DNA of 64,000 nucleotides from a virus (IMGVR_UViG_3300032046_000015:19017-83016); one strand, 5' to 3'; shown: positions 1-64,000, counted from the first letter of the stretch. The notes: generated by a model not told the origin, from the letters alone. Made by a program: numbers and translations.

Positions 1-104
1 ACGTACTGGATGAACTTGTCGCTCTGCATGGGATTGAGTTTGCCGCCAGCAGCCAATTGATCCGCTGCGATGACTGCCTTCTCAACCAATTCCTTGTTTG
101 TCAT
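1..104 (-). CDS. Major capsid protein, N-terminal fragment (putative)
   Basis: Only the first 34 or so codons are inside the window and the gene continues past the left edge. The start is an ATG at 104 with a GGAG ribosome site about ten bases upstream. The N-terminus (MTNKELVEKAVIA, then a LAAGGKLNP segment followed by QSDKFIQYV) resembles the helical start of many phage major capsid proteins. Position supports this: it is the next gene after the XkdF-type protease and scaffold, where the capsid gene normally sits. The fragment is too short for a firm family call. Confidence 0.7.
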   Translation of the reverse strand, partial: MTNKELVEKAVIAADQLAAGGKLNPMQSDKFIQY

Positions 105-143
105 GATTCTGTGTCTCCTCTCTTGTGTTATTCTGGTTTGGGG

Positions 144-800
144 TCAAACGACATTGCCCCAAAAACCTTTGTCACCTTTTTTGACTTCTGTGGTTTGTCC
201 ATCCTGCCCTGGCTGTTTGCTCACTGCTACTGCACCCTCAATGGTTTCCAAACGTTTTACAACGTCTGAAATCTGAGTGCTGAATTCACCGATTGCTTTT
301 GCCAAGTCAGGTGACGTTGTGTCGGCCTTGGCAGTCGGTTGAGCCACAGGTGGCTGTGTTGCGACTGGTGCCGATGCGACTGGTGCCGATGCCGTTGGCA
401 ACGCATTGACATCCACTCCCAGATCATCCAGGATAGCCTTGAGGCTTTGGTATGCCGTCATGATCTTTTCCATGCGATGCTGGCTGATCTTGGCTCCAGC
501 CTTCTCCACTGATTCTGTCGCCTTGGCTGCTGGTGCCGGATAACCTGCCCCCAGTTTGCCCATCGCTGCTTCCAGCTTTGACATCAGACCTTCAAGCAAC
601 GGTTTCATGGCGCCAAGGGCATCCATTAACGGCTTGACATCTGCATATCCAGCCTTGGAAGCATCGGTTGGGACAGCATCAGGTGAAGTGGCCGCTGGCG
701 CTGGTTGATCATCTGTCTTATGGACAGGTGCCGTGGGCTCACTGGTTGCTTCAGGCACAGGCTCATCGCCTGTTGTCTGTTTCACCCGTTCAACTTCCAT
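144..800 (-). CDS. Nested scaffold protein from an internal start (putative)
   Basis: This 218-residue product begins at Met51 of the longer frame (MEVERVKQTT). It is preceded by GAGAGGAG eight bases upstream, the best ribosome site in the locus. In-frame nesting of a scaffold inside a protease or protease-like gene is well known in phages, for example lambda C/Nu3. The sequence is Ala/Pro/Thr-rich with helical segments and no enzymatic motif. Capsid assembly scaffolding is inferred from gene order only. Confidence 0.5.
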   Translation of the reverse strand: MEVERVKQTTGDEPVPEATSEPTAPVHKTDDQPAPAATSPDAVPTDASKAGYADVKPLMDALGAMKPLLEGLMSKLEAAMGKLGAGYPAPAAKATESVEKAGAKISQHRMEKIMTAYQSLKAILDDLGVDVNALPTASAPVASAPVATQPPVAQPTAKADTTSPDLAKAIGEFSTQISDVVKRLETIEGAVAVSKQPGQDGQTTEVKKGDKGFWGNVV

Positions 801-950
801 ACTTTTGTCTCCTCTCTTTGATTGTTTTACCACCAAGAATTTATGGCGATTAGCAGCCCTGTCAACAAGGCTGACTTCATCCACTGCTATATCCAACAAC
901 CTTGCTGGGCCTGTTGGTTGATTATCCTCTTTGGTTTTATCCTTGCTCAT
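144..950 (-). CDS. Head protein with XkdF-like N-terminus and scaffold-like C-terminal part
   Basis: This is a 268-residue protein. Residues about 16-43 (RLLDIAVDEVSLVDRAAN) resemble the short segment found at the start of phage prohead protease/scaffold proteins. The rest is rich in Ala, Pro, Thr and Lys with predicted helices, typical of assembly scaffolds. It overlaps the end of the upstream XkdF-containing gene by four bases and precedes the capsid gene. The ATG at 950 follows GGAG. An internal in-frame ATG at 800 has a stronger ribosome site, so two products are likely. The scaffold role is inferred from position and composition. Confidence 0.6.
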   Translation of the reverse strand: MSKDKTKEDNQPTGPARLLDIAVDEVSLVDRAANRHKFLVVKQSKRGDKSMEVERVKQTTGDEPVPEATSEPTAPVHKTDDQPAPAATSPDAVPTDASKAGYADVKPLMDALGAMKPLLEGLMSKLEAAMGKLGAGYPAPAAKATESVEKAGAKISQHRMEKIMTAYQSLKAILDDLGVDVNALPTASAPVASAPVATQPPVAQPTAKADTTSPDLAKAIGEFSTQISDVVKRLETIEGAVAVSKQPGQDGQTTEVKKGDKGFWGNVV

Positions 951-3900
951 GCCACACTCCTCTCTGGGCCAAGCCTTCTTGCCACTGCCATACCTTTAAT
1001 GCTGAAGCCAGTCAGTTGATTATTTTCAACTTGTTTCCAAGTCTCATTGTCTGTAACATGAACTGTCATGATCCATGTGCCTGGCTTGACTTGCTGATCA
1101 CCAATCATCATGGTGATCGGTGCTATCCAACTTTCAACCACCTCAATTGGGCGTGAGTAATCTTCATGCATTACACCAGTCTTTGAACCCTTATTGTATT
1201 CAGCCAAGAAATCATGGGCAGCTTTTTCAATAACTGGTGCATCATAAATTTGATCTTGCGCATCGAATGTTTCAGGTTCCAACACAATGCCTGTCACCAA
1301 TCGTTTGACTGTGTCTATCTTGATGATAGTGGTGTTGTAAGCCTTTTGTGTAGGTGCTGTAGCAGGTGGTTTGGCTGTCTCAGGATTGTTTGGAAATTCC
1401 TGATCGGCTGGTCTGGCAATCATCCATTCTCTCCTGCCTGGCCCAACAGGTACAAATTGAAATATCCAACGTCCTTTAAGTAATTTGCCGTCAAACCAAA
1501 ACTCTTTATAATGTGGATCTTGTGTGCCTGCCTTCCACTTGATCTTATCTATGATGGTAAGTCTTGACCAAGCATTAGTAGTGGAACCAACAGCACCTGG
1601 TGGAAAAGATTGAGGCTTGTTGGCCCCAACATTCATCCATGAGAGTGGGCCTTGTATTACTTGACCCGATGCTGCTCCACCTTCATCTGATCTGGCTGTC
1701 TTGAAATTAGCCAGTATCTTGTGTGTTGGATCAAGTTCAATAAATTTGTTAATTTGGAATTGATTGCCTGGCGTGAATCCCTCTCCACCTTCCCAGTATG
1801 GCGCTGTGCCTGGCCGCATCCGTATGTCTGTATGAATGGAAACTGGTTCAACCAAAGCAAGTAATTTCAACTGATCTTTGTTCAACGTGGTTTTGTCTAT
1901 ACCCTTAATCAAGGATGATAGCTGACTACTATCCCCATCGGCTGCGTTGGCAATGGCAGCTGTCCAGTTTCCTTTGGCAATCTGATCCAGTTTAGTTATC
2001 TGTACTGGTGTCAGTTTAATAGGATCAACGCCAAAATGAAAAGTGCCACCCAACAGTTTCACTTGATCCTCTGTCAAACCACGTTCATGCGTCTGTAGGA
2101 TTGCTGTGCCAGAGTCACCAGCCTTGAAATCCAATTGCCCTTCTGTCTGTTTCCTTATGGCCAATCTCTTTTCCACCTTGAAGCCAGATTCCAAAAGTGC
2201 TGCTCTGGTCTCAGGATCAGCTTGTAACACATTTCCTTCATCCGCACGCTGTACAATACTCTTGATGTTCTCTGCCTTGGTTGATCCCACTTCCCTGTCC
2301 CTGACCTTGGGAACCACTGCTGTTATCTTCCACACATCGGCAACATTATCATATTCTGGAATAATCTCTTCAACTCCCAAAGTGATAATGCTTCCATCTG
2401 GTGCGTCCAGATTAGTGTTGAATGTTTTGCCCAACGTAACAAGCTTGCCCTTATCATCCTCATAGGCAACTGTGTAATTCCATGTGCGGGGTGAACCTGA
2501 TACTGTCTGCCTGCTTAACACTTGTACTTTTATCTCAACCAGATTCTTAATCTTTGACCACGCAGGAGTCTGTCCAGTTAGTGGATAATCTGAATTCACT
2601 GCTTTGGCAACAGCCCCTTCTGAACCTGGTTGCTTAGAAACATCTGAGATTATTTTCAACAAAGCAGCTTTGTTATCAACAACATGCTTTGGTGTTATTT
2701 TCATGAACTTGAAATCATACTTACCAAACAAATCCTCCAATATGCCACGTCTTTCTGTCCAAGGTTTGCTGTGTAAATCCTGTCCATCATAATACAATAC
2801 ATCGAACACATGTGCTATTATTGAAGCCTTGGAACCATCAGCCAGAGTCAATTGACCCGACACAGGCACAACTTGGTTACCTGCCCAAGCAGCCAAATCC
2901 TTCCTGGCGACTGGTCTTCCATTATCGTGAACTGCTCCAAGATCAGCATCCAAAATAACTCCTTGACCTATGGCCTTGAGATCATCTACAAGAGATGGAA
3001 ATTGCTTGGAACGATCATCCTTGGAATCTTCAAAGAAAATTAATGTCTTGTCTGCACTGTCTGCTTCCAACACAGTGCGCCAACCGTTATATTTTTGCTC
3101 AACATCAATTCCTATCTTTTCTTTCAACAGTGCTTCAGCCCAACCAGTGTTAAACTCCTCTGGCGTGAAATACTCTTGCTGTGAATATCCGCCAGCAGTC
3201 TTCAATGGTATGAAACGTTGTAATGGTTTCAATGTGTCCGCTTTTGACACATTGATCCTCTTGGCCTCAGGTCTCAGAACAGCCACCAAATCATACAGAG
3301 GAATATGGTCATCATGTGGCCCAGATGCGTGGTACACATAATGAACAAGATGTCTCATACCTTCTGGGATTTGGTTTCGCACTTTCACTTCCAATGCCGA
3401 ATCAGGATTGTCCTGCCTGATGAGCATGTCTATGTCATGAGGTTCTTGCTGCTTAATGGAACCACCAACCAAATTGATATAACCTGGACACAACACCATG
3501 TCGCCCAAACCGTTGAAAATCTGCGCTGGTGCTTCTGCTGTTTTATCAAACACCACAACAGCATTGTTATCCTCTGTTCTGAATATATACTTAGCAACTT
3601 CATATCCTGCCATACAACTACGCAAATCATCCATACTCTTGAATTCACGTTTATGTGTAAGATCAAGCCTTTTACCCAGTGGCACCAAGTGGATGGCTCG
3701 CATCCTGGCAATGCGCAGACTTTCATCTATGGCCGCATTTGGATCAGATAGATGTTCCAGAGTGTGCATGCTTAGCACAGTGTCAAATGCCCCATCAGGA
3801 TATGACAGCTTGTTGACATCCTCTTTTTTCACTTTGTGATTGTGTTGCCCGCACAGCTTCATAGCTGTTATGGAATTGTCCACGCCTTCCACATTGAACC

Positions 3901-4303
3901 CTGACTTGGATAGAACATCCAATTCACGTCCTGCTCCGCATCCCATCACTAACACATCCTGTCCTTGGATGTATGGACTGATGGCCGCAAAATCTCTTAT
4001 GAATAAATCTGTAACATCAATCAGCCCAGGGCTGAAATAGTTTTCACCATACTCTTCATCTGTTGGCATTGATGTTGCCTTCCCAAGTTGCGTGTAGTTC
4101 AGACCACGCTTTATCATCTCATCTCTCAATATATTAAACTTGTTCAGAAGTGTAGCCACAGTCAATCCATCGGTGGACTTACCATCGCCAGCCCCTCCTT
4201 CAGTTAACAGTGCATACAACTGGTGACAGCGCCAATGTAAGTTCAACAACTCCTGGTTGTCCACCGCTGCTAGACTGTCTTTTGTGATATCGTTTATTTT
4301 CAT
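947..4303 (-). CDS. Methyltransferase-nucleotidyltransferase-DNA ligase-phosphoesterase-XkdF protease fusion
   Basis: This 1118-residue protein appears to hold five domains. Residues about 85-250 are a class I SAM methyltransferase (VMGCGAGRE at 119). About 262-345 are a nucleotidyltransferase-like domain (GGS at 280, DIDML at 290). About 398-680 are an ATP-dependent DNA ligase: motif I K404 in KYNGWR, motif III near 453, EGAVAK at 562, SKIKN at 583. About 820-965 resemble the LigD 3'-phosphoesterase (H824, D826, then GKLLKGRW). About 985-1118 are an XkdF-type prohead serine protease (candidate H1046, S1101 in GFSIKG). It sits between the head morphogenesis and scaffold genes. The protease may release the enzymes, or carry them into the capsid; both are inference. 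The ATG overlaps the upstream stop. Confidence 0.75.
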   Translation of the reverse strand: MKINDITKDSLAAVDNQELLNLHWRCHQLYALLTEGGAGDGKSTDGLTVATLLNKFNILRDEMIKRGLNYTQLGKATSMPTDEEYGENYFSPGLIDVTDLFIRDFAAISPYIQGQDVLVMGCGAGRELDVLSKSGFNVEGVDNSITAMKLCGQHNHKVKKEDVNKLSYPDGAFDTVLSMHTLEHLSDPNAAIDESLRIARMRAIHLVPLGKRLDLTHKREFKSMDDLRSCMAGYEVAKYIFRTEDNNAVVVFDKTAEAPAQIFNGLGDMVLCPGYINLVGGSIKQQEPHDIDMLIRQDNPDSALEVKVRNQIPEGMRHLVHYVYHASGPHDDHIPLYDLVAVLRPEAKRINVSKADTLKPLQRFIPLKTAGGYSQQEYFTPEEFNTGWAEALLKEKIGIDVEQKYNGWRTVLEADSADKTLIFFEDSKDDRSKQFPSLVDDLKAIGQGVILDADLGAVHDNGRPVARKDLAAWAGNQVVPVSGQLTLADGSKASIIAHVFDVLYYDGQDLHSKPWTERRGILEDLFGKYDFKFMKITPKHVVDNKAALLKIISDVSKQPGSEGAVAKAVNSDYPLTGQTPAWSKIKNLVEIKVQVLSRQTVSGSPRTWNYTVAYEDDKGKLVTLGKTFNTNLDAPDGSIITLGVEEIIPEYDNVADVWKITAVVPKVRDREVGSTKAENIKSIVQRADEGNVLQADPETRAALLESGFKVEKRLAIRKQTEGQLDFKAGDSGTAILQTHERGLTEDQVKLLGGTFHFGVDPIKLTPVQITKLDQIAKGNWTAAIANAADGDSSQLSSLIKGIDKTTLNKDQLKLLALVEPVSIHTDIRMRPGTAPYWEGGEGFTPGNQFQINKFIELDPTHKILANFKTARSDEGGAASGQVIQGPLSWMNVGANKPQSFPPGAVGSTTNAWSRLTIIDKIKWKAGTQDPHYKEFWFDGKLLKGRWIFQFVPVGPGRREWMIARPADQEFPNNPETAKPPATAPTQKAYNTTIIKIDTVKRLVTGIVLEPETFDAQDQIYDAPVIEKAAHDFLAEYNKGSKTGVMHEDYSRPIEVVESWIAPITMMIGDQQVKPGTWIMTVHVTDNETWKQVENNQLTGFSIKGMAVARRLGPERSVA

Positions 4304-4566
4304 ACCATTTCAATTGCTTGTGTTCTTGAGCCAGAAAAGTTCAGAAACAAAGCATGTAAAAATTCCTCACCATCATCCGGTGTGACTAGCTTGTTGAATG
4401 AACCATCTTCATTGAAGACAGGCATTCCATTCTTGAACCTATCTTTGAGCATCTGATCATTGTAATCAGCAACCACCTTGTCTCCATCCAACTTGAAAGT
4501 TGCCAATACTTGATGGGTAGTTGGCATGTCGTTGAATATGACTTGTACTGCTTTCACGTTATCCAC
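4300..4566 (-). CDS. Small uncharacterised head-operon protein
   Basis: This is an 88-residue soluble protein that I do not recognise. It overlaps the preceding minor head protein gene by eight bases and the following fusion gene by four (ATGA), so it is translationally coupled in the head operon. The sequence has mixed alpha/beta character (KAVQVIFNDM, then LATFKLDGDKVV). No catalytic motif or membrane segment is visible. Confidence 0.7.
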   Translation of the reverse strand: MDNVKAVQVIFNDMPTTHQVLATFKLDGDKVVADYNDQMLKDRFKNGMPVFNEDGSFNKLVTPDDGEEFLHALFLNFSGSRTQAIEMV

Positions 4567-5812
4567 CGTCCATAGGTTTCACAACGGCTTGGGAATCTCC
4601 AAACTCATAGAATTTGGTTTCATTAGCAGAATAATCCATTGCACTTGATCTGGGTAAAAGCCTTGGATCAGCTTCCAGCAATCTTGTCTCAATCGGATTG
4701 GCCCTGGGCGGTGGTGGCGCTGCTGGGCCAGTTGTTGGCACCTGCCAAGTCTTGTTAGTAGTCACAACAATAGTACGACAATGGAAATGATAAGGTGGAA
4801 AAGCCAAACCACCTTCTGCCATGGCAGTCGCTGTTGCTGTGGATGGAAGTGCTCCAGCACTTATTCCAAACTTTTGAGAAGCATCTCCTGCTGACATCCA
4901 ACCTGCTGCTGCCTTCACTCCACCTGGCGTGACAGAGTTCAAAACCTTATCACGTTGTTCCAATCCCAGTGGCACGCTGAATTCCTTGCCATTCATCAAT
5001 CGGCATATTTCACTTGTGCGTTCATCCAGCACAGCGTCAATCCGATAAACTTCAACCCCTGCCGTGGCAAACGTTTCAAGGTTTGCCCACGTGGTTGCCC
5101 GTGTCGCAGCGTTGGCAGTGAGACCTTCAAAATATAAGTCTGTTGGCCCTCTCCATCCTGGTGGCGGAACACCAACAGCTGCTGGCAGCGTGCCATTTCT
5201 TATTTGGTTGGCTAGATTATGTTGTAACTCTCTCGCAGCTTCTTCACGGCTGAGACCTTGAGTCAACATCGTGTTGTTAACGTCCTCATGCACTAGTGTT
5301 TGTAAATTGTCGCCATAGAAATTACCAATCCAGTGCATGTTATCTTTTCTCATCCAATCAATGGCTTCAGAATCAACCAGATTGAAATTGGGAGCAACTT
5401 TCAATTTATCGGAAAAACCAGCACGCTGAAGATTGTACATTAAGCCTGTGGCCTTTAACACTTCATTCCTGACCTTCTCAGGATATGTGTCCAGAGTTGT
5501 GTCGAATATGCGGTTGAACAGTTTGGCATCATTTTGTGTGAGTGGCCCTTTGCGTCCTTTCAATTCACCCAGAGCACGTTGAACTGCTTGTTGGACTGTG
5601 ATATCAAACTTACCATTCAATAATTTATTCAAACTTGTCTCAATGGTTCCGACATTGGGTGCTGCCATGATTACCACATCAGTAATCAAGTCATCCAGCA
5701 TATGGACAACATGCTTGGCTTGGTGCTTATCCTTGAAGTGGATACCACCGACAACCAGTGGTTGATCATTTTCCGTTATCACGCACACGCTTGAACCATC
5801 TCCATTTGCCAT
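4559..5812 (-). CDS. Minor head protein, Mu F / SPP1 gp7 family
   Basis: The C-terminal third has the family signature: ATTWANLETFATAGVEVYR, then DERTSEICRLMNGK, and FPPYHFHCRTIVV near the end, where Cys/His residues are conserved. Members associate with the portal and act in head assembly or DNA delivery. The gene follows the portal, as usual. The ATG at 5812 gives 417 residues but lacks a clear ribosome site; an in-frame TTG at 5869 would add 19 residues, also without one. The start is therefore uncertain. It overlaps the small upstream gene. Confidence 0.8.
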   Translation of the reverse strand: MANGDGSSVCVITENDQPLVVGGIHFKDKHQAKHVVHMLDDLITDVVIMAAPNVGTIETSLNKLLNGKFDITVQQAVQRALGELKGRKGPLTQNDAKLFNRIFDTTLDTYPEKVRNEVLKATGLMYNLQRAGFSDKLKVAPNFNLVDSEAIDWMRKDNMHWIGNFYGDNLQTLVHEDVNNTMLTQGLSREEAARELQHNLANQIRNGTLPAAVGVPPPGWRGPTDLYFEGLTANAATRATTWANLETFATAGVEVYRIDAVLDERTSEICRLMNGKEFSVPLGLEQRDKVLNSVTPGGVKAAAGWMSAGDASQKFGISAGALPSTATATAMAEGGLAFPPYHFHCRTIVVTTNKTWQVPTTGPAAPPPPRANPIETRLLEADPRLLPRSSAMDYSANETKFYEFGDSQAVVKPMDGG

Positions 5813-5987
5813 TGGACTTGGACTGTTCTTTTGTTGTGTTAGCTTCACAGCCTTCTTTGAAGCACGCAACTGGCTGTTTAACTAAACACTGATCTTTTGG
5901 AATGCCTATACTCGCACACAATTCATTGACTACCTGGCGTTGTGTGTTCACTAGACTTTCCAATTGATCGTGACCTTTTTTGCTCAC
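5766..5987 (-). CDS. Small uncharacterised protein
   Basis: This 73-residue soluble protein begins with an ATG overlapping the stop of the membrane protein gene upstream (ATGA) and runs into the minor head protein gene in another frame. The sequence is charged and has three Cys residues (CASIG, QCLVKQPVACF, GCEAN). The function is unknown. A short membrane protein followed by a small soluble partner could be an accessory pair, but nothing in the sequence proves it. Confidence 0.55.
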   Translation of the reverse strand: MSKKGHDQLESLVNTQRQVVNELCASIGIPKDQCLVKQPVACFKEGCEANTTKEQSKSNGKWRWFKRVRDNGK

Positions 5988-6187
5988 GTCACGTTGCCTC
6001 TTTTTGTTTCGATGTAAGTCTTCAACGCCACCAACGCTGATGTGTTATTTGTTACAGTTTCAATGAGACATGAAAGCAAATTCTCTTCACGTCTGCTCTG
6101 CTCTCTATATTGAAGATACCAGAATATCAACACAACGCCAGCTGGCCCACTGTATTGAAGTATCAACTTGAGGTATTCCAATATCAT
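5984..6187 (-). CDS. Small single-pass membrane protein
   Basis: This is a 67-residue protein with one hydrophobic segment (GPAGVVLIFWYLQY, about residues 14-28), then a charged region (REQSRREEN) and a helix. The start overlaps the portal stop (ATGA). The topology suggests an inner-membrane protein with a cytoplasmic tail, similar in shape to small phage holins or immunity proteins. I cannot choose between these. Confidence 0.6.
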   Translation of the reverse strand: MILEYLKLILQYSGPAGVVLIFWYLQYREQSRREENLLSCLIETVTNNTSALVALKTYIETKRGNVT

Positions 6188-7884
6188 TTAATATCCTCTC
6201 CATCGATGATTGCTTGGGCAACCGCTGTGCGAAGTGCCATCAATGCTTGGACAACATCTCCACCATCGATGATTGCTTTTTGAACTATTGATTTCATGGG
6301 TGCTATTGTGCCCATGTTAATTGGCCCAGTATTCTTGGCTGCTTCTGCCACTTGGATAGTGAATGGAACATCTGGATCAATCGCAGTCACTTTTCCAAGA
6401 TTGGTACCAAAGATGTCTGACATGATATTCCTGGCAATCTGTGGCGTCAACCCGCCTGTACCTTCTGATGCTGCTAGCATCTTGGTCAGGCTTTCACTGT
6501 CTGTAACGTTTGGGCCATTGGAAATAAAACGGTGATACACGATGCCTAGCCTTGGCAGTATCTGGCTATTCATGAAAGCATCAAAAGCAGTGCGCTCAGG
6601 AGCAAACACCTGCTCATCAGCTAACTGTCGGCTGGCTTCTGCTGTTGCTCTGGAATAGTCTTCAGCCTTGCCAACAAATATCGGTGGCAGTCTAAAGGCA
6701 CCACGCACCTTGTCACGATTGTTCGCATCATAAGATTGAAACATCGCATCTTTGATTTGTTGGTTAGTCAATGGCGTGATACTTATCTTGATAGCATCCG
6801 ACTGTCCAGGCATGGGCGCAACCTCAACTGGCTCAGCTTCCAGAATAAGGAATTTGCTATAATTGCTGCTGCCCTTAATATTGGATTCAACAAACTGTTC
6901 GATGCGCTTGATCGTGCCAGTGGTCAACATACCACCACCGGACACAGTCACTACCATGGATGGCACGTTGTTGTTTTTTAACGTAGTGTAGTTGATCTCC
7001 TCTGCCGCACGACTGCCGAATATGCTGAACAGATTGCCAATAAACCTTGGCAACCCATATGGTGTTCTGGCCGATGGTATCCTGAAGTGATGCATGGAAT
7101 TGGCTCTGTACTTGATCTCAATAGGATTGTTTGAATATTCACCCGTCTCACAGTTCAAATTTCTTGGATCACCCAGCTGCTTGAAATATACCTTCTGCCC
7201 CTCTCTGATCTGTATGAAACGTCTGAAGCGCACCATCCTCTTAACCTTCACCAAAACTGGCACGCCATTCTGATCCACTTCTATCTGTGGCACTTCCACC
7301 ATGACTGGAGTTGTGTCCAATGGTGTAAGTCTAACTGTCCAAGCTGGTGCCCACTCCAACCATCTGATCGCACCTTGAGTATCCTCAATAATTTCCCAGT
7401 ATCCGTTGCCTGTGAGTTCCAAATCACGTCTGGTCAACCTGCGCAATGATATGAAATTACTGTTGAAGCAACAGTTGTTGAAAAAGTTGGCCAGCTTGAT
7501 TCTTTCAACTTCCATTGTCTTTAGGATTTCAGGATTGGCCTCAATTGCTTGTGGCAGAGTAACAGGAACAATGCGATGGCCAAAACCTTCTATGTTCACT
7601 TCCATGGCCTCAACTGTAGGTTGTAGCTCACTGTTATTCTCAATCAGCATTGACAATGGCAGTGGATCAAGTGGTGGCTCGACAACAGTCTTGCTGTTTA
7701 CCAAAGTTGCCCAAGGATCATCTTGAGATAGTTGCTTGCTGTAAGCAGATTCAGATTCAGCAACATCACCTATCTGTTTAGTGATCCCAACAATCGTTGC
7801 CCTGACTGCTCTAGCATTTGGATTATCAACACCCGCTGTCACCACAGTTAGTCTGTTAACCTTTTGTCTTTGGACGTCACTCAT
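6184..7884 (-). CDS. Portal protein
   Basis: This 566-residue protein matches PBSX/HK97-like portal features. There is a central segment with RTPYGLPRFIGNL and AAEEINYTTLKNNNVPSM, followed by the VAPMPGQSDAIKI region and the SRATAEASRQLADEQVFAPE helix, which are common in portals. It forms the dodecameric DNA channel at the capsid vertex. The gene lies directly after the large terminase, overlapping its stop by one base, which is the canonical order. The ATG is immediately coupled to the terminase. Confidence 0.85.
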   Translation of the reverse strand: MSDVQRQKVNRLTVVTAGVDNPNARAVRATIVGITKQIGDVAESESAYSKQLSQDDPWATLVNSKTVVEPPLDPLPLSMLIENNSELQPTVEAMEVNIEGFGHRIVPVTLPQAIEANPEILKTMEVERIKLANFFNNCCFNSNFISLRRLTRRDLELTGNGYWEIIEDTQGAIRWLEWAPAWTVRLTPLDTTPVMVEVPQIEVDQNGVPVLVKVKRMVRFRRFIQIREGQKVYFKQLGDPRNLNCETGEYSNNPIEIKYRANSMHHFRIPSARTPYGLPRFIGNLFSIFGSRAAEEINYTTLKNNNVPSMVVTVSGGGMLTTGTIKRIEQFVESNIKGSSNYSKFLILEAEPVEVAPMPGQSDAIKISITPLTNQQIKDAMFQSYDANNRDKVRGAFRLPPIFVGKAEDYSRATAEASRQLADEQVFAPERTAFDAFMNSQILPRLGIVYHRFISNGPNVTDSESLTKMLAASEGTGGLTPQIARNIMSDIFGTNLGKVTAIDPDVPFTIQVAEAAKNTGPINMGTIAPMKSIVQKAIIDGGDVVQALMALRTAVAQAIIDGEDIK

Positions 7885-9296
7885 TATAGCAACCCTGGTT
7901 CCTCTCTTGTTTTCCTTACACGCCTCAGTGTAGCCATGCTGATAGCAAAATCAAGAGCATCAATAATATCGTCATGTTCTCCATTTGGGAATGATAACAG
8001 TTCATCTTCCAACTCCGGCATATCACGTCCCATCAGTATTTCACCATTCTCAAATTTCTGTGCTAGCTTTGTCATTCTGGTCAGCTTGTCCAATGATGTG
8101 AATATCGGATGGGCACGAACAAACTTGTATTGCGGCTGACTTTTCAATTCCTGATAAACTGCCTTCTGATATGCGTTGGATTCTATCCCAGCCCTGATGG
8201 GCTCATATTGTTTGAACATTTTAACAATCAATTTTATCTGTTCAGGAAATGGGGTATGAACACGCTGATATTCTACAAGATAAAACTTGTTTGCCAGCCT
8301 GTCATAAGCAATTGTGAATATAACAAAGAAGTCATGGAATAGTTGCTGACCGATAGCCAAGTCAACTCCTTGATAGTATTCCAGCCCCTTTGGCACCTCA
8401 TCATAATATTGAAAGTGTTCATCGTTAAACACGTTGCCCATCATGGCTTGCGTGTCCAACATGTACTGGCAGTTAAACACAATGCTGCCACTTGCTCTGC
8501 GCTTGCCTTCAAACCAGACTGGTGGATGACGCTCTGGCCATGGGCTGCGTCCTTGTGAATCTAGTGCTGGAATGACAAGATGGTTCTTGGCAAACTCATT
8601 CTTGATCAAGTGGCCATATAGATCATGGTAATGATAACGTGTTCCAATGATCCATTCCTTGCCACCCTCTTCCAACGTTGGCTCCAACTCAGTGTAGTAC
8701 CATTCCTTAACCTTCTCACGTTGACCGTATGTCCTGCTGTTTTCTATTGACACCAAGTCATCCGCTATTATCATGTCAAAGTGCCGACTGACTACACCAC
8801 CATCTATGCCAACTGTGGTTATGTTGCTCTCCATGGCAGATGTGGTACGATTGGCAACATTGATTTCACGTGTGTCCCACTTGTCCCCTACTTGGTTGCC
8901 AAATATCTCTGTCAACTGTCTCTCTTGTAGCCTGTTCTTGATACCACGCAAAAAGGTTTCAGCCTGTGTACATGTCCTTGAACTCAGCAATATCCTGATG
9001 TTTGGATCCACCAAGACTTGCAACACAGACTGACCAATGGTTAATGGCTGAGTTTTTCCTGCTCCACGATATGCCAGGATAACTCCACGTGGATGATTGC
9101 GTTGAAACTCCATCATCTGGTGGTGGAACGGCTTGATGATTAGTGCTGGGCTATCAAACACAAACTTGCAAAGCACATCCAATCGCTTGTCTTCTAACAC
9201 AGCCTGACGGATGTACTCATTGCGCATTTCACGCTTGTGCTGCCACTGTTGGACTAGTGTGTCCCGTTCTGGCGTTGATATTTGTAAGCCTGGCAC
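7884..9296 (-). CDS. terL: Terminase large subunit
   Basis: This is a 470-residue packaging ATPase/nuclease. The Walker A-like loop is AYRGAGKT at residues 75-82; the Walker B is MIIADD at about 175-180, followed by a coupling region (IIGTRYH). The nuclease half shows GVDLAIGQ and the C-terminal HDDIIDALDFA motif, whose acidic residues bind metal in the RNase H fold. The start is GTG at 9296 with GAGG ten bases upstream. Packaging cuts concatemers and drives DNA into the portal encoded next. Confidence 0.92.
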   Translation of the reverse strand: MPGLQISTPERDTLVQQWQHKREMRNEYIRQAVLEDKRLDVLCKFVFDSPALIIKPFHHQMMEFQRNHPRGVILAYRGAGKTQPLTIGQSVLQVLVDPNIRILLSSRTCTQAETFLRGIKNRLQERQLTEIFGNQVGDKWDTREINVANRTTSAMESNITTVGIDGGVVSRHFDMIIADDLVSIENSRTYGQREKVKEWYYTELEPTLEEGGKEWIIGTRYHYHDLYGHLIKNEFAKNHLVIPALDSQGRSPWPERHPPVWFEGKRRASGSIVFNCQYMLDTQAMMGNVFNDEHFQYYDEVPKGLEYYQGVDLAIGQQLFHDFFVIFTIAYDRLANKFYLVEYQRVHTPFPEQIKLIVKMFKQYEPIRAGIESNAYQKAVYQELKSQPQYKFVRAHPIFTSLDKLTRMTKLAQKFENGEILMGRDMPELEDELLSFPNGEHDDIIDALDFAISMATLRRVRKTREEPGLL

Positions 9297-9379
9297 TGTG
9301 TAAATTCCTCAACAATCGTGGCCAGCTGCTGGCGGTGTGTGAGGCGGTGGACGGAATCACCGCCAGTCAGCTGGGCCAT
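9254..9379 (-). CDS. Possible 41-residue peptide overlapping the terminase start
   Basis: A short frame runs from ATG at 9379 to TAG at 9254 and overlaps the start of the large terminase gene in a different frame. The peptide (MAQLTGGDSVHRLTHR and onward) has no recognisable domain and only a distant AAGGG upstream. It fills an otherwise empty 145-base gap, so it may be a coupling peptide, or simply chance. Confidence 0.25.
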   Translation of the reverse strand: MAQLTGGDSVHRLTHRQQLATIVEEFTQCQAYKYQRQNGTH

Positions 9380-9441
9380 CCGGTTTGCTATGTTACCCTT
9401 GAGGGAAGTGGTGGATGCTCGCAAACCAGACCGTGTGTGTA

Positions 9442-9768
9442 TTATCCTTCCAGAGCGATGAATGTGTATTCATCGTTCAGCTTGTTCACTGTGACGTCTG
9501 TGCCCAAGCTGAATTTGAAGAAGTCAGCGACAGTCCCACGACCTGCCGCAACCTGCTCTGGGATGCTAATTCCTTCTGTGGCGATCATGGCATCTCCTGT
9601 CGCATCGAAATGCACACCTGCCGGCATCTGATCGCTCTTGACCGACATGTTGGGCGTGGTCTTGTCGATGATCACGACTGCTTTGGGCGCAAACGGCAGC
9701 TTGACTTCCAAGGCTGCTCCTGTGCCTTTGTAATTTCCAGTTGCAACTTTTGCTACTCCACTTGACAT
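9442..9768 (-). CDS. Small putative virion protein
   Basis: This 108-residue protein is beta-rich with Gly and Ala (NYKGTGAALEVKLPFAP, then GRGTVADFFKFSLGTDV) and no enzymatic motif. The composition and its place between the terminase and an HxH-repeat protein suggest a structural or decoration protein. The ATG at 9768 follows a GGAG-containing stretch. The function is not established. Confidence 0.6.
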   Translation of the reverse strand: MSSGVAKVATGNYKGTGAALEVKLPFAPKAVVIIDKTTPNMSVKSDQMPAGVHFDATGDAMIATEGISIPEQVAAGRGTVADFFKFSLGTDVTVNKLNDEYTFIALEG

Positions 9769-9805
9769 TTGAATGTCTCCTCTCTTTGTTTGTATTTAGC
9801 TTGAC

Positions 9806-10009
9806 TCAAGCCTTTTGCTTCTGCTTTTTTATCGGCATCTGCTTCATGCTGAGCAGTGCCTGACTGTGTTTTTCTGTTTGACTCTTCTGCTCTTTTAATA
9901 ATCTAAAGATTATTAAAAGAGCAGAAGTCATGTTCCACACCGCAACAATCGGCCATGTAATAGTGGCAGCGACTGTTTTGGTTAATTTGATCAATCGTGA
10001 CTGCTCCAT
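9806..10009 (-). CDS. Small membrane protein carrying a long palindrome
   Basis: From the ATG at 10009 the frame gives 67 residues: a basic N-terminus, a hydrophobic stretch (IVAVWNMTSALLIIF), then a Lys/Gln-rich tail (IKKQKQKA). It overlaps the end of the HxH-repeat gene by 19 bases. The shape fits a small holin-like or anchor protein. Codons for SALLIIFRLLKEQK lie in a perfect 21-base inverted repeat. A GTG at 10024 is an alternative start. Confidence 0.45.
   Translation of the reverse strand: MEQSRLIKLTKTVAATITWPIVAVWNMTSALLIIFRLLKEQKSQTEKHSQALLSMKQMPIKKQKQKA
9884..9927. repeat. Perfect 21-base inverted repeat
   Basis: The arms 9884-9904 and 9907-9927 are exact reverse complements separated by two bases (aa). 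The repeat lies inside the small membrane protein gene. Stem ends are CTTCTGCTC and its complement, and the centre is AT-rich. Neither strand has a T-run after it, so a simple terminator is unlikely. Confidence 0.85.
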
Positions 10010-10518
10010 CCGCCCAACACGCACTTGTTGGTGAGATCAGGCGCAGGGCCATCCGATTTTTGAACCTGGTTCTTGTGCTCTTCCACGATTGCCTTGAGCT
10101 CATCAAAGCCCAGCGTCTTATGGACAACGCCATCGGGCATTTGAATGGTGTGAACGTGAGCGCCACTGCGTACTGTTTCACCGTTGGGCAGAGTGATGTG
10201 CTGGTGATAACCGCCAACGCCTGGGTCAGCGCCATCCAGTGGCTGGGTCATTGCCTTGCGCCCATCCGGCATCACAATCTCATGAACGTGTGGGCCACCT
10301 GGCTGTAGCAGACCTTGGGTGTTTGGCAACACGTCCTTTTCCAAATCGTGACCGTGCGCTCCACCCTTCAGGATGGTCATCATATCGTCAAGGATATGTG
10401 TGTGCTCTCCACCGATCAGTTTGCCTTCAGGCAACTCTTCATGCCAGTGTGCTCCTGCCTCATTATAATCCATCCACATCATAGGTTGACAACCACCCTT
10501 CTCAACTGCTGTTTCCAT
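9991..10518 (-). CDS. HxH-repeat protein, possible metal-binding fibre or spike
   Basis: This is a 175-residue protein with six spaced Gly-x-His-x-His units: AGAHWH, GGEHTH, GGAHGH, GGPHVH, GGYHQH and SGAHVH. Three are followed by a beta-hairpin-like tail (MPDG or LPNG). HxH motifs coordinate iron in the needle tip of trimeric T4 gp37, so a metal-bound trimeric fibre or spike is possible; this is an analogy from the motif only. It sits in the head module between the small terminase candidate and the large terminase. Confidence 0.65.
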   Translation of the reverse strand: METAVEKGGCQPMMWMDYNEAGAHWHEELPEGKLIGGEHTHILDDMMTILKGGAHGHDLEKDVLPNTQGLLQPGGPHVHEIVMPDGRKAMTQPLDGADPGVGGYHQHITLPNGETVRSGAHVHTIQMPDGVVHKTLGFDELKAIVEEHKNQVQKSDGPAPDLTNKCVLGGWSSHD

Positions 10519-10530
10519 TTGCTGTTTCCT

Positions 10531-10734
10531 TTATGGCCAGTGATTAGCTTCATCATCGTGGACAGAACACTCCACCACGATTAGCTTGCCATTGCCGTGC
10601 TTCATCTCTTTTATCGTTTGATTGATTGTTACCACCAGCGCACGCTTTGTCTCACACACAAAGCGCTTCATACATCGTTTACAAAGTGACGCTGCCTTCA
10701 TGTGTATTCCTTTTTCATCCAATTCCCAGGCCAT
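10531..10734 (-). CDS. Small Cys-rich protein, possible zinc binder
   Basis: This 67-residue protein has a CKRCMKRFVC cluster and a fourth Cys (VVECSV), compatible with a zinc site. The ATG at 10734 has GGAGG upstream at good spacing. Both neighbours belong to the terminase region. I do not recognise a family. Confidence 0.6.
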   Translation of the reverse strand: MAWELDEKGIHMKAASLCKRCMKRFVCETKRALVVTINQTIKEMKHGNGKLIVVECSVHDDEANHWP

Positions 10735-10789
10735 GTAACGTCCTCCAGGACACCGAATGGCCGTGACACCTGCTGGCAGATTGCGTGGC

Positions 10790-11392
10790 TCATGAGTCCA
10801 AGACCTTCTGCCGCTGTATTACCAATCCGGCATCCTCTGGCGTGACATCGATGATCTGTCCACCTGTTAGCTGTTCCAGTTGTTTCAATTCTGTCCTGAC
10901 ACGGATTGCTATGTCAATGTTGGTCATGCCTCTTATGTCAATACCAGCAATGATCCTGCTGGACTTATCCTTGCGAAGCACGCCCAACTCCTCTCCTCTT
11001 TTAATTATCTTGTCAATGATGTCGCTCTTGGCTCGCACAGCCCCTACAATAGCATTGGACTGATTGTTTGTCTTGTATGTCCGTATGATTTCTTCAAGGA
11101 CACTCACGCACCCACGTTGCGCCACACAGTAATCAATGAACAACTCAATGTTGCTCTTGTCTGTTGTTTCCTTTGCCTCATACTCATACATCCATCTCTT
11201 GACTTCAGTCAACGCCTTGAGATCACGCAGGTTCATCTGTTCCATGATCTCTATTTCTTTGAGACCTTGCGCCAGGAATGCGATGAATGTCGCCACCAGT
11301 ATCCTTTTTTCATGCTCTGACTTCTTGCCAAAGAATACTGGCACATTGGGATTGGTTGCCTTCTGCCGATTCACTGCTGAACTCACTGCCAT
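10790..11392 (-). CDS. Putative terminase small subunit
   Basis: This 200-residue, mostly helical protein has an N-terminal segment (VATFIAFLAQGLKEIEIM) followed by LRDLKALTEVKRW, which looks like a helix-turn-helix. A long helical middle and an oligomerisation-like C-terminus follow. Small terminases bind pac or cos DNA as rings and usually lie upstream of terL, as here, with three small genes between. There is no decisive signature, so the call rests on position and fold impression. The ATG at 11392 follows GGGAG, overlapping the end of the upstream gene. Confidence 0.5.
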   Translation of the reverse strand: MAVSSAVNRQKATNPNVPVFFGKKSEHEKRILVATFIAFLAQGLKEIEIMEQMNLRDLKALTEVKRWMYEYEAKETTDKSNIELFIDYCVAQRGCVSVLEEIIRTYKTNNQSNAIVGAVRAKSDIIDKIIKRGEELGVLRKDKSSRIIAGIDIRGMTNIDIAIRVRTELKQLEQLTGGQIIDVTPEDAGLVIQRQKVLDS

Positions 11393-11393
11393 C

Positions 11394-11708
11394 TCAAACT
11401 CCCATGAAACATATGGCCAGGAATGATATCACACAGGATGCTGACCATTTGTGGATTGGCATGTTTGGCAATTGAACCTTTAACACGTTATCAATGAAGT
11501 CATACACGCATTCCTCTATGGCAGTGCCAATTGCGCTGAGCTGTGCTGAGGGTTGGATGATCATTGGGCATTGGACTGACACAACAATTAAATCATTCAT
11601 AAAAAATGAAATGAAAAGTAATCCGTCAAATGGTCTTTGTGTACTCTGGAACAATGAACTGTCCTTGTGTATCTGTTGTGCGATCTGTGCTTGTGTGCTT
11701 GGTGTCAT
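11394..11708 (-). CDS. Uncharacterised 104-residue protein
   Basis: Starting at ATG 11708 (MTPSTQAQIAQQI) the frame encodes a compact mixed alpha/beta protein with hydrophobic strands (LLFISFF, LIVVSVQCPMII) and a helix (AIGTAIEECVYDFIDNVL). It ends where the ribosome site of the next gene begins (GGGAGTTTGAGATG), a normal operon junction here. No family is recognised. Its start overlaps the stop of the doubtful long frame upstream (ATGA). Confidence 0.6.
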   Translation of the reverse strand: MTPSTQAQIAQQIHKDSSLFQSTQRPFDGLLFISFFMNDLIVVSVQCPMIIQPSAQLSAIGTAIEECVYDFIDNVLKVQLPNMPIHKWSASCVISFLAICFMGV

Positions 11709-13081
11709 TGCATTGCCCTGTGTAACGATTGGGGTTTGGGTGTGGGTGCAAATTGCAGTGTTGCATCTGCATTGTGCTGGCCAAGCGTGCATGGCACGCA
11801 CTGTGTAGAAAACACATGCCAGTGGGGTGTTGTGTCGGGTACACATGCGCTGAGGTGTCGTGGCGCCATGGCGCAGGATTTTTTATTGCGCACACAACCA
11901 CCAAGCACACAAGACACACTGGCGTCACTGCGCTCATCCGGTTCATCGATGGCGTCAATGGTTCCAGATGCTAGCAGACCTTGCATATGGTCTGTAGCAC
12001 TTGCATCTCTGAAAGCCTTCTGTCCCCATATGTTAAAAGGTATTGACATGTGTAAGCAGAACGTCCTTGGCCTGTCCATCCCTGTACTGGTCTGTACGCT
12101 ATCCCCAGGTGTTAACTCCTCTGAACAGGTGGCATGGGTTCTGGTGCCAGGTGTTAACTCCTCTATGGATGTGTATGTAGAACGTCCTTGGTCTGTAGCC
12201 TTGTCCCCTGAAATAATTTTTTTCATCATGGTGTTTTTATTTATTGGCTCAGGCTGACATGTGTAAGCAGAACGTCCTTGGCCTTGCCGCCCAGGTGTTA
12301 ACTCCTCTGTACAGATGAGCATTGGATCATTGGCCTTCACCCGATGATTGACACCCTCATTCCTGTAGCCATCTGGCGCACCTGAAAGCCTTATGGAATT
12401 GTCCATGTTCAAAATGTGGCCGTTTGATTTTGAATGGAATGTGTAAGCAACACACGCAGTACACGCAATTGTGTGTACTACATTTTTCTTATCGTGGTGC
12501 TTCTGTGCGTCATCTCCTCCATGCTTCATGTTGCGTGGGCGTGTGTATGTTACAGGATGGGGTTGTGGCTTTGGAATTACACATTGAGTGCATGTTGAGA
12601 ATGCAGTGCTTGTTGGTATTACACACTGTGCTTCTGTGCATAATGCGCACATAATGCGCTGTGTGTAATTTGTGTTGACCACCTGGTGGACACATAGACA
12701 CATGGCACATATGTGTGGTGCTAGACAACTCAAGCACTTTGACTCAAGCACAGCAAGCACAGCAAGCACAGCAATCACACAATCAGCGCCAGCGTGCTTC
12801 TCTACCATGACAGGGACAAATTCAACTTCATTGTGTTCGGATACATCGCAACCAACAGACATCAGAACAAAGGCAGAGGATTGAGCAAGGACAAAAGAAT
12901 TGCACAAGTCATCAACCAAACAACAGTGCGACCGCTCACTGTGTATATGTTTGGCGATGTTGTTAGCTTGGGATATGGGCTTGGGCGATTGGTAGGAACA
13001 GAAGATGTGGTTGTTCTCTCCTGTATGATTGGGATAGGATAAGAATGAGGATTGATCTTTGTTTCTGTTTACTGAGCTCAT
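11705..13081 (-). CDS. Doubtful 458-codon frame in a repeat-rich stretch
   Basis: An open frame of 458 codons spans the repeats. Its product is Cys/His/Thr-rich, with EELTPG three times, a VLAVLAVL run from a 9-base tandem repeat, and no domain. In favour: its stop overlaps the next ATG (ATGA), as in real gene pairs here. Against: there is no proper ribosome site, and CA/TG-rich DNA has few stop codons, so a long frame can arise by chance. Repeat copies fall in different frames. Confidence 0.3.
   Translation of the reverse strand: MSSVNRNKDQSSFLSYPNHTGENNHIFCSYQSPKPISQANNIAKHIHSERSHCCLVDDLCNSFVLAQSSAFVLMSVGCDVSEHNEVEFVPVMVEKHAGADCVIAVLAVLAVLESKCLSCLAPHICAMCLCVHQVVNTNYTQRIMCALCTEAQCVIPTSTAFSTCTQCVIPKPQPHPVTYTRPRNMKHGGDDAQKHHDKKNVVHTIACTACVAYTFHSKSNGHILNMDNSIRLSGAPDGYRNEGVNHRVKANDPMLICTEELTPGRQGQGRSAYTCQPEPINKNTMMKKIISGDKATDQGRSTYTSIEELTPGTRTHATCSEELTPGDSVQTSTGMDRPRTFCLHMSIPFNIWGQKAFRDASATDHMQGLLASGTIDAIDEPDERSDASVSCVLGGCVRNKKSCAMAPRHLSACVPDTTPHWHVFSTQCVPCTLGQHNADATLQFAPTPKPQSLHRAMQ
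11863..11884 (+). terminator. Weak plus-strand terminator candidate
   Basis: A perfect 12-base palindrome (GCGCCATGGCGC, 11863-11874) is followed on the plus strand by GGA and six T at 11879-11884. The stem is only four base pairs with a CATG loop. No accepted plus-strand gene precedes it, so it may be coincidental. Confidence 0.25.
12044..12073. repeat. 30-base direct repeat, copy 1
   Basis: The sequence beginning TGACATGTGTAAGCAG and ending TCCTTGGCCT is identical to the copy at 12255-12284. A shorter degenerate copy (AGAACGTCCTTGGTC) lies at 12179-12193. Confidence 0.9.
12105..12308. repeat. Three copies of an 18-base repeat
   Basis: The sequence CCAGGTGTTAACTCCTCT occurs at 12105-12122, 12147-12164 and 12291-12308. 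On the minus strand it reads AGAGGAG followed by TTAACACCTGG, so each carries a ribosome-site-like core but no ATG at useful spacing. Confidence 0.9.
12255..12284. repeat. 30-base direct repeat, copy 2
   Basis: Identical to 12044-12073, 211 bases away. Both copies are close to copies of the 18-base repeat, so the repeating unit is a pair of modules. Confidence 0.9.
12745..12771. repeat. Tandem 9-base repeat, three units
   Basis: Three consecutive copies of CAAGCACAG, followed by a diverged fourth unit (CAATCACAC). Confidence 0.85.
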
Positions 13082-13345
13082 TACCTTTACACTGTTGTTA
13101 ATCCTTTGTGTGCTGCCTTCTCAAAGATGCAATTGGTGCTTTGGTATGTCTATGAAGATACTATACAGGAATCAATTGCGCTATACTTTATTTGGCTATT
13201 ATGGTGGCTGGTTGAATGTGATTGTGTTGTGTTAGGAATTGTTCTGTTGTTGGTTGTGCTTACTGTAGGCAAAAATCTTTTGATGGGTACTACAATTGAT
13301 GGATGTGTACGATTATGTCAAGATGTAAGTGCGTGTGTAGGCAGA

Positions 13346-13413
13346 CAAGCAACGTGCGGCTTGATCTGAAGTTGAAAGGATGGCAAGACTTCAAATTGGC
13401 CGCACGTGCTTCA
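13346..13413. ncRNA. Possible structured RNA, nested hairpin
   Basis: The outer arms are plus-strand ACGTGCGGC and GCCGCACGT, extended by AAGC and GCTT with one bulged base; a second pair (TGAAGT and ACTTCA) lies inside. The resulting hairpin of about 65 bases could form on either strand. No coding frame explains it. There is no terminator T-run. Function unknown. Confidence 0.35.
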
Positions 13414-13429
13414 CGAGTATAGAATGACA

Positions 13430-13549
13430 ACAAGGAGCAGGGAACATCGGTGTAACAGACTCAACACTAATGGAACCATGGCTGAAAATGTTCTTGGCTG
13501 TCTGTGACCTTGTGGAATCTGTTTCATGTCAGCTCAACCTGCTCCTTGT
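13430..13549. ncRNA. Possible structured RNA closed by a 12-base-pair stem
   Basis: ACAAGGAGCAGG at 13430-13441 and CCTGCTCCTTGT at 13538-13549 are exact reverse complements enclosing 96 bases. Inside, GAACAT (13442) can pair with ATGTTC (13488) and CAGAC (13456) with GTCTG (13500). The region lies just downstream (minus strand) of the 78-residue gene. Alternatively the arms could be protein-binding sites. Confidence 0.35.
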
Positions 13550-13592
13550 CTTATTATATGTGTTGTTCTCTCTTTGGGTGGCCTTCCACGGT

Positions 13593-13829
13593 TCAGATGG
13601 CTTGCTCTTGATATGATTTTGTTTTCTTATCAAAGAACATCTTGGACACTATGATCCCTTTGTCTTCAAGATAGATTGTGGCGCCTGTCCTCATAGCTTC
13701 CACTGCCTGTTCCAACTCAACACCGTCTCCAACTAGACATCTGCCGTATTCATCACGATCAAGCAATATTCCTTTTGAGTGTAGGATCAATTTGTTTCTA
13801 TTGACTACTATCCTTGCTTTGTTACCCAT
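13593..13829 (-). CDS. Small uncharacterised protein
   Basis: This 78-residue, beta-rich basic protein (ARIVVNRNKLILHSKG, then DEYGRCLVGDGVELEQAVEAM) has an ATG at 13829 preceded by GGAG. It is the last accepted gene before the repeat-rich interval, and a terminator-like hairpin lies upstream of it. No family recognised. Confidence 0.65.
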   Translation of the reverse strand: MGNKARIVVNRNKLILHSKGILLDRDEYGRCLVGDGVELEQAVEAMRTGATIYLEDKGIIVSKMFFDKKTKSYQEQAI

Positions 13830-13854
13830 GTGTTATCTCCAAGTGCAAATGAAC

Positions 13855-13897
13855 TTGAAAAATATAGCGTTGATCAATTGGTGTTGATCAACGCTAT
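13855..13897 (-). terminator. Rho-independent terminator candidate
   Basis: Arms at 13864-13877 and 13884-13897 form a perfect 14-base-pair stem (ATAGCGTTGATCAA and complement) with a six-base loop. On the minus strand it is followed by ATTTTTC. It lies between the 90-residue gene upstream and the 78-residue gene downstream. The stem is only moderately GC-rich, so partial termination or readthrough is possible. Confidence 0.55.
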
Positions 13898-13920
13898 CAA
13901 TCAATATGTTGCCGATTGAT

Positions 13921-14193
13921 TCAGTTCAAGTCTGCCAGGAAGCTGGCGACTGCCAGTGTCTTACCCAGCTGTTCAATCGTTGGTTTAATGTCTGGTGGAG
14001 TGGATGGCTGGCACGCTGCTAACTGGCCGATGTCTTCAATGACTGCGCCAAACTCCTGTTGGCACTTATCATGAAACTCCAGTTTGCGTCTGATCGCTTT
14101 TGCCTCAGCATGAAAGCCTTCTGCGTCTGCCTTTGCTGCCAGCTTTTCCAAATCCTCTTTGAGCTTGATCAATAAATCCCATCCGTTGCCCAT
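13921..14193 (-). CDS. Small helical protein, uncharacterised
   Basis: This 90-residue protein is mainly helical with a likely coiled coil (LLIKLKEDLEKLAAKADAE, then AKAIRRKLEFHDKC). The ATG at 14193 has GAGGTGA seven bases upstream. It ends just before a terminator-like hairpin. No catalytic motif. Confidence 0.65.
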   Translation of the reverse strand: MGNGWDLLIKLKEDLEKLAAKADAEGFHAEAKAIRRKLEFHDKCQQEFGAVIEDIGQLAACQPSTPPDIKPTIEQLGKTLAVASFLADLN

Positions 14194-14263
14194 TCTTCTT
14201 CACCTCACTTTCATTGTGTATTTGTTTGTACAGTTGAACATGCTGTACTAACATTGTGTGTTA

Positions 14264-14957
14264 TCAATACCTTTTGAACTTGAGACTTGGATTGAAGTGT
14301 TCGTGTACACATCCTTGATCGCAACAACCTTCTGTACACAGTGGAACATCCTCATCCTTGCCTTTAATCCCAAGCATTTCTTTGGCTATGGCCTTGATCT
14401 CATCGATGGTAAAGATGGTGAAGTGTTGCATCCCTGCTTCCTGTATTGCCATGTCGCCACCCTCTCCACGGTCAACTACAGATAGAACAGCGACAGGCTT
14501 GTTGCCTTCTGCGTGCTTCTTCAGTGCGTCTGCTGCTCGCAGGACAGATGAAGCTGTAGTTATCACATCTTCTACCAACACCACATTATCCTTGGGATAG
14601 ACTGTACCTTCAATCAACTTGCCTGTGCCATGTTCCTTCTGTTGTTTCCGCACAATGAACCCACGCAAAGGATAACTGTAATGCCCAGCCAATTGTAGCA
14701 GAGCACCGATGATTGGATCAGCACCCAGTGTCAATCCGCCCACAGCTTCAACATGAAGTTGTCCTATCAACGGCATCATCATGAGTGCTATACAATGTGC
14801 CCCTTCTGATCGCAACGTGACCAAGCGCAAGTCAATGTAGTAATCGGATTCACGACCTGACGACAGAGTGAAACTTGCCTTCTCTGTAGGAATGGGCAAC
14901 AATCAACTTGCCCAATTGCTGCTTGGCAAAGTTGTTATGGTTGATTTTGTTTGCCAT
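14264..14957 (-). CDS. pyrE: Orotate phosphoribosyltransferase with apparent +1 frameshift
   Basis: The enzyme would join orotate and PRPP to make OMP in pyrimidine synthesis. The PRPP loop VVLVEDVITTASSVL and the segment GLTLGADPI are clear. The natural start is ATG 14957 (AAGGA upstream, directly after the upstream stop). That frame reads to AHSYREGKF and then goes out of frame, with a stop near 14850. The TLSSGRESDYYIDLR part is in the +1 frame. Skipping one C after TTT (14870) restores a 230-residue protein that matches family sequences (YREG-F-TLSSG). The alternative is a TTG start at 14902 lacking the first helix. Confidence 0.8.
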
Positions 14958-14958
14958 G

Positions 14959-15165
14959 TTATTCCTTCTTATCTTCAAAAGCCATATCAACTTCAAGCAA
15001 CGATTGTATGGCAGTTAAGCACAATGCTGATGCCTCTTTTGTGGAATGTATTGCCCTCAAGAATAATTTAGCACACCATTCACGTATATCTTCTTGAGTA
15101 AAGTTGCCTATAGAGTGTGTAGCGTTTTTGGCTTCACCTGCTGCTATCTTTTCTACTTCATCCAT
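14959..15165 (-). CDS. Small helical protein, uncharacterised
   Basis: This 68-residue acidic helical protein (DEVEKIAAGEAKNA, then EDIREWCAKLFLRAI) starts at ATG 15165 after GAGGAGAGGG. Its end carries the ribosome site of pyrE: stop at 14959-14961 and the next ATG at 14957. No family recognised. Confidence 0.65.
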   Translation of the reverse strand: MDEVEKIAAGEAKNATHSIGNFTQEDIREWCAKLFLRAIHSTKEASALCLTAIQSLLEVDMAFEDKKE

Positions 15166-15177
15166 CACCCTCTCCTC

Positions 15178-15528
15178 TTATGCGAGTGGATCTGCCATCC
15201 CACGGCTCATGTTTTCACGCTCCACAATCAACGTGTGTAATATCAACAGATAGTTGACTGCGTCAGCTATGCGTGATTTGATTGGTTCAGACTTGACTGC
15301 TCTGTCGTTGAGCCATGTTTCTATGGCATCCATGTGCTTGCCAAAATAGATAGCCCAGACATCAATCTCATCAATGCCTCTCTTGTGTAATCGCTTGGCA
15401 CCTGTTTTGAAGTTGGAGTTGGCATCATTGCTTCCCTGTGTATAGTCATGCCCCTTTGTATCCAGCAACGGCAAACACTCCTCTTCAAAAAATTTCTTGA
15501 TCAACTCAATCCTTTTATTTGGTTCCAT
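15178..15528 (-). CDS. Putative Nmad1/DUF1599-like nucleotide-associated protein
   Basis: This 116-residue helical protein contains KGHDYTQGSNDANSNF and later DAIETWLNDRAVKSEPIKSR with DAVNYLLILHTL. The pattern (Lys-x-x-Asp-Tyr, Asn-Phe, then a helical Asp-Asn-Tyr segment) resembles small phage proteins of the nucleotide-modification-associated domain 1 group. Genes of this type often accompany nucleotide enzymes, as here (pyrE, dCMP deaminase, MazG). The assignment is tentative. It overlaps the upstream Toprim-like gene by 28 bases. Confidence 0.45.
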   Translation of the reverse strand: MEPNKRIELIKKFFEEECLPLLDTKGHDYTQGSNDANSNFKTGAKRLHKRGIDEIDVWAIYFGKHMDAIETWLNDRAVKSEPIKSRIADAVNYLLILHTLIVERENMSRGMADPLA

Positions 15529-16394
15529 CGTTGGGCCACTCCTCTCAATTGCTCTTTGCCTTTGTTTTCCAAGTCACGCACCTTTGTCCATATCTTTGTG
15601 TTGATCTGCGCTGTTATCTCTCTCTCAACTAGATCAACCAAGACATGTGGATCAAGTGCGTCCAACTCCCATGACTCTGTTCCAAACTGTTTAACGTATG
15701 TTTCAAACCTTGAATCGCTTGTTTTGGCAGGATTGGGTGGTGGACTGTATTGTAGTATCTGATCCCATGATAGTGCCAGCCTTCTGACTTCCACGTCAGC
15801 CCCAAACAAAGCAAATCTATCAGTGATGTCTCTGGTCATGTCCAAACCGGATGGATCATGGTCACCCAAGTAAAGCAATATCCCATATTTGCCTTCAAGT
15901 GTAGTTGCCATGAATCGTTGTGCTGCCTGCCACATCTCTGATTGCGATACATAACCACGACAAGAAAAGTATGGGACATCGTATTGGTTGCAAATTCCTT
16001 CTATCACTCCAATCAAGGCATCCTTCTCAATCCACACTTCCATGTGTACCATCTGTGTCTTCCACTTGTCCATTCTGAACTGTTCAGCGCACACATTAAC
16101 TATGTCTTGTGGACTATCCCAATGAGATAGACTGCGGACAAATCTGCTTCTATCCTCAATGGCCAACCAGTCAATCTCTCCAGCTAGTCTGGCATCATTG
16201 ATCACTCCACCCAGTCTGTTGTAATATATCTGTCTGTTTGGTATTAGACCACGTGCTACAAATTGATAATACAATTGTCTCAAAGTCAGAGTGAAGCCAG
16301 ACTTGCTGTACTCATCGATGATATCATTGGCTGTTCTGATTATCGCAAGATTGTCTTTTGAGAAATTTCTTTCAATGTATTTTAGTCTGGGCAC
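15501..16394 (-). CDS. Toprim-domain protein related to Topo VI-A/Spo11-type folds
   Basis: This 297-residue protein has an N-terminal winged-helix-like segment (FTLTLRQLYYQFVARGLIP) and a C-terminal Toprim-like core with VWIEKDAL (catalytic Glu) and LLYLGDHDPSGLDM (DxD). The arrangement matches a class of phage and bacterial proteins related to topoisomerase VI subunit A without its partner. It may nick or process DNA; the activity is not shown. The start is GTG 16394 after GAGGAGAGAGG. Confidence 0.65.
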   Translation of the reverse strand: MPRLKYIERNFSKDNLAIIRTANDIIDEYSKSGFTLTLRQLYYQFVARGLIPNRQIYYNRLGGVINDARLAGEIDWLAIEDRSRFVRSLSHWDSPQDIVNVCAEQFRMDKWKTQMVHMEVWIEKDALIGVIEGICNQYDVPYFSCRGYVSQSEMWQAAQRFMATTLEGKYGILLYLGDHDPSGLDMTRDITDRFALFGADVEVRRLALSWDQILQYSPPPNPAKTSDSRFETYVKQFGTESWELDALDPHVLVDLVEREITAQINTKIWTKVRDLENKGKEQLRGVAQRWNQIKGLS

Positions 16395-16800
16395 CCTCTC
16401 TCCTCTCTTTCAGAAGCAATTGAAGTGCTTCGCAATTCTGTCTCAAGGCAGCATTCTCTTGTATGATATCAGCACTTGAGCACGCTGTCTCCAAGTCATG
16501 GATGTAGCTTCTGACTGGCTGTGGTAGGTTGTTGATGTTCTCTGCTGTTGGCCGCCACCACGTCCAATCACCCATACTATTCTTGCCCCAATACACCCAA
16601 CCATATATGGCTGTAAGTATAAAGTAACAAAACAATGCCCCTTGCCAATAGTGTGTATAGTATATGTCAAAGATGATCCACAAGATGTTAGCCAACAAGT
16701 ATAACACAAAGCCTTGTCGCTTTTGGATTGATACCAAGTATGCTCCCACCACTGCCAATAGCGTTGCTGATAGCTCAATCATCCACATATCAATCACCAT
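16372..16800 (-). CDS. PnuC-like membrane protein with helical tail
   Basis: In this 142-residue protein, residues 1-75 hold about three hydrophobic helices (IELSATLLAVVGAYLVSI, FVLYLLANILWIIFDIYY, LFCYFILTAIYGWVYWG), similar to the PnuC nicotinamide riboside transporter fold but roughly half the usual length. Residues 95-142 form a charged helix with a possible coiled coil. It may help nucleoside or NAD-precursor uptake in the membrane, by analogy only. It overlaps its downstream neighbour by 23 bases. Confidence 0.5.
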   Translation of the reverse strand: MVIDMWMIELSATLLAVVGAYLVSIQKRQGFVLYLLANILWIIFDIYYTHYWQGALFCYFILTAIYGWVYWGKNSMGDWTWWRPTAENINNLPQPVRSYIHDLETACSSADIIQENAALRQNCEALQLLLKERREGAQTKIH

Positions 16801-16984
16801 CGTCTGCTATGTGACAGTGGAATTTGTCCCGATAATCCAACTCAGCTTCTGCTGCCTCAATCAACTCCTCATCTTTATCGCCATCCAACTCCTCCACCAT
16901 CCAACGCAGATAGCCAGATGGAATCTCTTCAATGGTTTTGTTCTTGTGTTTGCCGAATGGCATCACCAATTCTGGATTGGCCAT
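16790..16984 (-). CDS. DUF3820-like small protein
   Basis: Starting at ATG 16984, with AAAGGTGGG upstream, the gene gives 64 residues beginning MANPELVMPFGKHKNK. This matches the short DUF3820-type pattern (PFGK-K-K, EIP-YL-W). Function unknown; the same module appears at the C-terminus of the Zn-ribbon protein at 35.4 kb. The frame stays open upstream, so an ATG at 17098 (102 residues) is a possible longer form. Confidence 0.65.
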   Translation of the reverse strand: MANPELVMPFGKHKNKTIEEIPSGYLRWMVEELDGDKDEELIEAAEAELDYRDKFHCHIADDGD

Positions 16985-17085
16985 ATTGCCCACCTTTCCA
17001 ACAGCATAACTGGTTAACACTTCACCATGTTCTATCCGTTGGGTGAACATGATGAACACATTCTTAGGTATTGCCGTTGTTGTGA

Positions 17086-17322
17086 TTAACTTGAACATAT
17101 CTTTTTGGCCATTAAATCGCATCCAGGCCAAAATTCTAATCTGTGATACCATGGCATTTGAAATTTACCACGCATATACTTTATCAATTCCGTTGCGTAA
17201 TCATTTACACCATACTCATATCCATCAAAAATAAAAACACGCATTCCAGCAGATTCTGCTTGCTTGAATACTGTTTCAAATTCATCCAATCTATCTCTAG
17301 TGAATGTAACAACTTCATACAT
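17086..17322 (-). CDS. Small uncharacterised protein just after tRNA-Pro
   Basis: This 78-residue protein (MYEVVTFTRDRLDEFE, then AGMRVFIFDGYEYG) has mixed alpha/beta character. The ATG at 17322 is three bases past the end of the tRNA gene, and no ribosome site is evident. The same frame reads into the tRNA but those codons are not protein. Its leader would be made when the tRNA 3' end is processed from the shared transcript. Confidence 0.5.
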   Translation of the reverse strand: MYEVVTFTRDRLDEFETVFKQAESAGMRVFIFDGYEYGVNDYATELIKYMRGKFQMPWYHRLEFWPGCDLMAKKICSS

Positions 17323-17324
17323 AA

Positions 17325-17398
17325 TCAGGGTGAGTGGATTTGAACCACCGACCACTTGCGCCCAAGGCAAGTGCGCTACCAGGCTGCGCCACACCCTG
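17325..17398 (-). tRNA. tRNA-Pro (anticodon TGG)
   Basis: A complete cloverleaf can be drawn. Acceptor CAGGGTG pairs with CACCCTG. The D-arm is GCGCAGCCTGGTAGCGC. Anticodon stem CTTGC/GCAAG holds loop CTTGGGC with TGG at positions 34-36. The T-arm has TTCAAAT in the loop. The discriminator is A and CCA is not encoded. It is the only tRNA I found. It would read CCA and other CCN proline codons. Confidence 0.93.
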
Positions 17399-17404
17399 AC
17401 ACAC

Positions 17405-17851
17405 TCATATGCCTGTTAGCAACTCCAACATCTTCTTGTCATCTATCCTCTTTGTGTGTAATTCTCTGGCTAGACAACCATTGCTCTTACAAGCATACTT
17501 ACTGGACACAATCTCCAGCTTGACTCTGACTCCACCCGCTTTGTGTTGAGTGATTGACCATAAGCTGTATGGCATCATGTCAATACACCTGCTTTTGGCT
17601 TGCGGCCCACGATCAAAGATAATGACAACAGTGCTTTGGCCATACTTGGGATGTTTAGGATTATTGTTGGTCACTCTGACGATGGTACCAAATGGCAGAG
17701 TCTTGTGCGCTGCTGTTGGATCGTGGCAGTTGACTACTATCCCACTTGCTCCTACACGGCCATTCCAACCGCAACCATAATGTGTCGCTATCCCACTCAT
17801 TTGGTGTTGGACAAGCTTTGACATGAATAACAACAGTAATATGGTTTCCAT
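17405..17851 (-). CDS. RlpA-like double-psi beta-barrel protein
   Basis: This is a 148-residue protein with a short hydrophobic N-terminus (METILLLLFMSKL) that may be a signal or anchor. The core has the RlpA pattern: GIATHYGCGWNG, AAHKTLPFGTIVRVTN and IIFDRGPQAKSRCIDM. RlpA-type barrels bind or cleave peptidoglycan glycan strands, so a role at the cell wall during lysis or entry is plausible. The ATG overlaps the upstream stop (TGATG). The endolysin lies 2.3 kb away. Confidence 0.75.
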   Translation of the reverse strand: METILLLLFMSKLVQHQMSGIATHYGCGWNGRVGASGIVVNCHDPTAAHKTLPFGTIVRVTNNNPKHPKYGQSTVVIIFDRGPQAKSRCIDMMPYSLWSITQHKAGGVRVKLEIVSSKYACKSNGCLARELHTKRIDDKKMLELLTGI

Positions 17852-18078
17852 CAATACACTCCTGTTCTGGTACAGTTGTGGAAATGGTCTGTCTTCACCC
17901 ACTTGCGTCCAAGATATAATTCAAACTTACACAGTGCCATATCCTTCTTGACTGATATGATCCTGCCATAACTCCATTTAATGTGGTGGATTCTATCACC
18001 TGGAAAATTATCGCAAGGAATGAATGCCCTCAACAGAGTGTGTAGCTGTCTGAATAATCTGCGTAACATCCTTTTCAT
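17851..18078 (-). CDS. Small basic protein
   Basis: This 75-residue protein has an Arg-rich N-terminus (MKRMLRRLFRQLHTLLRAF) and a beta-rich remainder (GRIISVKKDMALCKFELYL). The ATG overlaps the upstream stop (ATGA). It could bind nucleic acid or a membrane surface through the basic helix; no family is recognised. Confidence 0.6.
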   Translation of the reverse strand: MKRMLRRLFRQLHTLLRAFIPCDNFPGDRIHHIKWSYGRIISVKKDMALCKFELYLGRKWVKTDHFHNCTRTGVY

Positions 18079-18431
18079 GCTTGTTCTGGCTCCACGCCTT
18101 CCATTGATATCATTTCCATAGGCTGCTTGTCTGCTATGGTTGTTACTCCATCTTGCTGTGTAATAGTCAATCGCTTCAACAGTTCATGGCCTGTGAACAA
18201 ATAGATGGCTTCCATATCGGACATACCAAAATCCTTGATGGCGTTGATAACATCGATGGCGTTGGCTGTACTCTCCTCTGTATTGAAAATACTCATCAAA
18301 CCATCGGATGCTATTGGGCAAAAATTATCCTCTTTTAATGATGTGGCCAAACGTTGAACCAAAATCATGAACTGGCTCTTTTCCATCGCTTTAAGGAATA
18401 CACTTTCACCTTTGACCTTTTCATCTTCCAT
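18075..18431 (-). CDS. Uncharacterised acidic protein
   Basis: This 118-residue protein is helical (VFLKAMEKSQFMILVQRLA, then NAIDVINAIKDFGMSDMEA) with a Glu-rich end. The ATG at 18431 follows AGGGTGG at good spacing, right after the upstream stop; a GTG at 18440 is the alternative. No motif recognised. Confidence 0.65.
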   Translation of the reverse strand: MEDEKVKGESVFLKAMEKSQFMILVQRLATSLKEDNFCPIASDGLMSIFNTEESTANAIDVINAIKDFGMSDMEAIYLFTGHELLKRLTITQQDGVTTIADKQPMEMISMEGVEPEQA

Positions 18432-18432
18432 A

Positions 18433-18909
18433 TTAGCCACCCACCCTCTGGCGTTGTATTCCTGTGGTGGATAATCGGTCAGGTGGAATTACTTGCGGTG
18501 CTTCTGCTGGCATAGCTGTGGCAGATGGCCTTGTAGCAAGATGTACAGCTACCACAATATTGTGTAGCCTTAATTTGTCATGTAATATGGATACAGGCAA
18601 TGTGTCGTTGACGATGTGAAGCAATTTTCCATCTAGGATCAGCGCCACCTTCCCACGGTGATCCATTCCTATCTTATGGAATAAATCACCTTCCAGCGTT
18701 GCCATAAGTTGCTTGGCTATCTTTGCCTTGATGCCAGCCTTTGTGGTTAAGGCCAAGGCAACTCTGGCTTGACCCAGATGTGATAATCGGAGTTTGTCTG
18801 TATGAATATCGCAATCAATCAACAAGCCATCTGTGATTAGCTTGTACAACTGTGCTTCTGTTATTCCGCACTCACCGCAAAATGCTGTTTTGGTATATTT
18901 GCGTCCCAT
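18433..18909 (-). CDS. Putative DNA-binding protein
   Basis: This 158-residue protein begins MGRKYTKTAFCGECGITEAQ; residues 7-35 look like a helix-turn-helix or winged-helix start (ITEAQLYKLITDGLL). A hydrophobic middle and a Pro/Arg tail follow. The ATG at 18909 is chosen over an in-frame upstream start because GAGG lies six bases before it. Regulation of phage genes is possible but not shown. Confidence 0.55.
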   Translation of the reverse strand: MGRKYTKTAFCGECGITEAQLYKLITDGLLIDCDIHTDKLRLSHLGQARVALALTTKAGIKAKIAKQLMATLEGDLFHKIGMDHRGKVALILDGKLLHIVNDTLPVSILHDKLRLHNIVVAVHLATRPSATAMPAEAPQVIPPDRLSTTGIQRQRVGG

Positions 18910-18954
18910 GTGTAACCTCAACAAGAAGGCATGTGCCCTTGATCCATGGGCACC

Positions 18955-19233
18955 TTAATGAATCATGATCTTGGGAGTGATCTTTTCAACCATTCCCTCA
19001 ATCTCAGTCGTCAAACAGGCAGATACTGCCATACCAAATGACAGATACACTATTTGTTCTGGCGACATCTTGCACTGCTCTGTCAATTCCTTACACAACA
19101 AAAGCAGTTTGTTGCGTCTGTGTGGATCTGCCACATCCTTTGCTACCTTATTAAGTAGTGGCTCACCCTGTGTATTAGCCACCATATCAACAAGGCAACG
19201 TTCAACTTCACTCTTTGCTTCATTATCATCCAT
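18955..19233 (-). CDS. Uncharacterised helical protein
   Basis: This 92-residue protein (MDDNEAKSEVERCLVDM, then RRNKLLLLCKELTEQCKMS) is mainly helical. The ATG at 19233 follows AGAGGAG, which decides this start over one 18 bases earlier. No family recognised. Confidence 0.65.
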   Translation of the reverse strand: MDDNEAKSEVERCLVDMVANTQGEPLLNKVAKDVADPHRRNKLLLLCKELTEQCKMSPEQIVYLSFGMAVSACLTTEIEGMVEKITPKIMIH

Positions 19234-19283
19234 GATTCCATCTCCTCTCATAGTGTTGTGATTTGCCTTATTATATGTGGCAT

Positions 19284-19787
19284 TTAACTCTTGGCCAATC
19301 CTTCCAAGTCAAAAGACATTTGATCAGTTGCCTTGATACGCCAGTCAATAACATCCTCAGGTTCAAATATCAAATCATTCACCCTTAATTCCTTGGGTGT
19401 TGACTTGGTGCTTGCTTGTATGACGCACCTGATTATACCTGTGTTAATTATGATGCGGACGCACCACTCACATATGTGTGTGTATCCGTACATATAAAGT
19501 GTAGCACCCATAGCACGTTCACGTCCTGCATGTAGACAAGCATTTGTCTCAGCATGAACTGAACGACATTTGAGATAATCGCTGCCGTGTGGTATGTTGT
19601 TATCCTCTCTGAAGCATTTGCCTATCTTCAAGCAATCCAACCGTTTGCGTGGAGCACCGTTGTAGCCAGTTGAAATGATCTGATCATCCTTGACTACAAC
19701 AGCACCCACTTGCCCTCTCAAGCACTTGGCATTTGAGCCCACTTCCCTGGCAATGCGCAAATAGTATTTGTCCTTGTCTGAAATCAT
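19284..19787 (-). CDS. dCMP deaminase family protein
   Basis: This 167-residue enzyme has the zinc deaminase motifs: HAE at 78-80 and C106-E-W-C109. The extra Cys residues in the insert (DCLKIGKC, LKC) are typical of phage dCMP deaminases. It would make dUMP from dCMP, feeding thymidylate or a modified base. Start ATG overlaps the MazG stop (ATGA). It sits beside MazG, PyrE and the TSCPD protein, a nucleotide-pool set. Confidence 0.85.
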   Translation of the reverse strand: MISDKDKYYLRIAREVGSNAKCLRGQVGAVVVKDDQIISTGYNGAPRKRLDCLKIGKCFREDNNIPHGSDYLKCRSVHAETNACLHAGRERAMGATLYMYGYTHICEWCVRIIINTGIIRCVIQASTKSTPKELRVNDLIFEPEDVIDWRIKATDQMSFDLEGLAKS

Positions 19788-20173
19788 GGTTTGCCATCCA
19801 TCTGTTTATCACCTGGACGTTTGACAGGTCTGTGTTTATTGAACTCCAACTTGGACGCCACTGCTGTGGCCAAATCTATGTCCAAATGCGCTGATATGTC
19901 GCAAGTGCGAATGATCACGTTGGCTAACTTGGCCGCCAGTGCGTCCATATCGTTTATGTAGATGGCCTCAATCGCTTTGCCAACTTCACTGGCCAACTTA
20001 GCCAGCCAACTCATGATCAACCGCATCTTGCCTTGGGTTATGTGTTGATACTCCACATCGGCTTGGTGCCAACCTTTGCCCTCTGAAGTTGCGTATGCTT
20101 CCTGGCAAACCTTTGATATGGTCAGATTGTGTGGAGTATCAACATCATCTGTCTTGAGGTAGTTGCGCTTCAC
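19784..20173 (-). CDS. MazG-like NTP pyrophosphohydrolase
   Basis: This 129-residue all-alpha protein has the usual order: KLASEVGKAIEAI (metal-binding Glu residues), LANVIIRTCDISAHL, then DLATAVASKLEFNKHRP. Phage relatives usually have LAD where this one has LAN, so one metal ligand is changed. Members hydrolyse NTPs or dNTPs to monophosphates. The start is GTG overlapping the endolysin stop (GTGA). Confidence 0.7.
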   Translation of the reverse strand: MKRNYLKTDDVDTPHNLTISKVCQEAYATSEGKGWHQADVEYQHITQGKMRLIMSWLAKLASEVGKAIEAIYINDMDALAAKLANVIIRTCDISAHLDIDLATAVASKLEFNKHRPVKRPGDKQMDGKP

Positions 20174-21210
20174 CGTGTGTTTTCCTTATCTGTTCCTGTC
20201 GCTGCTTTGATGTCCCATCCTGTGAAGTCAGGATTATCAAGAAGTGATGGCGCCACTATGAACCACTTTATGGCACTTCCTGCCAATGGACGTTTGCGGT
20301 GGTCTAGTCTATTGCCCACATTCGCTTCACAGCAGATAACCGCAACTCCATGGCCTTCTTGGTCATAAATAGACTTGGACACAGAACCAGTATGGCCACG
20401 TGTCCCACCATAGTTCATAACCATGGCAGCGCCAGTGGGCAACTTAACCTTGCCGGATAACACAGCCCCAACAGGAATGACCCAACCCATGTTTGGTATG
20501 TAGTAATCCTTGTGCTTATCTGGCACAGGTTGCTTCTTGGCCCATACCATGTTTCCGTAACACAATCCCATGCGCCCTTTACTGTTGACCCAACCTTCTT
20601 TGCCTGTCACAAGACCATAAGCCTCATGTTCCACTGAACATCTGGTCAAGCAACAATAAGCTGGGCCATCCCCTTTTTTCTCAGGTGGCATGCTCACCCA
20701 GAAATTGATACCACCGTGCGGTACACCGCTCCAAACTGGTGGAACGTATGGGCCACGGTTGGAGCCATTGGGAATCTCTTTGATACCAAGCTTGATGTAG
20801 TAATTAAACACAGTCACAATTTCAACACCCAATCCTGGTGTTAATACTTGTTTGGTTGCCACCACCAGTCCTTGTGTCGGTGATTGATCCTTATCAAGCA
20901 ACTCCAAAGCATCCCATGTTTTCTGATCACACACTCCTGCCATAATTTGCCCATCCAATGGCATCTTGTTGTCGCTATCTAGCAACTGTAACTGCGCCAT
21001 GCCGACTGCTTCTTCAGTCCATTGGCCATAATCGCCATCCAACCAAAAGCCTTTTGCTTCTGGTTGTGTAGGAGATGTTATGTTATGGCTGTGTGCGATG
21101 TTGCTATCCCAGAATGGATTGTCTGGGCCAACAAAGCCATGATTCCACAACAACTCTTGTAGTTGTTTAACTTCTGTTCCTTTGTCACCACGTTTCAACA
21201 CATTGTGCAT
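20170..21210 (-). CDS. Endolysin-like cell-wall hydrolase
   Basis: This is a 346-residue protein. Residues 1-110 hold a peptidoglycan-binding type 1 domain (LKRGDKGTEVKQLQELLW, then a LDGDYGQWTEEAVGMAQ repeat). The C-terminal domain has a CHAP-like start (AYCCLTRCSVEHEAYG) and GHTGSVSKSI. It should cut the host cell wall at lysis. There is no signal peptide, so a holin is needed; a candidate lies at 56.8 kb. ATG 21210 follows GAGAGGAG. Confidence 0.75.
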   Translation of the reverse strand: MHNVLKRGDKGTEVKQLQELLWNHGFVGPDNPFWDSNIAHSHNITSPTQPEAKGFWLDGDYGQWTEEAVGMAQLQLLDSDNKMPLDGQIMAGVCDQKTWDALELLDKDQSPTQGLVVATKQVLTPGLGVEIVTVFNYYIKLGIKEIPNGSNRGPYVPPVWSGVPHGGINFWVSMPPEKKGDGPAYCCLTRCSVEHEAYGLVTGKEGWVNSKGRMGLCYGNMVWAKKQPVPDKHKDYYIPNMGWVIPVGAVLSGKVKLPTGAAMVMNYGGTRGHTGSVSKSIYDQEGHGVAVICCEANVGNRLDHRKRPLAGSAIKWFIVAPSLLDNPDFTGWDIKAATGTDKENTR

Positions 21211-21228
21211 TGAGTTGTCTCCTCTCTG

Positions 21229-21993
21229 TTATGGTCTTATAAATTTGCGTTGTTGGCTGTCCCAGAACCATTCACCTATGATTCTCTGTTCGTGTTTGAT
21301 CAAAGACAGCGCCATCATTTTCTTAAACATGCGAAATAACTTGTACTCTGAAAATACCTTTTCAACCTTTGGATTGACTTTCATGGCAGATAATAAGTTA
21401 TTGCGCAAAAAGTGTAGTTTTCTACACACATATCTGAAATCGCATTTCAAACACCTATCCACTCTGTCTTCATACTCTTTTCCAAAGCATTCAACAGAAC
21501 CACCCGTGGCCAGGAATAAAGCTGATTGAGTGGTAAATGTTTCACCAGTGTGTATTCTAAACAACCGTTTGTCCTCATGCGAAGTGATAAAATTATTGTA
21601 TTCATTAAGACCAAAGAGGACACATGTATTCAACATGCTACTTGGATTGTACATGAATTCAAATGATATTTCTACACACTCTGCTTCTAATGGCATGCTC
21701 AAGTGTCCAAGTACAACATCGTTGTGGTATGCTTTAACAATCAACTGTGGTGTTGGTAAATCTTCCAATCTGGGATGAGGCCAAGGAATTTTCATCATGG
21801 TGGTGCGCCGTTTTGAAGCAACCAAATGATCTTCCAAATCTGCCAGAATCATCTTGGCACGTTCATCTAGTGGCCTTTCAATTTTGCTACCATCTGGCAA
21901 AGTTTCATATGTGTATTTGGGTATATTCTTGCCCATAATATACACAAGATAATTCACCAAATCCTGATTTGTGAATCTATCCAGCAGCCTCAT
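21229..21993 (-). CDS. Uncharacterised protein with Cys cluster
   Basis: This 254-residue protein begins MRLLDRFTNQDLVNYLVYI. The middle is beta-rich; a Cys cluster (RVDRCLKCDFRYVCRKL, about residue 185) could bind zinc or an Fe-S cluster. The C-terminal part is helical and basic. The ATG at 21993 is chosen because GAGGAG lies just upstream, inside the end of the previous gene. Function unknown. Confidence 0.6.
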   Translation of the reverse strand: MRLLDRFTNQDLVNYLVYIMGKNIPKYTYETLPDGSKIERPLDERAKMILADLEDHLVASKRRTTMMKIPWPHPRLEDLPTPQLIVKAYHNDVVLGHLSMPLEAECVEISFEFMYNPSSMLNTCVLFGLNEYNNFITSHEDKRLFRIHTGETFTTQSALFLATGGSVECFGKEYEDRVDRCLKCDFRYVCRKLHFLRNNLLSAMKVNPKVEKVFSEYKLFRMFKKMMALSLIKHEQRIIGEWFWDSQQRKFIRP

Positions 21994-21994
21994 G

Positions 21995-22486
21995 TCATGT
22001 CTCCTCTTGTGTAACTTCCTGTCTCTTGGCAAAGTCACATGCTTCCAGCTTGACCTCTTTTTTGAACAAAGCCTTCTCAATCATCTCTTGCGGAAAGTCA
22101 CGCAGTGTCAACCAGATTGCTATGGGGCATGTAAGGAATCCATCAGGCGATGTTCTTGCGCATGGCACACCTTTCACATCGGTTGCCAACTGTTCATGCC
22201 CCACTCCTCTCTGTAGCATCTTGCTGATTAACTTACAGGTCATTAGCAATCCACCAGAGCACAGTGCCCCTTCACGTTCCAGTGATCCTGTGGCAGCGAA
22301 CAATTCAACCATGCGTACACGTCCTTGAAATAATCCGATGGACACAGTGAGGTAGAAATTGCCGCATGGCGTCTTGATTTTTTGTGTGTAAGATGGTAAC
22401 ACGTCTGGCCTTCTGAAATCTTCACCTGTTAATTCTACAGGTGGTATCAAGCCCATGCCTTCAAATAATTTTTCATCCAATGGCAT
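21995..22486 (-). CDS. Stand-alone TSCPD-domain protein
   Basis: This 163-residue protein is dominated by a TSCPD-like domain: TPCGNFYLTVSIG, then GSLEREGALCSGGLL and HEQLATDVKGVPCA. TSCPD domains are the Cys-rich C-terminal module of class II ribonucleotide reductases, but no reductase catalytic domain is in the window. It may work with a host or distant phage reductase. ATG 22486 is preferred over TTG 22492. Confidence 0.65.
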   Translation of the reverse strand: MPLDEKLFEGMGLIPPVELTGEDFRRPDVLPSYTQKIKTPCGNFYLTVSIGLFQGRVRMVELFAATGSLEREGALCSGGLLMTCKLISKMLQRGVGHEQLATDVKGVPCARTSPDGFLTCPIAIWLTLRDFPQEMIEKALFKKEVKLEACDFAKRQEVTQEET

Positions 22487-22488
22487 TG

Positions 22489-22809
22489 TCAAACTCTCTT
22501 TCTGGTCACCGTTTGTGTCGGTTGTTGTTCGTTTTGATATGATAACAGTTTGTTGTGTATCTTAACACGTATGAAACTATAATCATTACAAATCAATTCC
22601 TTGATACCAAATTCAACTGGCATGCCATCCATACGGTGCGCCACAATGGCATCCTTATCCGATAATATGGTGAAACCAAATCCATGATCAGATAGGATTT
22701 TCAGACTGGCCAGAAATGGTTGAGCTTCATGGCTTCCAATTGGTCTCATGTTAATTCCTTGTTGGCCCATCATATCGCCAGAATAATCTGGCTTGAACTG
22801 GACTAACAT
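22489..22809 (-). CDS. Small uncharacterised protein
   Basis: This 106-residue protein (MLVQFKPDYSGDMM, then FLASLKILSDHGFGFTIL) has alpha/beta character with a basic end. It overlaps the next upstream gene by 59 bases in another frame. No family recognised. Confidence 0.55.
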   Translation of the reverse strand: MLVQFKPDYSGDMMGQQGINMRPIGSHEAQPFLASLKILSDHGFGFTILSDKDAIVAHRMDGMPVEFGIKELICNDYSFIRVKIHNKLLSYQNEQQPTQTVTRKRV

Positions 22810-22999
22810 ATTTACGCAAATCCCTCTTGTGTACTATCATGGGCAATTCCAGTTTACTCCAATCAACATCGTGAATCAAATACACCTTATCACGACTGAT
22901 CAACTTGGCAGGATTGCTTGATATTAACACAACATACTTGTTTGGTTTACCTTTAAGTTTGTGTTCTCTCATGAATGCTTTGATCACTGTCACCGACAT
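22751..22999 (-). CDS. Small uncharacterised protein
   Basis: This 82-residue protein (MSVTVIKAFMREHKLKGK, then VYLIHDVDWSKLELPMIV) has beta-rich character and a basic tail. It overlaps the uracil glycosylase gene by ten bases and the next gene by 59. Both frames read as plausible protein, so the overlap may be real. Confidence 0.5.
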   Translation of the reverse strand: MSVTVIKAFMREHKLKGKPNKYVVLISSNPAKLISRDKVYLIHDVDWSKLELPMIVHKRDLRKYVSPVQARLFWRYDGPTRN

Positions 23000-23580
23000 G
23001 GTACACCTGTCCTGGCTATTTCCAAAGCCTTTAACAGATCAACTACAAACTGCCCTTCATAAGTATCTGCCTCACGTCCTTGTTTCCTTAACAGATAAGC
23101 AGGATGCCATGTTGATACTGCTTTATATATGTGTCCAGTTATGGATACTGTACTCACCCTGCCCCTTATGACAGACATGTTATCATCCACACCTAACACA
23201 TAGAATGCCGATATGCGTCCAAGCGTCACTATGGCTTTAGGAGACACAGCATTGATCTGCCTTACCAAACGTTGACGGCATGACGCACCCCAATTCAAAT
23301 CTTGTATTTTGTTATCTGGTGGACGGCACATCAAAACGTTTGTTATGTAGGATTGTTCCAAGTCAACTCCTGCTGTATCTGCCAAACGTTCTAACATAGC
23401 ACCAGCCCTGCCCACAAACGGAACACCCTGTCTGTCTTCATTTGCTCCTGGTGCCTCTCCTATAAACATGATCTCAGGATTGATGCGCCCCTTCCCAAAA
23501 ACAACATTCTGTCTAGTCTTATGTAACTCACACAGTGTACAAGACTTGTACTTCTCTTGTATCCTCAGTATGCTAGGCAT
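22990..23580 (-). CDS. Uracil-DNA glycosylase, family 4/5-like
   Basis: This 196-residue enzyme removes uracil from DNA. Motif 1 is GEAPGANEDRQGVPFVGRAG and motif 2 is STWHPAYLLR. Four Cys (CTLC near the N-terminus, one in MCRPPDN, one in ASCRQRL) fit the Fe-S cluster of family 4. The start ATG 23580 follows GGAGG. Next to the 5'-3' exonuclease it completes a base-excision pair. It implies the phage does not tolerate uracil in its DNA. Confidence 0.85.
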   Translation of the reverse strand: MPSILRIQEKYKSCTLCELHKTRQNVVFGKGRINPEIMFIGEAPGANEDRQGVPFVGRAGAMLERLADTAGVDLEQSYITNVLMCRPPDNKIQDLNWGASCRQRLVRQINAVSPKAIVTLGRISAFYVLGVDDNMSVIRGRVSTVSITGHIYKAVSTWHPAYLLRKQGREADTYEGQFVVDLLKALEIARTGVPCR

Positions 23581-24679
23581 GTGTTGCCTCCATACTGTTT
23601 TCATACTGTACCCTTATCCCAATAAGTTGTGGCGTTGGACAAGAATTATGGCAATATTCATTCCCCAGAACAGCACTGATGTCTCTGGTCAGATAATATG
23701 TACACATCTCCTGTATTTGATTTCTGGTGTAATGCTTAGCACCCCTTGGACACACAATCTCTCCATCTCTGGCAACTCCCAATGATAACAACTTTTCAAA
23801 ATTGGACGGTGATAGCATAGTCTTGAAGTCAAGCACTTGTAGCATTTCTTGGGATTTTTCCAGATCACGCACAGACACCATAAATTTCATGTTGTCGTTA
23901 CAATCAAATAATCGGATCAATTTGAGATTGCGCACCACTTGATCTTTGTGTTCTCTTATGGCCAATCTGAGTCTGCTGGCTATTCCATCCCATTGTGCGC
24001 TATCAACATCAAGACTATTAAGCACATTATTCAAATTGCCAAAAGCCTGTATAATCTTTGTTGCGTATGTCTTGCCTATTCCTGGCACGCCAGGCACATT
24101 ATCGCTGGTACAACCACTCAAGCATTTGGCATCACTGAATTGACTTGGTGTTAATCCTTTCAAATCCATAAGCCTTTGTTCATTTACACACTCATCATCA
24201 GTCTTGCGTTTTGATAACACCACAGTCCTGTTTGGGCCAACAGCCTGTAACAAGTCTTCATCTCCTGTGTATATAACAACATTAAAGCCAACTTCAGAAT
24301 AACGTTTGGCCAATGTATATAATACATCATCTGCTTCATATCCATCCGCTGATGCCTGTCTTATCCCCAAATAAGATAACAGCCTAATGGCAATTGGTTC
24401 CTGTTCGTGTACTGATGCTGTCAATTCATCGTACTGGGCAGATGGCTTGTGGCCTTTATATGTTGGCAGCGTCTGTCTCCTGATGTTGTGAATACTATCC
24501 CATACCACAACCATGCTTCCACCATAAGTCTCATGTATTTTAAGAATTTGCCTCAAGAAGCCATACACTCCACCTGTTCTCACTGTTGATCCTTCCCACT
24601 CAGTGGTCAGACTATTGAAAGCATAAGCTGCCTTGAATAAAAGGAATTTGGCATCCAGCAATAGTAAATCACAATTCAT
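23573..24679 (-). CDS. 5'-3' exonuclease (FEN-1/PolA N-terminal type)
   Basis: This 368-residue protein has the exonuclease order: LLLLDAKFLLF near the start, ADGYEADDVLYTLAKRY and IYTGDEDLLQA (metal-binding acids), then the helix-hairpin-helix TSDNVPGVPGIGKTYA. It should remove Okazaki primers and flaps. A C-terminal extra segment of about 100 residues ends in a Cys/His-containing stretch. The ATG overlaps the upstream stop (ATGA). Works with polymerase III alpha at 31.6 kb. Confidence 0.85.
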   Translation of the reverse strand: MNCDLLLLDAKFLLFKAAYAFNSLTTEWEGSTVRTGGVYGFLRQILKIHETYGGSMVVVWDSIHNIRRQTLPTYKGHKPSAQYDELTASVHEQEPIAIRLLSYLGIRQASADGYEADDVLYTLAKRYSEVGFNVVIYTGDEDLLQAVGPNRTVVLSKRKTDDECVNEQRLMDLKGLTPSQFSDAKCLSGCTSDNVPGVPGIGKTYATKIIQAFGNLNNVLNSLDVDSAQWDGIASRLRLAIREHKDQVVRNLKLIRLFDCNDNMKFMVSVRDLEKSQEMLQVLDFKTMLSPSNFEKLLSLGVARDGEIVCPRGAKHYTRNQIQEMCTYYLTRDISAVLGNEYCHNSCPTPQLIGIRVQYENSMEATHA

Positions 24680-25251
24680 GAAAATATGCCCATCACACTG
24701 TACATGTTTTCCCAACAGCCAGGTGCGTGAAAGAATTTGAAGCCTTGTTCTTTGTATGCGTCTGCCACAGTGAGATCATCATCAATCGCATACAAACTGC
24801 TGCCCATATCATGTGCTAGTTTAATGGATGATAACACTCCTCTCTTATAATCTTGATCGTGATCTGTGGTTGTTCTCATGTGTAAACTTATGGTCATCTT
24901 GACACCAAACACATCTTTCAACCATATTGTTGTAGCCTGTCGCACCTTCTCATTGCGTCCTGTAAGGAACACAATGTCATGGTACATAACTGCAGTTGCC
25001 AATACTTCTTGGCTATATGGAATGATCCCATCCTGTAGTATCAATTCAGGATTGAGAAAATTATCCCATTGATCTTGGGTGATGTGTTTCTTATCACACG
25101 ATGCTTGCTTCAAACAGAATGGTTCAAGCAAGTCTGGTTGTAGGTATGGACACTTGATCTGGCGACAAGCATCCAAGTCTAGCACAGGCTTTAACAAGTG
25201 TTGTCGGTGCCTGTTGTCTGCTATGGTGCCATCAATATCAACAACTATCAT
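24676..25251 (-). CDS. HAD-family phosphatase, polynucleotide 3'-phosphatase-like
   Basis: This 191-residue protein starts MIVVDIDGTIADNRHR; D5 and D7 are the HAD nucleophile and acid. VFLTGRNEKVRQAT supplies motif II and YAIDDDLTVADAY motif IV. The layout resembles the phosphatase half of T4 polynucleotide kinase. It would remove 3'-phosphates or dephosphorylate nucleotides. It lies between a nuclease and the 5'-3' exonuclease. Confidence 0.7.
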   Translation of the reverse strand: MIVVDIDGTIADNRHRQHLLKPVLDLDACRQIKCPYLQPDLLEPFCLKQASCDKKHITQDQWDNFLNPELILQDGIIPYSQEVLATAVMYHDIVFLTGRNEKVRQATTIWLKDVFGVKMTISLHMRTTTDHDQDYKRGVLSSIKLAHDMGSSLYAIDDDLTVADAYKEQGFKFFHAPGCWENMYSVMGIFS

Positions 25252-25823
25252 TTGCTGTCTCCTGTGTGCGATTTACAACGCTGTATAGCCAATGGCTTTA
25301 GTGCTTCTTTGATTGCCCAAGGTGGTACCATCGCCAGAAAATCCTTGAGGATAAACACAACTATGGAGTATGGTTTGACCCAACATTCCATTCTGTTAGG
25401 ATTGACTGGCTTCATGCTGGCTATAGCGTGCCATGTTTCCGCATCCATCAATAAGTAATCTGTCTCCATGTTCCTGCTCATGATATACCACAATCGCTTG
25501 TTACTATCCTTTGTCTCCAACCCGTCTTGCCACCATCTCATGACTACAGCATCTTTGATTATAAAAGACAGGTCAAACTCCTCTCTCTTGCGCAATTCAA
25601 AGTGTATTGGAAAATTGGGTTCAGGAGCAAGCAAATCGCCAGCAGCAAATCGTTTGTCCCAACCACCACTCATCACTGTTCTCTTAAACACCTTAGTTGA
25701 CTTGGTTGATTTGCCATCAGTCCACCATAGTGATAGGATGTGTGCTATTCTGTTTTCATATGACGCACCCTTCTGCCTGGACATCCTTCCAACTTGACTT
25801 GCTGTTCGTTTCATTCCACCCAT
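25248..25823 (-). CDS. PDDEXK-type nuclease, Holliday-junction resolvase-like
   Basis: This 191-residue protein has RQKGASYENRIAHILSLWW (helix with conserved Glu), VFKRTVMSGGW, FAAGDLLAP (conserved Asp) and HFELRKREEF, where the family usually reads E-x-K. Arg lies at the usual Lys place and Lys follows it. It probably resolves branched or nicked recombination intermediates with the Rad50/Mre11/RecA set next to it. GGAGG precedes ATG 25823. Confidence 0.6.
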   Translation of the reverse strand: MGGMKRTASQVGRMSRQKGASYENRIAHILSLWWTDGKSTKSTKVFKRTVMSGGWDKRFAAGDLLAPEPNFPIHFELRKREEFDLSFIIKDAVVMRWWQDGLETKDSNKRLWYIMSRNMETDYLLMDAETWHAIASMKPVNPNRMECWVKPYSIVVFILKDFLAMVPPWAIKEALKPLAIQRCKSHTGDSK

Positions 25824-27700
25824 GATTTGCCTCCAGCACGTTTGATAAATATGGTATCATCAAAATATCCTCTTACATTGGGATCATGTGTAATAACTGT
25901 GACGCAACCATATTGGCCTTTTAATGTGTTAAGTAGTGGGCCATAGAATCTCTCTTTGCCTGCTGTATCTAGCCCAACATCAGGTTCATCCAAGAATAAG
26001 TTGGCAATACTGGCGCCTGTTCTTGCTCTGACCAAAGACATCAAAGCCAACGATACAGCAAGTGAAATCCTCTTGGCCTGTCCACCCGATGGCGTCACAT
26101 CTCCCAAATTTTCTATGTTCAGTTTGAACCCAAGTTTATCTACAGCCTTGCCACTTTTGAGTTTGCTTCTTGTGTCTAATTCCAGTGTTATGCTGCCATC
26201 AGTTAACAGCCCCAGATATTGGTTGGCCGATGACTCCAACGTTGGCAGCACCTGTAGAATGGCCCAGTTAATCAGCCCTTCATTTCCATAAGCATCTACC
26301 CAAAATTCAGTCAACCTTAATCGGTCAGACAATTCCTTAATCTTGCTTTGAGCTTGAGACCTCAACCGTTTGTGCTCACGCAATCGCTGTTCTAATTGTG
26401 TGGTGTTACCAGTATGTGGACACTTTTCTGCTCTGGTTTCATTTAGTTGCTTTTTTAACCTTACAATTTCAGATATCAATTGGTTGTTGACTTTTATGTC
26501 AGATTGATACTTGTGTAGTAAACCAATGGCCTTATTGTGTAATGCTTGGCAATCCTTGATGTCAGTATTGATAGAATCTAAAACAACATTTGATGCTTCT
26601 ATTTCTTGTCGTTTTACAACCATGTCATTATCTATGATTCTTAACACAGCACACTGTTCCTTGATCTGTTTGTACAACTGTTCTTTATAATCCTTGGCTT
26701 CACCAACAGAAAGTGGACTGTTACAAGTTGGACACCGCTCACCAGTCAGTTGGTGAAGTCTATCATTTAGTCCATGTAATTGTGTCTCTTTTGAAGCTTG
26801 GTCACGCACTAAAACGGTGTGTTCATCTCTCAACTGTTCGTGAACCTTCTTGGCTTCAAGCAATTGTTTGTTTGCTATTTCTAACTGAGCAACAGACTTG
26901 GACACACTTGTTTGAGCACTTGTCGCTTTAACATCTATACTCAACGGTTCAACTGCTTGACTAGCCAATGTATCTAGTTGTGTATTTATCTCATTTATGT
27001 GTAATTGATGTTTATATTCCCAATCCTTTACTTTGCCTTGTGATAAATCAATATCCAATTCCAATGTGGAAATGTTGGATGATATGCCACTCATTTTAAC
27101 GTTCCATTCAGCCAATTCTGTCTTGATGGATGATACCCTTTTTCTGGCTACAACAGCGCAATCAGACATTACATCCAAGTTGAGTATCCTTCTCAATATG
27201 GACTTGCGCTCAGCATCTGTTGTGTTAGGGTCAGCAAATCGTTTGTAATCACCTTGACAATACATGGTGGTATTCTTGAACGTTTGCCAATCCATTCCAA
27301 GCAACTTTTCAACTGCTTCTACAGTCTGCTTATGCCCTGTGACTTCATTAATTGTTGTGCCTTTGCTGTCCAATATCTGTAATGTAGCATCAGTCTGTCC
27401 CTTGCCTCTGGAACGTTCTATGTATATGTCATTGGTGTTGTCCTTAATGTGTAGCTTGACAACAGCCTGTTTTGAATGTTTATTTACAACATCATCTCCT
27501 GTATCTCCATCTGCTGTTTCACCGTATAAACACCAAGCCAAAGCCTTATACAATGAGCTTTTGCCCACTCCATTACTCTCTGCTGATGTAGCAGTTGTGT
27601 TATGTCCTAACACAAGCATTGATGGCTTGTTCAGAAATATAGTCTGGTGTTCTGTGAAAGGACAAAAGCCTTGAACATCCAATTGTTCAAATACTATCAT
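25811..27700 (-). CDS. Rad50/SbcC-like ATPase (T4 gp46-like)
   Basis: This 629-residue SMC-type ATPase has Walker A NGVGKSS at about residue 43, a long coiled coil with a zinc-hook CPTC in the middle, a second coil, the signature PSGGQAKRISLAVSLALM and Walker B FLDEPDVGLD. It pairs with the Mre11-like nuclease next to it to process double-strand ends. Start ATG 27700 overlaps the partner stop (ATGA). Confidence 0.9.
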   Translation of the reverse strand: MIVFEQLDVQGFCPFTEHQTIFLNKPSMLVLGHNTTATSAESNGVGKSSLYKALAWCLYGETADGDTGDDVVNKHSKQAVVKLHIKDNTNDIYIERSRGKGQTDATLQILDSKGTTINEVTGHKQTVEAVEKLLGMDWQTFKNTTMYCQGDYKRFADPNTTDAERKSILRRILNLDVMSDCAVVARKRVSSIKTELAEWNVKMSGISSNISTLELDIDLSQGKVKDWEYKHQLHINEINTQLDTLASQAVEPLSIDVKATSAQTSVSKSVAQLEIANKQLLEAKKVHEQLRDEHTVLVRDQASKETQLHGLNDRLHQLTGERCPTCNSPLSVGEAKDYKEQLYKQIKEQCAVLRIIDNDMVVKRQEIEASNVVLDSINTDIKDCQALHNKAIGLLHKYQSDIKVNNQLISEIVRLKKQLNETRAEKCPHTGNTTQLEQRLREHKRLRSQAQSKIKELSDRLRLTEFWVDAYGNEGLINWAILQVLPTLESSANQYLGLLTDGSITLELDTRSKLKSGKAVDKLGFKLNIENLGDVTPSGGQAKRISLAVSLALMSLVRARTGASIANLFLDEPDVGLDTAGKERFYGPLLNTLKGQYGCVTVITHDPNVRGYFDDTIFIKRAGGKSWVE

Positions 27701-28773
27701 GATCTTGCCTCTCCCAATATATCCATACCTATCTGCCAAGCCTGTTTCTTGTCCTCATCTGATAGGCCTGAAACTTCAACCATGTACTTATCCAACATGG
27801 ATTCTATCGTTGGCAGAGCAGCCATTTCTGATGCCGTTGGAATGGCTTTCTGGGTATCTGCCTGTGTTATAGTCCAAGTCAACATCCTCACATTTTCTGG
27901 TAATTTATCGGATACAGTGTTCAACGCTGCCTTTTGTGTGTTAACATCACCAGCATTGACAATGATATGTAGATGGACATATACCTTATCCTTGGCCAAT
28001 GCCTCCAACACTTCCAACAAACCTTTGGCATTGTGACAACCTTTAATTTCTGTTGTTCTGAATTCTGGTGATTTTATAGGCTGGAATTCTTTGTGTATTA
28101 CTTGTCCATTATCAAAAGTGATAAGCCAATAACCTTTGTTGTTTGATTCCTGGAAGGATAGTGGCAACGGTGAGCCAACATACATTCCTTTGTGAAACTC
28201 TTGACTTTCATGAAAGTGTCCTGATAGAACATAATTGAAGTGGTCATAATCTTTGACTTCAATACCAAACTTATTCACCCAACCATTATTCCTACAGCCT
28301 ACAAACGATTGGTGGCAGAGCAGCACATCCCCACGCAGCTGTTGGATAATTTCTTTGGCTTTGCGGTCAGGCAGATAAGGTAATGCTATCAAAGTTGTAT
28401 TGCTAAATTCCAAAGCATCACCTTCATTGAGAACGTTAATGTTGCGATTGTCCAAGTAATCCACATTATAATGCTGTCCAAAAGCATCATGGGCATCGTG
28501 ATTGCCAGGTAATATGTATATGTTCTTGTCTCCGTGATCTTCAAATGTTCTGCCTATTTTCTTCAGTGTGGGGGCATCTAACAATCTATTATGGTATAAA
28601 TCTCCAAGAATTAACACATCAATAACACTCTTATCGCTTAACACAATATCTAACACATGATTGACATCCAACAACCTGTCTGTGTAACCTTCTGATGTCG
28701 GTTTGGCCAAGTACAGGTTGTTGGTAGCATGTAAATCAGCTGTCACGGCCACTGTGTATCCTTTGTTGCTCAC
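27697..28773 (-). CDS. Mre11/SbcD-like nuclease (T4 gp47-like)
   Basis: This 358-residue calcineurin-fold nuclease shows all metal motifs in order: TADLH, LGDLYHNR, LPGNHDAHD, LCHQSF and LSGHFHES. It works with the Rad50-like protein to trim DNA ends for recombination-dependent replication. The start is GTG 28773, overlapping the RecA stop (GTGA), so RecA, Mre11 and Rad50 are a coupled trio. Confidence 0.9.
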   Translation of the reverse strand: MSNKGYTVAVTADLHATNNLYLAKPTSEGYTDRLLDVNHVLDIVLSDKSVIDVLILGDLYHNRLLDAPTLKKIGRTFEDHGDKNIYILPGNHDAHDAFGQHYNVDYLDNRNINVLNEGDALEFSNTTLIALPYLPDRKAKEIIQQLRGDVLLCHQSFVGCRNNGWVNKFGIEVKDYDHFNYVLSGHFHESQEFHKGMYVGSPLPLSFQESNNKGYWLITFDNGQVIHKEFQPIKSPEFRTTEIKGCHNAKGLLEVLEALAKDKVYVHLHIIVNAGDVNTQKAALNTVSDKLPENVRMLTWTITQADTQKAIPTASEMAALPTIESMLDKYMVEVSGLSDEDKKQAWQIGMDILGEARS

Positions 28774-29789
28774 AGCATCCTTCTTATCTTGTCAGCTATG
28801 TCCTTGTGTTCCTTCAGGTATTCTTTGGCATTCTCCAAGCCTTGTCCTATGCGTTCACCTTGAAATGAATACCACGCACCCGATTGTTCGATGATTTTTG
28901 CTTCTACACCCAGAGCAACTATCTCATGGATGATGTCTATGCCTTTGCCAAATTCTATCACAAATTCACCCTTCTTGAAAGGGACAGCAATCTGGTTTTT
29001 CCACACATATCCCTCACAAACGTGCGCTTTGTCGTTGTTGGCTAATGCCCCTTTGCGCTTGATGTTGATCCCAAGGCTGGCATAAAATCTTGGTGCTTTG
29101 CCACAAGTTGTATCATCCTTATTTCCAAACATCACTCCTATCTTTTCACGCAATTGACTTATAAACACAAGTGCCACACGCTCTGATGATACATCACGGA
29201 TGATGTGTTTAAGCCCAGATGACATGACATTGGCTTGAGGAGCATAATGCTTGTCGCCAAGTTCACCTTCTATCTCACACTTGGCAGGACAAGCAGTCAT
29301 GGAATCTAACACAACCAGAATGGGTATATCAATTTTTTGTTCTTTGCGCATCGCTGATATCCGCTTGACCGTTGACATGATAATACCCAATGCCTGCTCA
29401 AGATGTAGTGGCTGTGATATGATCATGTCTTGGATGTTGACTCCTATCTTTTGGGCATAGCCTGGATCCAATTTATATTCAGCATCTATGTACAACACTA
29501 TGCCATTAGTCCTTTGGCATTCTGCGCACAAGTGTAAGGCAACTGTGGTCTTACCACCACCCTCTGGCCCTGCCAATAAAGTCAAACGGCCATAGGGCAC
29601 TCCATTGCGCCCTATGGCCTTGTCCAAGGCCAAACTTTGTGTAGAACAAACACCCTTTATGTCTATGGACAACTTGTTATCTCCAAGAAGCATGGCTGTG
29701 TCATTGCCATGCTCTTTGCGGATGGTGTTCACCACTTCCTGTGCCGTTTGTGCTGTAACTGGCTTTGATGTTGGCCTTTTGCGCTCCAT
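28770..29789 (-). CDS. RecA/UvsX recombinase
   Basis: This 339-residue protein has Walker A GPEGGGKTT at 74-82, Walker B LVVLDSM with the following MTACPAK, and an L2-like region with VFISQLREKIGVMFG, all typical of RecA. It forms filaments on single-stranded DNA and catalyses strand exchange. The order gp32-like protein, RecA, Mre11, Rad50 makes one recombination operon. ATG 29789 follows AGAAGG. Confidence 0.93.
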   Translation of the reverse strand: MERKRPTSKPVTAQTAQEVVNTIRKEHGNDTAMLLGDNKLSIDIKGVCSTQSLALDKAIGRNGVPYGRLTLLAGPEGGGKTTVALHLCAECQRTNGIVLYIDAEYKLDPGYAQKIGVNIQDMIISQPLHLEQALGIIMSTVKRISAMRKEQKIDIPILVVLDSMTACPAKCEIEGELGDKHYAPQANVMSSGLKHIIRDVSSERVALVFISQLREKIGVMFGNKDDTTCGKAPRFYASLGINIKRKGALANNDKAHVCEGYVWKNQIAVPFKKGEFVIEFGKGIDIIHEIVALGVEAKIIEQSGAWYSFQGERIGQGLENAKEYLKEHKDIADKIRRML

Positions 29790-29790
29790 G

Positions 29791-30813
29791 TTATACCTTC
29801 TGTCTTGCGGCTGCGGCTGCTTTGCGTTTTTCCAACTCACGTTCCAGTGCTTCTAACTCTGGATCAGGAGCAGTTGCCTGTGTGGTTGGTGTGTTATTGG
29901 CTGATGCGGTTGTTGTAGCACCTGCTGGCGTTTTGGATCCACAGGCTTCAGCGCAACCTTTGGATTCATCGCACGATTGGCAATCTGTGTCTTTCGCATC
30001 ATAACCTTGGCCGTGGCATGGCTTCTGTTTGTTCTCTTCTGGCTTGGACTGATCCACTTGAATTCCTGTCATCAGAGCAATCAGTTCATCGTGTGTCCGT
30101 GCCAAGTCAACTGCTGCCATGTAAATATCCGCTTTGGCTCCTGGTTCGATGGATTGTTGGATCAAGAATGTGGTTGGTTTGGGAAGTGCGACAGGTGATA
30201 TCAACGATTGTTTGTCCACTTCTATTGTGTATTTGGTGTCGTTTTTCTTGGTGCCAACTCTCTTGACCTTTAGGAACACAGCCCTTTTTGGATCACATGG
30301 ATTGCCAATCTCTGCCAACTCATCTGCGATGCGTTCCCATTGTGTATAGGAACAGTTCCAATTGAGCACCTGTGGATCCAAGTCTTGAAAATCTTTGCCG
30401 TTTGGAATTTTGTACTTGATGGGCACCACAGCAAATACAAAACGTCTGCTGGCCTTGATGTCATCCAACTGTTCCTTGGTCATGTTTTCTGATCCAGCAC
30501 CGCCCCACACAAGGTTACACACTGGGCACCCTTTACCACCTTCAGCCTTCAGATCAAAGCCTTTCATTTCTTGGGCCAAAGCAATAATCCGTGGGTCGGA
30601 CATAGCTGGATTGCGCTGTGTATCCAAACACATACCTGGTATGCGTCTTGGGCCAAGGCCATAATGGACTTGTAATTCCACATAGTTTGACATATCTTCT
30701 GGACGTGAACTGTCGCAAAAGAATAAAACTGTTTCACCTTCTTTGGGTGTAAAGGAATTGCCGCTTGACAATTCCTGCCTGCGTTTGCGCACGGCATCAG
30801 GATTAAATGGCAT
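29791..30813 (-). CDS. Single-stranded DNA-binding protein (gp32-like, putative)
   Basis: This 340-residue protein has an N-terminal basic region, a core with GCPVCNLVWGG (one half of a zinc site), OB-like strands (VFLKVKRVGTKKN) and a long low-complexity tail with Cys pairs and acidic residues. The tail, the size and its place before RecA fit a gp32-type protein. No single motif is diagnostic, so the call is moderate. ATG 30813 follows GAGG. Confidence 0.6.
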   Translation of the reverse strand: MPFNPDAVRKRRQELSSGNSFTPKEGETVLFFCDSSRPEDMSNYVELQVHYGLGPRRIPGMCLDTQRNPAMSDPRIIALAQEMKGFDLKAEGGKGCPVCNLVWGGAGSENMTKEQLDDIKASRRFVFAVVPIKYKIPNGKDFQDLDPQVLNWNCSYTQWERIADELAEIGNPCDPKRAVFLKVKRVGTKKNDTKYTIEVDKQSLISPVALPKPTTFLIQQSIEPGAKADIYMAAVDLARTHDELIALMTGIQVDQSKPEENKQKPCHGQGYDAKDTDCQSCDESKGCAEACGSKTPAGATTTASANNTPTTQATAPDPELEALERELEKRKAAAAARQKV

Positions 30814-30828
30814 TTAATAACCTCACTT

Positions 30829-31311
30829 TCATTCCGGTTTTTCTTTGGTGGCCATGCCAGTGGCTGCTGCTTGTGTACGTTCTGTGGCACCCAAACTTCT
30901 GAGGCTTTCAGCTTTGTGTTTAAGTGCTTGACAAAGCCAATAAAGCCTTGAACATATGGATGAAAATTCTGCCGCTTGTTGTTTGAAAGCCTGAAACTGC
31001 GGATCAGCCTCAACCACAGCTTTGGCCTTCCATTCTGATAGTTTTGGATCACTGGTGGTAATGGACACAATTGATTGAGCCTTCCATGATCTGTATGCCG
31101 CATCAATTTTGTCTCTGGCCTTTTCAGCTGCACCCAACAGGCTACCATAGAATGCTATCTCACTAGCCACCTTGGACATACCTTCAGACAAATCGTTGAT
31201 CTGACAAGCTGCCATTGGATTCACTGTGATATTCTGTCCATCGATGTTGATGTCAAAACATTCCATGTTTAACCTGGCTGGCACCTGTGGTTGTTGTTTG
31301 TTCCGTTCCAT
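30829..31311 (-). CDS. Uncharacterised protein of the recombination operon
   Basis: This 160-residue helical protein begins MERNKQQPQVPARL, then FDINIDGQNITVNPM, and continues with long helices. The ATG overlaps the HU stop (TGATG). It is cotranscribed with the gp32-like and HU genes, so it may be a mediator or nucleoid protein. No family recognised. Confidence 0.6.
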   Translation of the reverse strand: MERNKQQPQVPARLNMECFDINIDGQNITVNPMAACQINDLSEGMSKVASEIAFYGSLLGAAEKARDKIDAAYRSWKAQSIVSITTSDPKLSEWKAKAVVEADPQFQAFKQQAAEFSSICSRLYWLCQALKHKAESLRSLGATERTQAAATGMATKEKPE

Positions 31312-31568
31312 CACTTGCTCTTGCCCAACTCCAGGTTGGCCGATTGGTGGAATACCAACACATTCTTGGCTGGTACAGACACCTTCTGTTTGGGGTTTTG
31401 TGGGTTGAAGCATTCTCTGGCTGGACGTTCTTTGACCTTGAACGTTCCAAAGCCTTTGATCATGACTGTCCCACCCTTTATTGAGTTGCTCAGCACGCTA
31501 TCAAACACTGCTTTGACAACGTCCTCACTCACACTCGCACCTTTTGCTACTTCTGGAATACCTGCCAT
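31311..31568 (-). CDS. HU/IHF-family DNA-bending protein
   Basis: This 85-residue protein has the HU core: SEDVVKAVFDSVL helix and GGTVMIKGFGTFKVKERPA arm region, followed by ECFNPQN. HU proteins bend DNA during replication, recombination and packaging. The ATG 31568 is chosen because AGGAGAGAG is just upstream; an earlier ATG adds six residues. Confidence 0.85.
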   Translation of the reverse strand: MAGIPEVAKGASVSEDVVKAVFDSVLSNSIKGGTVMIKGFGTFKVKERPARECFNPQNPKQKVSVPAKNVLVFHQSANLELGKSK

Positions 31569-31613
31569 TGTCTCTCTCCTATTCATTTGGTTTGGAAATC
31601 ACTACTGTGATTA

Positions 31614-34600
31614 TTATATGGCCTTGCGCCATGAATACTGTCTCAATATTTCTACATGCGACCTGTCTTCTAATACCAGGCCACCCCTCTCATGCTTAAT
31701 ATCAAACACTGCCACATTGCCCAACACTATCTGTTCTTTGAACTTTAGATAACTGCTGGCAAAGCAAACAGCAGTAAACACACGGTCAATTGTATCAATG
31801 CTAAAGAATGCCATGCCACGTCCATTCTTGTCAATTGTGTGTCGGGCATCTAGGATTAAGCCAGTCATTTCAAATATGTCGTGGCCTTTTTTCTTCACAG
31901 ACTTATTGGTACCAACAGCCTTGGACACAGGATGCTCAATGAAATACTGTTCCCAAAATGTCATTGGCTCACCTGTTATTATCTTGTGTCTTAATATGTC
32001 AAGATTGACAACCATATGAGCCTTCAAACTTTTCCATGTACCATGAGTGGATGCGTGTACCCTTAACACAACAGGAGTGCCCACGCCATCATCAATGACC
32101 TCTCTGAAAATTGGAAATGCATCTATATCCAACTTCACTCTGTTCCATACTCCTGTGGCATCTTCCACATTGAAGTTAGAGTATCTAGCACCCCATCTCA
32201 TCTTTAATCGCTCTTGTTCTGATGGCAATTCTTTGGCACTATAAAAATCACCCACGCAATTATATCTGACATCAATGATTTGTCCATTCAGATACACAGC
32301 ACGATTGGTCTTGAATAAATCTGGGTCATCCATGCTAATGAACTTAACATGCTTGCCCAAGCCTTTCAACACATCTCCATATGCCTCCATTGGGTGTTTA
32401 CCTAATGGCAATGGACTGACTTCAGCTGCCAGCAGAGCAAAATCTGTTTGGTTATAATCTGGTTCCATTTTACTCTTGGTCAAGCACTCCTCTATGGCTG
32501 TCCAATTGCCCTTGTTAGCCATGGCAAATATGTCCTGTTCGTGCTCCAAGAAATACTTGACATTGGGCAATAGATCAGATAGAGCACCAGCCTTTGACAG
32601 TGCCAATAGTGTTGTTCTCTTTACAAGCCGTCTGTCAACCTTCTGTAACATATCAACCAGTGAAGTATATGGTTGATATTTCACAATCTCTTTGATTGAA
32701 CTTTCACCGACACCTTTTATATCCAATAAACTACATCTAATTTGATTGCCCACAATCGTGAAATTCACTCCTGAATGGTTGGTATCTGGCCCAAGCACAT
32801 CTATTCCTTTTGCTCTTGTCTCTTTTATGAACCTTGTGACCTCTTGTCTGTCTGGTTCATTCTTCAACACTGCCCACATGAACTCCATAGGATAATGTAC
32901 CTTCAAAAACATTGTCCAATAAGCAATCACCCCATAAGCGCATGAGTGAGACTTGTTGAATGCGTATGATCCAAAGAATGTAATGCCGTCCATTAGTTTA
33001 TTGGCTTCACCTTCATCCATACCTTTGGACACAGCCCCCACAACAAACCTGTCACGCTCTTTTCCAAGCTTCTCATCACCGTGTTTCTTTGCCACTAGTT
33101 TGCGCAATGAGTCTGCTGTCTCAGGTTCATAGCCAGACAACTCAATAAATATCCTTGTCAGTTGTTCTTGATATACTAACACACCGTATGTCTCTTCACA
33201 TATCTTATCATATATGGGATGGATTGGCTTGATCTTTGTTGGATCATTTTTCCGGTCAATGTAAACGTTTGCCAAGCCACTTCTCATTGTGCCAGGCCTG
33301 TTCAACGCTGTCAATGCTGCCACGTCAGCAAATTGCGTGAATGTTATTTCTTCACACGTCTTGTACATTGATGTAGTGTCAAATTGGAAAATGCCAGCAA
33401 AATCTAAGTCAGTGAAACCTTGTAACACCTTGGGATCATCCAATGGCAATCGCTCCATATCTATGTCCAGATGGTGTCTATCCTTGATTGCTGTCAAGGT
33501 ATCTTTAATGACAGTGAGTGTTCTTAATCCAAGCACATCCAACTTCAACAATCCCATGTCTTCACAACCCCAGAAATTTATTGCCGCAACCCTAACACGT
33601 CTGCCACCTTCATCCTTGGTCTCAATTGGCACAACGTCACATATCGGCACAGGCGATGTCAACACGCCAGCGGCATGTATTCCTGTCTGTCTGACTTGTC
33701 CTTCCAATTCCTTGACAATAGGTAACACATAAGGATAATGGTCATTGAATTTTCTACAAACATCAAATTCCTTGAAACTGTCCTCAATAGTTTGACTGGC
33801 ACGCTCATCACCTGAACTCCTCTCTACAATACTGCTGGTGACTGCGTTCACTTCAGTTAGTGGCACATCTAACACACGGCACACATCCTTCAAACATAAC
33901 TTACCTTTCATAGTAACAGCTGTTCCTATCTGGGAGACATTGCCTATGCCATATTTATCACACAAATGTTGTAATATAAGACCACGCTTGCTGTCTTCAA
34001 AATCCATATCAATATCCGGCATATCTATTCTGGCTGGAGACATGAACCTTTCAAACAATAATCCATGTTCTATCGGATCAAGTGACGTTATGCCCAATAA
34101 GTAACACACAAGTGAACCAGCACTGGAACCACGTCCAGGCCCAACCATGATTCCTTCTTGTCTTGCCCAACCAAATAACTCATGAACCAGAATAAAATAT
34201 CCACTGAATTTCTGTCTCTTCATGGCAGCTAACTCAAGCAATAAACGTTCTGTGTACGTTTTTCTGTGCTGGACTGGATCAATGCCTAATTTGGCAGCCT
34301 TTTGCTCTATCTGATAATCCATATCACGCCACGGCCAACCGTCCAAGCATAATTGGTGTAGATACACATCGTGTGCTTCTGAGTCTGATGACGTTGTGTC
34401 CTTAATGTTCTGAGGTATGACTACAGGTGGAAGCAAACATTTGAACTTATCCATTACAACTTTGGCCTTACATTTCTCAGCAATCTCCATAGTATTACAC
34501 ATAGCATCAGTAATATCTGAACCACTAATGTCATGCTTGGACAGACTTTCCACCATTTCCTTGGGTGTCTTGAACCAAAACTCTTGAGTGTCGAATTTGA

Positions 34601-35381
34601 ATCTGTTCGGATTTGTCATCCTATCGTTTGTCTGGATACATAACAAAATTTCTTGATGTTGAGCATTCTCCTGGCGTATATAGTGGCAATCATTGGTGGC
34701 CACCATCTTAATGTTTAGAGCATGGGCAATCTTGACTAAATGCGGTGTCACTCTTAATTGATCTGGAAAAGTGTGAGGCATTATCTCTATGTAAAAATCA
34801 TCCCCAAAATTATCCTTCCACCACATGGCCTCATCGATGGCATCTATTGAATGGCCTTCCAAAATCAGAGATGGTATGTGCCCAGCTACACAAGCACTGG
34901 TAACAACAATTCCATCCTTATATTCCAACAGTGACTGTTTGTCTATCCTTGGCCTGTGATAGAATCCATCCACCCAAGCCTTGCTTGATAACCTGAACAG
35001 ATTCTTTAATCCATCATTATTCTTGGCAAACGCACACAAATGCCACCGTGGCCTTATCCCCAAACGTTTTTCCACTTCAAATATAGCGTGCTTTTGCTGT
35101 GCTTTTGCTGTCTCATCTATGATTTTGGCTTTCATGTCATCAGGCAAACTTTTAACCTTCATGTCAGAGGACATGTAAAACTCTATGCCGTATATGGGTG
35201 TCATTCCTTCAATACTTTTACAGGTGATTGCCAGATCATAAAATGATCGCATTGAACCATGCTCTGTAACAGCAAAATGTTTGAGTCCTATTTCTTTGGC
35301 ATATTGGACATACTTGGACACACTTCCGCAACCATCCAATAAGCTGTATTCTGTGTGCGTATGTAGGTGTACAAAATCCAT
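31614..35381 (-). CDS. dnaE: DNA polymerase III alpha subunit (DnaE-type replicase)
   Basis: This is a 1255-residue family C polymerase. The PHP domain is N-terminal, with metal-binding HLHTHTEYS (His5, 7, 9). The palm carries PDIDMDF (D456, D458) and KLDVLGL (D615). GPGRGSSAGSLVCYLLG at about 413 is the GS-x2 region. Helix-hairpin-helix and OB-like segments follow, where the catalytic subunit contacts DNA and clamp. Length is normal for DnaE. Use of a bacterial-type replicase by a phage is uncommon and replaces the usual family A or B enzyme. AAGGA precedes ATG. Confidence 0.95.
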   Translation of the reverse strand: MDFVHLHTHTEYSLLDGCGSVSKYVQYAKEIGLKHFAVTEHGSMRSFYDLAITCKSIEGMTPIYGIEFYMSSDMKVKSLPDDMKAKIIDETAKAQQKHAIFEVEKRLGIRPRWHLCAFAKNNDGLKNLFRLSSKAWVDGFYHRPRIDKQSLLEYKDGIVVTSACVAGHIPSLILEGHSIDAIDEAMWWKDNFGDDFYIEIMPHTFPDQLRVTPHLVKIAHALNIKMVATNDCHYIRQENAQHQEILLCIQTNDRMTNPNRFKFDTQEFWFKTPKEMVESLSKHDISGSDITDAMCNTMEIAEKCKAKVVMDKFKCLLPPVVIPQNIKDTTSSDSEAHDVYLHQLCLDGWPWRDMDYQIEQKAAKLGIDPVQHRKTYTERLLLELAAMKRQKFSGYFILVHELFGWARQEGIMVGPGRGSSAGSLVCYLLGITSLDPIEHGLLFERFMSPARIDMPDIDMDFEDSKRGLILQHLCDKYGIGNVSQIGTAVTMKGKLCLKDVCRVLDVPLTEVNAVTSSIVERSSGDERASQTIEDSFKEFDVCRKFNDHYPYVLPIVKELEGQVRQTGIHAAGVLTSPVPICDVVPIETKDEGGRRVRVAAINFWGCEDMGLLKLDVLGLRTLTVIKDTLTAIKDRHHLDIDMERLPLDDPKVLQGFTDLDFAGIFQFDTTSMYKTCEEITFTQFADVAALTALNRPGTMRSGLANVYIDRKNDPTKIKPIHPIYDKICEETYGVLVYQEQLTRIFIELSGYEPETADSLRKLVAKKHGDEKLGKERDRFVVGAVSKGMDEGEANKLMDGITFFGSYAFNKSHSCAYGVIAYWTMFLKVHYPMEFMWAVLKNEPDRQEVTRFIKETRAKGIDVLGPDTNHSGVNFTIVGNQIRCSLLDIKGVGESSIKEIVKYQPYTSLVDMLQKVDRRLVKRTTLLALSKAGALSDLLPNVKYFLEHEQDIFAMANKGNWTAIEECLTKSKMEPDYNQTDFALLAAEVSPLPLGKHPMEAYGDVLKGLGKHVKFISMDDPDLFKTNRAVYLNGQIIDVRYNCVGDFYSAKELPSEQERLKMRWGARYSNFNVEDATGVWNRVKLDIDAFPIFREVIDDGVGTPVVLRVHASTHGTWKSLKAHMVVNLDILRHKIITGEPMTFWEQYFIEHPVSKAVGTNKSVKKKGHDIFEMTGLILDARHTIDKNGRGMAFFSIDTIDRVFTAVCFASSYLKFKEQIVLGNVAVFDIKHERGGLVLEDRSHVEILRQYSWRKAI

Positions 35382-35396
35382 ATCAATCCTTATGTG

Positions 35397-36503
35397 TTAG
35401 AATGGTGGTGGAATATAGTTGTTGGCACTCTTCAATAATGATAGTTGGTGACTAACAACCCGCTTCAAGTATTCAGGCAGACTGGTAGTCAACATCCAGT
35501 CCATATATTGCTTGCCTCTATCTGACTTCACTATTTCAGATAATTTTTGACCTTTGAATTTTCCAAATTCCAAACGGGCATCCTTGCCGTCAGGATCAAT
35601 GATGAAATTACTTTTGGCAGCTAACTTATCTGCTGCCACACGTGTATCAGTTTTGATTTTGTTTGCTGCTTGAGCAAATGTTCCTTTTGATTGCTTTTCA
35701 CTCCTCTCATATACCCATATATCTACACAACCAGTTTGGAGTGAAGCCATTATTCTGATGGCTATCTTTTGGTTGCTCATATCATAACACTTGGATACTT
35801 CCTGTAATACCACACCAAGAACATCTACATTTCTGTGGTGTAATAACACATCTTTATCAAGTCCAACTATTTTCTTCAAAGGCATTCCAACAGATTTGCC
35901 AAATTCGTACACAAGCGGTTGGAATGATACATCATAAACATCTCTGGCCGCATCAAATTCAAATTTGATTTCACCATTCGCTATTTGCGCTGTAGTGAAC
36001 CCATGCGACATGATCTGTTCAACGATTATAGTCTCAAGATCATTCCTTGATTGTACAACTACCAGATTGGTAATAGTAAAGAACACAGGTTCAGCGGCCA
36101 TGATTCTGTCCTTGACCTCTCCTCTGTGTTCAGGTTCAACATCAGGCGGCATGTTTACATATTCTCTTTTGAAGTCTATCCTTGCCGGATCAATGCCAAG
36201 ATATTTTCCATCTCCAACGTACACACCATCATGATCTGCTGTAGGAGTTGTGTTGATTGGCTGGTTTGGTTCTTTGTGTGTTTCTTCAACAGGTATCTTG
36301 GACTTGTCTATCTGAAAGGATAGTCCGCACTCAGTACAGGTATAATTGGTGCTGCCCACTGAGCCATACACCCTTTGCATTGTTGCTCCACAAGCTGGAC
36401 ACTTGAAACGGTTTGAGTTGATCCATTCCACTTCCAGTTTATTGCCCTTCTTGACCAGACCTTCTAATTGCCATCGCTTTCTGGCTGATTCCAAGCTCAC
36501 CAT
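35397..36503 (-). CDS. Zn-ribbon protein with C-terminal DUF3820-like module
   Basis: This 368-residue protein starts at ATG 36503, seven residues inside a longer frame, because AAAGGA is just upstream. An N-terminal Zn-ribbon (CPACGAT then CTECGLSF) precedes a long middle of unclear fold, and the C-terminus holds LEFGKFKGQKLSEI, YMDWML, PEYL, like the DUF3820 pattern. It lies directly upstream of dnaE, so a replication or DNA-binding role is plausible. Confidence 0.55.
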   Translation of the reverse strand: MVSLESARKRWQLEGLVKKGNKLEVEWINSNRFKCPACGATMQRVYGSVGSTNYTCTECGLSFQIDKSKIPVEETHKEPNQPINTTPTADHDGVYVGDGKYLGIDPARIDFKREYVNMPPDVEPEHRGEVKDRIMAAEPVFFTITNLVVVQSRNDLETIIVEQIMSHGFTTAQIANGEIKFEFDAARDVYDVSFQPLVYEFGKSVGMPLKKIVGLDKDVLLHHRNVDVLGVVLQEVSKCYDMSNQKIAIRIMASLQTGCVDIWVYERSEKQSKGTFAQAANKIKTDTRVAADKLAAKSNFIIDPDGKDARLEFGKFKGQKLSEIVKSDRGKQYMDWMLTTSLPEYLKRVVSHQLSLLKSANNYIPPPF

Positions 36504-37060
36504 GTCCAATTCCTTTTGATCCAATGAAATACCTGCTTAAAGGTATCATCCTTGGTCGTGTGTGTAGTATCTATTCTCATTTTTGGAAATTGTATCCTTG
36601 TAAATATCTTATGTCCAAGCCTGGTCATCTTGTTATATTGTTGTAAATTGATTGGAATTGTTCCGTTGATTCTATCCTTGGCAGCTTGATATTCGCATTC
36701 CATCCATATTATCACAGCTTTTGCCTGTAACATATTAGAATGCCATAAATTAAACAGAAAATTCCAATCACATTTCAAATCCTGTATTGTACCATACATA
36801 ATTCCAGATGGCAATGACCTGTCCAGTATAACATCGGTTGGAGCCATTCTCAAGAAATCACTAGCATACACATCTTCATGAAAAGTATTGATAGCAATTC
36901 CATTGGCTTGTAATTGTACAGGATCAACACAAAATTCTTTGCTCTGATCAGGTGATACTCTGAAAGCCTTGTAGATAGGAACACACAACTCTTGCGACAG
37001 TCTCAAGGCAACATGAGACTTACCAGCGCCATTCAAACCTTCCAGAATAATAACAGGCAT
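36497..37060 (-). CDS. dNMP kinase-like P-loop enzyme
   Basis: This 187-residue protein has the P-loop EGLNGAGKS at 7-15, VILDRSLPSG (DR motif of thymidylate kinase-like enzymes), and an arginine-containing lid region. It would phosphorylate a deoxynucleotide monophosphate, or a base on DNA. It is the last gene in the apparent hypermodification operon. ATG 37060 overlaps the aminotransferase stop. Confidence 0.7.
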   Translation of the reverse strand: MPVIILEGLNGAGKSHVALRLSQELCVPIYKAFRVSPDQSKEFCVDPVQLQANGIAINTFHEDVYASDFLRMAPTDVILDRSLPSGIMYGTIQDLKCDWNFLFNLWHSNMLQAKAVIIWMECEYQAAKDRINGTIPINLQQYNKMTRLGHKIFTRIQFPKMRIDTTHTTKDDTFKQVFHWIKRNWTW

Positions 37061-38250
37061 CACACCCTCATTGTCTCTGCCACAGCTTCTTTGAACCTTA
37101 TTAAGCCTGTGTTAATACTTGACAAATCAACATCCAGGTGAGGATAGACACGCATGCGTGTTGATCTAAAACATCCGCATATGAGTCCATGACGCATAGC
37201 CACCTCACCAAATTTCTTAGCATCCAAACCTGGTGTGTCTAGGCACAGCATCAGACCAGTCCACCTGACCTCTCCTAAAACACCCTTGAACTCTCCTCTT
37301 GATAATTGCTCAAACTCTGCCGCCAAATAATCGCCCAACAAATTGATGCGTGTGAAAACATTTGGTTCAGACAACTCATCCAGTACCTTGTGTGCTAGTA
37401 AACATGCTATGTTGTTACCACCAAATGTACTGAATTGGCTGCCAGGAGTAAGCACACAGAATGGTTCTATGGCTAGTGTGGCACCTATGGGTAATCCTGC
37501 GGCCAGTCCTTTAGCAAAGCACATGATATCAGGTTGGACACCATATAAATGTGCCGCTGACCAATCGCCACAACGTCCATGTCCTGATTGAACTTCATCA
37601 AATATCAATGGAATGTTGTGTTTAGCACACATATACCTGATGTGCTTCAACTCCTGTACATCTGGCAAACGCACATCGCTGTTGTCGTATATGGGGGTGA
37701 TCATGACTGCTTGAGCATTGTAAAACTCAATATCATTCACTGTGTCGAATGCCATGAATCCAGACAACTCAGGAGCAAAACCATTGTGGTGATATGGTGT
37801 AATTTCTTGGTTGATTGATGCTGACAAGGCACCATATGTTCTGCCATGAAATGAATTCTTGCGCACCCATATCGTATCACGGCCAGGTGATCCTTTATCA
37901 TGATTGTATTTTCTGGCTAGTTTTATGGCAGTCTCAACAGCCCCAGTCCCATCATTGCTGAAAAATACTTGGTCCATCTTGTGTATGTTACACAAACGTT
38001 CAGCCAATGTCTCTCTTGGTTCAGAATAGAACACGTGGGGTATGTGTACAGGTGGTTGTTTGGTTGCCATGATATCGCACAACCACTGAGTAGCCTTGCT
38101 AAAACTATTGACGCCTGTGTCGCAATACCAGTCAATCACGTTGTTGTATGTTACGTTTGTGACCATATCGTGCGCCACAGTTTTTGGATTGCGTGATATT
38201 ATCTCAAAAGGATAATGGACAACTGTGTCCATGATTCTACTTGGTTTCAT
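37060..38250 (-). CDS. Class III PLP-dependent aminotransferase
   Basis: This 396-residue protein has the family motifs in order: GTGAVETAIKLARK at about 101, LIFDEVQSGHGRCG with D218, and MCFAKGLAAGLPIGA with PLP-lysine K247. Related enzymes use ornithine, acetylornithine or other omega-amino acids with 2-oxoglutarate. A full-length aminotransferase is rare in phages; with its ThyX-like, NTPase and kinase neighbours it may modify a nucleotide base with an amino group. The substrate is unknown. Confidence 0.85.
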   Translation of the reverse strand: MKPSRIMDTVVHYPFEIISRNPKTVAHDMVTNVTYNNVIDWYCDTGVNSFSKATQWLCDIMATKQPPVHIPHVFYSEPRETLAERLCNIHKMDQVFFSNDGTGAVETAIKLARKYNHDKGSPGRDTIWVRKNSFHGRTYGALSASINQEITPYHHNGFAPELSGFMAFDTVNDIEFYNAQAVMITPIYDNSDVRLPDVQELKHIRYMCAKHNIPLIFDEVQSGHGRCGDWSAAHLYGVQPDIMCFAKGLAAGLPIGATLAIEPFCVLTPGSQFSTFGGNNIACLLAHKVLDELSEPNVFTRINLLGDYLAAEFEQLSRGEFKGVLGEVRWTGLMLCLDTPGLDAKKFGEVAMRHGLICGCFRSTRMRVYPHLDVDLSSINTGLIRFKEAVAETMRV

Positions 38251-39196
38251 TGTTGTTTATCCTCTTGCCTGTCCATACATCCCTGCCCCAGAATGATTGA
38301 TAATCTTCATGGCGTTGAGTTGTGAAACTCCTATATGTTTCAACTGGTGGACGTTGTTGATACAGTTCATAATGTTGGAACAATGGGCACATTGGCATGT
38401 TGTCCTCTCCTGATACACGCCTTTCATTCTCATGAATGAAGTGACAACCGTTATATGTGTCACCTTCCATACATGGTGGACTTGCCATTTCATAAAACAC
38501 TGGATGGACTTTGGTGGCCGTTTCAGACACAATTCCTTGGATGATTGGCCCCCACAATCCCAACTGCAGTATCCAACATGATCTCTTGCCGATTATGTGG
38601 AGCATGCTGTTGATGTTCATCGTCCATGATATTCTGTGTTGCGCTCCAAGTGGCATCAAATCACGGGCATCTTCCATTGGCACTCCAGCATCAACCAAAT
38701 CCTTGTACAGCTTTTGAATCTCTCTCATAGCAATGTGGTATGCGTTGTGTAGGATTGGGTTGCTATGTTGAAGTGCTTTGATTGTGTCGGCAACACGATA
38801 TGCGCCATCATCAGCAAAGTGTTCCATGGATAGTATCCGCATAGATTGACTCCACCAGCTTGAATCTGCTTGGTTGGGCACTATGTCCATTCCTATCCTA
38901 TCATCATGTTTGTGGCCTATTCTGTGTCTGACTGCTTGTTCACGCCAGCTAACACTCACCCCTTCCATCATGAATGTGAAATATATGGATTCACTGACAG
39001 GTATCTTTTGCGCCACCACTTTTCTGAATAAGTCAATCAACCCACCGCTGCCCATGTGATCGTCAGGATCACGTGCGCCTTGAGCAACTTGCTCAGGAGT
39101 GATCAACTGGTTGTTGGTTTTGCTTGCCCACCATATGCTGTATAAGGTTTCAAGCGGCAACCTTGTCCATGATATTAGTGTCACTTTTGGTTCCAT
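38237..39196 (-). CDS. ThyX-like thymidylate synthase homologue with altered motif
   Basis: This 319-residue protein resembles flavin-dependent thymidylate synthase: YFTFMMEGVSVSWREQAVRHR with RHR at 90-92. In canonical ThyX the motif is RHR-x7-S, but here R stands at the Ser place, and helices around it differ. A catalytic change, such as a hydroxymethylase making 5-hydroxymethyl-dUMP, is possible. The C-terminal half adds Cys/His residues (SPPCMEGDTYNGCHF). GAGG precedes ATG 39196. Confidence 0.6.
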   Translation of the reverse strand: MEPKVTLISWTRLPLETLYSIWWASKTNNQLITPEQVAQGARDPDDHMGSGGLIDLFRKVVAQKIPVSESIYFTFMMEGVSVSWREQAVRHRIGHKHDDRIGMDIVPNQADSSWWSQSMRILSMEHFADDGAYRVADTIKALQHSNPILHNAYHIAMREIQKLYKDLVDAGVPMEDARDLMPLGAQHRISWTMNINSMLHIIGKRSCWILQLGLWGPIIQGIVSETATKVHPVFYEMASPPCMEGDTYNGCHFIHENERRVSGEDNMPMCPLFQHYELYQQRPPVETYRSFTTQRHEDYQSFWGRDVWTGKRINNNETK

Positions 39197-39209
39197 AGAT
39201 TTTTGCGCC

Positions 39210-40103
39210 TCACTTTTCTTGTTTATTTATTGGCAGCAATTGTGCTATTGCTTTTAACACAGCTGGCCAATTATGTACAATCACTACTTTGCCCATAAAA
39301 GGCTCAAAGGAATGGATGTTGGATTCACTACCATTGTACCATACCACACCCAAACCCATCTTGCTCAAATCATGAACATGCTTGAAGGAATTTTCAACCA
39401 CGCACACTCTATCTAGCTTCAATCTGGACAATGCCTCACACTTGTCCCTCTCCCATAAAATGAAATCAACAACTATATTGTGTTGCTTCAACCACGTCAG
39501 TGTGTCTGTATATATTGTGTTAATTAAGTGTGCTGGTCTGGCTGTTAGTATCCCAACCTGATATCCCAATTCTCTTAAATGCTGTATTCCGTTGACAGCG
39601 CCATCAATAGTAGGCAACAAGCCATAACCACCTACCATCCTAAAGTCATGTTTGGCATCCTCATGATCTTTATGAGTGGGGTTGTCTATCCTTCTGGCTT
39701 GTAGCCACTGCGCTTCATAGGCAGCAAATCCGGTGGCATAATCAGCCACTACATCATCCATGTCTAGCACAATTATCTTATGTGGGCTTGTTATATCGGA
39801 TAACCACCTGACGTCAACCAAATCAGACTTGGCATAAAATGCTTCAGCAAACTCCTCTGGTTCTATGCCTAAGCAAATCATTAAAGCCAGCAGGTGCTTG
39901 TAAACGTCCACGCACTCTATCAAAGCCTGTCTCCTATCTGCTTGGTTGTCCCGCACATTCTGTTTCAACAACCCCAAAGCCTTCTTGATCTCCACTGCCT
40001 CTTCATGCAATCCGTGTATGTGCTCCAAGAGTGCTTGAGATAAATCTACAACAGGCCAGTGTCGTTGTTGAATTTTCTGACGTTCCCACATTTCTTTAAG
40101 CAT
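39210..40103 (-). CDS. NTP pyrophosphohydrolase-HAD phosphatase fusion
   Basis: This 297-residue protein has two parts. Residues about 15-100 form an all-alpha nucleotide pyrophosphohydrolase-like domain (GLHEEAVEIKKAL, then QALIECVDVYKHLLALM and FYAKSDLVDVRW). Residues about 108-290 form a HAD phosphatase (VLDMDDVVADYA, GILTARPAH). Together they would convert a dNTP to a nucleoside via the monophosphate, the type of step phages use to remove unmodified nucleotides from the pool. Confidence 0.7.
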   Translation of the reverse strand: MLKEMWERQKIQQRHWPVVDLSQALLEHIHGLHEEAVEIKKALGLLKQNVRDNQADRRQALIECVDVYKHLLALMICLGIEPEEFAEAFYAKSDLVDVRWLSDITSPHKIIVLDMDDVVADYATGFAAYEAQWLQARRIDNPTHKDHEDAKHDFRMVGGYGLLPTIDGAVNGIQHLRELGYQVGILTARPAHLINTIYTDTLTWLKQHNIVVDFILWERDKCEALSRLKLDRVCVVENSFKHVHDLSKMGLGVVWYNGSESNIHSFEPFMGKVVIVHNWPAVLKAIAQLLPINKQEK

Positions 40104-41071
40104 ACATGCTCCACAAAGTCAGATAGTTTGTCCATGATCTTGTCGACAGTTTCACGTGGATTCCAGGAAGCAAATCTGCCCACTGGTAACACATTAATAG
40201 GATAGTTCAATTTTTCAGTCAATGGATATATGTGTCCAGGCAATGTTGCTCTGACACGTCCCAATCTAGCATCCTTGATTGTTTTTTGGATGATTGTTAT
40301 AGCCTTAATCCAATCTGGTTCTGTCACTCCAGTGATCTCAGCCATCCATACTTTCTGTTCGCAATCGCTGGTTGATATGCGATGTGGTCCACCATTCTCA
40401 GGAAAATACACATACTTATAGCGCCAGAACATTCTGGAGTGTGTGTGTGTATCTGCTATGTGTACTTTATTACACATAGTGTTAGGCATATGCCAAGCTG
40501 CCACTCTCCTAAACAACCAAAGTGGCAAACTGGTCACTACATAATCGAATGTGTCCACTGTATCATCATCCATATCTATGGACACTCCTGTTTGTATCAA
40601 ACTGAGTTCAACAACTTTGGCTAAATGAATGTTGATGTTTTTTCTGGCACGCTGTACAAAAGTATTAAAATCAATATCAATAATTTTTTCCTGCCCTGAG
40701 GCAGCATTCATACAAGTATTTGCGTATCCATCCATGGTTCCTCTTGTTTTCAAAAAATGAGCTTGCTGAATCTTTTCTGTTACCTCACTCAATGGAATGA
40801 TGTGCTCCTTCCACCATACTGCCCCTTCCACTTCATCAACAAAAAAAGGCACCTTCAATTGAGCCAAAAGTTGCTCCAATTGAGGGTGCCATTTCAATAA
40901 TTTCAATCCACCTGATTGCCATGAACCGCCAATCTCTTCTGATATCAGCGTCACATCCAATCCTTGGTTGACTAAATAGTTTGCTGAAACAAGCCCAAGA
41001 ATGCCACCACCTAACACAGCGACCTTGGCTGTGTTAGATGGTGTAGTTTGTGTGCGAGTATAGTGTATCAT
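40046..41071 (-). CDS. FAD-dependent amine-oxidase-like oxidoreductase
   Basis: This 341-residue protein begins near GGGILGL (21-27), a Rossmann FAD site, followed by DVTLISEEIGGSW, as in amine oxidases and UDP-galactopyranose mutases. Later YVVTSLPLWLFRR and INVLPVGRFASWN match the substrate/FAD-facing segments. A flavoenzyme in this operon could oxidise or cleave a base side chain. The ATG 41071 has no ribosome site, so the start is uncertain. Confidence 0.7.
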   Translation of the reverse strand: MIHYTRTQTTPSNTAKVAVLGGGILGLVSANYLVNQGLDVTLISEEIGGSWQSGGLKLLKWHPQLEQLLAQLKVPFFVDEVEGAVWWKEHIIPLSEVTEKIQQAHFLKTRGTMDGYANTCMNAASGQEKIIDIDFNTFVQRARKNINIHLAKVVELSLIQTGVSIDMDDDTVDTFDYVVTSLPLWLFRRVAAWHMPNTMCNKVHIADTHTHSRMFWRYKYVYFPENGGPHRISTSDCEQKVWMAEITGVTEPDWIKAITIIQKTIKDARLGRVRATLPGHIYPLTEKLNYPINVLPVGRFASWNPRETVDKIMDKLSDFVEHVCLKKCGNVRKFNNDTGLL

Positions 41072-41088
41072 CTGTGTTAGGATTATAT

Positions 41089-41118
41089 GGGATGAGGCCA
41101 ACTTGTGGCCTCATTCCC
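41089..41118. other. Intergenic hairpin, possible terminator or processing site
   Basis: GGGATGAGGCC at 41089-41099 and GGCCTCATTCCC at 41107-41118 form a stem with one bulge and a seven-base loop. It sits between the sigma-fusion stop and the oxidoreductase start. On the minus strand there is no T-run after it, but TATAAT follows nearby, so it may be a processing site rather than a terminator. Confidence 0.4.
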
Positions 41119-41119
41119 T

Positions 41120-42160
41120 TTACACGTGGATGACACCGTCTGTGTTCAGTTTCTGTATAGCCTTGACCACGCCATCGGTATTGGCCTCAACCACGCCCAT
41201 GAGTCTGGCCTTGAACGCTCCATCAAACGCTGTGTCCTTGATGTCTGTCTTGAATGGTACAGCCTTTTGAGCGATATTTGTGTCTGGACATGGCAACCCC
41301 ACATCGATGTTTCCGGTGCGTGGTTTGATATAAAGGATAGCCAGACCTTGCTCCCTGCCTGTAGTCTTATGGCAGTACATGGTCAGGTATCCAGAACCAC
41401 CACCGCCCAATGGCGTCTTGTCGATGATGTAAAAATCGCCATCATTCTGTGCCGCTGCTTTGTCCATTAACGTCTTGCTGAACGCTGCCGCTATCTTGTG
41501 GGCCAGAGTCATGGCCAAGAGTCTGGACGGATTGTTAGGATCAAGCATGCCCGATATGACCTTGGGTTTTGGTTCTGCCTTGGCCTTGGGAGCAGCCTTC
41601 TTTGTCTCCTCTCCTGCTGGTTCTGTCGCTGGCTCAGAAGCATCCGCAGGGGCTGGTTTTTCTTTGGCCTTGGTATCCGATTGAGGCTTGGCTGTTGCTT
41701 TGGCAGCTTTGGGTTTTTCCTTGGCAGCTTTGGGCTTGCTTTTGTCCGGTTTGGCCTTGGCATCTGCTGTTTCCGCAGGAGTTTCAGTTGATGTGTCCGC
41801 TTTGGGTGCTTCCGCTGGCGCTGGCGTTGGTGTGTCCGCTTTGGGTGCTTCCTGTTTAGCCTTCTTGCCTTTGGACTTGCCACCCTTCTTCATCAACTCA
41901 GTTCCCTTCTGAAGCAGTGCGATGATTCCATCCTCTCCTGCTGTTGCGGCTGTTTTGACGATGTTAGTCCATTCGCCACCCTCAGCTTCTGCCACCGCTC
42001 TGGCGGCATCAGCTATAGGTTTGCACTCATCACGTTTGGCACATGGTTCCTTTTCCTTTTCCTGTTTGGCTGATGGGTTGCCATCGCACTCTGCGAGTCC
42101 AACCTCATAAAAGCCAACGCATCCACCACTTCCCTGTTCATCCTTCTGTTCGTCTGACAT
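41120..42160 (-). CDS. Ala/Lys/Pro-rich protein, separate internal-start product
   Basis: From ATG 42160 this gives 346 residues in frame with the sigma-like gene. GGAGGTGA lies six bases upstream, the strongest ribosome site in this region. A Cys cluster (CVGFYEVGLAEC, then PCAKRDEC) leads into a long Ala/Lys/Pro-rich linker (about residues 95-205) and a compact C-terminal domain (GDFYIIDKTPLGGGGSG, then GYLTMYCHKTTGREQG). It resembles nucleoid-binding linkers but has no family match. Confidence 0.65.
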   Translation of the reverse strand: MSDEQKDEQGSGGCVGFYEVGLAECDGNPSAKQEKEKEPCAKRDECKPIADAARAVAEAEGGEWTNIVKTAATAGEDGIIALLQKGTELMKKGGKSKGKKAKQEAPKADTPTPAPAEAPKADTSTETPAETADAKAKPDKSKPKAAKEKPKAAKATAKPQSDTKAKEKPAPADASEPATEPAGEETKKAAPKAKAEPKPKVISGMLDPNNPSRLLAMTLAHKIAAAFSKTLMDKAAAQNDGDFYIIDKTPLGGGGSGYLTMYCHKTTGREQGLAILYIKPRTGNIDVGLPCPDTNIAQKAVPFKTDIKDTAFDGAFKARLMGVVEANTDGVVKAIQKLNTDGVIHV

Positions 42161-42949
42161 GTCGTCACCTCCAGTTAAAATTTGGCCAACCAAAGATTGG
42201 CTTGTCAATACACAAGATTTTTCGCCTGTGTCCTTATTATTTGATGTTGTAGCTAAAAGTATCATTTTGGCCTTGATCCTTTTTAAGCTGCTTTTAATTT
42301 GTCCAGTTGTTGCTCCTATCTTTTGAGATAGATAACTGATCACCTGAAAACTGCGAGTCAACACTTCTGCCAAATCCCGCAAGTCTTGTGGTGGATTCAG
42401 AACCATCTGTAGCACCTTCCTGTCTATAGGTTTGTCCAAAGATTCAAACAAACGTTGCCTATTCATTTTGGACACACGATTATGTTCCAAATCCATCAAT
42501 ATGGTTTCTGGTGTATTTCTGTGTACAAGCCAACAATCCTCTCTCTTATGGGCATGGTGGCCTAATGCCAATGGCTCCTCTGCCAACCATTGTTCTGGAC
42601 TTGGATACACAGAATGTGGGCTCAATTGTACTTTGTTGGTTTCGCTGTCTATATAATGTGGATTGCGCTTTTGTGCGAAGTGATATGATATAATCATGGG
42701 CGCCACATTATTCAGAGATTGGTAGAAATATGTGCTAAATTTGACACCTTTGTTGGGATCAAATTTCACCATAGCAGCCATAAGAGTCATCCTGAACATC
42801 TGTTCAATATCTGCCACATCCTCTCCTATCTTGAATGATAGTTGTATGGCCTTCTTGTGTATGAGTGGTGCTACACCATTCAACACCGTCTCAAACTTTT
42901 TTCTCACTTCATCCGGACAAGTGAAATTGTCTGGTACCAATTTGATCAT
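41120..42949 (-). CDS. Sigma-like factor fused in frame to the Ala/Lys/Pro-rich protein
   Basis: From ATG 42949 the frame encodes 609 residues. Residues about 20-80 match sigma region 2 (APLIHKKAIQLSFKIGED, then AAMVKFDPNKGVKFSTYFYQ). Residues about 185-225 (LNPPQDLRDLAEVLTRSF, then LSQKIGATTGQIKSSLKRI) look like the region-4 helix-turn-helix. No stop separates this from the Ala/Lys/Pro part. A phage late sigma of the T4 gp55 kind is possible. AAAGGA lies nine bases upstream. Confidence 0.6.
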   Translation of the reverse strand: MIKLVPDNFTCPDEVRKKFETVLNGVAPLIHKKAIQLSFKIGEDVADIEQMFRMTLMAAMVKFDPNKGVKFSTYFYQSLNNVAPMIISYHFAQKRNPHYIDSETNKVQLSPHSVYPSPEQWLAEEPLALGHHAHKREDCWLVHRNTPETILMDLEHNRVSKMNRQRLFESLDKPIDRKVLQMVLNPPQDLRDLAEVLTRSFQVISYLSQKIGATTGQIKSSLKRIKAKMILLATTSNNKDTGEKSCVLTSQSLVGQILTGGDDMSDEQKDEQGSGGCVGFYEVGLAECDGNPSAKQEKEKEPCAKRDECKPIADAARAVAEAEGGEWTNIVKTAATAGEDGIIALLQKGTELMKKGGKSKGKKAKQEAPKADTPTPAPAEAPKADTSTETPAETADAKAKPDKSKPKAAKEKPKAAKATAKPQSDTKAKEKPAPADASEPATEPAGEETKKAAPKAKAEPKPKVISGMLDPNNPSRLLAMTLAHKIAAAFSKTLMDKAAAQNDGDFYIIDKTPLGGGGSGYLTMYCHKTTGREQGLAILYIKPRTGNIDVGLPCPDTNIAQKAVPFKTDIKDTAFDGAFKARLMGVVEANTDGVVKAIQKLNTDGVIHV

Positions 42950-43049
42950 AATTTGCCATCCTTTCATAAGTGTGCTTGGCCCCACCACTCCAAGCACGTG
43001 TCCCGTTGGACATGACCTTGTGTCCAACTACCATTGGCTGGAAGACTTT

Positions 43050-43135
43050 GATCTGACTCTATCTCTGTCAGGCTGGAAGCAAGTCAACTTTCCAGCGACA
43101 TCCGCTGTGTGTAGCGGATGTTTCGATTGTCTTGA
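43050..43135 (-). ncRNA. Hammerhead ribozyme-like element 1 (degenerate core)
   Basis: Minus strand: GAAAC (43120-43124), stem III ATCCGCT/AGCGGAT, GUC (43097-43099), stem I CTGGAA/TTCCAG with a UUGAC loop, then CUGACAGA (43064-43071), which has one extra base compared with CUGANGA. Stem II can form from GAU..GUC and GAC.AUC. It lies upstream of the sigma gene. The extra core base may weaken cleavage. Confidence 0.55.
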
Positions 43136-43164
43136 CCAAGCCTTCACGGTCATTAATATCTTTG

Positions 43165-43743
43165 TCACTTCATCCGTTCAAGATCATCCCTGCTCCAACT
43201 CCTCTGGTTGGTTATATACCTGGCATAATGCCTGTGTAAACGTTTCATGTCATCCAGATTATCACCGCAAATTTCATTCCAAATATCGTGCCAACCCCAA
43301 TCAAATTTGCGGCCATCGGATAACGTTGGTTTGAATGTGTAGGCATCATGGCAAATGACATGTAACTTGTTTAAGTGTGTAAGGTGTGGCATTACCAAGT
43401 CTATGACTTCAGGTTGAATCTCTATTACCAAAACATATTCAACTTCATCCTTGCTGGCAACCGCACTGGCAATCACACCCAAACCCAATCCTGATATGAA
43501 GACACGACCTTCTGCCTTGTGGTAGAAATGTTGGTGCATCCTCATCTCCATAGGAGTGTCGGTCATCACTATGCCGCCTTGATGTGTCAATCTTGTGTAC
43601 TCTCCTGGATCAACCATAGTCTGTGGCCTTCTGTTGATGAGAGCACGCAAATTGGCAAACTCTGCTTGTTCTTTTGTGATTGTGAACTTATCTATAGCCC
43701 AATCACCCTTCTTGCCTTCTGGCACAATCGCTTTGCTTAACAT
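43165..43743 (-). CDS. Spermidine synthase-fold methyltransferase-like protein
   Basis: This 192-residue protein has a Rossmann-type start (VFISGLGLGVIASAVAS) and an acidic second strand (YVLVIEIQPEVIDLV), as in spermidine synthase-like and SAM-dependent transferases. The substrate is unknown. ATG 43743 is chosen with GAGGAG ten bases upstream; an ATG six bases earlier is alternative. It precedes ribozyme element 1. Confidence 0.6.
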   Translation of the reverse strand: MLSKAIVPEGKKGDWAIDKFTITKEQAEFANLRALINRRPQTMVDPGEYTRLTHQGGIVMTDTPMEMRMHQHFYHKAEGRVFISGLGLGVIASAVASKDEVEYVLVIEIQPEVIDLVMPHLTHLNKLHVICHDAYTFKPTLSDGRKFDWGWHDIWNEICGDNLDDMKRLHRHYARYITNQRSWSRDDLERMK

Positions 43744-43758
43744 GGTCATTCTCTCCTC

Positions 43759-44172
43759 TTAACTGAACTTGTATTCAGGTGGTTCATTAATGTTTTGGAT
43801 TTCATGTTCCTGCTGGTCAACATCGCCAGTGGTGAAGATAGAGACAACATGGCAATATGAAGCATCTGCCAACACTTCCGCAACTTCACTTGCGTAGTCA
43901 ATCAGATCAGACACAAAGCTCAATACTATTTCACCGCCATCAGAAGTGCGGACAACATGCCAGTTATCCCTATCAAACATATATGAATATTCATGTCCTC
44001 TTATCCGCACTGGTTGTTTACCTTCTTCATACAGGAGTGTGTAAAACTCCACAAATTGATCCTTCATATCGTTGATACTGGTTCTGTCATCTATGTCGGT
44101 GCCATATAATTTACACAACAGTATCAGATGTTTTGGATTGATGATATCCTTCTTGCCTGGAATGCTTTTCAT
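43759..44172 (-). CDS. Uncharacterised protein
   Basis: This 137-residue protein (MKSIPGKKDIINPKHLI, then YMFDRDNWHVVRTSDGG) has mixed character with an acidic C-terminal half. GAGGAGAGG precedes ATG 44172. No family recognised. Confidence 0.65.
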   Translation of the reverse strand: MKSIPGKKDIINPKHLILLCKLYGTDIDDRTSINDMKDQFVEFYTLLYEEGKQPVRIRGHEYSYMFDRDNWHVVRTSDGGEIVLSFVSDLIDYASEVAEVLADASYCHVVSIFTTGDVDQQEHEIQNINEPPEYKFS

Positions 44173-44187
44173 TTCATCCTCTCCTCT

Positions 44188-44544
44188 TTACTTTCTGGCT
44201 GCGTTGACTATGTTGTTGATTGCTTCATTGATCTTGCTTACAGCAGATGATAAATCTTTGTATGTGGCGAATAGTGTGGCACGCTCTGGTGTAATGTCAT
44301 GAACCTGATTCTTGGGTATGCGAACATAGTCACTTTTATCCACTAATTTCCACACGTCCGTGATCTTTGTTCCCTGTGTTGTTTCTATGTGTCCAATCAG
44401 ACTGTATTTGTCCTCAAGTGTTTTTGGTCCAATTGCGAACACATACTCTGGTGTCTCTTTAACATACACCATCTCTATGATTGCCGGTTGCCAATCGCCA
44501 TACCTTCTGTATGACACCCAATAAAATTTGTCTCCTCTGTTCAT
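44188..44544 (-). CDS. Uncharacterised protein
   Basis: This 118-residue protein (MNRGDKFYWVSYRRYG, then AIIEMVYVKETPEYVFAIG) is beta-rich with a C-terminal helix. It follows hammerhead element 2. The start ATG 44544 has AAAGGA upstream; an in-frame ATG seven codons earlier is possible. Function unknown. Confidence 0.6.
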   Translation of the reverse strand: MNRGDKFYWVSYRRYGDWQPAIIEMVYVKETPEYVFAIGPKTLEDKYSLIGHIETTQGTKITDVWKLVDKSDYVRIPKNQVHDITPERATLFATYKDLSSAVSKINEAINNIVNAARK

Positions 44545-44573
44545 TTCCTTGTACCATCCTTTCATGTGTTAAA

Positions 44574-44655
44574 TTCTGGTGACTTGCCATCATCAGGCCA
44601 ACGGTGGTCAACCATTGACGACATCCGCTGTGTGTAGCGGATGTTTCGGCATGCT
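44574..44655 (-). ncRNA. Hammerhead ribozyme element 2, type II
   Basis: Minus strand: GAAAC (44643-44647), stem III ACATCCGCT/AGCGGATGT, GUC (44620-44622), stem I CAATGG/CCGTTG with loop UUGACCA, core CUGAUGA (44590-44596), stem II GGCA/UGCC. All core nucleotides fit. The UUGAC loop can pair with GUCA beyond the core. It lies between two small genes, just after the upstream stop. Confidence 0.8.
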
Positions 44656-44657
44656 TG

Positions 44658-44861
44658 TTAACAAATTCCATTCACTTCACCATGCTCCATCTTGCGTTGG
44701 AATTTGATTTTGGGGTGATACCTTTTGGCTGTCTCTTTTATCCTCTTTAATCGTGTGTCCTTGAAACAGTCAATCAACTCCTCTCCATCAAACACTTCAA
44801 CCCTGTATCCTTCCAACTCGCCTGTGTTCTGCCAAACCACTCTTACAATCACTGCTCTCAT
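44658..44861 (-). CDS. Small uncharacterised protein
   Basis: This 67-residue basic protein (MRAVIVRVVWQNTGEL, then RIKETAKRYHPKIKF) starts at ATG 44861 with AAAGGA upstream. It overlaps its upstream neighbour by 65 bases. Its stop is followed at once by hammerhead element 2. Confidence 0.55.
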   Translation of the reverse strand: MRAVIVRVVWQNTGELEGYRVEVFDGEELIDCFKDTRLKRIKETAKRYHPKIKFQRKMEHGEVNGIC

Positions 44862-45171
44862 TGGACATCCTTTCATATGTGATTTCAGAATACACTCTGA
44901 TTGTTTCATATCTTGATGCGAATCCAAGTGGCCCTTTTTGTGGATAATTCACAGCCAAACCCCAGTGCCTTATTTTTGTCACTTTGGGAGCAGACATTTT
45001 CAGCCACCTATTGCCATGCTTTTGCCAAGCCTTCTGCGCTGCTTCACTCCTGCTATTGGCAAACATTTTCACTGTTTCCATATATAGCGTAACACCTTTG
45101 GGCCAGCTATCCTTTGGAAAATAACACTTTGGTATGCTGACCTTATATAGTTGTGTTCCCTTGGGCGCCAT
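44797..45171 (-). CDS. Uncharacterised protein
   Basis: This 124-residue protein (MAPKGTQLYKVSIPKC, then SRSEAAQKAWQKHGNRW) has mixed character and a basic C-terminal end that overlaps the next gene. GAGAGG precedes ATG 45171. No family recognised. Confidence 0.55.
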   Translation of the reverse strand: MAPKGTQLYKVSIPKCYFPKDSWPKGVTLYMETVKMFANSRSEAAQKAWQKHGNRWLKMSAPKVTKIRHWGLAVNYPQKGPLGFASRYETIRVYSEITYERMSNESSDCKSGLAEHRRVGRIQG

Positions 45172-45703
45172 TGGCATCCTCTCCTCTCCGCATATAGCGT
45201 TGTCTGACCTGATCCAAAGAATTCATGTCCATTTTGGCTTTGTTATCAGTTGACCCCAGCACCGTCTGTTTTCCGTTGTTTCCAACTTTTACCACTTCCA
45301 CAACTCCACCCTTCCAACTGAATGTGGTCTGTTCCTTCTGCGGTTTCATTTCCTTTGTCTCAGGAGTGGCTTCAACTTGTGCTGTGGATTCCGGTGTGTT
45401 GCCGTTATTCTCATTGGCAATCTCTGTCAACTGCTTGCGATATTTGGTCAGCATTTTCCTGATCGCTGCCGCTTGCTTGTCTGTGAAATTCTTGCACTTT
45501 CCAAACGATTCAATCAGTGATCCAGAGAATGGTGCGTCCATCTTGTTGAATCCTCTTTTGTTAGTGATGTGGGTATCATGTGTGCTCTGTTCATCCGTTG
45601 TTTGCCTGTCCCACATTTTATTGAGTGGTCTGATCAAAGCCTTCTTGTCCATTCTTTGAATCAGCGCCACCACCTCATCCTCTGTCCATACCTTGTTCGC
45701 CAT
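45143..45703 (-). CDS. Uncharacterised charged protein
   Basis: This 186-residue protein has an N-terminal helical, basic half (ANKVWTEDEVVALIQRMDK, then CKNFTDKQAAAIRKML) and a low-complexity Glu/Lys/Thr linker, ending in a basic tail. It follows ribozyme element 6. ATG 45703 has GGAG at good spacing. Function unknown. Confidence 0.6.
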   Translation of the reverse strand: MANKVWTEDEVVALIQRMDKKALIRPLNKMWDRQTTDEQSTHDTHITNKRGFNKMDAPFSGSLIESFGKCKNFTDKQAAAIRKMLTKYRKQLTEIANENNGNTPESTAQVEATPETKEMKPQKEQTTFSWKGGVVEVVKVGNNGKQTVLGSTDNKAKMDMNSLDQVRQRYMRRGEDANGAQGNTTI

Positions 45704-45729
45704 TGTCATTCTCCTCTCTGTGTAGTTAT

Positions 45730-45820
45730 CCGTTGATTTGTCTCATCGGCACGCAGGTAATCAACGCTGCGTGGACAGAGGAATGTGGCTGGTCACTCCT
45801 CTGTTTCGACAGTTGATCAA
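45730..45820 (-). ncRNA. Hammerhead ribozyme-like element 6 (CCGAUGA core)
   Basis: Minus strand: GAAAC (45803-45807), stem III ACAGAGG/CCTCTGT, GUC (45774-45776), stem I ACGCAG/CTGCGT with UUGAU loop, then CCGAUGA (45743-45749), where the usual U4 is C. Stem II GACA/UGUC fits. The loop UUGAU pairs with AUCAA downstream, the matching change to the others (UUGAC with GUCA). It lies between the protease-VWA gene and the 186-residue gene. Confidence 0.6.
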
Positions 45821-47865
45821 ATATGTTTGATCATGTGTTTCTTTAGGATGTTTAGAATAACAGCAGGCATCTTGTCCATGTCATTGATCACAGCATACTC
45901 TGGATAGAATTGCTTAACATAGTCAACGTCCAAACCTATGCCAATCAACTCTATTCCTGCTTTGATCACTTTTCTAATGACATTATTCAGATCAGATTTC
46001 AACAAGCTCAAATCGGTGCCCCACTCCAGATTAGGTTGGCCATCCGATAGCACTATCAGCATCTTGCGTTTTTCTGTACGCTCAGCCAAACGTTTGGCTG
46101 CGAACATGATGCTTTCATTATCACAATTACAACTACTACTATTATTATCCAAACCAAGTAATCTATACTTGGCCTGATTATAGTTGTCGTTGAAGGATTT
46201 TGCGATGTAGTGTCGCAATCCCCAATAACGGTTGTAGTGACCATGAGCTTGTTCATAGTGCTTCTGAAATTCTTCAAACTTCTTATCGCCAGACTGTTTG
46301 GCATCGCCACAACGTCTTGGATGTAGTGCGTTGAAGCCAATAATTTCTATGGCAATCCCCAGCTGATTAAGTATTTCAGACAAGATCAACGCTGTCTGCC
46401 TTGCCATATGAATCTTGTTTCCTGCCATGGAACCAGAACAATCAATCAATAGCGTCACAGCAGTATCCAATTCCACTTTAGCAGATGGCTGAAAGAAAAT
46501 TTGTTTGCTTCCAGTCCTTAACCTGTACAGTGCACCGTTGTCCAAGCTGCCGCTATCCTGATCCATGACAGCGCCACGATGAGTGCGTGATCTCAACAGT
46601 GAAATGATCTTTGATCGCAACGCAGACACATTCCGTTTGACAGAATCAAACTCAGCCTTGTAGTGATCGTGTCCAACCGCAAGTGGTGTGATCTCTCTGT
46701 CCAACTTGACAGCTTCAGGATGAGGCAAATGGCGATGCTGTGATTTAGCTGTGTCCATTGCCTTCTGTGCCAACTCATCCTTTGTAGCGTTCATCAGATC
46801 ATCCGTGGTTTTGGTAGTCTCAGCTTCGTCGATGAAATCAGCGATGTCCTTTGGTTCTATTGAGTGATTGTAGTCTATATCACCACCGCTGGACTTATCC
46901 GTCAACTTTTTGCCATCAGATTTGGCATCGCTGCTGTCGTTGCTCTCAACCCCTCTCCCTTGACCTGGGCCATCTTCACCATCCTCATCCTCTTCATCGC
47001 TGTCGCCATCGCTGTCGCTATCCTCTCCAGCGTCACTCTCCTCTTCACCACTCTCCTCTTCAACGTCTTCACCCTCATCCTCTTCATCAGCACCACCGTT
47101 GCCCTGTCCACTCTCCTCTTCACCACTCTCCTCTTCAACATCATCCGGTTGAGGAGTGTTCTTGCCCTTGCCTTTGCCGCTATCCTTCTTGTTATCTTTT
47201 TGCTCTTGAGCTTTCTGCTGTTTAGCTTGCTGTTCCTGCTGCTGTTGTAACTCCTCTTTATAATCGCCCAAAGCCTTGAGTGTGTCTCTGGCTAGATCAA
47301 AAGCCTGTTGGTAATCGGATACAGAATTGGCTTTTGACCAAGTTGGCCTTAAAGCCTCAACGATGGCCTGTGCCTCTTTAGGTAACCACGACACGTCATA
47401 ACCCATCAACCTGCCCAAGATACCCATGCCAATCGCTTTGAACGGATCAATCTGATCTCTATTCCTTTTGGCAGATACAAAACCATGATCATTGGCAGCT
47501 TTGATGTTCTGCGAACAGCCAATCAACTCTCCAGATAGTTCACGTTCAATCCTATAATCCTCAAACACGTTGAACAACTGCTTGAGTTTATTGTCCGTTG
47601 TGTTCTTCAGCAAATCCAACGGTGTAGTGCGCCCAGCTTCTTGTGCCTTGCGCTGTACTTCCACGTGCTTCCACTCATGATCCAACAATCCTTCCAACAC
47701 ACTCGCATCCGCATCCTTCATATCGTCAGCATTGACAGGGATGTTAATGGTGTCTATCATGTTAGTATCACACCTGAAACCAGACAGCTGAACGTTGATG
47801 TTAAAGTTGCGTGAGAACGTCCTTGCTATCTTTGTCCATCTTGTGTCCAATCTGTTACCAGCCAT
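45817..47865 (-). CDS. HExxH metalloprotease-VWA protein (CobT-like)
   Basis: This 682-residue protein has DHEWKH at 62-67 and FEDYRIERE at about 101-109, the HExxH plus acidic pattern of gluzincin-type peptidases. A Lys/Gln coiled stretch (205-235) and a strongly acidic repeat (241-300) follow, then a VWA domain with the MIDAS DCSGSM at 475-480 and a later IGIGLDVDY strand. It resembles CobT-like proteins that work with MoxR ATPases; here it may be a chaperone-protease. ATG 47865 has AAAGGA upstream. Confidence 0.75.
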   Translation of the reverse strand: MAGNRLDTRWTKIARTFSRNFNINVQLSGFRCDTNMIDTINIPVNADDMKDADASVLEGLLDHEWKHVEVQRKAQEAGRTTPLDLLKNTTDNKLKQLFNVFEDYRIERELSGELIGCSQNIKAANDHGFVSAKRNRDQIDPFKAIGMGILGRLMGYDVSWLPKEAQAIVEALRPTWSKANSVSDYQQAFDLARDTLKALGDYKEELQQQQEQQAKQQKAQEQKDNKKDSGKGKGKNTPQPDDVEEESGEEESGQGNGGADEEDEGEDVEEESGEEESDAGEDSDSDGDSDEEDEDGEDGPGQGRGVESNDSSDAKSDGKKLTDKSSGGDIDYNHSIEPKDIADFIDEAETTKTTDDLMNATKDELAQKAMDTAKSQHRHLPHPEAVKLDREITPLAVGHDHYKAEFDSVKRNVSALRSKIISLLRSRTHRGAVMDQDSGSLDNGALYRLRTGSKQIFFQPSAKVELDTAVTLLIDCSGSMAGNKIHMARQTALILSEILNQLGIAIEIIGFNALHPRRCGDAKQSGDKKFEEFQKHYEQAHGHYNRYWGLRHYIAKSFNDNYNQAKYRLLGLDNNSSSCNCDNESIMFAAKRLAERTEKRKMLIVLSDGQPNLEWGTDLSLLKSDLNNVIRKVIKAGIELIGIGLDVDYVKQFYPEYAVINDMDKMPAVILNILKKHMIKHI

Positions 47866-47891
47866 TGTCTTGTCCTTTCATGTGTTATTTT

Positions 47892-47970
47892 CTGACAACC
47901 TATCATCGTCAGTTACCAGAGGTCAACCTGGTAAGACAGCCGCACTGTGTACGGCTGTTTCGATATGTCA
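47892..47970 (-). ncRNA. Hammerhead ribozyme element 3, type II
   Basis: Minus strand: GAAAC (47957-47961), stem III ACAGCCG/CGGCTGT, GUC (47935-47937), stem I TTACCAG/CTGGTAA with UUGACC loop, CUGACGA (47906-47912), stem II GAUA/UAUC plus UGUCA/UGACA. The core is complete. The 5' arm begins at the stop of the MoxR gene and the RNA leads into the VWA gene. Confidence 0.82.
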
Positions 47971-49155
47971 GTATCCAAAGATGCGCTGGACGATGGCTTT
48001 CACATAAGTCTCATCCTCTTTGGATAGTTTGTTAAGAACAGCAACCTGCGCTGCCTTGTGAACTCCCAGTTTACCTATCTTGTTTGCCCACATGATAAGT
48101 CTGCGAGTGGACAGCGTGCAGTGGCATTCCTCATGGATCAATCCGTTGCGAACATACTTGGCCACTTCAACCAGCTTCTTGGCCACATCCAAACCAACAT
48201 TGGCTTTTCTGTGTATTATCATGGCTTCTTGCGTTTGTGGAATGTAATCCTGAAAAATCACCGTTCCAAACCTATCCAAGAAGGCTTCATTGAGTGTGTT
48301 AGTGCCAACATATAATCCAGTGTCATCACCGTGTCCAGTCGTGTTCGCTGTGGATATGATTCTGAAATTCTCATGCGGCTCAACAACCTCACCATGATTC
48401 GCAGTCAATACCAATTGGCCACTATCTAGCACAGACTGTAACACGAACAGGATTTGCGGTGTGGCGGCATCTATCTCATCTAACAGCAACCAGTATCCTC
48501 TCCGCATGGCATCCGGCAGGACACCATCTTTCCAAGAGACAATCGCTTGATTTGTGGATGTCGCTATTTCTACAACCTTTTCACCTACAAAATCGGATGC
48601 CCTGATATCACCATGTAGATTCACACGCTTAACAGGTTGGTTGAGCAGCGCAGCCAATTCCTTAACAGTCGCTGTTTTACCGCAACCTGTCGGGCCAACC
48701 ATCAGAACGTTATCACCTTGCTCTATCCCCAAGGCCAACATTTCCGTGACCGCTGGGTCAAGATCAAAATTTGGATCGTGGTTTGGGATGTGCTTCTTAT
48801 CTATCTCATCCAAACCGTTATCCGGTCTCAAGGACAACTCCGCAGCCCCAAACGTTAATGCCAACCCGTTTGCCACCGCTGGGCTTACAGTTGGCTCAAG
48901 TGTAATAACGTTTGCGCCATTCTCTGGCTTATCAGCGTTGCCATTTAAGTTGTTCAGTTGCTTACCTTTTTGAGCCATGCTTATTTGGTTGCTACCAAAC
49001 AGACTAATCGTGGGTGCCCCAAGATGTTTAGCCTTGTAAGTATGGACATCCATTCCATGTCTGCTTTTGAGGTGGACGGCCAGAGTATGGTACCATCTAC
49101 CACACTCTTGGCATTCGATCATCTCATTGCCATTCCTGTCTAACTTTCCAGCCAT
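47968..49155 (-). CDS. MoxR-type AAA+ ATPase with N-terminal MucR-like zinc finger
   Basis: This is a 395-residue protein. Residues about 14-50 hold ECQECGRWYHTLAVHLKSRH (C15, C18, H28, H33), as in ROS/MucR zinc fingers. The AAA+ core has Walker A GPTGCGKT at 154-161, Walker B LLLDEIDAA at about 223, and ISTANTTGHGDD as a sensor. MoxR ATPases work with VWA proteins; the next gene is one. The zinc finger may target the complex to DNA. ATG 49155 has AAAGAGG upstream. Confidence 0.8.
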   Translation of the reverse strand: MAGKLDRNGNEMIECQECGRWYHTLAVHLKSRHGMDVHTYKAKHLGAPTISLFGSNQISMAQKGKQLNNLNGNADKPENGANVITLEPTVSPAVANGLALTFGAAELSLRPDNGLDEIDKKHIPNHDPNFDLDPAVTEMLALGIEQGDNVLMVGPTGCGKTATVKELAALLNQPVKRVNLHGDIRASDFVGEKVVEIATSTNQAIVSWKDGVLPDAMRRGYWLLLDEIDAATPQILFVLQSVLDSGQLVLTANHGEVVEPHENFRIISTANTTGHGDDTGLYVGTNTLNEAFLDRFGTVIFQDYIPQTQEAMIIHRKANVGLDVAKKLVEVAKYVRNGLIHEECHCTLSTRRLIMWANKIGKLGVHKAAQVAVLNKLSKEDETYVKAIVQRIFGY

Positions 49156-49184
49156 GTTCTTATCCTCTTTTCATGTGTTATTTT

Positions 49185-49262
49185 CTGACAACCTATCATC
49201 GTCAGCGTTTGGGTGGTCAATCCCAAACGGACACCCGCTGTGTAGCGGATGTTTCGGCTTGT
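49185..49262 (-). ncRNA. Hammerhead ribozyme element 4, type II
   Basis: Minus strand: GAAAC (49251-49255), stem III ACATCCGCT/AGCGGGTGT, GUC (49230-49232), stem I CGTTTGGG/CCCAAACG with AUUGACCA loop, CUGACGA (49199-49205), stem II GGUUGU/ACAAGCC with one bulge. Core complete. It joins the 92-residue gene to the MoxR gene. Confidence 0.82.
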
Positions 49263-49540
49263 TACTCTGCTATTGTTACTAAAGTCAAATATCCACCGCC
49301 ACGTTGCTTGTTTGTTTGCGTAACATCAAAACCTATGCGCCTCAACATATCCTCTTGTCCAACTGGCCCACCACCTATTCTCCAACGTCTGCCAGACTTG
49401 GGTGAGTATGGACTGCGCCAACTGCCTCTCAGCCCACCTATTACATCAGATATGGCTGCGGCACCGTTTGATTGTTCGATGATTGACTTTATATCCTCTT
49501 TAATCTCAGCAATCATCTTCAATTCCACTTCTTGCCTCAT
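49262..49540 (-). CDS. Small uncharacterised protein
   Basis: This 92-residue protein has an N-terminal helical part (EVELKMIAEIKEDIKSI) and a Gly/Arg-rich C-terminal part (GGLRGSWRSPYSPK, then GRRWRIGGGPVG). It is the first gene after the 1 kb intergenic region. ATG 49540 has AAAGGA upstream. Function unknown. Confidence 0.65.
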   Translation of the reverse strand: MRQEVELKMIAEIKEDIKSIIEQSNGAAAISDVIGGLRGSWRSPYSPKSGRRWRIGGGPVGQEDMLRRIGFDVTQTNKQRGGGYLTLVTIAE

Positions 49541-50509
49541 GTCTTTATCATCCTTTCATTGTGTGTAATTATCTGGTGACTTGCTTCATCAGCGTCCAGG
49601 TTGTCAACCTGTGACGTACAAGCCAGTGTGTTATTTCAACACCAGCTTGTTTCAGCTTTGTACTCTCTCACATGCGCCACTTTCAGCCCCCATGCGTAAA
49701 CGATTACACATGACGCTCAGCTTATCTGACGCTGTGTTTTCCCTTGTCCCTGTCTCTCTCCTCTTTAAGTCTGTGGGCTTGCTCCCCTGTCCCCACCAGG
49801 CTACACCACTCACCTGTCCACTCCGCACCGTGTGGAAAACTGATTTTTGCTTACTGCCAGACTGGTCTAACTGGCCTCAGGCTTCACCCGTTTTTTGCGT
49901 CAGGCCTGGAAAATCTTAACTTGTCAAAGTGGTGTGGGCGTCCGTTTATCCCGCTCAGGCTTCACTTGTGCACCGCACTATGTCTATAAAGTAAAGCGAA
50001 AAACAAGCCGTCTATCCTATATCTTATATATTTTCATCAAAAACTATCCCAATTTTGGCACAATTTGATATCAATATAGTGTGTAATACGAACAATAATA
50101 TGACAATTTTGTACAAAAGACAAAATAATTTTGACATCAAAATTTCCCATATCATAGTATCCCAAATTATAACAATATTGATATAAATTTCTTTACTATC
50201 TCATTGTCCATAACTGTTGTCCAATCTGATGAGCATTCACAATTTATAACAATTTTGATAGTAATATGTGTCCACTTTGATAGTATGTTTTCTTTACTTC
50301 ATAGTAAAGAATCTTTACCAATTTGATTGTGTAATGTTACCTATTTACCCCAACAAATAGTAATTTTTTCTTACCAATCATTACACACATAATATTGTCT
50401 ATAAATGGCGACACAGACAAGATTGGTATTTGACAACAACCTGTCTGTGTAATCGTTGTGTTGATTGACTAAGAAAATTTTAGCTGGCAACTAAGAAAAA
50501 AGTAGCCAA
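49541..50509. other. AT-rich intergenic region, possible origin or promoter region
   Basis: No gene in 969 bases. The left half (to about 49990) is GC-mixed, holds ribozyme element 5 and two copies of CTCAGGCTTCAC (49876-49887, 49954-49965). The right half is strongly AT-rich, with repeated CAATtTtGATAtnAATAT-like sequences at about 50060, 50171 and 50249. ACACAGACA and TGTCTGTGT form a stem near 50411-50450. It stands upstream of the ribozyme gene series and downstream of the primase-helicase genes, so an origin or promoter is plausible; neither is proven. Confidence 0.5.
49572..49665 (-). ncRNA. Hammerhead ribozyme element 5, type II
   Basis: Minus strand: GAAAC (49649-49653), stem III ACAAGC/GCTTGT with a long loop, GUA as the cleavage triplet (49617-49619), stem I CAGG/CCTG with UUGAC loop, CUGAUGA (49586-49592), stem II AGC/GCU. 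It is the first of the series, upstream of the 92-residue gene and downstream of no gene. Confidence 0.75.
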
Positions 50510-51535
50510 TTATTGTGTTTTAATTCCTTTATATTTGTCAATGTATTCAGACTTCCAACGCAATAATTGTATGGAATCTATTGATTGAGCATTGGCTATA
50601 GCTTCAGCAACTGTGTCTTTACTTGAAGAATCTGGATCACCAGACTTCAACCATGCCACTTTTGTGGGAATCAATCCTGATGTAATTTGTGCCATTTTGA
50701 TGGCTGTTGGTAGGGCATCAGAATCCAGCATAAAAACAAGGCATTTAGGTTGTAAGGATAGAATCAAGTCAACCCTATAATCAGACAAGCCTTTGCCAAA
50801 TAAGCCCAAAGGATAGTGGCCATAATCATCTAATCTCATAACATCCATTGGCCCTTCACATGGAATTATCCTCTCAACTCCTCTTGGTATGTTATCATAA
50901 TTCATCATAAAGTGGGCCATAGGTGCCTCTTTTGGATTGTCATACTTTGGGCCACGTCCCAAACCTGCTACACTCCTAGCAACAAATGTGGTGCTTCCTG
51001 CTGTAGAAATAGGCCAGAGGATACAACCCGAATAAAAGCCAGATGTGGCATATCCAACTTTGAATTTGGCCAACATCCTGGGCGTCACTCCTCTGTCCCT
51101 TAAATACACAGGCATATTGACTGCTCCTGTTTTCTTGTTAACACAAGGTATGTAACCATCTGGCAAGGATATGCTATATGTCTCTGCGGTTGTTTTGGTT
51201 GTTTGCCCTGTGTCCAATCGTGGTGAAAGTAATTTTGCTTTATTTAACAGATCAACCAATGGTTGTGTAGCCTTATGCTTACCTTCACGCATGAGTCTAG
51301 CAACAACTTGGGATTCAGGTGTGCCTTCAACTTCAGCCAACAATCTGAAAAGCCTTCCTGATTCACCGCATTTGTAACAATTGAACACACGCTTATGTAT
51401 ATTGACATAGCAATGTCCATGAGTATCACCACAGAATGGACATTCAGATAAAACCAATTCACGGTCTTGTTCGTGTCCAGCCCTTCTTTGTATGCCGACA
51501 TTCTCATCAAAATACTCTTCAGGATCAAAGCTCAT
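50510..51535 (-). CDS. DNA primase (DnaG-type)
   Basis: This 341-residue primase has an N-terminal zinc-binding domain with C32, C35, C53 and C56 (CPFC and CYKC), and a Toprim core (IIPCEGPMDVMRL, then CLVFMLDSDALP). It makes primers on the lagging strand. Length is short for DnaG, lacking a helicase-binding domain. It is coupled to the helicase upstream (the genes overlap by four bases). Confidence 0.88.
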   Translation of the reverse strand: MSFDPEEYFDENVGIQRRAGHEQDRELVLSECPFCGDTHGHCYVNIHKRVFNCYKCGESGRLFRLLAEVEGTPESQVVARLMREGKHKATQPLVDLLNKAKLLSPRLDTGQTTKTTAETYSISLPDGYIPCVNKKTGAVNMPVYLRDRGVTPRMLAKFKVGYATSGFYSGCILWPISTAGSTTFVARSVAGLGRGPKYDNPKEAPMAHFMMNYDNIPRGVERIIPCEGPMDVMRLDDYGHYPLGLFGKGLSDYRVDLILSLQPKCLVFMLDSDALPTAIKMAQITSGLIPTKVAWLKSGDPDSSSKDTVAEAIANAQSIDSIQLLRWKSEYIDKYKGIKTQ

Positions 51536-52845
51536 TCCACTATCTCCAAAGGCTTGTTTTCTTGGAACATCATAATGGAGAATGCTGCCTTGAGTGTAAT
51601 GCGCTTTTTGGACTCACCATCCCTGTGTTTAGCTAACCACAAGTCCACTTCCGGTGGTACCATCAACTCTTGCTCCTCTGTTTGATTTAGTGTCAGAATG
51701 ATGTCTGCTATCCTTGCCTTGTCATACGATTCACTAACACCTTCTGAGTGGATTAACTTATATTTCAACTCTGCCTTTGCGTGTGTACTACTCCACACGG
51801 CGCAACCCATCTCTGGATCTTCAGCAAGTGCTTTCAACTCCCAAAAGACAGAGGATGTGTCCAACCTGAAATTTTGTGTTGAACGCACAGGATTCATGTG
51901 ATCACCTGAGTCAACCAATACGACATGAGGCCTGTGCCCCTCTGCTATGCGCTGTTTCATGATATCACGCAAATGTGTAGTATTACATGAGCGCACTGGT
52001 AGGTTGACAATGAACACCTTGTCCTTGAACTCTTTTCTGCGCCTTTCAATGGTGTGTTTGATAAGCTCCTCTTCAATAGGATTCAAGTCATAATTCTTCA
52101 GCTTTTTGTGTGGTATCTTTAACAATCTGGAATCATAGCGTGTCGCTATCTGGTGCGCTGGCATCTCCAGAGTGATGTGTAGAACATTCCAACCCGACAC
52201 TGCCGCCATCAACCCTAAATGTACAAGGAATATGGATTTGCCACGGTTTGTTGTTCCAACCACCAAACCCAATTCACCTTCACGCAGTCCATCTATCACC
52301 TTGTCCAACTCTCTTATCCTGGTAGGGACACAGACAGTGCTGCGTGGATTGATCCGTTGTTGTTTACGTTCTGATTGACGTTGCTCCAATTCTTCAATCC
52401 AATTCACCTCAGTTGTACTCTTGACCTTGCCAGAGTATAACACATCTGTGATCTTATTGTATGCCTGATCAATGTTGCCTTTGCCAAGCTCATCCAACAC
52501 TTCTGTGACCGATGTTTGAAGTAATCTGAACCTAACAAATTGTATCAGTGTGTCTAATGATGACAATGGACTGGATGGTGGGAATTGAAACACGGATTGG
52601 ATGATGGTAGCATATTGTTGTTGCAATGTTTTATCTTTCACCCTGTCAATCGCTGTTTTAGCATACAGCTCAGTTGGCGTCTCAGCGTGAGCTTTATACT
52701 GCTCAAGCATTATCCCAAAAAGCCAACCATGGGCTTTGGACAAGAATAAGTGTTGCTGTAACAGGTTGGATGCCTTGGTCATATACCTGACATCATGAGC
52801 ACAAGCTCTTAACACATCCAGTTCATGTTCCTCAGTGAAAATCAT
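51532..52845 (-). CDS. DnaB-type replicative helicase
   Basis: This 437-residue helicase has an N-terminal helical domain and a RecA-fold core: Walker A GTTNRGKS at 197-204, and HVVLVDSGD near 308 as Walker B, with the later WSSTHAKAE. It unwinds DNA ahead of the polymerase III alpha. The ATG overlaps the loader stop (ATGA), so loader, helicase and primase are expressed as a set. Confidence 0.9.
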   Translation of the reverse strand: MIFTEEHELDVLRACAHDVRYMTKASNLLQQHLFLSKAHGWLFGIMLEQYKAHAETPTELYAKTAIDRVKDKTLQQQYATIIQSVFQFPPSSPLSSLDTLIQFVRFRLLQTSVTEVLDELGKGNIDQAYNKITDVLYSGKVKSTTEVNWIEELEQRQSERKQQRINPRSTVCVPTRIRELDKVIDGLREGELGLVVGTTNRGKSIFLVHLGLMAAVSGWNVLHITLEMPAHQIATRYDSRLLKIPHKKLKNYDLNPIEEELIKHTIERRRKEFKDKVFIVNLPVRSCNTTHLRDIMKQRIAEGHRPHVVLVDSGDHMNPVRSTQNFRLDTSSVFWELKALAEDPEMGCAVWSSTHAKAELKYKLIHSEGVSESYDKARIADIILTLNQTEEQELMVPPEVDLWLAKHRDGESKKRITLKAAFSIMMFQENKPLEIVE

Positions 52846-53615
52846 TTTTGCCCCTTCAATAATTCATCCCAACGTTTGCCTTGCTCTTTTCTATAATCGC
52901 CTGGAACAAATCTTAATTGCTTCAGCTTGCCTGTTAGGATACTGGCAACGCTGGAACCAAATGAGTTGAACAACTCCACTTCAGTCATGTTGGTTATGAT
53001 CGTGGTTGGCTTCATGCTCGCAGCCCTGTGGCGCAAAATAGAATCAAGCTTGGATTGTATAAAAGTTGAATCTGTCTTTATGTGTACCTTATCCAACTCA
53101 TCCAACACCATAAAATCGCTGGCCAATCGTTCATCCAATATCGGCAACACATTCTCATCCTTGACGGATAGATACAAGACATCAGCTAGATCATGGCTGG
53201 TGATATAAAATGCTGAATGCTTTTTGCGAATGGCACCGCAAATGATCATGGCACTAGCTGTGGTCTTGCCAACACCATTCTCACCCATCATTAAAAATCC
53301 CAAGCCATACTTCAAAGCATTGTCAATATTTTCAACATATGATTGGACAGCATGGAAGCAATCACGATTGTGTTTAATGCTGGCATTCTCAACATCCCAA
53401 AATTCTCTTGGCAGGTTGGCCTTGATCTGCCACAACCTAAAGTGCCACAGTTCAGAACACTCGCAAGGTACAACATTTGCTGTGAGTGTTTCCGGTTCAA
53501 GAGCATCACCTGTAGAGTATCCTTGACCGCCACATTTAGGACAACCGCTTATGATCTGTGTCTTTATTGTGTTCAACTCTTCCAAGTATGAATTTCTGTC
53601 TAGTGCCAACAACAT
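52842..53615 (-). CDS. DnaC-like helicase loader ATPase
   Basis: This 257-residue protein has N-terminal Cys pairs (CPKC at 25-28, CEC at 51-53), a zinc-binding element, then an AAA+ core with Walker A GENGVGKTT at 111-119 and Walker B FMVLDELDKV. Sensor-like IITNMTEVE follows. It should place the helicase on DNA. AGGTGG precedes ATG 53615. Confidence 0.85.
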   Translation of the reverse strand: MLLALDRNSYLEELNTIKTQIISGCPKCGGQGYSTGDALEPETLTANVVPCECSELWHFRLWQIKANLPREFWDVENASIKHNRDCFHAVQSYVENIDNALKYGLGFLMMGENGVGKTTASAMIICGAIRKKHSAFYITSHDLADVLYLSVKDENVLPILDERLASDFMVLDELDKVHIKTDSTFIQSKLDSILRHRAASMKPTTIITNMTEVELFNSFGSSVASILTGKLKQLRFVPGDYRKEQGKRWDELLKGQK

Positions 53616-53646
53616 ACTGCCACCTATTCTTGGTTATAACCCACTT

Positions 53647-54651
53647 TCATCGTTGAGTCTGTTTCATAGTGTGTAGCTTATTGGCCACCACTTTTATCTC
53701 TTTGTTAAACGGAACATTGTCCAAGTTGACATTTCCGAACACAATGAAGTCATTTGCCGTTGTCTCAATAAATCTACACTCATCCTTTGTGTATTCTCTT
53801 TGGGTGAAACCACTCTCAGTTAATATGTCTATAATATGGGGTGACGCTGGCTTGTAGTGCTTACCACCCAACTGCCGCTTGACACCTTTGGATAGCCAAC
53901 GATTGGCCAGCCAATCACCAGCGATATTTGGGGGTGTTGGAAATGATTTAGTCCAAGAGTATTCTACAACAGCAAATCGCACATAATCCTCTGGCTCAAC
54001 GCCATGCTCATGACAGAACATAGCAGCCCTGAAAAAGTGATTGTCTTGGGAACCATTCCTGTTGTAGTGCCTGGGTGCTCCACTCTCCTCTCTCACTGTG
54101 GCATATGAAATTTCAAATTTGTGTGCTATGTTTTTCTTGACTAAACTGAATCTTGGATGTTTGGGATTATTGGCTATTTTCCACTTATCATAAGATTGAT
54201 CTGGGTTCATTGTGTTAGTATTTGAATTTGATTGATTGCCATTTTGTATTTGTGTAATAGCCTTATTATCTTTGAATTTCTTAACTCTCTGAATAAAATT
54301 ATCATCTCTATTTATAATATAAGACACATGTTGCTCTGTGTTATCCCTACACACTCGTTGACACCCACGTGATACCACCACTTTTTGAGTCAATAGCCTG
54401 GGTTCAACCATCAAATACACATGATAATGATCTTTGTGCTTAATTAGAGTGTGTATTATGTGTTTGTATTCCAGCCTTTTGAGAGCAGATTTCACCTGTA
54501 TAGAATGTGGTGTCCTATCTTTAATCAAGACAGATAACTGTGTAACGGTCACACTCACTTGTTTAGACAGTGCTCTGTACACAATTTGCTCAATCAAAGA
54601 CATCTTGGGTTTATCAAATAATACACCTTTGGCTTGGATGTGTATCTTCAT
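53647..54651 (-). CDS. Winged-helix replication-type protein (putative)
   Basis: This 334-residue protein has an N-terminal winged-helix-like segment (SLIEQIVYRALSKQVSV, then IKDRTPHSIQVKSALKRL), a low-complexity middle (NGNQSNSNTNT) and a C-terminal helical part. Placed between the helicase loader and the SF2 helicase, it may be a replication initiator or DnaD-like protein. No direct motif supports this. The ATG overlaps the SF2 helicase stop (ATGA). Confidence 0.5.
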   Translation of the reverse strand: MKIHIQAKGVLFDKPKMSLIEQIVYRALSKQVSVTVTQLSVLIKDRTPHSIQVKSALKRLEYKHIIHTLIKHKDHYHVYLMVEPRLLTQKVVVSRGCQRVCRDNTEQHVSYIINRDDNFIQRVKKFKDNKAITQIQNGNQSNSNTNTMNPDQSYDKWKIANNPKHPRFSLVKKNIAHKFEISYATVREESGAPRHYNRNGSQDNHFFRAAMFCHEHGVEPEDYVRFAVVEYSWTKSFPTPPNIAGDWLANRWLSKGVKRQLGGKHYKPASPHIIDILTESGFTQREYTKDECRFIETTANDFIVFGNVNLDNVPFNKEIKVVANKLHTMKQTQR

Positions 54652-56087
54652 GTATTTACTTTGATGTTGAACATTGGCTCTGTTTTGTATGTGTGTATCC
54701 GTTCCAGAGCATGATCAGCTAGATATTTGTTTTGTAAATCGGCAAAATCAATTAGTACAGCCTTGTGCTTGCCATCGTGTGTTGTGAGATTCCTGATGCG
54801 TTGCATAGTTGATATTTCACTCTTGCCGCCAGCAGCATTAATTACACAGTCACATTCTGGTATGTCAACACCTTCACCAAATAAATTTCCAAGTAATATC
54901 CTCACTGTCCCTTCTTGGAATTCAGCAACACGTTGACGCCTGTGTGTAGTACTGGTCTCACCGATCATAACATGATGCTTAGCACCCAAAGTATCCAACA
55001 TCTCAGACAGTATGGATATGTGATCTAATCTTATGGCATGAATCAACACCAGACCATTTTTAGATAACTCCATTGCCTTGTTGATTATTATGGCATTCCT
55101 GACCATGTTGTTTATTATCCCAGATTCATATGGCAAAGGCCATTTGCCTTTCACTGTGGCAGTCCTTATGGGAATGATGATAACATCCAATGGTACCAGA
55201 TAACCTTGTTGGATTAAGTGTGAGGCAGATACCTCATAAGATATTGGCCCACAACAAGCCTTCAACCAGATGGTACCACGCTCTGTCTCACCTTCTGGTG
55301 CTAGATATGCTGTGGCAGATAAGCCAATCCTATACCTGGCATTGCTGTGTAATAGTATGTCCTTCCACAGCTTTGCTTCCAAGTGATGGCACTCATCAAA
55401 AAATATAAGATCAACATTTGCCATTAAATCCACAAACTCTGGTGTTGGTTGGACAGCCTTCTTGCCTGGTTCTGCTTTGCGTGGCCCACGTTCAACCAGA
55501 GTCTGTATGGTGGCAACTGTTATATCTCTCCTCTCCCAAACACCTGAACCCACTTGACCAATATCCGTTTGAAAGTGCTTTTGGAATACCTTGATGGTTT
55601 GATTCAACAGCATTTCACTGTTTACTATAAACAGTGCTCTGACACTGTACTCTGATATGATTTTTGCTGCTGTCAAAGTTTTGCCAGAACGTATGGGCAT
55701 CTTCAGTATGAGCCTTCCACGATTCATGCCATCAGTTGTGGCTATCCTTATGGCTTCCTGCTGGTAATCTCTTAAAGTGATGTTATTATCTGACCATTTG
55801 ATTGATATGGTATTTGGTGTGCTACGATTGTCTTCAATGACATGAGGTGAGTTTGTGCTGTTTAAGATGTGGACAACGTCTGCTAACAGCCCTGTTGGAA
55901 AGTGGTACCCATGATTTCTGTTGTACCTTAACAAGTGATCCTTCCCATCCCAAGCATGAGCCTTGTACACTTTTGAGTGTTTGTAGTTCTTGGTATGATA
56001 ACTCGTGTGTAAATCTATGATCTTTAACAGACGTTGATCCACACCTGTTATCGTTGTGTAATCGTTGTGTACTAGCAGTTGTATCAT
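54648..56087 (-). CDS. SF2 DNA helicase (UvsW-like)
   Basis: This 479-residue protein has helicase motif I (KMPIRSGKT, 129-137), a Q-type residue pair before it (RDYQQEAI), motif II FFDECHH, motif III GLSATAY, later GEGVDIPECD and a motif VI-like MQRIRNLTTH. T4 UvsW is the closest functional analogue: branch migration and R-loop removal in origin-to-recombination switching. No ribosome site is obvious at ATG 56087. Confidence 0.82.
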   Translation of the reverse strand: MIQLLVHNDYTTITGVDQRLLKIIDLHTSYHTKNYKHSKVYKAHAWDGKDHLLRYNRNHGYHFPTGLLADVVHILNSTNSPHVIEDNRSTPNTISIKWSDNNITLRDYQQEAIRIATTDGMNRGRLILKMPIRSGKTLTAAKIISEYSVRALFIVNSEMLLNQTIKVFQKHFQTDIGQVGSGVWERRDITVATIQTLVERGPRKAEPGKKAVQPTPEFVDLMANVDLIFFDECHHLEAKLWKDILLHSNARYRIGLSATAYLAPEGETERGTIWLKACCGPISYEVSASHLIQQGYLVPLDVIIIPIRTATVKGKWPLPYESGIINNMVRNAIIINKAMELSKNGLVLIHAIRLDHISILSEMLDTLGAKHHVMIGETSTTHRRQRVAEFQEGTVRILLGNLFGEGVDIPECDCVINAAGGKSEISTMQRIRNLTTHDGKHKAVLIDFADLQNKYLADHALERIHTYKTEPMFNIKVNT

Positions 56088-56119
56088 CTGCTAGTATTCT
56101 ATGGTATCACGTTGAATTG

Positions 56120-56485
56120 TTAGTGGTGATCGTCCAATTGGCCAGCACCCCACACAGAAAAGACCATGAAAATGGCTCCAATAAAAAAGCCAACTCCTTG
56201 ATTGAAGCCTGGACGCTGATACCACTTCACTTTGAGAGCACGTTGATATTCTGTTGTTTCGATGTCTCTCATGCGTTCGCACAAATCCAATTTGGTTTTG
56301 AGCTCATCCCGTTCTATTTCTGCGGCCAGCAACTCTTGTACCCTTCCAGGTGATATCAAAACGCCATCGAATGGCGCTGTTTCACCTTGTTTAAGCGGCA
56401 CAGCCTTTGGCTCAGCTGCCATTGCCAATATTGTTCCTTGGAATAGGATACAGAGACATAACATTACTGCCAGAAACTGTCTCAC
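56120..56485 (-). CDS. Secreted or membrane protein, possible spanin component
   Basis: This 121-residue protein has a signal-like N-terminus (FLAVMLCLCILFQGTILAMA), a helical middle with Cys, and a C-terminal hydrophobic segment (GVGFFIGAIFMVFSVWG). It could be a lysis accessory or spanin protein. The start is GTG 56485, overlapping the upstream stop (GTGA), with GGAGG before. Confidence 0.5.
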   Translation of the reverse strand: MRQFLAVMLCLCILFQGTILAMAAEPKAVPLKQGETAPFDGVLISPGRVQELLAAEIERDELKTKLDLCERMRDIETTEYQRALKVKWYQRPGFNQGVGFFIGAIFMVFSVWGAGQLDDHH

Positions 56486-56775
56486 GGTTTGCCTCCCTGC
56501 TTGTTGACTAGATCAGCCAAGGCATTTAGTTTATCATCGGTGTTTTTTGTGTTAGCTGCTTGGTTCAACTCATCCTTGCGTTTTTGTACATTCAACGCAG
56601 CCAAATCGCTTTCAGCCTTTAATTGTGCCTCTTTGGCATCAATGCGCTCTTTGGCTTGTTCGGCTGTGGTATCCTTTGGCTTGCGAGTGAACCATGCTCT
56701 GACTCCATAAAATACAAGGGCAGCCACTGCTGCCCCTGCTACTATCCAAATTGCCGCTGTGAGCGTTGGACTCAT
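56482..56775 (-). CDS. Membrane protein with coiled coil, i-spanin-like
   Basis: This 97-residue protein has an N-terminal membrane segment (IWIVAGAAVAALVFYGV) and a long charged coiled coil (DTTAEQAKERIDAKEA and onward), the form of an inner-membrane spanin. It would span the periplasm during lysis. ATG 56775 overlaps the holin-like stop (ATGA). Confidence 0.5.
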   Translation of the reverse strand: MSPTLTAAIWIVAGAAVAALVFYGVRAWFTRKPKDTTAEQAKERIDAKEAQLKAESDLAALNVQKRKDELNQAANTKNTDDKLNALADLVNKQGGKP

Positions 56776-57332
56776 GGCGTGGCACCACCCGTTGTGTCGC
56801 TGCCCTGCTTTCCTTTGATCGTGTACGTCCATATTTGATGGTAAAGCAAGGCAAAGATACCAGAGTCAATCATGATATTCACAGCATTACCCCAACCGCC
56901 TGAGAACCAGCCCCAGGCAACACCCACAATAGCACCCAGAATAAGTGGGATGAATGGCATGACACGTTTGGGTATAAATTTGCCCCATACCTTCTCAGAT
57001 AATCCTCTGGCAAAGCCCACCACGATAACCAGAAGCAACGCTATGGCAGCTGGCCACTTCTGCTGTTTGATTTGTTCAACCAGCTGAGGTATGAGTTGTA
57101 ATACTTGGTCAGGTTGAACTTGTGGTGGTAGGTTGATTTCACCTGTTGCTGGTGGTGAGGCCAACGGTTGTGTCGGTGCTGGTGTTGCTGGCTGTATTGC
57201 TGGTGGTTGTGTCGGCTGTGTAACCGCTGGTGGTTGGGTAACTGCGGGTTGCGCTTGAGCTATGGTTGTGTATCCGAAACACACGGACAACACCAATATC
57301 ATAGCAATGATTGTACTCTTGTGTCCCTTCAT
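56772..57332 (-). CDS. Holin-like protein with signal and Pro-rich linker
   Basis: This 186-residue protein has a signal-like segment (IIAMILVLSVCFGYTTIAQA), a Pro/Thr/Gln linker (PPAVTQPTQPPAIQ), then two or three membrane segments (AAIALLLVIVVGFARG, FIPLILGAIVGVAWGWF). It may be a holin or pinholin. The tail is followed at once by the i-spanin-like gene. GGAGG precedes ATG 57332. Confidence 0.5.
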   Translation of the reverse strand: MKGHKSTIIAMILVLSVCFGYTTIAQAQPAVTQPPAVTQPTQPPAIQPATPAPTQPLASPPATGEINLPPQVQPDQVLQLIPQLVEQIKQQKWPAAIALLLVIVVGFARGLSEKVWGKFIPKRVMPFIPLILGAIVGVAWGWFSGGWGNAVNIMIDSGIFALLYHQIWTYTIKGKQGSDTTGGATP

Positions 57333-57661
57333 GATTTTCCTCCAGTGCTTTTTTTTGGCTTGTTTGGTTTAATCTCTTTCACATTTGAAGGCTCAGGGAT
57401 AGTTGGCTGTTGTTTGGTGTGTTCATTCCACAACAACTCTGCCAACTCTCTTATGATTGCTTTGCCTGCCCCCATATCCTTTTGTATGGTTGTGGCTTCT
57501 TCAATCATGGCATCAAGCCTTTTTTCATGTCTTGAGAATTCATCCATCTTATTCTTGATTGAAGGAATCAGTGTGGCTGCCAAGCCTTCTAACACAGCCC
57601 CTGGCTTCAACAATGATTGGATGTATTCTGCCTTGGCCTTATTTGTGTCTGTATCGCTCAT
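57329..57661 (-). CDS. Small coiled-coil protein
   Basis: This 110-residue protein has helical/coiled coil character (YIQSLLKPGAVLEG, then HEKRLDAMIEEATTIQ) and a basic Pro-rich tail. It lies between the tail genes and the holin-like gene. No ribosome site is clear at ATG 57661. Confidence 0.5.
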   Translation of the reverse strand: MSDTDTNKAKAEYIQSLLKPGAVLEGLAATLIPSIKNKMDEFSRHEKRLDAMIEEATTIQKDMGAGKAIIRELAELLWNEHTKQQPTIPEPSNVKEIKPNKPKKSTGGKS

Positions 57662-57702
57662 GTTTTATTATTTGAGGCAGAGTCAATCTGCTTGCTACAA
57701 CA

Positions 57703-58731
57703 TTAAATGGTCTCCACATCTTGTCTGGCAGATGCTACAGTTTCACTGTCCAATGTAATTATTGTGACGCCAACTGATGTTCCTGAATAGATGTAACCTT
57801 GTGCCTCACCATCCTCAAGATTGCCTTGAGCAGTCTGACCTTGAACATCTATTGTGTACAATATTGACATTGAGCTATCCATGTCAGGTAATGTGTAAAC
57901 TCTGACTTTTTTAGATTCTATAACATCATACTCAGCGACATCCAACACAGTGCCATCTATTATCACAGCCATTTGCGATGTGTTGATTGCTTTGGTTGTT
58001 TCATAGATGTCGTTGATCCACACAGCCAAAACGTCTGTTCTGTTCACACCAGGCAATGAAGCTGGTGTAACTGTAACATCGATTGTGCTGCCTCCATTAG
58101 CAGTCAAAGTAAATGCTCCACCAGCCCCTACATTAACTGCCACACCAGGAACAACCTCTGTAGGTGGTTGCCAAGCCAACGTTGTTCCAGCTACAGTGAA
58201 AATCAATTGACCACCTGCTCCAGTTGGAGTGTTGCTTGATATGGCATCTATCACAACGCCTGTGACTAATGTAGGTGGATCAGACAGTTTGACTATCTGA
58301 GATTTTACATCATCACTTTTGAATCCTCTTTCCACTCCATCCACTCCGCCAGCAACCGCATCTCCACCAGCATATCCTACATAGAATAAGTCATCATCAC
58401 TTGGATCAGTGTGATAATTGCCTTGGATGTCTTTTTTCTTCAATGTGAGTAAGAACCTGTCGCTGCCACCCTTATTGAGTCTTGGGATGCCTGTAGCTGG
58501 ATTGTGTTGAACGGCATCCTCTGTTATCTCCAAGAAATAATATTGCTTGGCATTGATAATAAGAGCACCCAAAAGAGTGAATTTGTATTTGCTACTGAAG
58601 ATGGTAACATCCTCTTCAGGTATGCTCACCGACACAACTTCCTGGTTGGCTCCTGGATCATACACGCCACCCCAAGATAATATGGCCTTGGTAGTGGCAT
58701 CTCTCAAAACGCTCAAATCAACATTAGCCAT
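57703..58731 (-). CDS. Tail or baseplate structural protein
   Basis: This 342-residue protein is beta-rich with Gly/Thr/Asp-rich turns (GGDAVAGGVDGVERG, then TLTANGGSTIDVTVT), a fibre- or baseplate-like composition, and no enzymatic motif. It follows the fibre gene in the tail cassette. AGAGGAG precedes ATG 58731. Confidence 0.6.
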   Translation of the reverse strand: MANVDLSVLRDATTKAILSWGGVYDPGANQEVVSVSIPEEDVTIFSSKYKFTLLGALIINAKQYYFLEITEDAVQHNPATGIPRLNKGGSDRFLLTLKKKDIQGNYHTDPSDDDLFYVGYAGGDAVAGGVDGVERGFKSDDVKSQIVKLSDPPTLVTGVVIDAISSNTPTGAGGQLIFTVAGTTLAWQPPTEVVPGVAVNVGAGGAFTLTANGGSTIDVTVTPASLPGVNRTDVLAVWINDIYETTKAINTSQMAVIIDGTVLDVAEYDVIESKKVRVYTLPDMDSSMSILYTIDVQGQTAQGNLEDGEAQGYIYSGTSVGVTIITLDSETVASARQDVETI

Positions 58732-58747
58732 CGTTGTCTCCTCTGTG

Positions 58748-61471
58748 TTACGTTAACATGCCGTTCATTAAGTCTTCAACCCAACCAACACGCCATGTGT
58801 AAGATATAACAGATGCACCACCAGTGTATGTGTTGGTGACATAATAATCCCTGTCTGATCCTAATTCCAATGTAAACATACAAGCATGGTGATTGGCATG
58901 TACTTCACCTGAACCTGCATTGCCTGCCCATACATCTGTAAATCCCCAATTAGTTGTTGCTGGTGCGACTGGTGCCCACCAAATGCTGGCGCTGCCAGCA
59001 GAAGCATAAACTTGTCCGGTCATTTCTTCAGATAGTATGATCATCTTGGCTGTTTTAGGGACAACATATTCAGCCCCTTCAACGCAAGTCATGTGAACGT
59101 CTGTGGCAGCGCCACCATGAGCAACTGGATTAGGATGGCGTGGCACTTTGACAATATTCTCCACTCTATAGAATTTGACCACGTTTTGCGAACCATCTGT
59201 TACAAATGCTCCCATGTACATCCATCTCTCTTTACCAGATGCTGTGTGAAATCCACGCACAGGTGCAACATTGCTTATCTTGCCTGAAAATGTTTTCAAC
59301 GGTGATGTGGCAGGTACAGCATAAACATAGTATGCTCTGTATGCCAACCTATCCACACCTGAATCCAAATCGCTCCAAGACAAGGATAAGTCACTTGTAT
59401 TCTGTCTGATAAATCCTTTACAGTTGATGGCTTGCGCTGGAATGGATGCGTGCGTTCCATTGAAATATATGGGCAATGGTGGCTTCCAATTAGAGTTCAA
59501 TAAAATACACAAATCATCAATCACACCTTTTGCTCTGATGTTTTCCCAAGCACCGTTGTTTAGATTGGCATGACCTATCAGATATGTTCCCAATGCTGCA
59601 TCGCCTTGATTGCCCAATTGTGGCTTGGTGAAATACCTTCCATCGTGATCTGAATTGGTTCCTGATATGTCTGGCATATCACCCAACTCTATATGGTTGA
59701 TAGGAGATGTTGCCACTTCATTTATGGCACCTATAATGTTTTGTTTGGTAGTGACAAGTGCTGTGTCCGTTGGTGAAGAGAATGGTATGGCAGCTGGTGT
59801 ATCCACATCCTTGAATTGAAGAATGTTCGTTGCTGATAGAATGCCAGGTGTTCCTGAAATGATTAACTCCCAAGCCTTCATGGCAGCAGTGCCTGTGCCA
59901 TCATTCAATATCTCCAATATGAGCTTGTTTGGAGTGTTGACTGTGCCACGCACCTCCAACACATTCCCAACGCCACGTGCTGTGATTGGAGAATATCCTG
60001 TTTGTAAAAATTTCAGATATGGACTGGGTGAAACAGAAGCATCACCAATTAACACATCCCCTGTCCTATTGATCTGACTCACTCCATTGGCACCCTTCAA
60101 ATCACCTTGTACTAACACATTGAGAACACCACCAGCAACATTGCTGTTAAGTATCCTTAGAATGCTTTCAGCAGCGTTGGCATCGTTGCGTGCTATGTAC
60201 AGATCATTCCCATTCCTGTAATTCTTTATGGATGCGAATGGAGCACCAGCAGAGTGCCAATCTATGGCTGGACTGATGGCAAATCCGTTATCCATTACCA
60301 AGTCTGAAATGATGTAGGCCAGCACAGATAAGGTATCAGATGAATCATTCCCCAATATTGTGTTGCCTAACACATCTAAAATGTTATTGACAGTTATGTT
60401 GTGAGCCGTAACATCACCTGCTGGCGTGATCCACGCTGTGTCGGCACCTGTATGATCCTTCATTAAGAATTTTTTGATTGCGTCATCGGCCAGATCAAAA
60501 CCTTGCATGGTTGATTGTGTGCCTGCCAATATCTTAGCAATCAGAGTATCATATGTCACATCGGCATGTGTATAATCTGTTTCATTGTGCTCTTGTTTCC
60601 ACCAGTATTCTATGGGGTTGCTGAACTTGGGATTGCCATCATTTGGAAATGTTGGATCAATGTACACATCCTTGAAGATGGTTCCAAGATTAAGCGCAAC
60701 ATTTGGATCACTGGCCAGAAGGTTTTGATTTGTGTAGTTAAACACAGCAGGAATGTTACCTGGCCCTGCGCCTGTTACTCTGCCAATGTAAGCATAATCG
60801 CTATCGCTGTGCAGATCAGATATATGGATGGTTGGCCCTTGCTCCCAAAGCATGTAATCATAGTGCCAAGTGGAAATGATTGTTTGTCCTAATGGCCCAG
60901 TTGTAGTTATCTTGTTGTTGACTCCATCCCAAACAACTACACAATCCTCATACCAATCCACAACGTTTATCGGATTGACAATCCAAACACGAACAGTTCT
61001 ACCAGCATGTGATACACCTGCTTCACACACATTATCCACTATAAATGTGATGGTATTATCGCCATTATCCGTCAGAGAATCTGGTGGCATGGTTCGGCCA
61101 ACACTTTCTTGGATGTTGCGATACTCCACAATTCCTGTTCTGGGATTGATTTCAGCTTGATAAGGAATTTCAGCAAGCTTCAATCCAACATAATAGAACA
61201 CACCAAGAGCATTAGCAAATGGAACGTTGGAATATGCCACAGGGCCAATGATGTTACTCACACCATCCTGACCATGACTACCTGAAACACTCACAGCATC
61301 AGCCAAAATACTTGACAAGATTACAGGGCTGAAAAAACCATCACTGGCATAGATGGTCTGTTGGCTGCCCCTTATTAGTTTGTGTAGATACTTCAAGAAG
61401 TGGTCAGACAATGATTCCTGATCCATGATCTTCTTGTTGTATATGTTAGTGTAAATATCTCCAGTTGCCAT
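58748..61471 (-). CDS. Large tail fibre or baseplate protein
   Basis: This 907-residue protein is beta-rich, with an N-terminal part (residues 1-250) of mixed fold and a repetitive middle (NITVNNILDVLGNTILG, then VLVQGDLKGANGVSQINR) characteristic of fibres. The C-terminal 150 residues are aromatic, Gly-rich and might bind a receptor. It follows tail protein I, as fibres do. GGAGAG precedes ATG 61471. Confidence 0.65.
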   Translation of the reverse strand: MATGDIYTNIYNKKIMDQESLSDHFLKYLHKLIRGSQQTIYASDGFFSPVILSSILADAVSVSGSHGQDGVSNIIGPVAYSNVPFANALGVFYYVGLKLAEIPYQAEINPRTGIVEYRNIQESVGRTMPPDSLTDNGDNTITFIVDNVCEAGVSHAGRTVRVWIVNPINVVDWYEDCVVVWDGVNNKITTTGPLGQTIISTWHYDYMLWEQGPTIHISDLHSDSDYAYIGRVTGAGPGNIPAVFNYTNQNLLASDPNVALNLGTIFKDVYIDPTFPNDGNPKFSNPIEYWWKQEHNETDYTHADVTYDTLIAKILAGTQSTMQGFDLADDAIKKFLMKDHTGADTAWITPAGDVTAHNITVNNILDVLGNTILGNDSSDTLSVLAYIISDLVMDNGFAISPAIDWHSAGAPFASIKNYRNGNDLYIARNDANAAESILRILNSNVAGGVLNVLVQGDLKGANGVSQINRTGDVLIGDASVSPSPYLKFLQTGYSPITARGVGNVLEVRGTVNTPNKLILEILNDGTGTAAMKAWELIISGTPGILSATNILQFKDVDTPAAIPFSSPTDTALVTTKQNIIGAINEVATSPINHIELGDMPDISGTNSDHDGRYFTKPQLGNQGDAALGTYLIGHANLNNGAWENIRAKGVIDDLCILLNSNWKPPLPIYFNGTHASIPAQAINCKGFIRQNTSDLSLSWSDLDSGVDRLAYRAYYVYAVPATSPLKTFSGKISNVAPVRGFHTASGKERWMYMGAFVTDGSQNVVKFYRVENIVKVPRHPNPVAHGGAATDVHMTCVEGAEYVVPKTAKMIILSEEMTGQVYASAGSASIWWAPVAPATTNWGFTDVWAGNAGSGEVHANHHACMFTLELGSDRDYYVTNTYTGGASVISYTWRVGWVEDLMNGMLT

Positions 61472-61472
61472 A

Positions 61473-62636
61473 TTACTCTCCTTCAGGTTGTACAGTCAAT
61501 CCTCTGGGTTGGATAGGATAAACTCTCAAAAAATCACACCACAATTCAGCACTAAAAAGATTTTGGAAATGAATAGTGCCACTATTCCATGGTATAATTG
61601 TGTCCACTTCGTTGTCTTGTATTCTTTTACCATCCGCATACAAGATGAAGTGCTTGCTTTCATCTGGCATACCACTGTGTTTAGTCTGTACGATAATGGT
61701 GAAAGTGTACCACACATCTAAGTCTATGTATTCATAACTGGGTGCTAATATCATGGGATACCATACACCAGCAATCACTTTATAAAATATCTGTAAATCT
61801 CTGTGTAACCATAACACATAACCGTTTTGTTCCACAGCATCCATATTAAAATACACAAGAGCACCACGTGATGATCCTGTATGGAATTTGATCTTGAATT
61901 TTATAACCTTATCAAAATCAGACATAGGTGGCACATCTAATTTCCAACGTGAATTACCTGATGTGAATTTCATATATCCATCTTCCACCTTGGCTGTCCC
62001 GATGCCACTTATCTTTGTCCAACGGAACATGTCATCAAAATTCTCCAATATATCCAAAAGTAATATATCAAACCTTTCAGAAATTGGTCTGCCCAAATTG
62101 GCCAGATTCCTCAACACAGTCTGATTGATATTGTGCTCTGTGTCTTCTATCAACATCAAGCTGCGGTATTCATCATAATAAGGATCACGTGGATCCAATA
62201 CCCAAGAGTCCAAACCATCCCATAATTCAGACAGTGAACTCTCATTCACGATCCATCTGAAAAAAAAGTAATCATAAAAATCCACATATTTCTTGGCAAG
62301 AGTGAACCTGATCAAATCAACCACAGCTGCTTGTGTCCCCTTCTGTTTCCAAAAGGCCATCATCACCGATGCCAAACGTCTCATGTCATTATATGATAGG
62401 CCAGCAACCAGATAGTCATATTCACTTGTCAAGCCAACGTGCCATAACAAATACCTTATTGCCTTGTCTGGTGTCCTCTCCCAATCAGATATTTCAGGAA
62501 TGCTCTTGATTTTATCGTATGTGGTATTCCAAGTCAATTGCATTCCATGCATAAATCTCTGTAACAACAGACCTGGTTGATCTGCTGTCCTGATTGGTTC
62601 TATTATGAATTTGTAAATATCGTATGGCGCACTCAT
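61473..62636 (-). CDS. Tail protein I-like baseplate protein with LamG-like end
   Basis: This 387-residue protein has an N-terminal half matching phage tail protein I (ATGs after baseplate J; FWKQKGTQAAVVDLIRFTLA pattern and RPISERFDILLL). The C-terminal half (from about 210) is a beta-sandwich of the concanavalin/LamG kind (KIKFHTGSSRGALVYFNMD, then WYTFTIIVQTK), a likely carbohydrate-binding addition. P2 gpI links baseplate to fibre. ATG 62636 is adjacent to the upstream stop. Confidence 0.75.
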   Translation of the reverse strand: MSAPYDIYKFIIEPIRTADQPGLLLQRFMHGMQLTWNTTYDKIKSIPEISDWERTPDKAIRYLLWHVGLTSEYDYLVAGLSYNDMRRLASVMMAFWKQKGTQAAVVDLIRFTLAKKYVDFYDYFFFRWIVNESSLSELWDGLDSWVLDPRDPYYDEYRSLMLIEDTEHNINQTVLRNLANLGRPISERFDILLLDILENFDDMFRWTKISGIGTAKVEDGYMKFTSGNSRWKLDVPPMSDFDKVIKFKIKFHTGSSRGALVYFNMDAVEQNGYVLWLHRDLQIFYKVIAGVWYPMILAPSYEYIDLDVWYTFTIIVQTKHSGMPDESKHFILYADGKRIQDNEVDTIIPWNSGTIHFQNLFSAELWCDFLRVYPIQPRGLTVQPEGE

Positions 62637-62637
62637 G

Positions 62638-64000
62638 TTATGGCTCCACTGTTATGACGATTGATCCTGCCATGGGTAATTCTTTGGGCAGGAGTGTTAT
62701 GTCAGTTGATGGTGTAGTTATTACCACTTTGCGCACTCCAGCTACAGTGAATATTTCTGATATCAAACGTGAGCGTGGCACTTCATCACCAAAATCCCAT
62801 TCATAGCGCAAACCATCCGATGTTTTAGCTTCTGGATGTAGCAGTGCTGTTATGGCATTGACAATTTCATCTAGTGTTCCGCCATACACAGTAGCCACAA
62901 TGTCTATGGTCTTGGGTGAATAGTCCATAGCGAACACACGATGATTGAGTACAAGCACTCCATCAATTCCTGCTGTGGCGTTGCCATTGAAATAATTCTC
63001 CAACTCCTCTTTTACAGCCAATGGCAGTATGGATCCACCTGTTCCTACCAACACAGCGCCAACAGTCTTGACTCCAAATGCTTCTTCAATAGTGAGTGCT
63101 CTGCTGATAGGTTTGGATCCACCAGAAGTGATAAAGCCAACAGCCAAAGCCTCAACATCGGCTGGGCCAACAGCACGTCCCAGTGTGGACACAGTTGCTG
63201 GGCCTTCTACTTTTACCAATTCCAAATCCTCTGGAGTGTCACCACGCCTTGCTGTCCAACCATAAGCTGCTTTTGGGTTGGTGATACGATTGATGAATGC
63301 TACCCCAGAACCATTGACAACTATTGTGCCAGCGCCAACATTTCCATCTTGGCTGGCTCCAACACGATAATCTGCTGTTACATTATCCGCACCAGCTGGT
63401 GGTATGCGACCATTGATGCCGTTGCCAAACTTTACAACGCCATATCCATCATCATCCGATTCAAATGTGTAGTGTTTGTCTGATACCCCAGAGTTCAAGA
63501 ATGTTTGGACTTCTGTCCACTCCTCATCATCAACATATATTGTTTGACTACCTTGGATGAGATCATTTTGTAGTGTCTTAAATGTTTGATTTGCCAGGCC
63601 AGTTGAACTGCCCATCACTTCTTCAAGCACGCTGCTACCTTGATCTGCCTCCACTATGACATATTGCTTGCCCTCAGATATACCAACAAGATCAATGGAT
63701 GGAGACACAGGAGTTGTTGTATTTACAATGCGATACCTGATCCAATAAGCATTGTGTCCGTTAACAACAGACTTGTTCCAACTCTTTAAGAGTGTTACAG
63801 GCAAATCATAATCTACATTGCCTGAGGATTGTAAGTTGGTGGTACCATCAATGCTTGTGTCTAAATCAGCCAATGGATGCCATAGCACTCCCACTGTGTA
63901 ATCGCTTGTGGTTAATGATGGAGTTGTTTGCCCCAACAGGGATGTTGTGATATAATTGGTTCCATCCCATTCACTGAGAACATCCTCATATGCGCCAGTT
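62638..64000 (-). CDS. Baseplate J-like protein, 5' end outside the window
   Basis: The frame is open to the right edge, so the N-terminus is missing; the visible part is at least 450 residues. It has the baseplate J pattern: RRGDTPEDLELVKVEGPAT, the VGPADVEALAVGF segment, and the ALTIEEAFGVKTVGAVLVG stretch. It forms part of the baseplate wedge of contractile tails. A TTG at 63936 is not needed as a start. Confidence 0.85.
   Translation of the reverse strand, partial: TGAYEDVLSEWDGTNYITTSLLGQTTPSLTTSDYTVGVLWHPLADLDTSIDGTTNLQSSGNVDYDLPVTLLKSWNKSVVNGHNAYWIRYRIVNTTTPVSPSIDLVGISEGKQYVIVEADQGSSVLEEVMGSSTGLANQTFKTLQNDLIQGSQTIYVDDEEWTEVQTFLNSGVSDKHYTFESDDDGYGVVKFGNGINGRIPPAGADNVTADYRVGASQDGNVGAGTIVVNGSGVAFINRITNPKAAYGWTARRGDTPEDLELVKVEGPATVSTLGRAVGPADVEALAVGFITSGGSKPISRALTIEEAFGVKTVGAVLVGTGGSILPLAVKEELENYFNGNATAGIDGVLVLNHRVFAMDYSPKTIDIVATVYGGTLDEIVNAITALLHPEAKTSDGLRYEWDFGDEVPRSRLISEIFTVAGVRKVVITTPSTDITLLPKELPMAGSIVITVEP

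Follow-up and report, generated by a model that had tools for sequence, protein, structure and literature searches.

The cobS and cobT genes of archaeal and bacterial tailed viruses have been interpreted as auxiliary metabolic genes for vitamin B12 synthesis; in the same work cobST was placed in the core genome of cyanophages, and use of the label 'peptidase' for viral CobT was called mistaken (PMC8651126). In many phages the gene pair is entered under vitamin B12 metabolism. For a jumbo phage pair of the same domain order, a role in the virion has been proposed (PMC7824862). Furthermore, clustered hammerhead ribozymes that flank single prophage genes have been described, and their cleavage was demonstrated (PMC3088659).

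We analyzed a cobS/cobT-like pair in a window of 64 kb, i.e. the whole stretch of DNA studied here, which is part of an 83,016-base tailed-phage virus record. Both ORFs that a first-pass annotation had placed between 45817 and 49155 were present there on the minus strand, and the features it had ascribed to them, a finger on a MoxR ATPase and, in the partner, HExxH, an EDxRIE motif, an acidic repeat and a VWA MIDAS, were all recovered (positions counted from the first letter of the window):

47968 to 49155, minus strand: cobS-like gene, MoxR-type AAA+ ATPase of 395 aa (PHROG 249, E 1e-64; AAA_5, E 1e-24)
49057 to 49113, minus strand: putative N-terminal C2H2 finger of Ros/MucR type (C15, C18, H28, H33; ROS_MUCR, E 2e-5)
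48475 to 48696, minus strand: Walker A (G154-K160) to Walker B (D226-E227), invariant in alignment A4
45817 to 47865, minus strand: cobT-like gene of 682 aa with HExxH domain, acidic linker and VWA (PHROG 1576, E 2e-65; CobT_C, E 3e-25)
47221 to 47865, minus strand: CobT-like N-terminal domain, residues 1-215 (AF2 pLDDT 94.5), homologous to the bacterial CobT N-domain
47665 to 47679, minus strand: HExxH motif HEWKH, residues 63-67 (H63, E64, H67), in 105/111 phage and 0/80 bacterial CobT
47545 to 47562, minus strand: EDYRIE, residues 102-107 (E102-D103...E107), with D103 as candidate third metal ligand
46831 to 47253, minus strand: acidic low-complexity linker, residues ~205-345, seen in the sequence and also in relatives and bacterial CobT
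45844 to 46473, minus strand: VWA domain (PF11775, residues 465-674, E 3e-25)
46429 to 46443, minus strand: MIDAS DCSGS, residues 475-479, within the VWA domain of the CobT-like protein

The matches to PHROG 249 and PHROG 1576 were strong and those to the solved cobaltochelatase subunits were weaker for both proteins (CobS, PDB 9ujv, E 4e-43; CobT, PDB 9uka, E 7e-17), which by profile similarity identifies the pair as a phage CobS/CobT unit, a common one that is usually annotated as cobaltochelatase. Membership in this large and already named family was overlooked in the first-pass annotation; the locus belongs to a known gene family, and the new part is the reading of that family. The finger and the HExxH, the two features stressed before, are exactly what sets phage CobS/CobT apart from the chelatase.

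Relatives were gathered by alignment-based scans of viral contigs, which yielded 79 CobT loci and 80 CobS loci; the scan patterns were drawn from the VWA domain or from the neighbouring CobS, never from HExxH, and alignment queries were required, as single-sequence searches of viral contigs recovered no relatives. Counting scanned loci and annotated phages, CobS was found in 166 and CobT in 166; of the 168 loci holding either, 164 had both, which bears out the earlier claim that the two genes are paired. Of 131 distinct loci, 130 had them on one strand; the median gap was ~90 bases, and CobT came first in 91 and CobS in 39, the window phage being of the CobS-first type. The window genes match both PHROG 249 and PHROG 1576 and are adjacent on the same strand, and they join a MoxR-clade AAA+ protein with intact Walker A and B motifs to a VWA partner with a MIDAS. 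In addition, a CobT-like VWA was found in 957 plasmid records, mostly from Klebsiella, Escherichia and Acinetobacter, and most of these records look like phage-plasmids. Defence-system models gave only generic ATPase matches for CobS and none for CobT.

Replication genes were found near the pair. In the window phage a primase, a DnaB-like helicase and a DnaC-like loader lie upstream of it and a DnaE-type polymerase ~10 kb downstream; of the 131 distinct loci, 98 had a replication gene in the flanking sequence that was fetched and 84 had DnaE (raw counts), and in cyanophages the sliding clamp and the clamp loader adjoin cobS.

An ordinary chelatase pair was rejected, as both proteins fall short of the NCBIfam equivalog cut-offs: the CobS-like protein scored 165.7 bits with TIGR01650 (cut-off 558.6; Sinorhizobium meliloti control 651) and the CobT-like protein 113.2 bits with TIGR01651 (cut-off 759; S. 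meliloti control 1166). CobS_N (PF12556), found in the S. meliloti control, was absent among the domain matches of the window CobS, and no CobN was found in the record of the window phage, nor in 8 related phages. Additionally, a pair with HEVAH was found in the E. coli K-12 phage PhiR41_1, and no CobN was found in the E. coli control. The phage pair appears to fail the usual tests for a cobaltochelatase, although in the window phage it might act jointly with a CobN of the host.

In CobT, the MIDAS residues D475, S477, S479 and D608 were retained in all 111 non-redundant phage sequences and the HExxH was kept in 105 of them, so that its occurrence by chance was rejected. The 80 bacterial CobT without the motif are mostly from Hyphomicrobiales; there, the phage 'GfLDHEvgH' corresponds to 'GLGDSMALR' of the chelatase within a homologous N-domain. 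Phage and bacterial N-domains aligned in hhalign at 97.1% (E 6e-11, 200 columns; reversed control 0.2%), and in a sequence search the phage N-domain matched the solved CobT N-domains at 2e-10. The most conserved columns of the domain were E64, E107, E102, D103, H67 and H63, alongside the structural G116, P43 and G59. Five lineages lack the HExxH, namely the hairong group, the BUCTxx99 group, L089, an Acinetobacter plasmid and the bacterial chelatases. P43, G59, D62, E102, E107, G116 and N120 persist in all five, whereas H63 and H67 were lost in 5/5 and N99 and D103 in 4/5 each; D103 is Asp in 105/105 HExxH-bearing CobT, and four of the five lineages without the motif have Ser, Asn, Glu or Gln at this position. 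Because N99 and D103 were lost along with the HExxH while other residues of the domain stayed constant, H63, E64, H67 and D103 seem to make up a metal site under selection, and we infer that H63, H67 and D103 would be the metal ligands and E64 the base.

At the sequence level, HExxH and D103 correspond to the zincin pattern of an HExxH with a conserved downstream ligand. No Pfam peptidase family matched the N-domain consistently, and 53 of 56 members matched Pfam CobT. A Foldseek comparison of the N-domain fold with the PDB gave zero zincins, with a best E of 0.3, in a fold library that the solved CobT structures may postdate; the named viral matches of the model were other CobT or VWFA proteins. 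With no consistent peptidase family and no PDB zincin, the claim of proteolysis rests on the motif. In this regard, the gene adjoining cobS in a T4-like cyanophage, annotated as 'peptidase', codes for this domain too, its motifs being HEVGH and EDVRIE. On this label our sequence data oppose PMC8651126, since viral CobT carries a conserved candidate metal site that is missing from chelatase CobT.

In a tree of VWA domains, with its root unplaced and several long branches, the bacterial chelatases formed one clade (support 100) beside the roseophage/cobavirus-type CobT (support 94), and the HExxH losses on the phage side need four changes on it. That bacterial chelatase CobT may derive from the phage type is only a suggestion. 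A wider proposal, in which phage 'CobS/CobT' would be a widespread and unrecognised class of DNA-addressed AAA+ metalloproteases for genome replication or host takeover, with bacterial chelatase CobT as a derived branch that lost the protease site on recruitment to B12 synthesis, seems to us conceivable and rather improbable.

The CobS-like protein was modelled by AF2 at pLDDT 89.5, its best Foldseek folds were CbbQ and NorQ, and a Pfam domain search also matched CbbQ_C. At its N-terminus the ROS_MUCR match spans residues 11-44, at 25.0 bits against a gathering cut-off of 25.4, and the predicted zinc ligands C15, C18, H28 and H33 agree with the Ros/MucR spacing. ROS_MUCR was matched at E <= 0.01 by 11 of 38 relatives (best 1e-6), and the C2H2 pattern was present in 71 of the 87 phage CobS that are comparable by their short N-terminus. 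The second cysteine is an aspartate (C18D) in 11 of these 87 CobS, two of which have a further change involving tyrosine; the same C-to-D change is known in the Ros/MucR family. No finger was found among 75 bacterial CobS, and it was also absent from cobavirus-type, ICP2, cyanophage and long-N-terminus roseophage CobS. Residues 11-50, the finger region, were modelled at pLDDT ~97 and a low-confidence stretch precedes the ATPase, which fits a tethered module ahead of it.

The first-pass annotation had also claimed ribozymes between the two genes, and a type II hammerhead does lie there as one of five found by a pairing-based scan in 44.6-49.65 kb (0.1 per shuffled window); the coding strand carries all of them:

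49586 to 49654, minus strand: hammerhead 1, upstream of ORF 49262-49540 (pairing-based scan)
49199 to 49256, minus strand: hammerhead 2, between ORF 49262-49540 and cobS (RF02276, 23.4 bits; pairing scan)
47906 to 47962, minus strand: hammerhead 3, between cobS and cobT (RF02276, 35.7 bits; predicted cut after 47935)
45743 to 45808, minus strand: hammerhead 4, between cobT and ORF 45143-45709 (pairing scan; core variant CCGATGA)
44590 to 44648, minus strand: hammerhead 5, upstream of ORF 44188-44565 (RF02276, 28.7 bits; pairing scan)

All five copies have type II anatomy: the core reads CTGANGA or CCGATGA, and stems I and III are paired. The RF02276 search listed three of them (E 1e-4 to 0.2), all below the gathering score of 37, and did not list the other two; the best, hammerhead 3, reached E 1e-4 in a 5.4 kb stretch. 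Hammerhead 4 has an 8-bp pairing of loop I with the tail, attained in 0.3% of shuffles, and in the other four this pairing is of 4 bp and not significant alone. Wherever an upstream ORF exists the hammerheads begin 6-10 bp past its stop codon, and the predicted cuts, after about 49617, 49230, 47935, 45774 and 44620, fall 54-76 nt ahead of the next start codon. Self-cleavage would split a long transcript into single-gene mRNAs, so that every gene would probably have a separate message, hairpin-capped at either end. In the other fetched loci (2.0 Mb) there were three hammerhead hits, one convincing (type II, L030) and two chance-like; a search with a 21-base hammerhead pattern gave zero matches, and Rfam matches to a CRISPR repeat and to mir-1788 were taken as chance. 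Hammerheads between the genes are special to the window phage, and ribozymes as part of the CobS/CobT machine were rejected, as they are not conserved with the pair across relatives. Since flanking hammerheads with cleavage are already published (PMC3088659), the array in the window is a further example of an arrangement known from prophages.

The finger and the protease-type metal site were absent from all bacterial B12 proteins checked; it is therefore more likely that the pair is a molecular machine specific to phages, working alongside DNA replication, than that it is a set of B12 enzymes. CobS would assemble into a ring of the MoxR AAA+ type, each subunit bearing a single Ros/MucR finger on a flexible stalk, and the VWA of CobT would dock onto this ring via its MIDAS, as do VWA partners like NorD in MoxR systems. 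In the N-domain of CobT, H63, H67 and, probably, D103 would coordinate a metal, and E64 would serve as general base; substrates remodelled at the expense of ATP would be passed to this domain, which would most likely cut them, and the finger might bring the complex to DNA, of the phage or of the host, or to replication nucleoprotein. The 'DNA-targeted unfolding and cutting machine' put forward in the first-pass annotation is a reasonable and plausible hypothesis that fits the replication-gene neighbourhood. The fold of the N-domain is common to a chelatase subunit that functions without HExxH, and the pair was retained in four phage lineages that lost the site, so the metal site must be dispensable somewhere.

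Taking the evidence together, we hold it about evenly probable that the pair is a phage-type CobS/CobT machine and not a cobaltochelatase. A non-proteolytic chaperone, in which the metal site of HExxH and D103 would be structural or regulatory and the pair would do no more than remodel proteins, like NorQ/NorD or RavA/ViaA, would agree with the mostly chaperone nature of MoxR-VWA pairs, with the Foldseek grouping of CobS with CbbQ and NorQ, with the missing peptidase family match and with the several lineages that retain the pair without the metal site. We consider it rather unlikely, since E64, a residue of catalytic type, varies no more than the ligands do among HExxH-bearing members and a purely structural site seldom requires the full HExxH pattern. 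Assembly and trimming of virion structural proteins by the pair has a direct proposal in the literature for the same domain order, and PMC7824862 also cites an archaeal virus MoxR-VWA pair that acts in tail assembly; nevertheless, the genes lie among replication genes in the window phage and most relatives and the finger points to nucleic acid, which makes a virion role improbable.

The chance is similarly slim that phage CobS and CobT join a CobN of the host and supply class II ribonucleotide reductase with cobalamin. Both proteins are true homologues of CobS and CobT over their length, some hosts, such as Rhizobium and roseobacters, possess the pathway, and the ribonucleotide reductase large subunit was present in 5/9 records. 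Against this, it was absent from the window record, which is possibly incomplete, and from three relatives; none of the 8 related phages has CobN, and E. coli lacks it, yet phages and plasmids of E. coli bear the pair. Furthermore, the scores are far short of the chelatase cut-offs, and the phage-specific finger and HExxH would be left unexplained. If the phage-type machine is the correct reading, a common 'auxiliary metabolic gene' would be a protein-remodelling, perhaps cutting, machine, and ecological inferences on viral B12 would require revision.

Lastly, the window pair can be compared with known systems. NorQ/NorD, CbbQ/CbbO, RavA/ViaA and Mdn1 (midasin) combine, as it does, a MoxR AAA+ protein with a MIDAS-bearing VWA partner or domain, and to our knowledge they have no HExxH domain and no DNA-binding-type finger. 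In the group 2.2 jumbo phage pair, too, a MoxR ATPase is accompanied by a vWA protein whose N-terminal domain is a metallopeptidase; that pair is likened here by its description, and the available part of PMC7824862, where the virion role is proposed, does not mention a finger. Prophage type II hammerheads (PMC3088659, RF02276) have the same permuted layout as those of the window, in several copies flanking single genes, and the window copies differ by scores below the Rfam gathering score and by the CCGATGA core of one copy. The aerobic cobaltochelatase (TIGR01650, TIGR01651; PDB 9uka, 9ujv, 21vu) shares the AAA+ core, the N-domain by profile, the acidic linker and the VWA, whereas its CobT is without HExxH or D103, both of which the window CobT has, its CobS carries CobS_N (PF12556) where the window CobS has the finger, and it requires CobN. 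The closest likeness is to the phage pairs (PHROG 249 with PHROG 1576, 5298 or 17276) of SSU5, nickie/hairong, RHEph10, ICP2 and CRP-810, which have the same adjacent genes and domain order and usually share the replication context. The window CobS is ~28% identical to that of named phages and 49% to its closest IMG/VR relative; the order in the window is CobS then CobT, and near other pairs convincing hammerheads were found only in L030. The finger is common to the window CobS and the SSU5, nickie and BUCTxx99 types, and the HExxH is common to most phage pairs.

Five type II hammerhead ribozymes were found in window 44570-49654, and their distances to the stop and start codons are very regular. 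Additionally, another phage contig that also carries a CobS/CobT pair contains a convincing type II hammerhead (L030:2206-2280). Elsewhere in the window the following genes were annotated:

36497-40103, in a row: dTMP-kinase-like, aminotransferase, thymidylate-synthase-like and deoxyribonucleotidase/kinase-like genes
17325-17398, minus strand: tRNA gene

The run of genes at 36497-40103 could be a base-modification pathway acting on the phage DNA.

Among the relatives, the CobS homologue at L074:7239-9446 appears to have its Walker A motif interrupted by an intein (CLGKGTPVMM...). In addition, CobT appears to be split into two neighbouring ORFs at six other loci (L042, L055, L058, L061, L096 and L149), which suggests that its N-domain and VWA parts are separable.

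In an unrooted tree of the VWA domain (window 45844-46473 and relatives), bacterial chelatase CobT forms a single clade adjoining the roseophage and cobavirus-type CobT. Because of this position, the CobT of the B12 enzyme may have descended from a phage-type protein.

The phage CobT N-domain (window 47221-47865) also resembles in sequence profile the anti-CRISPR AcrIIA26 (PDB 9zq6 chain B), the fold of which was reported as novel in its publication. One profile of the phage N-domain (A3) matched this protein with an E value of 5e-5 and a second (A7) more weakly, at 1.5e-3. The match spans the NxxED...E...G..N motif and lacks the HExxH part. AcrIIA26 may be a derivative of the phage CobT N-domain.
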